DNA of 39,268 nucleotides, taken from positions 1-39,268 of the forward strand of contig JAPLFM010000204.1 of assembly GCA_026390675.1 (NCBI GenBank), written 5' to 3'. This document shows positions 1 to 39,268 of the stretch, piece after piece. Both the position numbers and the translations under genes were made by a program. Origin of the DNA: Candidatus Kapaibacterium sp. GTDB taxonomy: Bacteria > Bacteroidota > Ignavibacteria > Kapaibacteriales > UBA2268. Each line of letters starts with the position of its first letter. The stretch's first letter is position 1. The notes beneath the pieces are model-generated. The model saw only the letters and a list, made by a program, of their open reading frames with translations. It searched no databases and was not told the DNA's origin.

Positions 1-358
1 ATTCATATACTTCAGTGGTTGTTCCAACCGTAGAACGATTGTTTTTCTTTGGGCTAACTTGTTGAATAGCTACAGCAGGCGGAAGTCCTGAAATTGATTC
101 TACTTCTGGTTTGCCCATTCTTTCAAGAAATTGCCTAGCATAAGACGATAGTGACTCAACAAATCTGCGTTGACCTTCTGCATAGATAGTATCAAATGCA
201 AGAGATGACTTTCCAGAACCTGAAACTCCAGTTATAACAGTTAGTTTGTTTCTAGGAATATCTATATCAATATTTTTTAAATTATGTAGATTTGCACCTT
301 TGATTGAAATAACTTTCTGTAATTCAATGGGTTTAGCAGTGCTTTTCTTATTCGACAT
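1..358 (-). CDS. uvrA: Excinuclease ABC subunit A, N-terminal 119 residues (runs off the left edge)
   Basis: Reading the minus strand from the ATG at 356-358 gives a start of [20 protein letters not shown] followed by the UvrA signature: the [10 protein letters not shown] stretch, the Walker A loop GVSGSGKSS at about residues 44-52, then [22 protein letters not shown]. This is the damage-recognition ATPase of nucleotide excision repair, which loads UvrB at lesions in the cytoplasm. The segment after the first ATPase motif reads [11 protein letters not shown] and then [12 protein letters not shown], a conserved UvrA region but with a non-standard Gln-rich variant instead of the usual IEQK. Only the N-terminus is visible; the gene continues beyond base 1. 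It is the last gene of the leftward group, 73 bp after the lipoprotein gene, so it may be read from that operon or from its own promoter. The family assignment is certain. Confidence 0.97.
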
Positions 359-431
359 CTTGAGTAATCCAATTTTAATTTTGGTTTAAATACAATTTCA
401 CTTTTTGTAAAGTGCAATTATATATTAACCC

Positions 432-1511
432 TTAATAAAAGAGAATATTGTTAGGATTTGTGCCAGTTGGAATAATCTTTGTTACTTGTTTTGAGGAAAG
501 GTTAAAAACTAAAACTTCTCCACTAATTTGATAGTTTTTAGCATTGCATATCCAAATTTCAGTTTCACTTGGATTGATTTGCAAACCATACCAGTTTTCA
601 TCTTTTGTGTTTGTTAAAAGATGCACTTTAAAATGACTAGTAGAATTTAAATCAATCTCCCATAATCCGGCTTTGTTTATGTAATATAGTTTGTTTTTGA
701 AAACTAAACTACGAGTTATAGAATCTCTCCATTCATAAGTTTTAACCAAAGTAGTGGCGTAAAATTCAACAATACCACCCATTGAATCAAGCTGAGTAAG
801 TGAAGGTAGGTTTTTATAAACTCCATAAACCTTATTATTTATTTTAGAATAATGAACTTCTATAATATTATTACCACAAAAGACATTAGCAGTTTCTAAA
901 TTAGAATTAAAATCAATTTTAGAAATAGTACCTGCTTTTGGGGCATCTTTTAGATAATCGCCATATCCTGAATTAGCAACAAATAGGGAAGTTCCATCAT
1001 TGGCAAGACCTTCGGGTGCTGGACCAACTGGTATATTTGTAATTATTTGAAAAGTAGTAGGGTTAAATTTAATCACTTGCTTTTGATAAAGGTCAGAAAC
1101 AAAACCGATAGTATCATTTACAATTGTTAAGCTTCTTAAAGCAGAATTGGTATTTAGTATAATCCTATTTATAAATTTACCAGTTTTAAGATTGAATATC
1201 TCAATACTTTTAGAAGTTGTAATACTGATATATGCCGTATCACCTTTTCTTTTTATATCAAAAGCCGTATCACCAAGCTTAATGTTATTAATCAAACTAT
1301 AATAATCTTTGATTATTATAGTTGAATCAATTAAATACTTATCTAATCGTGAGTTATTACTACCCCAAAGTCCTTCACATAAAATAAAAGCTACATTGTT
1401 AAATGAATCTTCAACTTTTGATGAAATTGGAGAAGTAGGAGTTTGAACACACGAAGTAAAAGTAAGTGTTGAAAGGGTTAAAAGTATTAGATAATGGGAT
1501 TGTCTTTTCAA
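432..1511 (-). CDS. Surface beta-propeller lipoprotein, YncE/DUF5074-like (possible BtuG-type cobamide binder)
   Basis: A 359-aa protein with a lipoprotein signal peptide (hydrophobic stretch, lipobox TFTSC, Cys about residue 21) followed by repeated propeller-like strands, such as a GDTAYISITTSKSIEIFNLKTG-like repeat split over residues 90-115. The opening LCEGLWGSNNSRLDKY resembles the start of DUF5074/YncE-like proteins of Bacteroidota. Characterised members include BtuG, an outer-membrane lipoprotein that captures vitamin B12 for BtuB. The start is a TTG at 1509-1511; no ATG is available, because an in-frame stop lies two codons upstream and there is no internal Met before the lipobox. 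It lies 3 bp behind the neighbouring surface-protein gene, so the two are co-transcribed. The specific B12 role is inference from the gene pair; no TonB receptor or cobalamin riboswitch is visible here. Confidence 0.75.
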   Translation of the reverse strand: MKRQSHYLILLTLSTLTFTSCVQTPTSPISSKVEDSFNNVAFILCEGLWGSNNSRLDKYLIDSTIIIKDYYSLINNIKLGDTAFDIKRKGDTAYISITTSKSIEIFNLKTGKFINRIILNTNSALRSLTIVNDTIGFVSDLYQKQVIKFNPTTFQIITNIPVGPAPEGLANDGTSLFVANSGYGDYLKDAPKAGTISKIDFNSNLETANVFCGNNIIEVHYSKINNKVYGVYKNLPSLTQLDSMGGIVEFYATTLVKTYEWRDSITRSLVFKNKLYYINKAGLWEIDLNSTSHFKVHLLTNTKDENWYGLQINPSETEIWICNAKNYQISGEVLVFNLSSKQVTKIIPTGTNPNNILFY

Positions 1512-1514
1512 GTT

Positions 1515-2390
1515 CTACTCAACTATATGTTTAAAAGAAATAAAAGAATTATCGATTAAATTATAATATGAAATTATCAAAAAGTTAGAATTTAAATTGT
1601 TTAAATCAATTTCATAAGTGCTTGAAACAGAATGATATAAGATATTTCCTAAATATGAATATATTGAAATATTTTTAATGTCGTTATTTTTATTAAATGT
1701 TAATTTGTTGTTTGAAATTTTATATAAATTTGGTTTATCCACATCATTATCCACTATTGAAATATCATCTATTAACTTAATACCAACAACTGCATCAAGA
1801 TCAAAGCCACTAAGAATTGGGTCATAATTTGGATGATTTGGTGTTTTAGCAATATACTCTGTAAAATCTTTGATTTTAATATATTTTATATAAACTAATC
1901 CAAGTTTCTTAAAATCAAACCCATTACCACCACAAGTATAGGGATTATAATCTTTACCCTTTGTAAGAGTTGGTTTAGTGCCGGCACAACCATTTAAAGA
2001 CAATGAATCATAAGGAAAAGTATAATAATTAGTTCCATCTTGGCTAACACTTATTATGGCTGGTTCTTTAAACAAGGCATCGGTTAAAGGATTTTTCAGA
2101 ACATTTTCATAAATGAAGAAATCATCACCACTAACATCTAAAAGCACTTTGTTTTTAAATCCTAAAATTATTTCACCACCCATTCCAAGAGATAGCACAT
2201 CTTCTTGTCCATTTGCTGGTACAAGCGAATCAGCTTCAAGATATGGTAAACCAAATATGTTCTTTGGAAAGTAAGCAGTATCTTGGCCTAAATTCTGCCC
2301 AGTTCCTGGTTTGAAACTATATACAGTATCTACACCTTGAAAAGAAAAAGCTAATGAGAATGAATAGAAAAATAAGAAAATAAATTTCAT
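1515..2390 (-). CDS. Secreted cell-surface protein of the FDLDAV type, with a T9SS-like C-terminal domain
   Basis: A 291-aa protein with an N-terminal signal peptide (MKFIFLFFYSFSLAFSFQ). The body carries a recognisable pattern: ADSLVPANG near residue 55, a DDFFIYENV stretch, ISVSQDGTNYYTFPYD, a GGNGFDF segment and a late GFDLDAVVGI motif. This set of motifs occurs in Bacteroidota surface proteins often encoded beside YncE/BtuG-like propeller lipoproteins. The last ~75 residues (SNNKLTFNKNN, then an IYSYLGNILYH strand pattern) resemble a degenerate type A sorting domain for type IX secretion. Two Cys residues in a GCAGTKP/PYTCGGN context could form a disulfide. The ATG overlaps the alr stop by 4 bp (2387-2390), indicating translational coupling. 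Molecular function is not known; cobamide salvage is a guess from the neighbour. Confidence 0.65.
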   Translation of the reverse strand: MKFIFLFFYSFSLAFSFQGVDTVYSFKPGTGQNLGQDTAYFPKNIFGLPYLEADSLVPANGQEDVLSLGMGGEIILGFKNKVLLDVSGDDFFIYENVLKNPLTDALFKEPAIISVSQDGTNYYTFPYDSLSLNGCAGTKPTLTKGKDYNPYTCGGNGFDFKKLGLVYIKYIKIKDFTEYIAKTPNHPNYDPILSGFDLDAVVGIKLIDDISIVDNDVDKPNLYKISNNKLTFNKNNDIKNISIYSYLGNILYHSVSSTYEIDLNNLNSNFLIISYYNLIDNSFISFKHIVE

Positions 2391-3484
2391 AACACATACA
2401 CCCTAGGTATTCTTGGAAGAAGGGAAGTTGTAATCTCATAAGAAATAGTATTTGCTTTTTCTGCAAGCTCATAAGCAGTAATTTCATCATTACCTTGCTT
2501 ACCAATTAATATTACTTCATCACCAATTATAATATCTGACTCTGAAATGTCTATCATACACTGATCCATGCAAACAGATCCAATAAGTTTGAATCTTTTA
2601 CCTTTAATTAAGCACTCAGCTTTATTTGTTAATGCAACAGGGTAGCCATCACCATATCCAATTGATATTAGTCCAACTTTTATATTTTTATCGGTTTTGT
2701 ATTTAAAACTATATCCAACTATCTCTCCTTTTTTAACTTCCTTTATCAAAGATATTTTAGTTTTTAAAGTTAAAGTAGGTTTCAAACCAAATTTAAGTGC
2801 TAATTTTTCATCTGGCATTAAACCATGAAGAGCAATTCCAGGACGAACGTGAGTTGCAAACGAATTATTGTAATTGAGTATCCCAGAAGAATTACTTAAA
2901 TGTATATATTGCAATGTTTTATTAATCTTATTTAAAGTTTCTTTAAATAGATTTTGTTGTTTATTTGAAGTATCACTTTCTAAATCTTCTGATGCTAAGT
3001 AATGAGACATAAGTCCAACTATTTCAATACCTTTTAATGATTGAGTTAATTCTAATACGTCATCAATTTCATTTACTAAAAAACCATCTCTATGCATTCC
3101 AGTATCAATAAACAAATGTACTTTTACTTTTGTATTTGCTGAAATACCAGCTTCTGATAAAGCTTTCAAATGAGATTTACTTCCACTTGCAACTTGTAAG
3201 TTATAATCAACAATCATATTTACTTCAGAATCATATCCCTGAGCCATTATTAATATTTCGCCATTGTCACCATTTTCTCTTAATAATTTTGCTTCACTAG
3301 CAAAGGCAACAGCCAAAATAGCAATATTTTCATCTCTTAAAATTCTTGCAACTTCAATAATTCCATGGCCATAGGCGTTTGCTTTAACAACTCCAATTAA
3401 TTCACATTGTTTTGAATATTCTTTGATTTTGTTGATGTTATATCTTAAGTTTGAAATGTTTATTTCAATTTTTGTTTGACGCAT
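2387..3484 (-). CDS. alr: Alanine racemase
   Basis: A 365-aa PLP enzyme interconverting L- and D-alanine for peptidoglycan synthesis. The N-terminal TIM barrel carries the PLP-lysine motif VVKANAYGHG with Lys34. The C-terminal beta domain carries IGYGDGYP with the second catalytic base Tyr277 and the GSVCMDQCMID segment typical of Alr. Length is normal for the family. The ATG at 3482-3484 is chosen because the barrel starts immediately after it. It is the first gene of a leftward three-gene operon: its stop overlaps the next ATG by 4 bp. Divergent from it is the PorE-like gene, so the 103-bp gap holds two promoters, though no clear promoter box was recognised. Confidence in the family is very high; pairing with two surface proteins is unusual. 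Confidence 0.97.
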   Translation of the reverse strand: MRQTKIEINISNLRYNINKIKEYSKQCELIGVVKANAYGHGIIEVARILRDENIAILAVAFASEAKLLRENGDNGEILIMAQGYDSEVNMIVDYNLQVASGSKSHLKALSEAGISANTKVKVHLFIDTGMHRDGFLVNEIDDVLELTQSLKGIEIVGLMSHYLASEDLESDTSNKQQNLFKETLNKINKTLQYIHLSNSSGILNYNNSFATHVRPGIALHGLMPDEKLALKFGLKPTLTLKTKISLIKEVKKGEIVGYSFKYKTDKNIKVGLISIGYGDGYPVALTNKAECLIKGKRFKLIGSVCMDQCMIDISESDIIIGDEVILIGKQGNDEITAYELAEKANTISYEITTSLLPRIPRVYVL

Positions 3485-3587
3485 ACTAAATAATTGTAAA
3501 AATATACCGATATTTGAAAATAGAACATATAAGTAAATACAAAACTATTAAATTTATATCTATTTGCAATCTTACTTTATTAAAATA

Positions 3588-5366
3588 ATGAACAATAATT
3601 CGACAAAATATTTCAGAATACTACTTTTATCAATTAGTTTAATACTTATAGATGGTTGTGCTTCTGCTAAGAAAAAGAACAGTAATCAATGCTCAGATTC
3701 ACCAGCAACTGGTAATCTGGGTTCTTATATAAATTCTCAATTTGATGAATTAAACCCTGTTATTTACGATAATACTTTGTTTTATTTAACCCAAACAAAT
3801 GATGCAAAGCAAACTCTTTTGTTAAATTCAGCAAATATAGATAAACGATCAACAGATAATTTTTTAAGCAAAAGAGAAATTAAAGATTATCCTATTTTTT
3901 TGCTAAATAGTCCTAGTTGTCCTAGTTTTTATTTTGATTTTCAACTTAAAGAGTTAAATATTTATTTTTCAGCAATTAATATTGTAAACAAAAAGAAAAA
4001 TAGAGATATATTTACATCAAAGTTTAGTAGTTATACTTGGTCAATTCCATTAGTTTTGAACTCAAATGTAAATAGCGAAAGCTATGAAGCTCAACAATTT
4101 ATAACTGAAGATGGAAAATATTTGCTTTTTGCTTCTGATAAAGAGGGTGGATTTGGAGGTTTAGATATTTACATATCCAAAAAAGAAAATGATGGTAGTT
4201 GGTCAAAAGCTGTAAATTTAGGTCCAGAAATTAATACTCCAAAAGAAGATGGATTTCCATTTGTTTCAAAAGATGGTTCACTTTATTTTTCATCAAATGG
4301 ATACAAGTTAGAAAAAGATTTCGATATTTTTAAAGCTAATAAGTTATCAGAAATGCAATGGACTAAACCAATTAAAATGTCATTACCAATAAATTCTGAC
4401 AATGATGATATTTCATTTTCAATTAATGAAAAAAACATTTATCTTTCATCTAACAGACCAAATGGATGTGGAGGATATGATATTTATAGGTTTGAGCTTT
4501 GTGCTCCTGTAGTTTTATCTGGCAAAATAACTACAAAAGATGAAACTGTTCAAATTGATGGTAATGTAGAGCTTTTAGATAAAAATGGAAATTTGATTGA
4601 CAAAGCAATCATAAGTGAAAGTGGTAGATATACTTTTTCAGTAAAAGCTGGTGAAGAATACAAAATAAAGTATCAAAATAATTGTGAAAAAGATTTTATT
4701 TCCACTCAAACAATAATATCGCCTTGTGATGAAAATAGTACAATTCAAATAGTTTCAAACATAGTTCTTCCTGAAAATATTAAAGAATTTATGTTTGAGG
4801 AAATAGATGTACCTTTCTTTTTATCTGGATATTATGAGCCTATTACAACTAAAAATTTAGATGATTTAAAACTAAAGTTTTCATATAATATTATAGGTCT
4901 AAATGAAAACACTAAATATATAGAATATCCTTCCAAAGAATATTATGATTATGCTCCTATTATTGAAAATGCATTAATTAATGCAACTAAATTTATAAAC
5001 AACAAAATAGATAATTTTAAAAATGTTTGTTATAAAGGAACTGAAAAAATAATTATAAAGGTTATAGGTTTTTCTGATCCAAGAAAATTCTCAGATAATG
5101 CTATTTACATTGGTGGGAATATTAATGACTCTAATATCGGATTTAGCATTTCAACTGGAGTTAAAATGTCAAATAGTTTACTTTCAACTTTAAGATCATA
5201 CCATACAGCTAAATATATTGAAAATGAATTAATTAAAAACTTAAGTTATGAGAAAATAAAAGATAGAATTATCTGGCAAATTGATGGAAATGGAATTGAT
5301 GATTCAGAAAAACAAAATGAATTTAAACGAAGAGTAAGTGTAAAAATATCAGTAGTTAAAAATTAA
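3588..5366 (+). CDS. PorE-like outer-membrane lipoprotein: PD40 propeller, carboxypeptidase-regulatory-like domain, OmpA-like C-terminus
   Basis: A 592-aa lipoprotein from the ATG at 3588 (a TTG eight codons upstream is less likely). The signal peptide ends in lipobox LIDGC. Then come PD40/WD40-like repeats recognisable by LLFASDKEGGFGGLDIYISK, LYFSSNGYKLEKDFDIFKA and IYLSSNRPNGCGGYDIYRF, a small beta-sandwich (residues ~310-390, GKITTKDETV start) resembling a carboxypeptidase regulatory domain, and a divergent OmpA-like peptidoglycan-binding domain (VIGFSDPRKF through LSTLRSYHTAKYIENEL to the FKRRVSVKI end). This order matches PorE of the type IX secretion system and related envelope proteins of Bacteroidota, but the N-terminal TPR region of PorE is absent. 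The role is probably anchoring an outer-membrane complex to peptidoglycan. It is a monocistronic-looking gene, 87 bp before tdh. Assignment to T9SS itself is inference. Confidence 0.75.
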   Translation: MNNNSTKYFRILLLSISLILIDGCASAKKKNSNQCSDSPATGNLGSYINSQFDELNPVIYDNTLFYLTQTNDAKQTLLLNSANIDKRSTDNFLSKREIKDYPIFLLNSPSCPSFYFDFQLKELNIYFSAINIVNKKKNRDIFTSKFSSYTWSIPLVLNSNVNSESYEAQQFITEDGKYLLFASDKEGGFGGLDIYISKKENDGSWSKAVNLGPEINTPKEDGFPFVSKDGSLYFSSNGYKLEKDFDIFKANKLSEMQWTKPIKMSLPINSDNDDISFSINEKNIYLSSNRPNGCGGYDIYRFELCAPVVLSGKITTKDETVQIDGNVELLDKNGNLIDKAIISESGRYTFSVKAGEEYKIKYQNNCEKDFISTQTIISPCDENSTIQIVSNIVLPENIKEFMFEEIDVPFFLSGYYEPITTKNLDDLKLKFSYNIIGLNENTKYIEYPSKEYYDYAPIIENALINATKFINNKIDNFKNVCYKGTEKIIIKVIGFSDPRKFSDNAIYIGGNINDSNIGFSISTGVKMSNSLLSTLRSYHTAKYIENELIKNLSYEKIKDRIIWQIDGNGIDDSEKQNEFKRRVSVKISVVKN

Positions 5367-5453
5367 TATGTAATTTGAAATATATTTACCCTAATTTTTT
5401 TATAAAAAGCCTTAAATTGCAGTTTATGTTTAATCATTAAATTGCATTTTAAA

Positions 5454-6410
5454 ATGGAAAAAATATTAGTAACTGGTGCTTCTGGTCAAATTGGTACAGA
5501 ATTGATTAAAGCTCTTAGAGTAAAATATGGTAAAGATCTGATAATTGCTACGGACTTAAAAGTAAATGATTCACTTGCAAGTGGAGGTGTTTTTGAAATA
5601 CTAAATGTTTTAGACAAACCTCGTCTGGAAGAATTGATAATTAATTATGATATTAAAATTATTTATCATTTGGCTGCATTACTTTCTGCTACTGGTGAAA
5701 AAGATCCAATACTTTGTTGGAATGTAAACATTAATGGTACTTTAAATGTACTAGAACTTGCCTTAAAATATAATTTAAAAAGACTTTTTATTCCAAGTTC
5801 TATTGCTGTATGGGGAAGTGGCATACCTTCAACTAACACACCTCAAGAAACTGTATTGCAACCTGCAACAATGTATGGAGTAACTAAAGTAGCTGGCGAA
5901 TTGCTCTGCGATTATTTTGTAGCAAAATACAAGTTGGATTGTAGAGGGATTAGATATCCAGGTATAATTTCCTCTGAAACTTTACCAGGTGGTGGTACAA
6001 CCGACTATGCAGTTGAAATATTCTATGAAGCTATTAAAAACAATCGTTATACTTCTTTTTTAAGTGAAAATTCAACTTTGCCAATGATGTATATGCCGGA
6101 TTGCATTAAAGCAACAATTGATTTGATGGAAGCTGATTTTGATAGTTTAATTCATCATTCAAATTTTAATCTTGCGTCAATGAGTTTTTCACCAAAAGAA
6201 CTTGCTGAAGAAATTAAAATGCATTTGCCAGATTTTGAAATGGAGTATGCTCCAGATTATAGACAAGCAATAGCTGATAGTTGGCCCCAATCAATTGATG
6301 ATTCTTCTGCTAGAAAAGAATGGAATTGGAAACCTGAATTTAATATTAAAACTATGACAAAAGATATGATTGAAAAGCTTTCAGTAAAATATAAATTAGG
6401 TGAGTTTTGA
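5454..6410 (+). CDS. tdh: L-threonine 3-dehydrogenase, short-chain (epimerase-like) type
   Basis: A 318-aa extended short-chain dehydrogenase. It starts with the NAD-binding loop LVTGASGQIG (residues 5-14), has the ALLSATGEKDP stretch, the catalytic Tyr-x3-Lys in MYGVTKVAGE, and the family-specific RYPGIISSETLPGGGTTDYA and LPMMYMPDCI segments seen in Bacteroidota-type threonine dehydrogenases (UDP-galactose-epimerase-like, unrelated to the zinc enzyme of E. coli). It oxidises L-threonine to 2-amino-3-ketobutyrate, which KBL (not in this window) cleaves to glycine and acetyl-CoA. The ATG at 5454 is preferred over a TTG four codons upstream because the Rossmann strand begins directly after it. 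The stop overlaps the start of the next gene by 4 bp. Together with gcvP and serC, this window is rich in glycine/serine/threonine genes. Confidence 0.93.
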   Translation: MEKILVTGASGQIGTELIKALRVKYGKDLIIATDLKVNDSLASGGVFEILNVLDKPRLEELIINYDIKIIYHLAALLSATGEKDPILCWNVNINGTLNVLELALKYNLKRLFIPSSIAVWGSGIPSTNTPQETVLQPATMYGVTKVAGELLCDYFVAKYKLDCRGIRYPGIISSETLPGGGTTDYAVEIFYEAIKNNRYTSFLSENSTLPMMYMPDCIKATIDLMEADFDSLIHHSNFNLASMSFSPKELAEEIKMHLPDFEMEYAPDYRQAIADSWPQSIDDSSARKEWNWKPEFNIKTMTKDMIEKLSVKYKLGEF

Positions 6411-7852
6411 TTCAATTTTTTATCATAAGTTTGTTTTTTTCTTGTAATTTCCTGAAACTTTTTCAAATTTTTGCAATAGGTTCTTATGGAGTTACTACTT
6501 TGGATATTGTTTTTATTTTTGTTTTCTTTTATATAATATATAAACATTTTTGGCTAAATGAACCTTTATATTTTGTAAAAAACAATATTATATTTTTTGT
6601 GGGTTTGTTTTTAGTTTGTGCGATTTTGAGTGCATTTAACCCAATTTTAACTACAAGTAAATACTTTATATTTCAATATTTTAAAACTGCTATTCATTTT
6701 TTTTATTTAGTTTTACTGTTTTCATATTTTTCATTAATTATCATCGATTTAAAAATTTGGAATAATTTTTTTAAATTTATGTTGATAACTTCAATTCCAC
6801 TAAATATTTATGCAATTTACCAGCTTTTTGCCAGAATGTTTGATCTTCCTTGGGCTTATGTTAAGATTACAAATGTTTCAATGTTAACTAGAGGTGCTTT
6901 TGATAATATTGATGATGTAACACAAATTGTTTTAACTTTTGAAAATTTCTATCGTGCAACTTCAATTTTTTCTGAACCTTCAGCATTAGCTGGATTTAAT
7001 CTCTATATATTAGTCATTATAATTGTTCCTTTTTACATTGGAGGGAGACATTTTTTAAAATCAAATTTTTTAAATTCTTTTATATTTATATTGTCTTTAA
7101 TTGCAACTTTTCTTACATTTTCTTTAACTGCTTCATCAGGATTGTTTTTCATAATTGTTTGTATGATATTTTTAGAAAGAATTAATAAACAATTAATAAT
7201 TAAATCATTATTTTATTTAACTATTATGATCTTTATTTTAATTGCTTTTGATAATTATCTTTTTCAATTTACAAATATAAAAGTAACAGATTTGTTTTAT
7301 CAAAGAATTGCAACTACACTTTTTAAATCAAAAGAAATAGAAGGAATCGTAGGTGAATCATTCCATGAGAGAGGATTCTCTTTTTGGGATTCAATTGAAA
7401 TTTGGCTTCATTATCCAATAATTGGTATTGGATTAGGAACAACTTCTTTAAATAATTTGAAAGCTATGGCATATAGTCAATTTACTTCAACTGCTATATT
7501 AGTAGAAATGGGAATAATTGGTTTCATAACTTACGTTTGTTTCTTTTATTCATTAGTATATAATTCTTTAAAAGTAAGAATATTAATCTTAAAAGTTAAA
7601 TACAATAATCATGAGTTTGATTATAACACATTAGGGAGAATTTGTATATATATAATACTTTTACAATTGTTTTTTAATTTTGTAACATCAAATTTATTAG
7701 TTTCAGAAGCTTCGTGGATGATTTTGATGTTTGTAGCAAGTATTATTCATAATATTCAAATTAAAAACAATATAGAGGTTTATAAGTTTAAATTTTTAAA
7801 AAATTCTTATAAAGAAAAGCTTAGTTGTTATTTAAAAAGCAAAAGTATATAA
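6407..7852 (+). CDS. O-antigen ligase/polymerase-like (Wzy_C/WaaL family) integral membrane protein
   Basis: About 481 aa, dominated by long hydrophobic Phe/Ile-rich segments (at least ten predicted membrane spans by inspection). Near residue 325 a periplasmic-loop motif precedes HYPIIGIGLGTT, the pattern of the Wzy_C domain in O-antigen ligases and polymerases, which transfer or polymerise lipid-linked glycans at the outer face of the inner membrane. A conserved-looking FYRATSIFSEPSALAGF lies around residue 185, also typical. There is no ATG at the 5' end: the only plausible early start is the TTG at 6407-6409, overlapping the tdh stop (TTGA), so the exact N-terminus is uncertain. It terminates at a strong hairpin. 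Substrate is unknown; no glycosyltransferase cluster surrounds it, but a flippase gene lies 3.3 kb downstream. Confidence 0.75.
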   Translation: MIQFFIISLFFSCNFLKLFQIFAIGSYGVTTLDIVFIFVFFYIIYKHFWLNEPLYFVKNNIIFFVGLFLVCAILSAFNPILTTSKYFIFQYFKTAIHFFYLVLLFSYFSLIIIDLKIWNNFFKFMLITSIPLNIYAIYQLFARMFDLPWAYVKITNVSMLTRGAFDNIDDVTQIVLTFENFYRATSIFSEPSALAGFNLYILVIIIVPFYIGGRHFLKSNFLNSFIFILSLIATFLTFSLTASSGLFFIIVCMIFLERINKQLIIKSLFYLTIMIFILIAFDNYLFQFTNIKVTDLFYQRIATTLFKSKEIEGIVGESFHERGFSFWDSIEIWLHYPIIGIGLGTTSLNNLKAMAYSQFTSTAILVEMGIIGFITYVCFFYSLVYNSLKVRILILKVKYNNHEFDYNTLGRICIYIILLQLFFNFVTSNLLVSEASWMILMFVASIIHNIQIKNNIEVYKFKFLKNSYKEKLSCYLKSKSI

Positions 7853-7882
7853 AAAAAGCCAAACTGCAAAGTTTGGCTTTTT
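7853..7882. terminator. Bidirectional intrinsic terminator between the ligase-like gene and serC
   Basis: A perfect 12-bp stem AAAAAGCCAAAC / GTTTGGCTTTTT with a TGCAAA loop begins the base after the ligase-like stop codon. T-runs on both strands let it end rightward transcription of that gene and leftward transcription of serC, which stops 12 bp away. Confidence 0.93.
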
Positions 7883-7893
7883 AATAAATTTTA

Positions 7894-8985
7894 TTACTTA
7901 TTAGCTTGGTAAAAAGTTTCCATAAATTCAGATAAAGCAATTGCAGATTCGTTTGGAAGAGCATTATAAGTAGAAGCTCTTACACCTCCTACTAAACGGT
8001 GCCCTTTTAAACCAATCATATTAAGAGCTTTGGCTTCATTAATAAACTTGTTTTCTAAATCTTCACTTGGTAAATTAAAAGTTATATTCATTAATGATCT
8101 ATCTTTAGGATTTTCTACTGAACCTTTGTAAAAATCATTTCTTGAATCAATTTTATCATAAATATAATTCGCTTTTATTATGTTATTTGATTGAATAGCA
8201 TCTATCCCACCTTGTTTCATAATCCATTTAAATGTTCTGTTAACAACAAAAATAGGTAAACAAGGAGGAGTATTAAACATTGAATCTTCTTTAGCGTGAG
8301 TTACATATTTTAACATTGTAGGTAGTTTGGAATTTTCAGTTTCCATAAATGAATTTTTAATTACTACTAATGTAACTCCTGAAGGTCCAATATTTTTCTG
8401 AGCACCTGCATAAATTAAACTACATTTTGAGAAATCGTATCTTTGAGCAAATAGATCAGATGACATATCTACAATTAATGGTACACTTCCAGTATTTGGT
8501 AATTCTCTCCATTCTGTACCATAAATAGTATTATTGGTAGTAATATGGCAGTAATCAGCATCTTTAGAGTATGCAATATTTTGAGGAATATAGTTGAAAT
8601 TTTTATCTGAAGAGCTAGCTATTTCATTTACTTCAATACCTTCTGTTGCAATAATTTTAGCTTCTTTATAAGCTTTTGTAGCCCAAACACCAGTATTGAT
8701 ATAGTCAACTTTTTTATGCATAAAGTTCATAGGTACCATAGCAAATTGCAAACTTGCTCCACCACCAAGAAATAGAACAGTATATTCTTTTTCAGACAAT
8801 TCCATTAATTTCAAACAATCTGCTTGAGCTTCTTTAATGACAGCTTCAAAATCTTTTGACCTGTGGCTCATCTCCATAATGGACATACCTAAACCATTAT
8901 AATCTAAAGCTGCTTTACTTGTTTGCTCTACAACTTCTAGAGGTAAAACTGCAGGTCCTGCACTAAAATTATGGGCTCTAAACAT
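7894..8985 (-). CDS. serC: Phosphoserine aminotransferase
   Basis: A 363-aa class V PLP aminotransferase converting 3-phosphohydroxypyruvate and glutamate to phosphoserine (serine synthesis; also used in the PLP pathway in some bacteria). It starts with the family hallmark FRAHNFSAGPAVLP, has LFLGGGASLQFAMVPMN, the W107-type stacking region NTGVWATKA, and the PLP lysine Lys197 in AGAQKNIGPSG. The C-terminal GHRLVGGVRASTYNALP motif with the substrate-binding Arg is intact. A Shine-Dalgarno-like GGAG lies about 11 bp before the ATG. It is transcribed alone towards the shared terminator; upstream is a 217-bp AT-rich divergent promoter region with scpA in which no operator was recognised. Confidence 0.97.
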   Translation of the reverse strand: MFRAHNFSAGPAVLPLEVVEQTSKAALDYNGLGMSIMEMSHRSKDFEAVIKEAQADCLKLMELSEKEYTVLFLGGGASLQFAMVPMNFMHKKVDYINTGVWATKAYKEAKIIATEGIEVNEIASSSDKNFNYIPQNIAYSKDADYCHITTNNTIYGTEWRELPNTGSVPLIVDMSSDLFAQRYDFSKCSLIYAGAQKNIGPSGVTLVVIKNSFMETENSKLPTMLKYVTHAKEDSMFNTPPCLPIFVVNRTFKWIMKQGGIDAIQSNNIIKANYIYDKIDSRNDFYKGSVENPKDRSLMNITFNLPSEDLENKFINEAKALNMIGLKGHRLVGGVRASTYNALPNESAIALSEFMETFYQANK

Positions 8986-9202
8986 TTAACTATTCTCCAA
9001 TAAACATTTAAAATGTAAAAAATAATATTCAAAATTAAGTGATTTTAACTGATTTATAAAGAATTATTAAGTTCTTTTAAATAATTTTTTAAATTCAATG
9101 ATTAAAGTATCAAAAAAATTAGTTGTAATACTTTCTTGTTGATAACTTCAAATCAATATATATATCTATTTTTGGTATTTTTGAAGTTAAATAAAAAAAA
9201 AT

Positions 9203-10000
9203 ATGTATAAATTAAAATTACCAAATTTCGAAGGACCTTTTGACCTCTTACTTTATTTTATAAAGCGAGATGAATTAGATATTTATGATATCCCAATTGC
9301 AAAAATCACTGAAGAATTCTTAACTTATGTTAGAATTATCAAAATGTTTGATTTGGAACTTGCAGGTGATTTTATACTTATGATTTCTACTTTGATGTCT
9401 ATTAAAGCTCAACTTCTTTTACCTAGGGAAAAAGATGACAATGGTGATGATATTGAAGATCCTAGAACAGAAATAGTACAGAAGCTATTAGAATATAAGC
9501 AATTTAAAGAAGCATCTAAAGAGATGGAAATAATGGCTGATGTAAATCGTTATATATTCTATCGCAATCAATATGATATTGATATTTCAAGTTATTCCCA
9601 AGATGATAATTACAAAAATGCTTCTTTGTTTGATTTAATAAATGCATTTCAAAAAATTATTAAAAGAAATTCTTACATTGAACCTCAACACAATATTGAA
9701 CTTTTTGCTTTAAGTGTAGAAGAACAATCTGGAATTTTAGAAAAAGAAGTTTTCTTGAAAAAAAGAGTTTCTTTTTATAAATTTCTTGAAGGTAAGACTA
9801 AAGAAATAATCGTTATTACTTTTCTAGCAATTTTAGATTTGGTAAGAAATAACAAGATTTATATTTTTCAAGATGATTTGTTTGAAGATATTAACATTGC
9901 TTCCATACCATTTGAAAATGACAAAATAAATTTAGAATTGATTGATGTTTCAGATCAAAAAGAAGATTTTAAAATGATTAACGAACTTGTAATAATATAA
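9203..10000 (+). CDS. scpA: Segregation and condensation protein A
   Basis: A 265-aa kleisin subunit of the SMC-ScpAB condensin. The N-terminal signature YKLKLPNFEGPFDLLLYFIKRDELDIYDIPIAKITEEFL is unmistakable (shown here as a family hallmark over residues 2-41), followed by the LAGDFILMISTLMSIKAQLLLP segment. The C-terminal winged helix (residues ~185-250, VITFLAILDLVRNNKIYIFQDDLFEDI) would contact the SMC head. It is the first gene of a tight four-gene operon: scpB starts 6 bp later. There is no clear ribosome-binding site in the A-run before the ATG, which is common in this AT-rich group. Confidence 0.96.
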   Translation: MYKLKLPNFEGPFDLLLYFIKRDELDIYDIPIAKITEEFLTYVRIIKMFDLELAGDFILMISTLMSIKAQLLLPREKDDNGDDIEDPRTEIVQKLLEYKQFKEASKEMEIMADVNRYIFYRNQYDIDISSYSQDDNYKNASLFDLINAFQKIIKRNSYIEPQHNIELFALSVEEQSGILEKEVFLKKRVSFYKFLEGKTKEIIVITFLAILDLVRNNKIYIFQDDLFEDINIASIPFENDKINLELIDVSDQKEDFKMINELVII

Positions 10001-10006
10001 AACAAT

Positions 10007-10789
10007 ATGGAATTTCCTACACCAAAATATTTTAACTTATCTGATGAAGACAAACTTGCTACAATTGAGGCATTAGTATTTTCATCTGAAGAAACTATTT
10101 CATCTAAACAATTATTTGAAATTTTAATTGAAAAAGAATTTTTAGCTCATTCAGATTGGTATGAAGAATATAAATCAATTGACTCAATTGAAAATTATAT
10201 TGAAAACATTTTACTTTTTACTCAAGATAAAATTAAAGATTTGATTGAACAAATTAATATTAATCTTATACAAACAAATCGTCCATTCCAAATTGTAAAT
10301 TTTGCTGGTGGATTTCAATATGCTATTAGAGCAGAGTATGGTAGCCACGTAGCAGAGTTAGTAAAATCAAAAACTAAAAAAAGACTTTCACAAGCTACAT
10401 TAGAAACTTTGGCAATAATTGCTTACAAACAACCTGTAACTAAACCAGTAATAGAACAAATTAGAGGTGTTAATTCGAAAGAAATAATTAGTTCTCTACT
10501 GGAAAAGAATTTTATTAAAATAGTTGGTAGAAGTGAATCTATTGGTAAACCACTTCTATATGGGACTACAGATGATTTCCTTAAAACTTTTGGTTTAAAT
10601 ACTTTAGTTGACTTACCTAAGCTAAGAGAAATTGATGAAATTGCAAATATTGATATAATCCCTTCTGATGATAATCAATTAGTAATTAGAATTTTTGATG
10701 AAGAAGTAGATAAAATAAGAGCATTGGCTCAAGATATTGATTTGATTGATTTTGATATAAATAATATTTTAGAAACAAATTCTAACTAA
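10007..10789 (+). CDS. scpB: Segregation and condensation protein B
   Basis: A 260-aa partner of ScpA forming the dimeric kite subunit of the condensin complex. The core IEALVFSSEETISSKQLFEIL at the N-terminus and the second winged helix with LSQATLETLAIIAYKQPVTKPVIEQIRGVNS (residues ~125-155) are the standard ScpB motifs, followed by GRSESIGKPLLYGTTDDFLKTFGL. An extra acidic N-terminal insertion and a ~60-residue acidic tail make it slightly longer than minimal ScpB. It is translated immediately after scpA and is followed after 1 bp by the thioredoxin gene. Confidence 0.96.
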   Translation: MEFPTPKYFNLSDEDKLATIEALVFSSEETISSKQLFEILIEKEFLAHSDWYEEYKSIDSIENYIENILLFTQDKIKDLIEQININLIQTNRPFQIVNFAGGFQYAIRAEYGSHVAELVKSKTKKRLSQATLETLAIIAYKQPVTKPVIEQIRGVNSKEIISSLLEKNFIKIVGRSESIGKPLLYGTTDDFLKTFGLNTLVDLPKLREIDEIANIDIIPSDDNQLVIRIFDEEVDKIRALAQDIDLIDFDINNILETNSN

Positions 10790-10790
10790 T

Positions 10791-11150
10791 ATGGAACAAC
10801 TTACAACAGCTAAATTTATTGAAAAAGTATTTGATTTTGAAGAAAGTGAAATTTGGAATTTCAAAGGTGACAAGCCTGCTATAATTGATTTTTATGCTGA
10901 TTGGTGTGGACCATGCAAAATGATTTCACCTATTATGGCTGAGTTGTCTGAAGAATTTGCTGGTAAACTTGATGTTTATAAAATCAATACTGACGAAGAA
11001 GAGATAATCTCTGAAATATTTAATATTAAAAGTATTCCAGCAGTTCTAATTATACCTAAAGATGCTGATCCAAGATTTGTAGTCGGTGCATATCCAAAAG
11101 AAGCATATTTAGATGCAATAAAAGATATAATTGGACTTGTAAAAGAATAA
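10791..11150 (+). CDS. trxA: Thioredoxin
   Basis: A 119-aa cytoplasmic thioredoxin fold with the redox motif DWCGPCK (Cys39, Cys42), the preceding AIIDFYA strand and the conserved cis-Pro loop IKSIPAVLII. It reduces protein disulfides using thioredoxin reductase. The N-terminus is about 12 residues longer than E. coli TrxA. It sits one base after scpB and 6 bp before the flippase gene, so it is expressed as part of the condensin operon. The symbol is by family; other paralogues may exist in the genome. Confidence 0.92.
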   Translation: MEQLTTAKFIEKVFDFEESEIWNFKGDKPAIIDFYADWCGPCKMISPIMAELSEEFAGKLDVYKINTDEEEIISEIFNIKSIPAVLIIPKDADPRFVVGAYPKEAYLDAIKDIIGLVKE

Positions 11151-11156
11151 CAATGT

Positions 11157-12626
11157 ATGTTAAGCAAAATAAAACAGTTAGTAAATGAAACTTTAGTTTA
11201 TGGAATTCTTCAAATATTTGGAAGATTTCTTACTTTTTTGCTTACTCCACTTTACACTAATTTCCTTACCAAATCTGATAATGGTGATATTTCTTATATT
11301 TGGTCAATTCTTGCTTTTCTAAATGTTATCTATTCTCTTGGAATGGAAAGTGCTTTTTTTAGATTTTATGATAAAAATGATTTAGAAAAGTCAAAGTCTG
11401 TATTTTCGCACGCATATTTAGTAATGTTAGCCATAAGTTCTGCTTTTACATTACTAATCCTTTTGTTTTCTAATGCTTTAGCCTCTCATATTACTACTAG
11501 CTCAGACGGTTTATTACTTCTAAGAATTTCTGCATTTATCCCAATGATAGATACTGTTATAATGATTCCATTTGCTTTGTTACGCATTACTCACAAAGCT
11601 AAAAGGTTTGCACTAACTAGATTTATTGCAATATTTGTTACTATTATTTTAAACTATTTATTTCTAGTTACATACAAAGTAGGTATTGTAGGAGTAGCTT
11701 ATGCTCAGCTAATTGGAAGTTTAATTTCATTTGTAGTTTTATTTCCAGAAGTTTTAAGTAATCTTAAATTCAAGTTAGACAAATTACTTATAAGAGAAAT
11801 GTTTGTTTTTGGACTTCCAACAGTTCCTGCATATCTTTCATCAATTATCCTTCAAATTGGTGACAAACCACTAATGAAAGAAATAACTGGTTCTGCAGAG
11901 CAGTTGGGTATTTATAATGCAAATTACAAGTTAGGTATTCCTATGATGCTTGCAGTTACAGCTTTTGACTATGCTTGGAAACCATTTTATTTGAATAATT
12001 ATAAAGAAGATGGAGCCAAAAATCTTTATTCAAGAATATTAACATATTACACAATTATTTGTGCAATTGTATTCTTGCTTGTAAGCATGTTCATACCTTA
12101 CTTAGTTAGAATGCCTTTTATAGGTGGAAAATTTATCAATCAAGATTATTGGGTTGGAATTGGTATAATTCCAATAATTCTTGGAGCTTATTTTTTTACT
12201 GGAGTTTATAGTAATATTTCAGCAGGATTTAACATAACTAAAAATACTAAGTATCTATCAATTTCAGTTGGTATTTCTTCTATTCTTAATATTATATTAA
12301 ATATTGTACTAATACCACATTATAGCTATTATGGTGCAGCTTGGGCTACTTTTTTAGCTTATTTTGTAAATGCAATGATTCTTTATTACTATTCTCTAAA
12401 AATTTATCCTATTCAATATGAATGGAAAAGAATAAGTATTTTGATTTTGACCACACTTGGAGTTTATGTTATTTCTGAATTTACATATAATAATGATTCA
12501 TTATTAGTAATGTTTGCCTTTAAAATTTCTTTACTTTGTTTATTTATATTTGCATTGTATGTTTTAAAATTCTTTACTCAAGAAGAACTTTTGGGAATGA
12601 AAAAACTTGTTAAAAGAGGGAAGTAA
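11157..12626 (+). CDS. Polysaccharide biosynthesis (Wzx/MATE-like) flippase
   Basis: A 489-aa multispanning membrane protein of the polysaccharide-transport branch of the MOP superfamily. The N-terminal segment ETLVYGILQIFGRFLTFLLTPLYTNFLT and the FGLPTVPAYLSSIILQIGDKPLM region at about residue 220 are typical. Around 12-14 hydrophobic helices are visible. It would flip lipid-linked oligosaccharides across the inner membrane for surface glycans. Two ATGs lie 4 bp apart; the second (11157) is in frame. It is the last gene of the scpAB operon, followed by a strong hairpin. Its last ~60 bp plus its terminator's left arm recur as a diverged copy at 16327-16437, upstream of dnaE. Confidence 0.85.
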   Translation: MLSKIKQLVNETLVYGILQIFGRFLTFLLTPLYTNFLTKSDNGDISYIWSILAFLNVIYSLGMESAFFRFYDKNDLEKSKSVFSHAYLVMLAISSAFTLLILLFSNALASHITTSSDGLLLLRISAFIPMIDTVIMIPFALLRITHKAKRFALTRFIAIFVTIILNYLFLVTYKVGIVGVAYAQLIGSLISFVVLFPEVLSNLKFKLDKLLIREMFVFGLPTVPAYLSSIILQIGDKPLMKEITGSAEQLGIYNANYKLGIPMMLAVTAFDYAWKPFYLNNYKEDGAKNLYSRILTYYTIICAIVFLLVSMFIPYLVRMPFIGGKFINQDYWVGIGIIPIILGAYFFTGVYSNISAGFNITKNTKYLSISVGISSILNIILNIVLIPHYSYYGAAWATFLAYFVNAMILYYYSLKIYPIQYEWKRISILILTTLGVYVISEFTYNNDSLLVMFAFKISLLCLFIFALYVLKFFTQEELLGMKKLVKRGK

Positions 12627-12653
12627 ATCAAAATAATCACTTAAAATTAATAC

Positions 12654-12689
12654 AAAAAGCCACTTTTGGAAAAAACAAAGTGGCTTTTT
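12654..12689. terminator. Bidirectional terminator between the flippase gene and the sulfur operon
   Basis: A 13-bp perfect stem AAAAAGCCACTTT / AAAGTGGCTTTTT around a 10-nt loop, with T-runs on both sides, lies 27 bp after the flippase stop and 19 bp before the end of the leftward dsrE2-like gene. It is placed to stop both convergent units. Confidence 0.92.
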
Positions 12690-12708
12690 TATTTTAGAAA
12701 ATACTAGA

Positions 12709-13191
12709 TTAAATAAACAACATGTGAGTACCCAAACCACTACCTTGCTTATAAAAATCACCGACAGTTATAATATCATCAATATCATCATACATATCTT
12801 CTTTTTTGTAATGGAACATTTCCATAGCTAATTTACAAGCCCACAACCTCACTCCTGAAGCTTTTAAAATATCTAAGAATTCGTGAATATCTGGCATATC
12901 TATTTTTTCCATTTCTTTTTTCATCATACTTGTAGCTAAAGCTTCCATTCCAGGCAAACCACCTAACATAGTAGGCATGTGCATAGCTGGATTACCAACA
13001 GTTGCTACATGAAGGTGCTCTAATTTTTTCTTGTGTATTGCTTCCAAACCAAAGAAAGTAAAGAACATTTCTGCTTCTATTCCTTCCATTCTTGCACCAT
13101 TAGCAAGTACAAATGCTGCATATACATTTTCCAAAGTTGCTTTAGAAAGTATTATCATCATTTTTTTTATTTCACCATTAAACTCATTCAT
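12709..13191 (-). CDS. DsrE/DsrF-like sulfur-carrier family protein (DsrE2 type)
   Basis: A 160-aa protein of the DsrE2 family (DsrE/F/DrsH-like). It has the N-terminal strand KKMMIILSKATLENVYAAFVLANGA, the internal amphipathic FFTFFGLEAIHKK segment, a Met-rich loop, and a C-terminal VRLWACKLAMEMF stretch with the single Cys of the family, at about residue 115. Members bind persulfide sulfur and pass it between TusA/DsrC-type carriers and sulfur-oxidising or thiolating enzymes. It is the last gene of a leftward operon with a DsrC/TusE homologue (30 bp upstream) and an SQR-like flavoprotein, which supports a role in sulfane-sulfur handling. The precise partner is unknown; no tusA or rhodanese gene is seen in the window. 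Confidence 0.88.
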   Translation of the reverse strand: MNEFNGEIKKMMIILSKATLENVYAAFVLANGARMEGIEAEMFFTFFGLEAIHKKKLEHLHVATVGNPAMHMPTMLGGLPGMEALATSMMKKEMEKIDMPDIHEFLDILKASGVRLWACKLAMEMFHYKKEDMYDDIDDIITVGDFYKQGSGLGTHMLFI

Positions 13192-13221
13192 TTTGTTTTC
13201 TCACTTTTATTAAAAATTTAG

Positions 13222-13530
13222 TTAAATACAACTTGCTGGTTTTGGTATTCCAGCAATTTTAGAAGATGTCTTAAGTGGAGCATTAGGAAACAATTGATAA
13301 AATTCTTTAATATCAACTACACCACTTTTACCAATTTTTCTAATACTTAATGGTGATTCGTTTTTAAATTCACCTTGTAAATAATTGATAACTTCCCAAT
13401 GTCTTGGTGATAAATCAATGTTAGCTTCTTTAGCTATTTCACTACCAACTCTTGGTTCCCATTGAGCAAAATTAGTCAAATATCCTTCTTCATTTACTGC
13501 AACAGCTTTTCCTGCAATTGTCTTTTCCAT
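13222..13530 (-). CDS. DsrC/TusE-family sulfur-relay protein with only the penultimate cysteine
   Basis: A 102-aa member of the DsrC/TusE family, recognisable by VNEEGYLTNFAQWEPRVGSEIA, LSPRHWEVINYLQGEF, and the C-terminal arm KIAGIPKPASCI. The penultimate Cys101 (CysA) is present, but the second arm cysteine of true DsrC, eleven residues earlier, is Ser90. That makes it TusE-like in cysteine content: it can carry a persulfide but cannot form the DsrC intramolecular trisulfide. E. coli TusE relays sulfur for tRNA 2-thiouridine. Here it sits between an SQR-like gene and a DsrE2 gene, which suggests a sulfur-oxidation or detoxification relay instead. Which role applies cannot be decided from sequence alone. 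Confidence 0.93.
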   Translation of the reverse strand: MEKTIAGKAVAVNEEGYLTNFAQWEPRVGSEIAKEANIDLSPRHWEVINYLQGEFKNESPLSIRKIGKSGVVDIKEFYQLFPNAPLKTSSKIAGIPKPASCI

Positions 13531-13577
13531 ATTTTTTCCTCTTATATAATAAAAAAAATCAAAGTTTTAAATTTAGA

Positions 13578-14813
13578 TTAATCGAAATGTTTTCCAGATT
13601 CTTGCATTTGCGATGAAACAAATGGTAAGTGAGTTCCTTTCAAAAGCATATTCCAATAAATCCATCTAAATGCTAATTTTCCCATGTGATTCATTCTTGT
13701 TTCTTTTAAAAGTCTTAATGGTCCAATTCCAGGAAATGGGAAAGTACCTTCTACTGGCTCATGTGTATAGTTAAAATCAATCAAGAGAGCTTTTCCATTG
13801 CCTGTTTCTATAAAACAATTTGCATGACCATCAAAAGTTTCATTTAGAGGCTTACCTGATATAAAGTTCAATATATTCTCAGTCAATATTTCTGCTTCAA
13901 AGTGAGCAACTGAACCTGCTTTTGAAGCAGGTAAATTAGAAGCATCTCCAATTACAAAAATATTTTTTTGAGCTTTAGATTGAAGTGTTGCTTTATCTGT
14001 TGGGATAAAATTCAATTCATCTCCTATTCCAGATCTTGCAATTACTTCATCACCTTTATTTGTTGGAATAGTAACAAGCAAATCAAAAGGAATTTCTCTT
14101 CCACCATAATCAATTATTTTTTTGTTTTCATTATCCACACTTTCAATAGCAAAATCACTTTCAATATTAATATCTTTTTCATTTAAAAGATGTTCCAAAG
14201 CTTCAGTTGCTTTAGGTTTTGTAAAAGCACCACTTAGTGGTGTTACAAATGTTATTTCAACTTTATCTCTCATTGTTTTGTGATTAAAGAATGAATCTGC
14301 TAAAAATGCAAATTCTAATGGAGCAACTGGACATTTGATTGGCATTTCGGTAATATGAACTAATAATCTACCTCCTTCCCATTCCCTTAATTTATTTCTT
14401 AATGCTAATGCTCCTTCAAATGTATAAAAATCAAATACAGATTTTTGCCATTCACTTCCTTTCATTCCTTCTACTTCTTCTGGTGCAATTTTAGCACCTG
14501 TTGCTATAATGAGGATGTCATATTCATTTTTAGATCCATCTGCCATACTAATCATGTTTTCATTGTGATTTATTTTATCAATTTTGCCTTGAATTAGATT
14601 AACACCTTTTGGAATAAAATCTTTGATGTTTTTAATTATATCTTCAGGAGTATAAATATCAAAAGGAAGAAAAAGATAGCCAGGTTGATAATGATGTTCT
14701 TCTCTTTCATCAATTATATCTATTGACCATTCACTATTTTTAAGATGATGTTGCAAATGATTTGCCATCATTGTGCCAGAAGTTCCAGCACCAAGTATAA
14801 TTAGTTTTTTCAT
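13578..14813 (-). CDS. Sulfide:quinone oxidoreductase-like flavoprotein
   Basis: A 411-aa FAD-dependent two-dinucleotide-binding-domain protein. It shows the N-terminal FAD loop ILGAGTSG, the IIATGAKI strand, the second FAD contact IFVIGDASNLPASKAG, and a C-terminal amphipathic WIYWNMLLKG helix that could bind the membrane. SQR-type cysteines are partly conserved: Cys161 in MPIKCPVAP corresponds to the redox cysteine near the flavin and Cys333 (ANCFIETG) to the third SQR cysteine, while the first SQR cysteine is missing, as in some SQR subtypes. The likely reaction is sulfide or persulfide oxidation to sulfane sulfur with electrons to quinone, feeding DsrC/DsrE2 encoded next. It leads the operon (47 bp to the dsrC/tusE-like gene) and has palindromic operator candidates upstream. 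Confidence 0.82.
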   Translation of the reverse strand: MKKLIILGAGTSGTMMANHLQHHLKNSEWSIDIIDEREEHHYQPGYLFLPFDIYTPEDIIKNIKDFIPKGVNLIQGKIDKINHNENMISMADGSKNEYDILIIATGAKIAPEEVEGMKGSEWQKSVFDFYTFEGALALRNKLREWEGGRLLVHITEMPIKCPVAPLEFAFLADSFFNHKTMRDKVEITFVTPLSGAFTKPKATEALEHLLNEKDINIESDFAIESVDNENKKIIDYGGREIPFDLLVTIPTNKGDEVIARSGIGDELNFIPTDKATLQSKAQKNIFVIGDASNLPASKAGSVAHFEAEILTENILNFISGKPLNETFDGHANCFIETGNGKALLIDFNYTHEPVEGTFPFPGIGPLRLLKETRMNHMGKLAFRWIYWNMLLKGTHLPFVSSQMQESGKHFD

Positions 14814-14912
14814 AAATTATTTATAATCAAGTTGTTATCTAAAAGTATAAATGTAATTATGTATTTACACCTTTTAATAATACAAAATTAAAGAAAAATT
14901 AATTGGTTATGT

Positions 14913-14926
14913 GTAACATTAGTTAC
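14913..14926. promoter_or_regulatory. Palindrome GTAAC-ATTA-GTTAC upstream of the SQR-like operon
   Basis: A perfect 5-bp inverted repeat with a 4-bp spacer, 100 bp before the operon start. The diverged copy of this stretch near 16325 has changed both arms to GTAAA / TTTAC, so symmetry is kept there. It could be an operator; the regulator is unknown. Confidence 0.4.
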
Positions 14927-14933
14927 TCAAGAA

Positions 14934-14951
14934 ATATGATTGTTATCATAT
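14934..14951. promoter_or_regulatory. Fnr-like palindrome ATATGAT-TGTT-ATCATAT
   Basis: A perfect 7-bp inverted repeat with a 4-bp spacer. The core TGAT-N4-ATCA equals the inner part of the Fnr consensus (TTGAT-N4-ATCAA). Located ~120 bp before the SQR-like start codon, it fits a redox- or oxygen-responsive control site. The regulator is inferred. Confidence 0.5.
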
Positions 14952-14965
14952 AAAACTTATTTAAA

Positions 14966-14981
14966 TATGACAAAAGTCATA
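14966..14981. promoter_or_regulatory. Crp/Fnr-family-like palindrome TATGAC-AAAA-GTCATA
   Basis: A perfect 6-bp inverted repeat with a 4-bp spacer, 31 bp centre-to-centre from the Fnr-like site (about three helical turns). The TGAC-N4-GTCA core fits the geometry of Crp/Fnr-superfamily operators. Which gene it controls, leftward SQR or rightward lipoprotein, cannot be told. Confidence 0.45.
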
Positions 14982-15087
14982 AAGTTAAAAGATTATAAGT
15001 TTTGATTCATATTAATCCCAAATTAATCATTAGAGAAAAATCTGTGTTTAATAGTTTCATCAGTGATTCGGGATTTTGATTTAAATT

Positions 15088-15133
15088 CCCCTCTTTGTAG
15101 AGGGGTGGCTGGCTTCGAGCCAGACGGGGTGTT
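15088..15133. repeat. GC-rich double-hairpin intergenic repeat
   Basis: Stem CCCCTC / GAGGGG with a TTTGTA loop is followed directly by CTGGCT-TCG-AGCCAG and then ACGGGGTG. It is much more GC-rich than its surroundings and looks like a dispersed palindromic unit of the sort common in Bacteroidota intergenic regions. It has no coding capacity. Confidence 0.65.
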
Positions 15134-15502
15134 TGTCTTTTGTACTTTTTATCATTCATGCCCTATTATTTCCCAAAAAAAATAATTCTATTGAGTAATT
15201 TGGGTTAGTATAAACAATATTTCAAAATTTATTGAGAAGATATTTATTGATGTGTTCACAACTGTACTATTTAATTTTTTTTAGATAAAAAAATATTAGA
15301 CTCAGTTAATATTAGAATTTTAGCAAATCTCGAAAACAAAAAACAACAAAAACATGATTAAATTTAGTTCAATATTTCTAATTCTATTCTAATCACTAAA
15401 TTTGAAACCTTTTTAAATTTTTTAAGTAATAATATTATTAAGTTTAAGTAATTTGTAAATTAAAATTATTAGTTTTTTGGAAAACAATTCTCAGGTGATA
15501 TT

Positions 15503-16138
15503 ATGAAAAAATACAACACATACCTTATGCTTGCATTATTAAGCATTGTCTTGGCAAGCTGTGCTACTACTAAAACTACTTCTTATTCTGATCCAGATTT
15601 TAGAGGTAAAAAATTCAATTCAATTTGTGTTTATGCAGAAGTTGAAGATTTGGAAATGAGAAAAACATTGGAAACTAAATTAGCAGATGAATTAAAAGAT
15701 AATGGGATTGTTACTTTTATTGGAATTGACTTGTTTCCACCAACTCGTGAATGGACTGATGATCAATTTCAAAAAACATTGAAAGATATAAAAGTTGATG
15801 GATATTTAAGAGTTAGGTTAACCAACACTGATGTAAGAGAATCTATAGGCAATGCTACAACTACTACCACTACAAATGGTGAAAAAGTTAAAGCAAATAG
15901 AGATAACAAAGAAAAATATAAAGAAGTTTCAACGAGCACTACAACTGTAAATAGAACTAAAACATTTTACTCAAGTTTCAAAACTGATTTAATTGAAGTA
16001 GCATCAAACAAACTTGCTTGGACTGCTACTTCCAATTCAGAATCTGGAGAATGGCTTGGATCGGAATTTAATCTAATTTTTGGATCTTTTTCTTCTGATA
16101 TTGCAAAAGAACTTAAAGCAAAAGGTCATATAAGATAG
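15503..16138 (+). CDS. Putative lipoprotein of unknown function
   Basis: A 211-aa protein with a clear lipoprotein signal (MKKYNTYLMLALLSIVLASC, lipobox LASC) followed by a Thr-rich linker. The mature part begins FRGKKFNSICVYAEVEDLEMRK and resembles, in length and strand pattern, periplasmic/outer-membrane lipoproteins that adopt a DUF4136- or TolB-N-like alpha/beta fold (KTLETKLADELKDNGI; VDGYLRVRL). A low-complexity TTTTTTNGEK segment sits near residue 125. The likely location is the outer-membrane inner leaflet. It has its own transcription unit: 500 bp of non-coding sequence upstream and a hairpin downstream. A purpose cannot be assigned; no neighbour gives a clue. Confidence 0.85.
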   Translation: MKKYNTYLMLALLSIVLASCATTKTTSYSDPDFRGKKFNSICVYAEVEDLEMRKTLETKLADELKDNGIVTFIGIDLFPPTREWTDDQFQKTLKDIKVDGYLRVRLTNTDVRESIGNATTTTTTNGEKVKANRDNKEKYKEVSTSTTTVNRTKTFYSSFKTDLIEVASNKLAWTATSNSESGEWLGSEFNLIFGSFSSDIAKELKAKGHIR

Positions 16139-16162
16139 CATTGCTAAAAGTTAAATGATTTC

Positions 16163-16210
16163 AAAGGGCTGTCTGCAAAGTTTTCAAACTTATTAGCCAG
16201 TCCTTTTTGA
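16163..16210 (+). terminator. Probable terminator after the lipoprotein gene
   Basis: The outer arms AAAGGGCTG and CAGTCCTTT pair with one G-T wobble and enclose an inner perfect hairpin AAGTTT-TC-AAACTT; a short T-run follows. It starts 24 bp after the lipoprotein stop codon. Confidence 0.6.
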
Positions 16211-16301
16211 TTATTAATTTAGCATTTTCAAAAAAGTTCTTTGCTTAAAATTATATAAATTTATCGTGATTTTGGATTTAAATAAATTACAAAGTACAAA
16301 G

Positions 16302-16437
16302 TAAAAGAAAATTAATTGGCAATGTGTAAAATTCTTTACTCAAGAAGAGCTTTTGGGAATGAAAAAACTTATTAAAAGAGGGAAGTAACTCAAAATAATC
16401 ACTTAAATTTATACAAAAAGTCACTTTTGGAAAAAAA
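16302..16437 (+). repeat. Composite duplicated patch: SQR-upstream copy fused to a copy of the flippase gene's 3' end
   Basis: From 16327 to ~16437 the sequence matches 12565-12676 (last ~60 bp of the flippase gene, its stop, the spacer and the left arm of its terminator) with about six differences and one 1-bp gap. The right terminator arm is absent. From 16302 to ~16345 it also matches 14890-14935 (upstream of the SQR-like gene) with about five differences and one gap. The two donor sequences share TTACTCAAGAA, and the switch between them occurs there. There is no gene function in the copy. Confidence 0.85.
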
Positions 16438-16580
16438 TTATTTTCTAATATGTCGCTAATCTCTTTAATATTGTACTTAAAAAATTAACAAATCTACTAT
16501 AAGTTAATAACAAGTGCAAAAACTCAATTTACTTTCTATTAACTTGTAAGTCTAAATTAATCTAAAACTGAATTTAAAAT

Positions 16581-19145
16581 ATGTCTGAATTTGTTCATCT
16601 TCACAATCACACCCATTATTCTTTGCTTGATTCTATAACTACTGTAGATGAGTTAGTTACCGAAGCTAAAAATGACAATCAACACGCAATTGCTTTAACT
16701 GATCATGGTGTAATGTTTGGTTTAATCGAGTTTTACAAGAAATGTAAAAGTAAGGAAATTAAACCAATACTCGGCGTAGAAGCATATATGGCTAATGGTA
16801 GTAGGTTTGAAAGAAATAATAGAAAAGATAAAAAAAATTACTACCACGTTATACTTTTAGCTAAAAATGTATCTGGCTATAAAAACATAATGCGAATGAC
16901 GTCATTAGCTAATATTGAAGGATTTCATTACAAACCACGTATAGATGAAGAACTTTTAAATGAATATCATGAGGGTGTAATATGTACATCAGCATGCATG
17001 GGTGGGGTAGTATCATCTCATGTTGTAGATGGTAATTACAATTTAGCTTATGAAACTGCTGAAAAATATAAAAATCTTTTTGGAGATGATTTTTATTTAG
17101 AAATCCAAAATCACTTTTTGAAAAACGATCCATTAATATTAGAGCAAGTTCCAGATATTGCCAAGAAATTAGGAATTAAGCTTGTTGCTACAAATGATGT
17201 TCACTATGCTAAAAAAGAACAAGCATTAGCACACAATGCACTTCTTCATATTAGAGATTACTCTGCTAATGAAGACATGGATATTAACATTCTTAAATAT
17301 GGTGTTGATGAATATTATGTCAAATCTCAATTAGAAATGAAAAGTCTATTTAGCGCATTTCCAGATGCATTACAAAGCACTTTAGAAATAGCTGATAAAT
17401 GTGATGTAGAGTTAGATATGAAAACTAATCACATGCCCATTTTTAATATACCTTTTGAGTCTAAAGCTAAAGATTTAGATGAATATCTTACTGAATTAGT
17501 TTATGAAGGTTTGCAAAAGAGATTTGAAGTAATTACTCAAAAACTAAAAGATAGAGTGGATTATGAGCTTTCTGTTATTATTAAAATGGGGTTTCCAGGT
17601 TACTTTTTAGTTGTAGCTGATTTTATCAGAGCAGCTAGAGAGATGGGTGTTAGAGTTGGTCCGGGACGTGGTTCTGCTGCTGGATCATTGGTCGCTTATG
17701 CACTTTGGATAGTTGATGTTGATCCATTAAAGTATGATTTGTTATTTGAGAGGTTCTTAAATCCTGATAGGGTTTCAATGCCCGATATTGACGTTGATTT
17801 TTCTGATGATAAGAGGGAATTAGTAATTGATTATGTTAAAGAAAAATATGGAAAAGAATCAATTGCTATGATTTCTACTTTTGGTAAACTTACTTCTAAA
17901 GCAGCAATTACTGATGTTGGTAGAATTTTAAAAGTTCCTTTGGAACTTGTTAAAGAAATTACGAAGAAAATCCCAGTCAAACTTGGAGTAGTAACTCCAA
18001 TGAAAGAAGTAATAACTCTGCCTGAACTAAAACAGTATGTTGAAAGTAATGATCCAAAACTTAAATTATTATTTGACTTAGCCACCAAATTAGAAAAGAG
18101 AAATAGAAATAATGGGATGCACGCTGCTGGGGTTGTGATAGCTCCTGGAAATATGCTTGATTATGTTCCATTAGTAAAAGCACCTAAAGAAACCAATATT
18201 TATACAACCCAATATACTATGAAAGATTTAGAAGATATTGGTTTAATTAAAATGGATTTTTTAGGTCTTAAAACTCTTCGTATTCTTGATGATGCTGTGG
18301 CTATGATTAAAGAAAACACTGGAATTTTTATTGATATAGATAATCTAGATTTGTTTGATGAGAAGACATATAATTTGATAGGTGAAGGTAATACTCTTGC
18401 AATTTTTCAATTTGAGTCAAATGGAATGCAAGAATATTTGAAAAAAATGAAGCCCAAAAGTATTGATGATCTTGCAGCTATGAACGCTCTTTATAGACCA
18501 GGACCAATGGGGAATATCCCTGAATTCTTAGAAAGACGTGCAGGAACAAAGCCTGTGGTTTATATTCACCCAATTATGGAAGAATCGCTTAAAAATACTT
18601 TTGGAATCATTGTTTATCAAGAGCAAGTAATGAGATTGGCTCAAGATATTGGAGGCTATACTCTTTCTCAAGCTGATTTGCTTCGTAGAGCTATGGGTAA
18701 AAAAGATGCATATCAAATGGAAAATGTTATTAAGCCAGAGTTGATTAAAAGAATGGCTGAAAAAGGTGTAGATTCTAAAGTAGCAAATGAAATAACTGAA
18801 TTGATTGTAAAGTTTGCTGATTATGGATTTAATAAATCACATGCTGTTGTTTATTCATATATTGCTTATCAAACTGCATTTTTAAAAGCAAATTACCCAG
18901 CTGAATTCCTTGCTGCAACTATGTCAGCCGAATTAAATAACCAAGCAAAAATAGTAGAGCTTAAAGACGAAGCCAAAAAAATGGGAGTAAAGACAATTGC
19001 CTTCACCCGCGTTGGTGGTGATATTTCAAAAATAGCCGATTTAAGCATTGAAGTACCTTCTCTCAACACTCAACATATACAGGAATGTCACATGCTGATT
19101 TTAAAGGTTTCTTTGATTTCTGTGCAAGAGTGGAAATTAGATTAG
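16581..19145 (+). CDS. dnaE: DNA polymerase III alpha subunit, N-terminal part (broken gene: PHP, palm, thumb, fingers)
   Basis: An 854-residue frame carrying the N-terminal two-thirds of a replicative DnaE. The PHP domain starts with HLHNHTHYSLLDS. The palm has GVRVGPGRGSAAGSLVAYAL, the catalytic Asp402/Asp404 in MPDIDVDF and the third Asp559 in KMDFLGLKTL, and the fingers run through FADYGFNKSHAVVYSYIAYQTAFLKANYPAEFL. All polymerase catalytic residues are intact. After residue ~800 (DEAKKMGVK) the sequence stops being DnaE: residues ~801-841 read as the GmhA C-terminus, and the last 13 residues are out-of-frame dnaE sequence. A normal DnaE is about 1,150 aa, so the clamp-binding and OB regions are lost from this frame and lie in the next one. 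It may be a pseudogene, a strain polymorphism or an assembly error; another dnaE would be needed for viability if the break is real. Confidence 0.93.
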   Translation: MSEFVHLHNHTHYSLLDSITTVDELVTEAKNDNQHAIALTDHGVMFGLIEFYKKCKSKEIKPILGVEAYMANGSRFERNNRKDKKNYYHVILLAKNVSGYKNIMRMTSLANIEGFHYKPRIDEELLNEYHEGVICTSACMGGVVSSHVVDGNYNLAYETAEKYKNLFGDDFYLEIQNHFLKNDPLILEQVPDIAKKLGIKLVATNDVHYAKKEQALAHNALLHIRDYSANEDMDINILKYGVDEYYVKSQLEMKSLFSAFPDALQSTLEIADKCDVELDMKTNHMPIFNIPFESKAKDLDEYLTELVYEGLQKRFEVITQKLKDRVDYELSVIIKMGFPGYFLVVADFIRAAREMGVRVGPGRGSAAGSLVAYALWIVDVDPLKYDLLFERFLNPDRVSMPDIDVDFSDDKRELVIDYVKEKYGKESIAMISTFGKLTSKAAITDVGRILKVPLELVKEITKKIPVKLGVVTPMKEVITLPELKQYVESNDPKLKLLFDLATKLEKRNRNNGMHAAGVVIAPGNMLDYVPLVKAPKETNIYTTQYTMKDLEDIGLIKMDFLGLKTLRILDDAVAMIKENTGIFIDIDNLDLFDEKTYNLIGEGNTLAIFQFESNGMQEYLKKMKPKSIDDLAAMNALYRPGPMGNIPEFLERRAGTKPVVYIHPIMEESLKNTFGIIVYQEQVMRLAQDIGGYTLSQADLLRRAMGKKDAYQMENVIKPELIKRMAEKGVDSKVANEITELIVKFADYGFNKSHAVVYSYIAYQTAFLKANYPAEFLAATMSAELNNQAKIVELKDEAKKMGVKTIAFTRVGGDISKIADLSIEVPSLNTQHIQECHMLILKVSLISVQEWKLD
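18978..19103 (+). pseudogene. Fragment of a gmhA-like (SIS-domain phosphoheptose isomerase) gene embedded in dnaE
   Basis: Translated in the upstream dnaE frame, residues ~801-841 read GVKTIAFTRVGGDISKIADL followed by SIEVPSLNTQHIQECHMLI. This is the GmhA/SIS C-terminal pattern: T-x-x-GG, AD-x-x-x-x-VPS, and T-Q-x-IQE-x-H. Base use (ACCCGC, CTCTCAAC) is more GC-rich than flanking dnaE. It replaces roughly 50 normal DnaE codons. Boundaries are blurred because both ends fall in stretches that could match either gene (AAAAAAATGGGAGTAAA on the left, GCTGATTTTAAA on the right). No complete gmhA is present in the window. Confidence 0.85.
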
Positions 19146-20119
19146 TAAACCGTAGAGCTTTAGAAGCATTAATATGTTCAGGAGCCTTTGATGGCTTGGC
19201 TGATAATGGTCATAGAGCTGCGTATATGTTGGCTATAGATTCAGCATTAGATTATTCAAAATCTATGTCTGAAGGACACAATAGTTCTATGGATAGTCTT
19301 TTTGCTGGAGGTGATGAAACTTCATTTACAGAACCACAATTACCAGAAATTCCAATTTGGACAGATGAATATAGGTTAGAAAAAGAAAATGAATATTTAA
19401 ATTATTATGTTACAGGCCACCCTTTAATGAAATATGAAGCCCATATCGATTCTCTTTCATCTGTAACTACTAAAAATTTCAATGGTGTTAAAACTGATGA
19501 CCCTGTTTCATATTGTGGTATTATTACAGATATAAGAACTCGAATTGATAAAAACAAGAAAACAATTGGATTTATTACTATTGAAGATTTTACTGGTAAA
19601 GCAGAATGTATCTTTTGGTCAAAGGCTTGGGAAGAAAATGAGAAATATATAATAAAAAATTCAATTGTCTATATTTATGGAAAAGTAAAAGATGTTCCAG
19701 AAATTAAAGAAGTTGAAAATTTAATTGATGAAAGCGAAGATTCTCAAGAAAAGGATGAAATACTTAAAATTGTTGTTGATTATATTGAACCTATTGAAAA
19801 AGTAGTTAATGAATTTTGTACTGGGTTTAAAATTTGGATAAATGAAGATGATAAAGAGTTGAAATCTAAATTAGAAGAATTAAGTAAAATCCAATTATTA
19901 ACTAAAGGAGCTAAGTCTATTTTAATCATAAATTTAAAACAAAATAGTGGTCAGAAAATTTTGATTTATGAAGCTGAAAAAGCTAATATTATTCCTAATA
20001 GTGAAAATACAATAAAACTAATGGGTATATTTGGAAATAACAGCATACGTCTTTTAATGAACAGAATGGAACGAAATGAAAAACTAGATAAAAGACAATC
20101 TTGGAAGAAAAAGCAATAG
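19085..20119 (+). CDS. dnaE: DNA polymerase III alpha subunit, C-terminal part (separate frame of the broken gene)
   Basis: A 344-residue frame whose true dnaE sequence begins at ADFKGFFDFCARVEIRLVNRRALEALICSGAFDGL, the region just after the helix-hairpin-helix motif of DnaE. The first Met-Ser-His codons come from the gmhA-like insert read out of frame. A clamp-binding-like SMDSLFAG segment lies near residue 70, and an OB-fold (VSYCGIITDIRTRIDKNKK; GFITIEDFTGKAECIFWSKAW; VYIYGKVKD) spans ~135-215. The C-terminal ~120 residues are the variable tau-binding region. There is no ribosome-binding site tailored to this ATG, so it is probably not expressed alone. It overlaps the upstream frame by 61 bp in a different phase. 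Confidence 0.85.
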   Translation: MSHADFKGFFDFCARVEIRLVNRRALEALICSGAFDGLADNGHRAAYMLAIDSALDYSKSMSEGHNSSMDSLFAGGDETSFTEPQLPEIPIWTDEYRLEKENEYLNYYVTGHPLMKYEAHIDSLSSVTTKNFNGVKTDDPVSYCGIITDIRTRIDKNKKTIGFITIEDFTGKAECIFWSKAWEENEKYIIKNSIVYIYGKVKDVPEIKEVENLIDESEDSQEKDEILKIVVDYIEPIEKVVNEFCTGFKIWINEDDKELKSKLEELSKIQLLTKGAKSILIINLKQNSGQKILIYEAEKANIIPNSENTIKLMGIFGNNSIRLLMNRMERNEKLDKRQSWKKKQ

Positions 20120-20187
20120 ATATACTGTTTTTTATTAAATCTTTGTTTTAAACGTCAATTTCAAAAATGAAATAATCAATTATCTAC

Positions 20188-22212
20188 ATGAAAAACAAAA
20201 AGCCTAATCAGTTAATAAATGAGAAAAGTCCTTATTTACTTCAACATGCTTATAATTTAGTAGATTGGTATCCATGGTCAGATGAAGCTTTTCAAAAAGC
20301 TAAAAATGAATTGAAACCAATTTTTTTGTCAATTGGTTATAGCACTTGCCATTGGTGTCACGTAATGGAGCACGAATCTTTTGTTGATGAGGAAGTAGCT
20401 TTTATTTTAAACAACAATTTTGTTTCAATCAAATTGGATAGAGAGGAAAGGCCAGACTTAGATCAAATCTACATGACAGCCTGTCAAGTGCTTACTGGTG
20501 CTGGTGGTTGGCCCCTTACAATATTTATGACTCCTGAAAAGAAGCCGTTTTTTGCTGGAACATATTTTCCAAAAGTTTCTAAATTTAATAAAATTGGATT
20601 TATAGATTTAATAAATCGAATACTTGATGTTTGGAATAAAGACTATTTTCAAGTGATTGAATCTGCAAATGAAATTACAAAATCTTTAAATAAAAATGTA
20701 ACTTATATTATTCAAAACTCTATTGATTTTAATGTTATAGAAGTTGCCGTTTCTAAATTGCAAAGTACTTATGACGAATATTATGGTGGATTTGGCTCTA
20801 GACCTAAATTCCCAATGGGGCATAACCTTTCATTTTTATTAGATTATTATTATTTCAAAAATGATGATAGTGTTCTTAAAATGGTTGAGAAAACTTTAAT
20901 TGAACTAAGAAAAGGAGGAATATATGATCAGATTGGTTATGGATTTCATAGATATTCAACTGATGAAAGATGGTTGGTACCTCACTTTGAAAAAATGCTT
21001 TATGATAATGCTTTGCTGATTATTGCATATTCAAAAGCCTATTCAATTACTAAAAATGAATTTTACAAAGATACAGTAAATGAAATAATTGAATATATTG
21101 CAAGGGATTTAACAAATCCACAAGGTGCTTTTTATTCTGCTGAAGATGCTGATAGCGATGGTGAAGAAGGTAAGTTTTATGTTTGGACTGAAATTGAAAT
21201 TGATGAAATTTTAGGTAAAGATTCAGAGTTTTTCAAAAAGATTTTTAATGTTAATACTGATGGAAATTTTGTTCACGAAATCCATGCTTCAAGTGATGGA
21301 ACAAATATACCTCACTTAGTAAAATCTTATTCTGAGCTTGCAACTGATTTTGAAATTGAAGAAAGTGATTTGTTAAAAAGGATTGGAACTTTGAAACAAA
21401 AACTTTTTGAAATTAGGGAAAAAAGAATAAGACCATTTAAAGATGATAAGGTATTGACAGATTGGAATGGGCTTATGATTTCAGCATTAGCATTATCAAG
21501 CAAATATCTAAAAAATAACAACAATCTAATATTTGCAATAAATGCTGCTGAATTTATTATAGATAATTTATATAAAGGTAATAAACTACTTCATAGATAC
21601 AGGGATGGAGAATCAAAATTTGATGCAAACTTAGATGATTATTCTTATTTGTGTTATGGATTGATAATGCTTTTCAAATCTACTTTTAATCCTAAATATT
21701 TGAGAATAGTATTTGAACTTCAAGAAACTATGAACAAAGAATTCGAAGATAAAGTAAATGGGGGATATTATAATACCAAAGTAGAAAATATTGATACAAT
21801 TGCAAGAATTAAAGAACTTTTTGATGGAGCAATGCCATCAGGTAACTCAATTCAAATGATGAATTTAGTTGAACTTTTTAATATAACTTCTGACATTACT
21901 TTTAGAGACAAAGTAGATTTTCATTTTAAAGCAACTTTATCAACGATTAACAAATATCCAAGTGGAGCAACATTTTATTTAAGTGCTTTGCTTAAATTTC
22001 AAAATCCAACTAAATCGTTAATAATTATAACAGAAAATAATCAATTCAAAATTCCAGATGATGAAATTGAAGTTGTTGTACTTAATAATGAAAATAAAAG
22101 TAAGTTGATAGAACTTATTCCATATTTACAAAATTTCACTTTGTTAAATGGTAAAACTACTTATTACTATTGTGAAAACTTCAAGTGTAACTTGCCTGTA
22201 AATGAAATTTAA
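20188..22212 (+). CDS. DUF255 thioredoxin-domain protein (YyaL/SPATA20 family)
   Basis: A 674-aa protein with an N-terminal thioredoxin-like domain ([18 protein letters not shown]; active motif [14 protein letters not shown] with Cys54 and Cys57; [23 protein letters not shown]) and a C-terminal (alpha/alpha)6-barrel resembling AGE/cellobiose-epimerase folds ([59 protein letters not shown]). This is the widely conserved YyaL/spermatogenesis-associated protein 20 family; its biochemical function is not firmly established. Length is normal for the family. It is transcribed 68 bp after dnaE but probably as its own unit. The assignment to family is very secure, to activity none. Confidence 0.95.
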
Positions 22213-22267
22213 TTGATTGAAAATTAGTTGCTATATCTTTTTATAAAACATTTAACTAACAAATTTA

Positions 22268-23638
22268 TCAAGGACTTAAAGTTAACTTTATATATGCATC
22301 AAAGGGAATAGTTGAAATCTCTTTGATTGATTCAGATGATTGACTAAAGTGAGAAGCAACAGAGTGCCAATCTAAACTAGAATTTGAGGCAAATTTCACA
22401 CTTTTCTTAATTGCATCACTATTCAAAAAAACAACTAAATTATTCTTTTCAAAAGTGTAATATGCATTAGTAAAATACATTTGGTAACTGTCTGAACCTT
22501 GAAATGTGCCATCTTTTTTATCATAGTCAGATTTGAAATAAACATCAGTATTATTATAATTCATATAATCAATGTAATTTGAATCTTTATTAAATCTAAT
22601 ATCTGTAATTTTTGAATAAGATCGAACATATTCACTAGTATTATTAGAGAAATAACCATCAAAACTACACAAATTAAATCTCATACTATCTTTTGATTGA
22701 TTTGGACAACCCAAAATTGATACATTTTTAGAAGCGTAATAGCTTTGATTATAAACTGGGTAATTATTTGAGTTGATTTCATTAAATTGAAGATAACTTT
22801 CAAAATCAGTTGTTTTACTGTTAGATGTTCCACCACCATACTCAGAAAAGTTTTTTGTTTTAATTATATTGATTTTGGAACTAACTAAAGTCATTGAGTT
22901 ATAGTTGAAATTATTGTTCTTTTGCATTGGAAAATTAATATCATATTTATTGCTTATTTTTAAATTCATTTCGTAATTTGTTTTTGAATAATTTGAATAG
23001 CTCACAACATGATAACCTCTCTTAAAACAATTAAAAGTGAAAATATGATCATTAGTCTGAACTGAATTAGTTTTTTCCTTTTGATAAACTACTTCTGAAT
23101 TATCTGAACCATTAAATTCCAAAATACTGTTTAGTCCATTTGATTTAGCAAGTTTTATAAGTTTTAATTGGTTTTGTTTTAAATCATCTTGGATATTTAA
23201 ATAATAAATACCGGCGTTCAAGCCACCCAAATCTAAATTGAAATTATGAACACCATTTTCTAAATACTGAGATTTTGATAAAACAACATTACCAAGCAAA
23301 TCAAATAATGAAAAAGTAATATTAGAAGGATTTGTTTCATAAATCGTAAAACTTGTTTGATATTCAAATGGATTTGCACTATTTAGTTTTACAAAAGAGT
23401 TATAATCATTTGAGTTATCATCAACTCCCATTACATAATAGTCCAAATCAATTGAATCAACTGTAATTGTTTTATGAGTCTTATTAGTAACATCTTGCAC
23501 TTGGATACTATCTAATTTCAAAGGTAAGTTGGTATTTGAATCAATTGCTTTAAACAAAAGCATTTGAGTAGCTTTAAGATCAATTATACTTATTAAAAGT
23601 GTACAAATCAAAACTAAATAACAATATCTCTTTTTCAT
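22268..23638 (-). CDS. Secreted protein with an internal sorting-domain-like module, function unknown
   Basis: A 456-aa protein with a signal peptide (KKRYCYLVLICTLLISIIDLKA). Residues ~90-165 look like a T9SS type A sorting domain: NPFEYQTSFTIYETNPSNIT, FSLFDLLGNVVLSKSQYLENG, LNAGIYYLNIQDD and QLKLIKL. Instead of ending the protein, this module is followed by ~290 further residues rich in Ser, Asn and Tyr with no recognised domain, and the protein ends YIKLTLSP. It is transcribed alone, divergent from the DCC-family gene; the two 5' ends are 53 bp apart. It is presumably exported; whether the internal module sorts anything is unclear, and it may simply be a fibronectin-like structural domain. 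Confidence 0.75.
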   Translation of the reverse strand: MKKRYCYLVLICTLLISIIDLKATQMLLFKAIDSNTNLPLKLDSIQVQDVTNKTHKTITVDSIDLDYYVMGVDDNSNDYNSFVKLNSANPFEYQTSFTIYETNPSNITFSLFDLLGNVVLSKSQYLENGVHNFNLDLGGLNAGIYYLNIQDDLKQNQLKLIKLAKSNGLNSILEFNGSDNSEVVYQKEKTNSVQTNDHIFTFNCFKRGYHVVSYSNYSKTNYEMNLKISNKYDINFPMQKNNNFNYNSMTLVSSKINIIKTKNFSEYGGGTSNSKTTDFESYLQFNEINSNNYPVYNQSYYASKNVSILGCPNQSKDSMRFNLCSFDGYFSNNTSEYVRSYSKITDIRFNKDSNYIDYMNYNNTDVYFKSDYDKKDGTFQGSDSYQMYFTNAYYTFEKNNLVVFLNSDAIKKSVKFASNSSLDWHSVASHFSQSSESIKEISTIPFDAYIKLTLSP

Positions 23639-23691
23639 AAAACCTCAAATTTGAATTAGTTATAACTCGAAATATAACTTATGTTGGCTAT

Positions 23692-24078
23692 ATGCGAAAT
23701 ACATTAATAATAGATGGTGATTGTGGTATTTGTACACACTTTGGAAATTTCTTGAAAACTTATGATATAAATGATAATTATGATTTAGTTACTTTTAATC
23801 AATTAGCAGATATTCAAGAAATTGATTCAAACAGAATATCTTATGAAAATATGAATTTTGTAAGTAATAAAGGTATATATTATATGCAGTTTCGTGCAGT
23901 AATGGAAGCTATGAAATTAACTTCTGGAATTTTTAAATTAATAGGATTATTAGGTTCGAATAAGATAGTTTCATTTATTTTTACTCCTATTTATATATTA
24001 ATTCGCAATAATCGGTCAAATATTTCAAAACTTTTAGGCTATAAAGCTTGCGAAGTTCGATATAATGTAAAAAAATAG
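23692..24078 (+). CDS. DCC-family (DUF393) thiol-disulfide oxidoreductase-like protein
   Basis: A 128-aa protein with the family-defining DGDCGIC motif (Asp10, Cys11, Cys14) at the N-terminus, a central FRAVMEAMKLTSG segment and a C-terminal hydrophobic IVSFIFTPIYILIRNNR helix typical of DUF393. Members are thioredoxin-fold proteins of uncertain role, often beside membrane or fatty-acid genes. The start ATG at 23692 lies 53 bp from the divergent surface-protein gene. It is followed by 99 bp and then gcvP; they may share a transcript, but nothing shows it. A TTATCCACA (DnaA-box-like) sequence follows the stop, judged to be chance. Confidence 0.88.
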   Translation: MRNTLIIDGDCGICTHFGNFLKTYDINDNYDLVTFNQLADIQEIDSNRISYENMNFVSNKGIYYMQFRAVMEAMKLTSGIFKLIGLLGSNKIVSFIFTPIYILIRNNRSNISKLLGYKACEVRYNVKK

Positions 24079-24177
24079 CACTTATCCACAGTCTCAAAAT
24101 TGTTTATTATACTTATTATCACTAAATTTGTATATAAAATTTTATCAAACCTTTAATTTATTATTTAAACCAAAATT

Positions 24178-27042
24178 ATGAGTAACATTCATCATTACGA
24201 TCAGTTCGTAAATCGTCACATTGGTCCCTCAGATGATCAAATCAATCAAATGCTAATATCTATGAATTACAATAGCTTAGATGAATTGATTGATAATACA
24301 ATACCTCAAAAAATCAGACTTAAAAACCCAATTAATATTGGTGATGCCGTTTCTGAATTCGACTTTTTAAAATCAATTAAAGCCACGACTTGCAAAAACA
24401 AAGTATTGAAATCGTTTATTGGACTTGGATATAACTCAACTATTACTCCTGCAGTTATTTTAAGAAATGTATTAGAAAATCCAGGATGGTACACACAATA
24501 TACACCTTACCAAGCTGAAATATCACAAGGAAGGCTTGAAGCATTAATCAATTTTCAAACTATGATAATTGATTTAACTGGTATGGAAATAGCAAATGCT
24601 TCTTTGCTTGACGAAGGTACTGCAGCTGCAGAATCTATGCACTTATTCCATTCAATGAGAAAACCAAACCAAAATACTTTTTTAGTTTCTGAGAAATGCT
24701 TCCCTCAAACTATTGATATAATTAAAACTAGAGCTTCTCCTCTAGGAATTAATGTTATAGTTGGTTGTTCTAAAAAGTTTGAATTAAATGATAATACTTT
24801 GGGAGTTTTGGTACAATATCCAAATAAAGATGGTAAAGTTGGCGATTATGCAGATTTATTCAAAAGATGTGCTGATAAAGGAATTTTTACATGCGTTGCT
24901 ACCGATATTCTTAGCCTTGCATTACTAACTCCACCGGGAGAATTTGGTGCTGATGTAGTTGTTGGCTCTACTCAAAGATTTGGAGTACCAATGGGATTTG
25001 GTGGTCCTCACGCAGCATATTTTGCTACAAGAGATAAATATAAAAGAAATATCCCAGGTAGAATGATTGGTTTTACTATTGATGCTCAAGGTAATAAAGC
25101 ATTAAGAATGGCACTTCAAACTCGTGAACAACATATCAAAAGAGAACGTGCTACTTCAAATATTTGTACTGCTCAGGTACTTTTGGCTATTATTGCTGGA
25201 ATGTATGCAGTTTATCATGGTCCTAAAGGTGTAAAAGCTATTGCTCAATACTTGCATAATCTTGCTGCTAAATTAGAAACAAATCTAAAAGCATTAGGCT
25301 TTAACCAAATGAATGAATTTTACTTTGATACAATTAGGATAGAACTTAATTCTACTCAAATTACGAAATTAAAAACACTTTCTGTTAATAAAGGTTATAA
25401 CTTTAATTACACTGATGAATATGTAACTATTTCACTTGGTGAGACTACACAAATTGAAGATATTGAAGATATTATAAATATTTTTGCTGAACTTGCTGGA
25501 AAAACTGCAAGTATTTCAATTTCTGATACTGCTGAAAATCGTATTCCAAGTAATTTAAATAGAACTTCTAACTACTTAACTCATCAAGTATTTAACTCTT
25601 ACCACAGCGAAACAGATTTGTTAAGATACTTGAAAACCTTAGAAAATAAAGACTTATCATTAACTAAATCAATGATTCCTCTTGGCTCTTGTACAATGAA
25701 ACTGAATGCAACTTCGGAGATGATACCAGTTACTTTCCCTGAACTTGGTAATATTCACCCTTTTGCACCTTTAGATCAAGCACAAGGCTATATGGAGTTA
25801 ATTACTGAACTTGAAAAAGATTTGGCTGAAATTACTGGTTTTGCTGGAGTTTCACTTCAACCAAATTCTGGTGCTCAAGGAGAGTATTCTGGATTGATGG
25901 TTATTAGAGCTTATCATCATTCTCGTGGTGATCATCATAGAAATGTATGTGTTATACCTGCATCAGCTCATGGAACTAATCCTGCTTCGGCAGTAATGGC
26001 TGGAATGAAAGTAGTTGTAGCTAAAACAAACCCTGATGGCTCAATTAACTTTGAAGATTTGCAAGCAAAAGTTGAAGCTAATAAAGATAATTTAGCTGCA
26101 CTAATGGTTACTTACCCTTCAACAAATGGTATTTTCGATGAAAATATTATTGAAGTGTGTGATATAATCCATGCAAATGGTGGTCAAGTATATATGGATG
26201 GTGCAAATATGAATGCACAAGTTGGCTTGACTAGTCCTGGTATGATTAATGCAGATGTTTGCCACTTAAATTTACATAAAACTTTCTGTATACCTCATGG
26301 CGGTGGTGGACCTGGTGTAGGACCAATTTGTGTTGCAAAACATTTAGTTGAATTTTTACCGGGATCTGCAGTTGTTAATATTGATAGAGGTAATTCTATT
26401 TCATCTGTATCTGCTGCTCCTTGGGGATCTGCAAGTATATTGGTTATATCTTATGCATTTATCAAAATGATGGGTGGCAAGGGCTTAAAAAAAGCAACTG
26501 AAGTAGCAATCTTAAATGCAAATTACTTAAAAGAAAAGCTTAAAGACCATTATAAAGTATTATTTACTGGTTCAAAAGGAAATGTAGCTCACGAGTTAAT
26601 TTTTGATATGAATGGATTTAAAGCTACTTGTGGAATTGAAGTAACAGATATTGCAAAAAGATTAATGGATTATGGTTTCCACGCTCCTACTGTTTCTTTC
26701 CCAGTTCCGGGTACATTGATGGTAGAGCCAACTGAATCTGAGCCACTTGCTGAATTAGATAGATTCATTGAAGCAATGATTTCAATACGACAAGAAATTA
26801 AAGATTTGGAAGATGGAGTAGCACAAAAAGAAAACAATATTTTAAGTAATGCTCCTCACACTTCACAAGTAGTAATAGCTGATGAGTGGGACAAACCATA
26901 TTCAAGAGCAAAAGCAGCTTTCCCAACCGAGCATACTAAAAAAGCTAAATTCTGGCCCACAGTATCTCGTGTGAATGATGCTTATGGCGATAGAAATTTA
27001 GTTTGCTCATGCAATCCAATTGAAGATTATATAGAAAATTAA
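24178..27042 (+). CDS. gcvP: Glycine dehydrogenase (decarboxylating), P-protein of the glycine cleavage system, single-chain form
   Basis: A 954-aa PLP enzyme that decarboxylates glycine and transfers the aminomethyl group to lipoyl-GcvH. The N-terminal half begins [17 protein letters not shown] and contains the degenerate first lobe ([31 protein letters not shown] region, residues ~85-120). The C-terminal catalytic lobe has [24 protein letters not shown], and the PLP Lys701 in [18 protein letters not shown]. The single-chain (fused alpha-beta) layout is the one usual in Bacteroidota and proteobacteria, in contrast to the split gcvPA/gcvPB. gcvT and gcvH are not adjacent. It ends with a strong terminator. 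No glycine riboswitch fits in the 99-bp leader. Confidence 0.98.
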
Positions 27043-27064
27043 AACTATCTATATTTCAAAATTT

Positions 27065-27104
27065 AAATAGTCCAGTCAATAAATTTTGACTGGACTATTT
27101 TTAT
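27065..27104 (+). terminator. Intrinsic terminator of gcvP
   Basis: A perfect 15-bp stem AAATAGTCCAGTCAA / TTGACTGGACTATTT with a 6-nt loop, then TTTAT, starting 23 bp after the gcvP stop. Confidence 0.93.
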
Positions 27105-27167
27105 ATTTGCATTTAGAAGCAATTCTGCAAATATAAACTCGTTTTTCATTCCATAGTTGCACTTGGG
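27103..27167. repeat. fic-flanking repeat, copy 1
   Basis: Outer inverted arms ATATTTGCA ... TGCAAATAT are followed by a nearly invariant tail AAACTCGTTTTTCATTCCAT-AGTTGCACTTGGG. The ATATTTGCA arm (in TATATTTG) matches the Bacteroidota -7 promoter box TAnnTTTG on the plus strand, and the TGCAAATATA arm matches it on the minus strand. Confidence 0.85.
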
Positions 27168-27192
27168 ACAATATAGACTTAAATCAGTCCTC

Positions 27193-27258
27193 TTATTTGC
27201 ACTTAACAATAATTTTGCAAATATAAACTCATTTTTCATTCCATAGTTGCACTTGGGG
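27193..27258. repeat. fic-flanking repeat, copy 2
   Basis: Same unit as copy 1, direct orientation, 90 bp away: TTATTTGCA arm, variable ~20-bp middle, TGCAAATATAAACTCATTTT and the TTCATTCCATAGTTGCACTT tail. The tail differs from copy 1 at one or two positions. Confidence 0.85.
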
Positions 27259-27297
27259 TAAAATATTATAAATTGTCGATTTATATTTGCAATATCA

Positions 27298-27329
27298 TTT
27301 GATTATACAAATAAGAATACTTATATTTG
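27298..27329 (+). promoter_or_regulatory. Bacteroidota-type promoter for fic
   Basis: TTTG (27298-27301), a spacer of exactly 20 bp and TATATTTG (27322-27329) match the Bacteroidota consensus TTTG / TAnnTTTG. Transcription would start about 10 bp before the fic ATG, leaving a nearly leaderless message. Confidence 0.7.
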
Positions 27330-27344
27330 CATAATACTAATTAA

Positions 27345-28490
27345 ATGCAAATAGAAATGTTTATCAAAAATTTTATATCAGGAACTTACAGACAACAATA
27401 TGAGTTCAAAAGCTTTTATCCTGAGTCAATAAATCACTATTGGGCATTGGACGATAATGAAACTATTGCTTTACTTTCTGAAGCTAATATTAAGCTAGGA
27501 GAATTAAATGCATTTTCTCAATTAATTCCAAGTGTTGATTTATTTATCAAGATGCACATCAGAAAAGAAGCTACTTTAAGCTCAAAGATTGAAGGTACTC
27601 AAACTAATATTGAAGAGTCATTGCAAGATATTGATGAAATCAAACTTGAAAATCGAGATGATTGGCAAGAAGTAATCAATTATGTTGACTCTATGAACTA
27701 TGCAATTTCAATGCTTAGCGAATTACCAATTTCAAATCGTTTGATTTTGAATACACATAAAATTTTGATGAAAGGTGTGAGAGGCGAAAGGAAGACTCCG
27801 GGTGAATTTAGGAAAAGTCAAAATTGGATTGAAGGAAATAGTATTAAAAATGCAACCTATGTACCACCAATTCATATTGAAATCCAAGATTTAATTAGTG
27901 ATATGGAAAAATTTATTCATAATGATGAATTAAGAGTTCCTGAATTAATTAAAATCGCTATTATTCATTATCAATTTGAAACTATACACCCATTCTTAGA
28001 TGGTAATGGTAGAATTGGTCGTCTTTTGATTACTTTGTATCTTGTGAGCAAAGGTTTGCTTTTGAAACCAGCTTTGTATCTTTCTGATTATTTTGATAGA
28101 TTCAAACCTACTTACTATGAGTGCCTAACAAGGATAAGAACTGAAAACGATATGAACTACTGGCTAAAGTATTTTCTAATTGGAATTAGAGATACTGCAC
28201 AAAATTCAATTGATACATTTAAAGCAATTATCGAACTTAAAAATGATATTGAAATTAATCGTATTACTACTCTTGGTAAAAAACAAAAATTAGCAAGAGC
28301 ATTTATGCCAATTATATTTGATCAGCCAATTATAGACATGAGTTTGACTGCTGAAAGACTTAAAGTAAATAAATCAACTGCTTCTAGAATATTAGAAGAT
28401 TTTGTTGCTTTGGGAATACTTATAGAAAAAACTGGATTCAAAAGAAATCGAAAATTTGAGTTCAAAGATTACATTGACTTATTTAGATAA
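27345..28490 (+). CDS. Fic-domain AMP-transferase, self-inhibited (class II), with C-terminal winged helix
   Basis: A 381-aa protein with three parts. The N-terminal helix region contains the inhibitory motif SSKIEG (Ser79 to Gly84, matching [S/T]xxxE[G/N]), whose Glu83 would block ATP binding. The Fic core has the complete active motif HPFLDGNGRIGR (His215 to Arg226). The C-terminal winged-helix domain (ERLKVNKSTASRILEDFVALGIL, ~335-365) probably binds DNA or protein. This is the architecture of free-standing Fic/DOC proteins such as Shewanella SoFic, which AMPylate targets and often themselves. The start at 27345 follows a good promoter; a second Met four codons later is possible. It is flanked by two repeat copies upstream and one downstream and bounded by terminators, so it looks like a self-contained cassette. 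Its target is unknown. Confidence 0.93.
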   Translation: MQIEMFIKNFISGTYRQQYEFKSFYPESINHYWALDDNETIALLSEANIKLGELNAFSQLIPSVDLFIKMHIRKEATLSSKIEGTQTNIEESLQDIDEIKLENRDDWQEVINYVDSMNYAISMLSELPISNRLILNTHKILMKGVRGERKTPGEFRKSQNWIEGNSIKNATYVPPIHIEIQDLISDMEKFIHNDELRVPELIKIAIIHYQFETIHPFLDGNGRIGRLLITLYLVSKGLLLKPALYLSDYFDRFKPTYYECLTRIRTENDMNYWLKYFLIGIRDTAQNSIDTFKAIIELKNDIEINRITTLGKKQKLARAFMPIIFDQPIIDMSLTAERLKVNKSTASRILEDFVALGILIEKTGFKRNRKFEFKDYIDLFR

Positions 28491-28520
28491 TCCAGCTTAA
28501 TATCTTAAGTTGGATTATCT
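28485..28520 (+). terminator. Terminator overlapping the fic stop codon
   Basis: A 16-bp stem AGATAATCCAGCTTAA / TTAAGTTGGATTATCT with one G-T wobble and a TATC loop begins inside the last codons of fic. The T-run is weak, so termination efficiency is uncertain. Confidence 0.7.
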
Positions 28521-28585
28521 ATATTTGCACTTTTCTATAATTCTGCAAATATAAACTCATTTTTCATTCCATAGTTGCACTTTGG
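28521..28585. repeat. fic-flanking repeat, copy 3
   Basis: Same unit and orientation as copies 1 and 2, immediately after the fic terminator: ATATTTGCAC arm, TGCAAATATAAACTCATTTT and the TTCATTCCATAGTTGCACTT tail. About 100 bp remain before the PKD-protein gene. Confidence 0.85.
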
Positions 28586-28686
28586 AGGAAATAATTACAA
28601 AGTTTTCCACAATTTTGAGATGAAATTGAGTTTGAAGTGTTTTATATATATAAGTCAGTACAAATTTTGAAAATTTTATTTTAAAG

Positions 28687-30600
28687 ATGAAAAAACAAAT
28701 ACTATATTTTTTAATTTTACTTTTTTTGGATTTTTGTTTATCTTTTTCTAAATGGGAGAAATTACAAAGTCCTTTAAACAATTATCCACAAATTGTTTCA
28801 TCTAAACAAAGCATATTTGCAAAGAATCATTTTGAGAATATATTATATAAAAGCACAAATAATGGTAATGCTTGGATAAAGTTAGATACTCTAATAGATG
28901 ATTATTTGTTTTATGGGGGATATTTAGTATTCAATAAAAGTAAATTATATGTTTTTGAAAAAATTGGAAATAATAGTTTTGTAAGTGATGATGAAGGAAA
29001 TACATTTAAAAAAATAGATACAAAATCTTTTGGTGTTTCAAGAGCAATATTTAAAGATTCTTTAATTATTTGTATAGATAATAGTGAGACTAAAATATTT
29101 AGAAGTAGCAATAATGGTGAATCTTGGGAACAAAAACTTGATCTGAATGGTATCATAATGAGATCATTAACTTCAAATAATAAATATTTTTTTGCGACTG
29201 AATACGAATCTGCTCATGATAGTATTCATAGAAGTGATGATAATGGTGTAACTTGGAAAAGTGTTTCAAAACTTCTGTTAGCAAGTGCTATTACTTTTGG
29301 AACAGATAATGAAACTTTAATTTTAAATTCAACTTTTGGTATGTTTAGGAGTACAGATTATGGTATAAATTGGGTAAAAACAGAACAAGATTTAATTGAT
29401 ATAAATATCAGAAACTTTGCAAATTACAAAAACATAACTTTTGCATTAGGAGAAAATTTTTATTTAAGTTATGATAATGGGCTAAATTGGGAAATAAATG
29501 AAGATGGGTTTGATAAGAGTAGGTTAAGTTTGAATTGGATATGTTTTGATGATAAATATGTATATGTAACTTCTGATTATGATATTTGGAGAAGACCATT
29601 AAATGAAATCGAACAAAAACTAACTGCAAATTTTGATTTAGTTTTTAGTATTGGAGAAACTCCTTTTACAGTTAAGTTTAATAACAAATCAATAGGAGAT
29701 ATAAAATCTTATAAGTGGTATTTTGGTGATGGCGATTCTAGTTTGATTAAAAATCCAAATCATATTTATAAAGAAGTTGGATATTTTGATGTTACTTTAA
29801 TTGTTTTCGATGGACAAATATATGATACATTAGTTAAAAAAAGCTGTATTAAAACCCAACTACCATTTAAAGCAATGTTTGAATTATCTGAAAATAGTGG
29901 GATTATTCCTTTGGAAGTTCGATTTTTAGATAAATCATTAGGAGAAATTAAATTTTACAAATGGTATTTTGGTGATGGTGATTCAAGCACATTTAAAAAC
30001 CCAATTCATACTTACATTAAAACAGGAATTTTTGATGTTACATTAGTTGTATCTGATTCTCTGTTTCAAAATAAATTAACTTTAAAAAATCACATTCAAG
30101 TTTTTCAAAATCTCCAAGCTATATTTGAAAATTCAAATAATATTGGATTAGCTCCTTTAAATGTTAATTTTATCAATAAATCAACAGGTGAAATCAAAAG
30201 TAATAAATGGTATTTTGGTGATGGTGCTTCTAGTATTTTATCAAACCCAAGCCATACATACACTAAAGCTGGTAATTTCACAGTTTCATTAATTGTTTCT
30301 GATGGAACTACTTCAAGTACTTATACTAAAGAGAAATTTATTAGTGTATCAGATAATACTGATGTAGAGGGGGGACTATTTAATAAAGAAACTCCACCTT
30401 TCTCACCAAATCCTGTAAAAGATAAGCTGTTTATTAAAACTACTGAATTCAATATTGATGATAAAATACAAATACTTGACTTGAAAGGTAGGAAATTAAT
30501 TGAAACTGAACTAAATGAAATAATTGATGTTTCTAGCTTATCAAAAGGAATTTATTTCCTTAAAATTAGAGATAAAGAGTGGAAATTTATAAAGGAATAA
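28687..30600 (+). CDS. Secreted PKD-domain protein with BNR-like N-terminus and T9SS type A sorting domain
   Basis: A 637-aa exported protein. A signal peptide (QILYFLILLFLDFCLSFS) precedes ~290 residues with BNR/sialidase-type repeats (STNNGNAWIKL, SDDEGNTFKKI, SSNNGESWEQK, SDDNGVTWKSV, STDYGINWVKT, SYDNGLNWEIN), suggesting a beta-propeller. Three PKD domains follow, each with the YFGDGDSS or YFGDGASS core. The C-terminus (PFSPNPVKDKLFIK, IQILDLKGRKLIE, LSKGIYFLKIRDKEWKFIKE) is a classical type A sorting domain that sends the protein through the type IX secretion system for attachment or release. It is a stand-alone gene after the third fic-flanking repeat. Substrate or adhesive role is unknown. 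Confidence 0.9.
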   Translation: MKKQILYFLILLFLDFCLSFSKWEKLQSPLNNYPQIVSSKQSIFAKNHFENILYKSTNNGNAWIKLDTLIDDYLFYGGYLVFNKSKLYVFEKIGNNSFVSDDEGNTFKKIDTKSFGVSRAIFKDSLIICIDNSETKIFRSSNNGESWEQKLDLNGIIMRSLTSNNKYFFATEYESAHDSIHRSDDNGVTWKSVSKLLLASAITFGTDNETLILNSTFGMFRSTDYGINWVKTEQDLIDINIRNFANYKNITFALGENFYLSYDNGLNWEINEDGFDKSRLSLNWICFDDKYVYVTSDYDIWRRPLNEIEQKLTANFDLVFSIGETPFTVKFNNKSIGDIKSYKWYFGDGDSSLIKNPNHIYKEVGYFDVTLIVFDGQIYDTLVKKSCIKTQLPFKAMFELSENSGIIPLEVRFLDKSLGEIKFYKWYFGDGDSSTFKNPIHTYIKTGIFDVTLVVSDSLFQNKLTLKNHIQVFQNLQAIFENSNNIGLAPLNVNFINKSTGEIKSNKWYFGDGASSILSNPSHTYTKAGNFTVSLIVSDGTTSSTYTKEKFISVSDNTDVEGGLFNKETPPFSPNPVKDKLFIKTTEFNIDDKIQILDLKGRKLIETELNEIIDVSSLSKGIYFLKIRDKEWKFIKE

Positions 30601-30704
30601 TACGTAATATCTACATGATATGTGCGTCTTCATAAAATCTAATATTGAACAGAATTTAAAAATAATTATTTTTAAATATGTTAATATTTATATTATGAAT
30701 AGCG

Positions 30705-30720
30705 TCCAGCTTTAGCTGGA
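30705..30720. repeat. Hairpin TCCAGC-TTTA-GCTGGA
   Basis: A perfect 6-bp stem with TTTA loop, 105 bp after the PKD-protein gene. It belongs to the hairpin field and could double as a weak terminator, though no T-run follows. Confidence 0.6.
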
Positions 30721-30746
30721 TGTAAAAAATGTTATAAATGAGAAAA

Positions 30747-30760
30747 TTGGCTTTAGCCAA
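30747..30760. repeat. Hairpin TTGGC-TTTA-GCCAA
   Basis: A perfect 5-bp stem with the same TTTA loop as the hairpin 27 bp upstream but a different stem sequence, suggesting a family of elements whose arms co-vary. Confidence 0.6.
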
Positions 30761-30762
30761 AC

Positions 30763-31034
30763 ATACCCTTAACTAAATTCAGGGTGACATAAACAAGAGA
30801 AAAAAACGCAAAATCACTGCAAAAACTGAAATGAATGAATTTGTGTAAAGTTTTGAGAAATATAAGCTTTAGATTGTTTTAGCCAAAATAATATTTGGAA
30901 AACTTATTTGGAAAATTTTTCCAAAACTGACTTTGGTTTTGGTTCATTCTCCCCTTGGAAAATTGCGACAGCAATTTGGAATTGTTTTAAAGTGGGGTTC
31001 TTAATTTGATGTTGCTTGAAATAAAAATCCAAAT
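30763..31034. repeat. Tandem unit 1 (imperfect, ~270 bp)
   Basis: Begins ATACCCTTAACTAAATTCAG-GGTGAC, passes through an ATCACTGCAAAAACTGAAAT stretch and GGAAAACTTATTTGGAAAAT-TTTTCC, and ends with AAGTGGGGTTCTTAAT. The same landmarks recur in order in unit 2, with period varying between 261 and 281 bp. Confidence 0.75.
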
Positions 31035-31290
31035 ATACCCTTAACTAAATTCAGGGTGACAAAAAAAAAATAAAAATGCAGAATCACTGCAAAAATTGAA
31101 ATGGTTTTAATTGCAGAATTTGGAAAAAAATGAAGTGTAAAAAAAATATCGGCTAATTTTGACAAAAATCGCACTTTGGAAAACTTATTTGGAAAATTTT
31201 TCCAAAAAATGAATTTGGTTTTGGTTTCTTCTCCCATTGGGGAGGAAAAAAAGTGGGGTTCTTAATAGGTTGTTTTTTGAAAGCAAAAAT
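31035..31290. repeat. Tandem unit 2 (imperfect, ~255 bp)
   Basis: Carries the same ordered landmarks as unit 1. It differs mainly in the middle and near the end, where unit 1 has a ~30-bp longer stretch and unit 2 has a small CTCCC-ATTG-GGGAG hairpin. Confidence 0.75.
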
Positions 31291-31296
31291 ATTATA

Positions 31297-31314
31297 TACC
31301 TGCATGCGCAGGTA
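31297..31314. repeat. Perfect hairpin TACCTGC-ATGC-GCAGGTA
   Basis: A 7-bp stem with a self-complementary loop, so the whole 18 bp is a perfect palindrome. It is followed by TGACATAAA, as is the first tandem unit's CAGGG(T) hairpin. Confidence 0.7.
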
Positions 31315-31340
31315 TGACATAAATAAAATTCAGTATTACT

Positions 31341-31363
31341 CCTTCTCCTTACTAAGGAGAAGG
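31341..31363. repeat. Perfect hairpin CCTTCTCCTT-ACT-AAGGAGAAGG
   Basis: A 10-bp perfect stem with 3-nt loop followed by ATGGGATGAGG. This polypurine/polypyrimidine hairpin is a frequent kind of dispersed intergenic repeat and produces spurious reading frames. Confidence 0.7.
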
Positions 31364-31495
31364 ATGGGATGAGGTCTCTTAGTAATGTTGCTTTAAGAAC
31401 AAATGTCTTATTTTTGTGGAGCACTTCAAAAAAAATCACCTATATGAGCTTAATATTACCAGCTCATATAGATGAAAAAAATGTAAAGGTTGAAT

Positions 31496-31795
31496 TTATT
31501 TAATACTAAATCTATTAGATTTTAGTTTAGTGGTTTCTTTGATTTTATTATGAATATTGATAGTATGTTGTTCAGAGATTTTAAGCTCACAAGAAATTTG
31601 TTTTAGAGTTTTATCTTTGTTATTCTTAATGTATCTAATTATAAATTTTTCAATATTAGATAACCTTGGAATATAAAACCTTAGTCCCGAAAGATTCTTC
31701 AAGAGAACTCTTATTGTTTCTATACCACATACTTCAGCCAATAATTTTAGATCACAAGATAAATCTTCAAATTCGATTTGTTGGTAGATATTCAT
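31496..31795 (-). CDS. Mor-like (phage Mu middle-operon activator family) DNA-binding protein
   Basis: A 99-aa protein from the ATG at 31793-31795, chosen over an upstream start because GAGGA sits 7 bp before it. Residues ~15-40 (LKLLAEVCGIETIRVLLKNL) followed by SGLRFYIPRL match the conserved LAEVIG...GG-x-x-x-YIP pattern of Mor/Mor-C activators. The C-terminal part (TLKQISCELKISEQHTINIHNKI) is a helix-turn-helix. In Mu, Mor activates middle transcription. Here it is the second gene of a leftward pair that diverges from a repressor operon, as in a phage-type switch, but no phage structural genes are nearby. Family recognition is by motif; I rate it good but not certain. Confidence 0.7.
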   Translation of the reverse strand: MNIYQQIEFEDLSCDLKLLAEVCGIETIRVLLKNLSGLRFYIPRLSNIEKFIIRYIKNNKDKTLKQISCELKISEQHTINIHNKIKETTKLKSNRFSIK

Positions 31796-31805
31796 AGTTT
31801 CCTCA

Positions 31806-32036
31806 TTAGTATAAATTGTTTTTATTAAAATAAAATCTATCAAGATATTCAAAGATCATAAATTCTAAATCTGTGATTATCTCACTAGGTAAAGCATTGA
31901 TTTTCTTCATAATATTAAAAATATTATCAAATATAATATTGATATATGAATTTCTTATCTTGTTGTCCAATTCTAGAAAATTAAGACTTAAGATAGCATT
32001 TAGCTCTTTTAGAGCTGATTTAATAGATTTTTTCAT
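31806..32036 (-). CDS. Small hypothetical protein, first gene of the Mor-like operon
   Basis: A 76-aa frame starting at the ATG 32034-32036, predicted all-helical and Lys/Asn/Ile-rich (KSIKSALKELNAILSLNFLE; NSYINIIFDNIFNIMKKINA). No family was recognised. Support for it being real: its stop lies 10 bp before the Mor-like ATG with a ribosome-binding site in between, and its start faces the divergent repressor gene across a short operator region. It could be an antirepressor or co-regulator, but that is speculation. Confidence 0.55.
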   Translation of the reverse strand: MKKSIKSALKELNAILSLNFLELDNKIRNSYINIIFDNIFNIMKKINALPSEIITDLEFMIFEYLDRFYFNKNNLY

Positions 32037-32107
32037 GATAAATCCAATTAAGTTGTTGAAAAATTAAAGTGTTATTTGTTTTTTATAAAAAATATTATTA
32101 TGTTTGT

Positions 32108-32122
32108 GTGTAGATTTTACAC
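32108..32122. promoter_or_regulatory. Operator 1: GTGTA-GATTT-TACAC
   Basis: An inverted repeat with core TGTAGATTTTACA, identical to the core at 32160-32174 and exactly 52 bp (about five DNA turns) from it. It lies in the 163-bp gap between the divergent 76-aa gene and the XRE-type gene, where an autoregulating repressor would bind. Confidence 0.75.
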
Positions 32123-32159
32123 GAATTTTGTTTTTCGTTTATATCTTCATAACAAATAT

Positions 32160-32174
32160 ATGTAGATTTTACAT
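32160..32174. promoter_or_regulatory. Operator 2: ATGTA-GATTT-TACAT
   Basis: Second copy of the TGTAGATTTTACA palindrome, 25 bp before the XRE-type ATG. The outermost arm base has changed in both arms (G/C in operator 1, A/T here), so the symmetry is kept. A TTTGTTTTT stretch also recurs 32-36 bp before each operator's core. Confidence 0.75.
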
Positions 32175-32199
32175 TTTTATCAAGTAATATTTTCACATT

Positions 32200-32541
32200 A
32201 TGCAAAATTATTATTTAGAAGTTGGAAAAAGACTTCGTGAAGTACGTTCAATTTTTAATGAAGGAACCAAATTATCAGGTGAGCAATTTGCTTATCTTTT
32301 AGAAGAAACAGGTGATAGAATTAGAAATTACGAATTAGGCAGAGCTACTGTACCAGTCCGTTTATTATTTGCATTATATAATCGTGGAATCAATCCTATA
32401 TATATAATTGCTGGAGAAGGTAGTATTTTTGCAGATAATAAAGAAGGTAAAAAGTTCAAAAAAATTGTTGAAGAGCGTTCTACATTTGATAAAGTAGATA
32501 GCTTTATTCTTAAGGCAGCAGCTGGGAGGCTTGAGCAATGA
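32200..32541 (+). CDS. XRE-family helix-turn-helix protein (DNA-binding half of a split phage-type repressor)
   Basis: A 113-aa protein; residues ~5-70 form a Cro/CI-type helix-turn-helix (EVGKRLREVRSIF; KLSGEQFAYLLEETGDRIRN; YELGRATVPVRLLFALYNRG), followed by INPIYIIAGEGS, a phrase typical of CI-like repressors just before the hinge. The remaining ~40 residues are charged and end in AAAGRLEQ. In ordinary CI/LexA-like repressors an S24 domain would follow in the same chain; here it is a separate gene starting at 32538, overlapping by ATGA. The GGGAGG at 32524-32529 is a strong ribosome-binding site for that second gene. It probably represses its own operon and the divergent one through the two upstream palindromes. 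Confidence 0.9.
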   Translation: MQNYYLEVGKRLREVRSIFNEGTKLSGEQFAYLLEETGDRIRNYELGRATVPVRLLFALYNRGINPIYIIAGEGSIFADNKEGKKFKKIVEERSTFDKVDSFILKAAAGRLEQ

Positions 32542-33140
32542 GCCAATATTTGAACAAATATGCAGAAAAACTTAATAGTTTTACTGAAGAGCAACTTTTG
32601 AAAGAATATAGAGTATTGTTTAGAATTCAGTCAGATGATACTGACAATTTAAGCTTAAAGTTTGACATTTTAAATAATTGGCTTGAAGATAACAACAAAA
32701 GTTTATTAGAAACTCTTCAATTAGAAGTTGCATTAGATAATGAAGAGGGGATTGATGATGAGATTTTGCACGCTCTTAAAGCTCAAAATAGAACTTTAGG
32801 CGAGAAAATTAGAGGAAATGAAAGAATTATTAAACAGCTTGTTGAAGTAATTGGTGTTGACCTTAGCTTTTTAGGAATTGCTAGAGTAGAAGGTGATTCA
32901 ATGATAGATATAGGTTTGCAAAATGGTGATATACTCTTTTATGAAAGAAGTCAAAAAATTTATGATGGAGATATTACAGTATTAAACATTAAAGATAAAA
33001 CTTTTGTAAAAAGATTTAGAATAATTGAAGGTAAAAACTGGATTTATCCTGAAAACAAGAATTATGAAGCTTTGTGTTTAGATGATGTTAATAATTTTGA
33101 AATTCTTGGCGTAGTTAAAACTAAATTATCTAGTATATAA
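32538..33140 (+). CDS. S24/LexA-type signal-peptidase-fold protein lacking a DNA-binding domain
   Basis: A 200-aa protein. The C-terminal ~90 residues are a LexA/UmuD/CI-type S24 domain: RVEGDSMIDIGLQNGDILF with nucleophile Ser121, and DKTFVKRF with general base Lys158. The 37-residue spacing equals that of LexA Ser119/Lys156. The N-terminal ~110 residues are helical and acidic (SFTEEQLLKEYRVLFRI; LLETLQLEVALDNEEG; possible coiled coil to ~105) with no helix-turn-helix. No Ala-Gly or Cys-Gly dipeptide occurs before the catalytic Ser, so the normal self-cleavage site is missing. It may act with the XRE protein encoded just upstream (4-bp overlap) as a two-chain repressor. Its stop overlaps the next start (TAATG). 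Confidence 0.88.
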   Translation: MSQYLNKYAEKLNSFTEEQLLKEYRVLFRIQSDDTDNLSLKFDILNNWLEDNNKSLLETLQLEVALDNEEGIDDEILHALKAQNRTLGEKIRGNERIIKQLVEVIGVDLSFLGIARVEGDSMIDIGLQNGDILFYERSQKIYDGDITVLNIKDKTFVKRFRIIEGKNWIYPENKNYEALCLDDVNNFEILGVVKTKLSSI

Positions 33141-33298
33141 TGGATAACCCAACAAATAATGACAAAGATTATTATTACGATGAAAAAGGATTAATTGTAT
33201 TTTCAAAGGAATTCCATTTGAAAAGAGGATATTGTTGTAAAAGTGGATGTAAAAATTGCCCTTATGATTATCATAAAAAGGATGAAATAACAAAATGA
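33140..33298 (+). CDS. DUF5522-like four-cysteine mini-protein
   Basis: A 52-aa frame (MDNPTNNDKDYYYDEKGLIV start) that is easily missed because of its size. The core HLKRGYCCKSGCKNCPY has four cysteines (32, 33, 37, 40) in a CC-x3-C-x2-C pattern, as in the small DUF5522 family of Bacteroidota and others, and may bind a metal ion. Function is unknown. Evidence for translation: the ATG overlaps the S24 gene's stop (TAATG), and its own stop overlaps the next gene's ATG by 4 bp (33295-33298), so it is coupled on both sides. Confidence 0.85.
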   Translation: MDNPTNNDKDYYYDEKGLIVFSKEFHLKRGYCCKSGCKNCPYDYHKKDEITK

Positions 33299-33654
33299 CA
33301 AAACATATATTATTAATTATAATCGTTATTTTTAGCTTTTCTTGTAGTGGAAATTTAGATGAGAAAGATTATCCAGAAGTATTCTTAGGAACTTGGACTG
33401 GGAAATATATAGGAAATGAAGTAATTATTAAAGTTGAGTCAAAGAAATCTCTTCAAATTCAATATACAGAGTCAGGAGTAGCTTTTAAAGCTAATTATAA
33501 TTTTGACTTACACAATTTGGTTATAGAATCACCTGAAATTTGGTACAAAGTAAAGTATATGAAAGAGAATTCGTTTGAGCTAGAAAAAGAAGGTGATAAA
33601 TCAATAGAAAAAGCATTAAATATTACAGGAATAGTTTTCACAAGAGTTGAATGA
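33295..33654 (+). CDS. Small lipoprotein, possibly lipocalin-like
   Basis: A 119-aa protein with a lipoprotein signal (HILLIIIVIFSFSC, lipobox FSFSC). The mature part starts LDEKDYPEVFLGTWTGKYIG and is predicted all-beta with alternating strands (EVIIKVESKKSLQIQYTESG; FKANYNFDLHNLVIE), compatible with a calycin/lipocalin-like barrel opened by the GTW motif. No specific family was recognised. It overlaps the DUF5522-like gene and the next gene by 4 bp on each side, so it belongs to the repressor-led operon. A sibling lipocalin-like protein without a signal follows it. Confidence 0.8.
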   Translation: MTKHILLIIIVIFSFSCSGNLDEKDYPEVFLGTWTGKYIGNEVIIKVESKKSLQIQYTESGVAFKANYNFDLHNLVIESPEIWYKVKYMKENSFELEKEGDKSIEKALNITGIVFTRVE

Positions 33655-34082
33655 AAGATAAATTTATTGGTGAATGGACTTTGATTAGCATGACAAATGA
33701 AAAATCAGATGGTACTATTACTTACCCAAATAGCCAAAATGTAAAAGGCCTGCTTTTATATACTAAAAATAATACTATGTCTGCTCAATTGGGCAATTTC
33801 AATAGAAATAAGTTTATATCTAATGATTTTAGATTTGGCACAAATGAAGAAATTATACCAGCTTTCAATGGATATATTTCATATTTTGGAACTTATGAGA
33901 TAAATGAAGAAAAACAATATATAATCCACCATATTGAAATGAGTTTATTTCCTAATTGGATTGGTACAAAAGTAAAAAGATACTTTGAATTTATTGATGA
34001 TTCACTAATCTTAAGAGCAACTGCTATTTCAGAAAATGGGATTTCAGTAATTCCTACTCTAACATGGAAAAGAAGAAATTAA
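33651..34082 (+). CDS. Lipocalin-like domain protein (Lipocalin_5 type), cytoplasmic
   Basis: A 143-aa protein without a signal peptide. It begins FIGEWTLISMTNEKSDGTIT, then YPNSQNVKGLLLYTKNNTMSAQL, and ends FEFIDDSLILRATA...TLTWKRRN. This is the pattern of the lipocalin-like domain (GTWxL, a YP-G-x-x-x-G-x-L-x-Y turn, M-S-x-Q, late L-T-W-x-R) found in small proteins of unknown ligand. The start overlaps the previous stop by 4 bp. It ends the five-gene operon, and its stop codon overlaps the stop of the convergent SulP gene by 2-4 bp, leaving no room for a terminator between them. Confidence 0.85.
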   Translation: MKDKFIGEWTLISMTNEKSDGTITYPNSQNVKGLLLYTKNNTMSAQLGNFNRNKFISNDFRFGTNEEIIPAFNGYISYFGTYEINEEKQYIIHHIEMSLFPNWIGTKVKRYFEFIDDSLILRATAISENGISVIPTLTWKRRN

Positions 34083-35746
34083 ATTGAATTTTTCCTTTTA
34101 TCTATTAATACTTCATTTGCTCTCTCTATTGCGTCATCAATTACAGTTAGTACATTTTTTTCACCAATTTTATTAATTAATCCAGCTCTTTCTAGTTCTT
34201 TGTAAATTTGTGGTTGTACTCCAGAAAGAATTAATTGAATTGATTTCTTACGTGATTCATGATAAAATTCCTCAATAACATGCAAACCAGTTTCATCGAT
34301 ATATGGAACAAATCTCATTCTAAGAATTAATACTTCTGGATTATTTTCAATTATTTTCATTTCTTGCTTGAACTTAGCAGCAGCACCAAAGAAAAAAGGT
34401 CCTTCAATTTCAAATACTTCAATGCCTTTTGGCAAAAAGTAACAACTTAGTGCTTTAGGATCATCTTTTTCATCTCTATTTTCGTCTCTAGGTAAAAGAT
34501 TTACTGATGTCATTTTAGACATTCTTTCCATAAATATAAATGCAGAAAGCATCATTCCTATTTCAATAGCAACAGTTAAATCAACTAAAACTGTAAGCAA
34601 AAATGATACGACAAGTACTATTGCATCTCTTTTGGGACCATTTAAAATAGAAACAAATGACTCCCATTCACTCATATTATAAGCTACAACTATTAGTATT
34701 CCAGCTAAACAAGCCATTGGGATATGAGAAGCTAATCCTCCAAAGAATAGCATTATCAACAGTAATGTTAGAGCGTGAATAATACCAGCAACTGGTGTTT
34801 TAGCACCATTTTTAACATTTGTAGCTGTTCGTGCAATTGCACCAGTAGCAGGAATGCCACCAAATAATGAAACAGTTATGTTAGCAAATCCCTGAGCTAC
34901 TAATTCCATATTTGATTTGTGTGTACTACCAATCATACCATCTGCTACAACTGCAGAAAGAAGTGATTCAATTCCACCCAATAGTGCTATTGTAAAAGCA
35001 GGCTGTATTAATTTTTGCAAGGTTGTGTAATCAATGTGAGGAAATGTAGGCATTGGAATTGTATTTGGTATTGCCCCAAATTTACTACCAATAGTCTCTA
35101 CTGGTAAATGGAAATATTGGACTACTAAAGTTGATCCAATAAGTGCTATCAAAGATCCAGGTATTTTTCTTGAAACTTTTGGAAATACTATTAAAATAAT
35201 AACTGTAGCAATTGTTATTACAAAAGAATAATTATTAATCCCTCCAAAATTGTTAAAATAGACGACCCATTTTTCAATAAAATCAGCTGGTACTGTTTTA
35301 ATTTGCAACCCTAAAAAATCTTTGATTTGTGAGCTGAAAATAATTAAAGCAATGCCAGAAGTAAAGCCAACAACTAAAGGGTGAGGAAAGAATTTTATTA
35401 TTGAACCAAGCCTAGCAAAACCCATTATCAAAAGCATAATTCCAGCAAGAAAAGTTGCTATTATTAAACCATTTACTCCATACTGCTGAACTATTCCATA
35501 AACTATTACAATAAAAGCACCGGTTGGTCCACCAATCTGAACCTTACTTCCTCCAAATGCTGAGATTATAAACCCAGCTATAACTGCTGTAATCAATCCT
35601 TTTTCTGGAGTGACTCCAGATGCTATTCCGAATGCAATAGCTAATGGAAGTGCAACTATACCAACTATGACACCAGCACTTAAGTCGGACATAAACTTTG
35701 ATTTGGAATAATCTTTTATTGAATCTACAAGTTGAGGTTTGAACAT
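34079..35746 (-). CDS. SulP-family anion transporter with STAS domain
   Basis: A 555-aa SLC26/SulP transporter. The N-terminal membrane domain shows the family features FMSDLSAGVIVGIVALPLAIAFGIASGV, GGSKVQIGGPTGAFIVIVYG and VAQGFANITVSLFGGIPATG, AIARTATNVKNGAKTPVAGI. It is followed by a cytoplasmic STAS domain from ~residue 440 (VFEIEGPFFFGAAAKF; VLILRMRFVPYIDETGLHVIEEF). Members carry sulfate, bicarbonate or other anions. Substrate cannot be assigned; no sulfate-assimilation gene or carbonic anhydrase is adjacent. Length is normal. The gene is convergent with the lipocalin-like gene, with a 4-bp overlap of 3' ends, and has a 140-bp AT-rich upstream region separating it from rsmI. Confidence 0.94.
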   Translation of the reverse strand: MFKPQLVDSIKDYSKSKFMSDLSAGVIVGIVALPLAIAFGIASGVTPEKGLITAVIAGFIISAFGGSKVQIGGPTGAFIVIVYGIVQQYGVNGLIIATFLAGIMLLIMGFARLGSIIKFFPHPLVVGFTSGIALIIFSSQIKDFLGLQIKTVPADFIEKWVVYFNNFGGINNYSFVITIATVIILIVFPKVSRKIPGSLIALIGSTLVVQYFHLPVETIGSKFGAIPNTIPMPTFPHIDYTTLQKLIQPAFTIALLGGIESLLSAVVADGMIGSTHKSNMELVAQGFANITVSLFGGIPATGAIARTATNVKNGAKTPVAGIIHALTLLLIMLFFGGLASHIPMACLAGILIVVAYNMSEWESFVSILNGPKRDAIVLVVSFLLTVLVDLTVAIEIGMMLSAFIFMERMSKMTSVNLLPRDENRDEKDDPKALSCYFLPKGIEVFEIEGPFFFGAAAKFKQEMKIIENNPEVLILRMRFVPYIDETGLHVIEEFYHESRKKSIQLILSGVQPQIYKELERAGLINKIGEKNVLTVIDDAIERANEVLIDKRKNSI

Positions 35747-35886
35747 ATTTTCGAAGTTAGTAAATAATTGTTATACAAAAATAACATATTTTCAAAGCAA
35801 ATAACTATAAGTGCTTTAAAAATTAGATGATAACTAAAACTTAACTAAACAAAAAAAAACTAATTTAGGTATGAATGTTAAAATCA

Positions 35887-36576
35887 CTATTTTTTTTCTT
35901 CTATTACTAAAACAAACTCTCCTTTTTGGTTTTCAGCTTTTTTTAAATAATTTAAAACTTCAGTAGCATTTCCTATTTTGAACGATTCGAACACTTTACT
36001 GATTTCACGAGCTAAACAAATTCTTCTTTCACCTAAACCAAACTCTTGAAGTTCATTTACAAATTTCAAAATCCTATGGCTAGATTCATAAACTATTACA
36101 GTTTCTTGTCTTTCAAGCATATTTTTAATAAAAGTTTGCCTTCCTTTTTTTTGAGGAGGAAAACCTAAAAAAGTAAAATTGTGAATTGCAAATCCACTTA
36201 CTGTTAAAGCAGGTACAAAAGCAGTTGCACCTGGCAATGGTACAATAAGTAAATTAAAGTGATTGCATAGATTTACAATTTTAAAACCTGGATCTGAAAT
36301 GCAAGGAGAGCCAGCATCACTTATTAAAGCTACTATTTTCCCACTTTGAATTAATTCTGCAATATAATGTGATTTATCTGCTTCATTATAATCGTGATAG
36401 CTTATTAATTTTTTTTCAATTTGATATTTCTTTAACATCATACCTGAGTGTCTAGTATCTTCACAAGCTATTAAGTCACACTCTTTGAGAACTCTTAATG
36501 CACGTAAAGTTATATCTTCCAAATTTCCTATCGGAGTTGGAACTAGATATAATCCTGCTTTTAATTTATTTTCCAT
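35887..36576 (-). CDS. rsmI: 16S rRNA 2'-O-ribose C1402 methyltransferase
   Basis: A 229-aa SAM-dependent enzyme of the tetrapyrrole-methylase fold. Signature segments: LYLVPTPIGNLEDITLRALRVL, CEDTRHSGMML, ISDAGSPCISDPGF, PLPGATAFVPALTVSG, FLGFPPQKKGRQ and a late VYESSHRILKFV. It methylates the 2'-OH of C1402 in the ribosomal decoding centre. The C-terminal domain is short, ending in GEFVLVIEEKK, as is common in Bacteroidota. The ATG at 36574-36576 overlaps the 3' end of tadA by 11 bp, so both RNA-modification genes are in one leftward transcript. Confidence 0.97.
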   Translation of the reverse strand: MENKLKAGLYLVPTPIGNLEDITLRALRVLKECDLIACEDTRHSGMMLKKYQIEKKLISYHDYNEADKSHYIAELIQSGKIVALISDAGSPCISDPGFKIVNLCNHFNLLIVPLPGATAFVPALTVSGFAIHNFTFLGFPPQKKGRQTFIKNMLERQETVIVYESSHRILKFVNELQEFGLGERRICLAREISKVFESFKIGNATEVLNYLKKAENQKGEFVLVIEEKK

Positions 36577-37081
36577 TTAGTCTTATTTCTTTAAAAAATT
36601 TTTTTATAATATATGAGCTTTCTTCTTTTAGAATATCAGGATAAACTTTTATCTGGTGATTTAATTCTTTATTTTCAATTATGTTTATCAAACCACCACA
36701 AGCACCAGCTTTGAAATCTGACGTGCCAAAATATAAGTTCTTTAATCTAGCCAATACAATTGCACCCGCACACATTGAACAAGGTTCTAATGTAACATAC
36801 AAGTTACATGTGTTTAAATTTTTATATCCTAGCTTTTTTATAGCTTTATTAATTGCTAAATACTCAGCATGAAATAAAGTATTATTGTATCTTTCTACTT
36901 GATTATGAGCTTTTGAAATTATCTGACCATTAAAAGATACAACAGCACCAATTGGTACATCATTATATCTCAATGCTTTGTTTGCTTCTCTTAAAGCTAC
37001 TTTCATTAGTTCAATATGAGTATATGTTTTCAAACTCTTGATATAATCCAATTTTTTAATAGCATTTACGTATTTAATCAT
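36566..37081 (-). CDS. tadA: tRNA-specific adenosine deaminase
   Basis: A 171-aa zinc deaminase converting A34 to inosine in tRNA-Arg(ACG). The zinc site is complete: HAE (His71, Glu73) and PCSMC (Cys101, Cys104), with the LRYNDVPIGAVV and YFGTSDFKAGACGG segments typical of TadA rather than guanine deaminase. The N-terminus is ~20 residues longer than usual (helix HIELMKVALREANKAL normally comes first), but the ATG at 37079-37081 is the first available start ahead of that helix. It is transcribed leftward with rsmI and divergent from the NifX-like gene, whose start is 32 bp away. Confidence 0.95.
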   Translation of the reverse strand: MIKYVNAIKKLDYIKSLKTYTHIELMKVALREANKALRYNDVPIGAVVSFNGQIISKAHNQVERYNNTLFHAEYLAINKAIKKLGYKNLNTCNLYVTLEPCSMCAGAIVLARLKNLYFGTSDFKAGACGGLINIIENKELNHQIKVYPDILKEESSYIIKKFFKEIRLNGK

Positions 37082-37112
37082 TAATTATTAGAAACAAACT
37101 AAAATAACAAAT

Positions 37113-37553
37113 ATGCAAAATGAATTTAAAGTCGCATTCGTTTCAACAAATAAAAAATCAATAAATGGTAGCTTTGGAGGCTCTAAATATTTTGAAGTTT
37201 TTACTATCAAAAATGGAGAAATTGAATTAAGAGAAACAAGAGAAACTTTTGTAGATAATGGAAACAAAGTTCTACCAAATATACTGACACCCTTAGATAA
37301 AAGCAATCAAAACAACGGAATAGCTAAAAGTTTTTCTTTAAATGTTGTAGATAAATCAAAAGAAAAACATTTAAAAATAGCTCGAACAATTAGTGATTGT
37401 GATTTTGTAGTTGCTCGTGGAATGTGTGCAAATGCTCACGATAGTATTTTGCAATTAAATATGAAGCCAATTCGCACTAAAGTTAAAACATTTGAAGAAG
37501 GTGTCAAACAAATAGCTAATGGTACAATCATTAGTTATGAATTAAATGAATAA
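37113..37553 (+). CDS. NifX/NifB-type dinitrogenase-cofactor domain protein (orphan)
   Basis: A 146-aa protein matching the Nitro_FeMo-Co domain seen in NifX, NafY and the C-terminus of NifB: start FKVAFVSTNKKSINGSFGGS, FEVFTIKNGEIELRETRET, then SDCDFVVARGMCANAHDSIL and FEEGVKQIANGTI. Two Cys residues (in DCDF and GMCANA) may bind an iron-sulfur or metal cluster. Proteins of this type also occur in organisms without nitrogenase, with unknown cluster-carrier roles. No nif genes are seen here. The gene is single, divergent from tadA, followed by a weak hairpin. Confidence 0.78.
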   Translation: MQNEFKVAFVSTNKKSINGSFGGSKYFEVFTIKNGEIELRETRETFVDNGNKVLPNILTPLDKSNQNNGIAKSFSLNVVDKSKEKHLKIARTISDCDFVVARGMCANAHDSILQLNMKPIRTKVKTFEEGVKQIANGTIISYELNE

Positions 37554-37565
37554 CTAATTTTAGTT
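37552..37565 (+). terminator. Weak terminator candidate at the NifX-like stop codon
   Basis: Palindrome AACTAA-TT-TTAGTT begins inside the stop codon and is followed by TTATCTATTTTTTG. The stem is all weak pairs except two, so confidence is low. Confidence 0.35.
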
Positions 37566-37631
37566 TTATCTATTTTTTGCCGATACCCTTTTGTATATTG
37601 CTAAATTTTTATCAGGGTTTTTTATTATTGA

Positions 37632-39268
37632 ATGAAAAAGATATCTCAAATATTATTGTTTTCTTTAATCTTATGCTTCATAACTAATACTTTATTGGTT
37701 TCCGAAAGTAAAATTAAATCTTTTTCTAATAGAAACTTAGGCTGGCAACTTAATACTTTTTATGAAAATAAAAATATATATCCAGATTCAGTTCTTTACT
37801 TTGCTAAACTAAGTAATGGTTTCATTTGGGTAACAAATCATTCTTTTATTACAGACAATTTTTCAATTTTAAATAACACAATTAATGGTAATGTAGTTAT
37901 TTATAATTTTGTAAATTCTAAGAAATCATCATTTGAAGCTAAATTAAATAATATTTCAGTTTCTGTAATCAAGTCTAATCTCAAATCAGAAATTCAAACA
38001 TTTTCTGAAATAACTCTTTTAAACTTATATAATAATATTGATTTAAGATTATATTTTGACAAACAATCTTTAAGATATGATTTTAAAGTTAATGAAAATG
38101 GAAAGTATAAAGATATTCAAATGCAAGTTTTGGGTGTGGATATAATTGATAATATTGATAATCAATTGACAATTAATTCTCAGTATGGTTCAATTATTCA
38201 CAAAAATTTGAAAGTATTTACAAAAGAAGATTGTATTGAACTGCAAAGTGCTTTCATTTTGAAAAATAATATTGTTAGTTTTGAGGTGAATTCTGAATTT
38301 AAAACTCCATTAATTATTGACCCCTTAGTTTATTCTACCTATCTTGGTGGCGATAATTTTGATTATGCTCAATCAATTACACATTCAAAAAACTTTGACT
38401 TATATATTACTGGTTTTACTTCATCTACAAACTTTCCAGTAACTGTAGGTGCTTATAGGGAATCTATAAGATTAAACAAAACTAGAGATCCGGATGTTTT
38501 TATTTGTAAATTTGATACCTTAGGAAATTTGATTCATTCTACATATTTTGGAAGTTTTTCTGAAGACAAACCTTCTGGAATTGTTGTAGATTCATTAGGA
38601 GATGTTATTATTAGTGGTTCTGTGAGAGAAACTCAAACTTTTCCAACAACTGATAGTTCATTTCAAAAAAAACATAATGGTGGTTTTGACACATTTATAG
38701 CAAAGTTTGATTCTACATTAAGTAAATTAAAGTATTGTACTTTATTAGGTGGCAGAAATGATGATTTTGCTCAATCAATTACTGTTGATACAGCCAACAA
38801 CATTATTGTTTGTGGGTATAGCACAATTGTAACTGATTCAATTTTATTTCCAGTTACTTATAATGCATATCAAAAAAATTCAAAAGGTAAAAATGATATT
38901 TTCATTACTAAAATAACACCTAAATTGGATAGTTTAATTTATTCAACTCTTATTGGTGGTTCTGAAGATGATTTTCCTCAAGACCTTATCCTTATTGACC
39001 AGAACAAACTTTTTATTGTTGGCTCAACAAGATCAAATGACTTTCCTCGAACTCAAAATGCCTTGGATATATCTTATAATGATTCAAGTGACAGTAGTCT
39101 TTCAGATATTTTTATTTTAGTTTTTAATATTGAAAATTTAGACATAGATTATGGAAGTTATTTTGGAGGGAGCAAAAAAGATGTTGCTTACTCTGTTATT
39201 AAAGATACTTTAATGAATTTTTATTTCACTGGTTTTACCGAAAGTCCAGACTTTCCAGTTAGTCTTAA
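37632..39268 (+). CDS. SBBP-repeat surface protein, N-terminal 545 residues (runs off the right edge)
   Basis: The ATG at 37632 opens a signal peptide (KKISQILLFSLILCFITNTL). About 210 residues of beta-rich N-terminal domain (GWQLNTFYENKNIYPDSVLYF opening; IIDPLVYSTYLGG at the end) are of the kind usually preceding SBBP repeats. Repeats follow: YSTYLGGDNFDYAQSIT, FDLYITGFTSSTNFPVTVGAY; TYFGSFSEDKPSGIVVDSLG; LLGGRNDDFAQSIT; LIGGSEDDFPQDLI; YFGGSKKDVAYSVI. The GG-D...G-T-x-S-x-x-FP pattern is the beta-propeller-like SBBP repeat. Bacteroidota/Chlorobiota members usually end in a T9SS sorting domain, which would lie outside the window. It is presumably exported to the cell surface; its role is unknown. 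Confidence 0.92.
   Translation, partial: MKKISQILLFSLILCFITNTLLVSESKIKSFSNRNLGWQLNTFYENKNIYPDSVLYFAKLSNGFIWVTNHSFITDNFSILNNTINGNVVIYNFVNSKKSSFEAKLNNISVSVIKSNLKSEIQTFSEITLLNLYNNIDLRLYFDKQSLRYDFKVNENGKYKDIQMQVLGVDIIDNIDNQLTINSQYGSIIHKNLKVFTKEDCIELQSAFILKNNIVSFEVNSEFKTPLIIDPLVYSTYLGGDNFDYAQSITHSKNFDLYITGFTSSTNFPVTVGAYRESIRLNKTRDPDVFICKFDTLGNLIHSTYFGSFSEDKPSGIVVDSLGDVIISGSVRETQTFPTTDSSFQKKHNGGFDTFIAKFDSTLSKLKYCTLLGGRNDDFAQSITVDTANNIIVCGYSTIVTDSILFPVTYNAYQKNSKGKNDIFITKITPKLDSLIYSTLIGGSEDDFPQDLILIDQNKLFIVGSTRSNDFPRTQNALDISYNDSSDSSLSDIFILVFNIENLDIDYGSYFGGSKKDVAYSVIKDTLMNFYFTGFTESPDFPVSL

Follow-up and report, generated by a model that had tools for sequence, protein, structure and literature searches.

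Does the replicative polymerase gene dnaE of this Candidatus Kapaibacterium sp. genome (GCA_026390675.1) truly carry a piece of a foreign sugar isomerase gene, or was that piece placed there during assembly? The locus lies in a stretch of 39,268 nucleotides from contig JAPLFM010000204.1 (scaffold C322 of the bin), hereafter the window, to which positions refer unless another contig is named. An open reading frame of 854 aa (16581-19145) reads as DnaE until about residue 804 (NCBIfam PRK05673, E=0, residues 3-806) and then continues as KTIAFTRVGGDISKIADLSIEVPSLNTQHIQECHMLI. The dnaE 5' part (16581-18986, + strand) spans 802 open codons and encodes the PHP, polymerase (PF07733) and finger (PF17657) domains. 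It passes in frame into ~107 bp of foreign DNA (18987-19093, + strand), which encodes ~35 residues from the C-terminus of a GmhA-type sedoheptulose-7-phosphate isomerase. The joints fall at ~18986 and ~19094, both edges being placed to within roughly 10-20 bp, and the dnaE sequence leading into the first joint reads AAAATGGGAGTAAA.

Beyond the insert, dnaE resumes in a second frame (19094-20119, + strand) that encodes the remaining helix-hairpin-helix, a clamp-binding-like MDSLF and the OB fold. The first ATG of this frame, at 19085, lies within the insert, with AGGA a few bases upstream. The corresponding ORF (19085-20119) matches PRK05673 at profile positions 850-1129, which agrees with the out-of-frame resumption described in the first-pass annotation, and its Pfam HHH_6 match is restricted to positions 49-86 of 90 (the second part of the domain). 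The clamp-binding-like MDSLF and the catalytic motifs are retained across the two frames. A functional DnaE in the sense of PRK05673 and TIGR00594 is a single open frame through PHP, palm, fingers, helix-hairpin-helix and OB; this gene falls short of it because its frame closes at 19145 and it lacks ~46 residues, among them those that begin the helix-hairpin-helix.

We then asked what the insert is. The first-pass annotation had recognized a GmhA/SIS C-terminus, and profile searches bear this out: the 51-aa tail alone matches the NCBIfam gmhA model TIGR00441 (E=2.8e-5), and an alignment of the ORF to both profiles, which the annotation had proposed, gives a gmhA match at residues 787-843 and a DnaE match up to residue 806. 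The insert resembles GmhA in aligning to profile positions 109-148 of 154, but it comprises the C-terminal quarter only, without the SIS core; its score of 24-29 bits comes from C-terminal positions only and stays below the family cut-off of 209 bits, which goes with an SIS core. All ten plasmid matches to the tail lie in sugar-isomerase genes, nine of them D-sedoheptulose 7-phosphate isomerases and one an SIS domain protein. The best match in GTDB r220 shows 62% identity over 42 residues, with IEVPSINTQHIQECHM. Because a Pfam search with a 40-aa piece of the insert gave no match, the identification as GmhA is drawn from the NCBIfam models and these sequence matches.

The insert takes the place of a conserved stretch of dnaE. 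In 29 aligned relatives, the spacing from AKKMG to ADF is 46-89 residues, usually 46-47 (138-141 bp), against 107 bp here, values close to the exchange of ~150 bp of dnaE for ~100 bp of gmhA that had been estimated from the letters. The lost segment includes the first part of the helix-hairpin-helix, which reads like FGLAGIKNVG in relatives; the absence of a GLGAIKNVG-like motif noted earlier is thus confirmed, HHH_6 positions 49-86 being what remains of the domain. At third codon positions, the GC content (GC3) reaches 35% in the insert and at most 32% in dnaE stretches of equal length, again as the first-pass annotation had suspected.

To identify the donor, we searched progressively wider collections. 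The insert DNA occurs nowhere else in its own assembled genome, whose sole real gmhA (C178:8151-8606) has ~47% protein identity to the insert; the search for a donor gmhA at home, suggested by the first-pass annotation, therefore returned no DNA match. No donor was found in the family or order of the source genome, nothing closer than 57% in a phylum sample of 396 genomes, nothing above 62% identity in the scan of GTDB r220 or among plasmids, and no donor or relative among IMG/VR viral contigs and phages. The closest match (62%) is in a 1.5-Mb environmental metagenome-assembled genome; few members of its order have the gene (3 of 296 genomes). We consider a co-occurring organism the likely source of the insert. 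As a separate observation, the record of locus L034 (2001-2126) is titled Streptomyces griseus, a title that looks wrong for a genome of ~1.5 Mb in an order of ~0.8-1.6 Mb.

The fusion is equally isolated. A search with the 54 residues of the joint region through the family (54 genomes), order (123) and phylum (396) recovered only ordinary gmhA besides the window, and the five loci returned by the GTDB scan were gmhA-like, none of them another fusion. Among the 39 other genomes of the order, none has a split dnaE; 35 have an open dnaE frame of at least 1,150 residues, and the remaining four appear cut at contig ends. The search of the same genome for an intact dnaE, another of the checks proposed earlier, found none: the broken copy is the only dnaE-like match, at a completeness of 94%.

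We conclude that the GmhA piece in dnaE is very probably an assembly artefact, because the sole dnaE copy is broken out of frame yet open in nearly all examined genomes of the order, C322 is a scaffold with an N run at the end of the window, other conserved genes of the bin are broken at joints, the donor DNA is absent from a bin whose own gmhA is a distant homologue, and the GC3 of the insert is atypical for dnaE. In the organism itself, dnaE is most likely ordinary and runs without a break. Two features expected of a chimera are present: the parts come from different genes or genomes (DnaE profile, gmhA profile, then DnaE again, with donor DNA foreign to the genome), and the same assembly contains further faulty joints (rpoC, a glutamine synthetase-like gene and two more genes) as well as N gaps. 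Of the three outcomes that the first-pass annotation had left side by side, assembly error is strongly favored by these other join scars and the scaffold gap, and the pseudogene and the split two-chain polymerase are disfavored.

Such a joint could have arisen at a low-coverage spot in dnaE while short metagenomic reads were being assembled, scaffolded or used to close gaps. A read or very small contig, possibly a single read, from the gmhA of another community member would have spanned the weak spot; with its overlaps, the bridging patch would measure ~110-150 bp, about the length that one short read covers. On the left, the overlap may have been provided by AKKMGVK-like residues coded by both dnaE and gmhA, and on the right by a short shared stretch around CATGCTGATTTTAAA. 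The frame would have been preserved by chance at the left join and lost at the right one.

This scenario fits published experience with metagenomes. Misassemblies are mostly chimeras of fragments with different origins, and MEGAHIT is prone to inter-genome translocations (PMC9661791). Gap filling has been associated with high mis-assembly rates at closing sites (PMC9575681), and technical artefacts can produce frameshifted pseudogenes (PMC11017572). Compared with inter-genome chimeras and gap-closing errors as the metaMIC (PMC9661791) and RFfiller (PMC9575681) papers present them, our locus is alike in that fragments of different origin are joined and conserved genes are broken in an N-gapped, scaffolded bin; it differs in that both flanks belong to the same gene, with a short foreign patch between them in place of a contig-length translocation.

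To evaluate how far faulty joints extend beyond dnaE, genes of the bin were tested against the proteins of a relative assembled as a single contig (G055). The bin consists of 330 pieces and is 94% complete and 1.3% contaminated. The N run in C322 (C322:39269-39270, 2 bases) lies exactly at the window end, and other sequences of the bin carry N runs of 14-122 bases. The survey of broken frames covered 595 kb of 3.66 Mb (about one sixth of the genome) and found 3 of 139 testable genes broken, dnaE not included; in the opposite direction, with bin proteins against G055, the count was 0 of 124. The glutamine synthetase-like gene (L230, G000:C125, 3137-4601, - strand) has ~16-18 codons deleted out of frame relative to G055. 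A gene on C270 (L156, 2491-2518) has lost a conserved frame at an exact 14-bp head-to-tail duplication of TTGGTGTAATTGGA; exact duplications of this kind are typical of unmerged contig ends. The third, on C70 (L143, near 3522), encodes a long protein of weak conservation (28-37% identical to its G055 homologue) and contains a frameshift.

The break in rpoC came separately, from a scan for overlapping frames. This gene (L150, G000:C160, 7193-11552) falls into two overlapping frames, one of 687 and the other of 785 codons, and the break coincides with an 18-bp near-duplicate: the joint (near 9198-9275) reads GCTACAAATAGAGTTGCC, followed 22 bp on by the near-copy GCAACCAATAAAGTTGCC, so that one coding stretch is present twice in two versions. 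From its sequence, the split looks like an assembly joint. That one living lineage should have both rpoC and dnaE broken is not credible, and faulty joints explain both. In another contig (L145, G000:C90, 15634-17572, - strand), a glutamine amidotransferase frame and a WbuX-like frame (N-acetyl sugar amidotransferase) share 59 bp, either as a pair of overlapping genes or as one fused gene with a frameshift.

Three observations speak against an artefact. Chance identity is required at both ends of the insert. The other scars of the bin are duplications or deletions, none of them shown to contain foreign DNA, so that the dnaE joint alone looks interspecies. Finally, the dnaE 5' part has changes at 10 of 186 sites that are invariant in the other 25 sequences (0-5 in relatives), whereas the count for gyrB in this bin is 0 of 229; this excess would also be expected of a gene under relaxed constraint. 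It may reflect a trait of the lineage, mosaic sequence or relaxed constraint. The N part of dnaE lies on a long branch, its substitutions are mostly conservative and its frame is open over the 802 codons.

Among the alternatives, natural recombination survives best, although we regard it as improbable. Here, ~140 bp of dnaE would have been exchanged for ~107 bp of foreign gmhA, either through template switching or through double illegitimate recombination over a short patch, and dnaE inactivated in a cell or in a minor strain. The insert is foreign to the genome, its joints lie at apparent short similar stretches, and substitutions of this type have been reported in Acinetobacter baylyi (Harms et al. 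2016 PNAS, as cited in PMC8116780). The likeness to the A. baylyi cases is that a short recipient stretch is exchanged for unrelated DNA; the differences are that those substitutions reportedly arose under laboratory selection, whereas the present patch is seen in an assembled sequence and would cost the cell an essential gene. The only replicative polymerase gene found would be lost, which is presumably lethal, and a natural variant could therefore not dominate the population behind the assembled consensus. Natural recombination would also leave the other broken core genes of the bin, rpoC included, without explanation, whereas several core genes broken in one bin point to one common technical cause, not to many lethal events. 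The double crossover or template switch proposed in the first-pass annotation found no support in our results.

Misbinning is less probable still. If C322 belonged to another organism, the true dnaE would lie in the 6% of the genome that the assembly lacks; the 94% completeness leaves room for this, the long branch of the dnaE N part is compatible with it, and gcvP of the scaffold is single-chain, unlike in nearly all members of the family. However, the GC and tetranucleotide composition of C322 matches the bin, and misbinning alone leaves the insert without explanation.

We give hardly any credence to a working two-chain DnaE, with an N part (PHP, palm, fingers) bearing a harmless GmhA tail and a C part translated from ATG 19085: both frames are long and open, AGGA stands a few bases upstream of that ATG and the clamp-binding-like MDSLF and catalytic motifs are preserved, but the loss of ~46 residues, with the start of the helix-hairpin-helix among them, goes beyond mere splitting, no split occurs in the 39 relatives and the GmhA tail is a mere fragment that lacks the SIS core. 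It is just as doubtful that the sole gene for the replicative polymerase received a real and recent foreign patch and that the cell survives with such a two-chain enzyme; if true, it would be surprising that a replicative polymerase works with part of its helix-hairpin-helix missing.

A join of two dnaE genes, with N and C parts from different organisms, was also considered. The identities of the C part to relatives fit the expectation from the N part within 2 s.d., and these identities, together with the composition of C322, which fits the bin, do not support such a join. Separate trees of the N and C parts gave different neighbors, without firm support. We tried gcvP as a rate control for dnaE and rejected it because it is split in most of the family.

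With an assembly artefact as the preferred reading, the value of this locus is one of caution: a bin that scores well in completeness and contamination still has rpoC, dnaE and other genes broken at faulty joints. Apparent gene fusions and split essential genes of this assembly should therefore not be taken as biology.

Two other genes of the window were recorded. The glycine dehydrogenase (24178-27042) is a single 954-aa chain; it is encoded by two genes in nearly all family members examined, with one other single-chain case. The sulfide:quinone reductase (13578-14813, - strand) matches the NCBIfam selenoprotein-subtype model over its full length, without an in-frame TGA.
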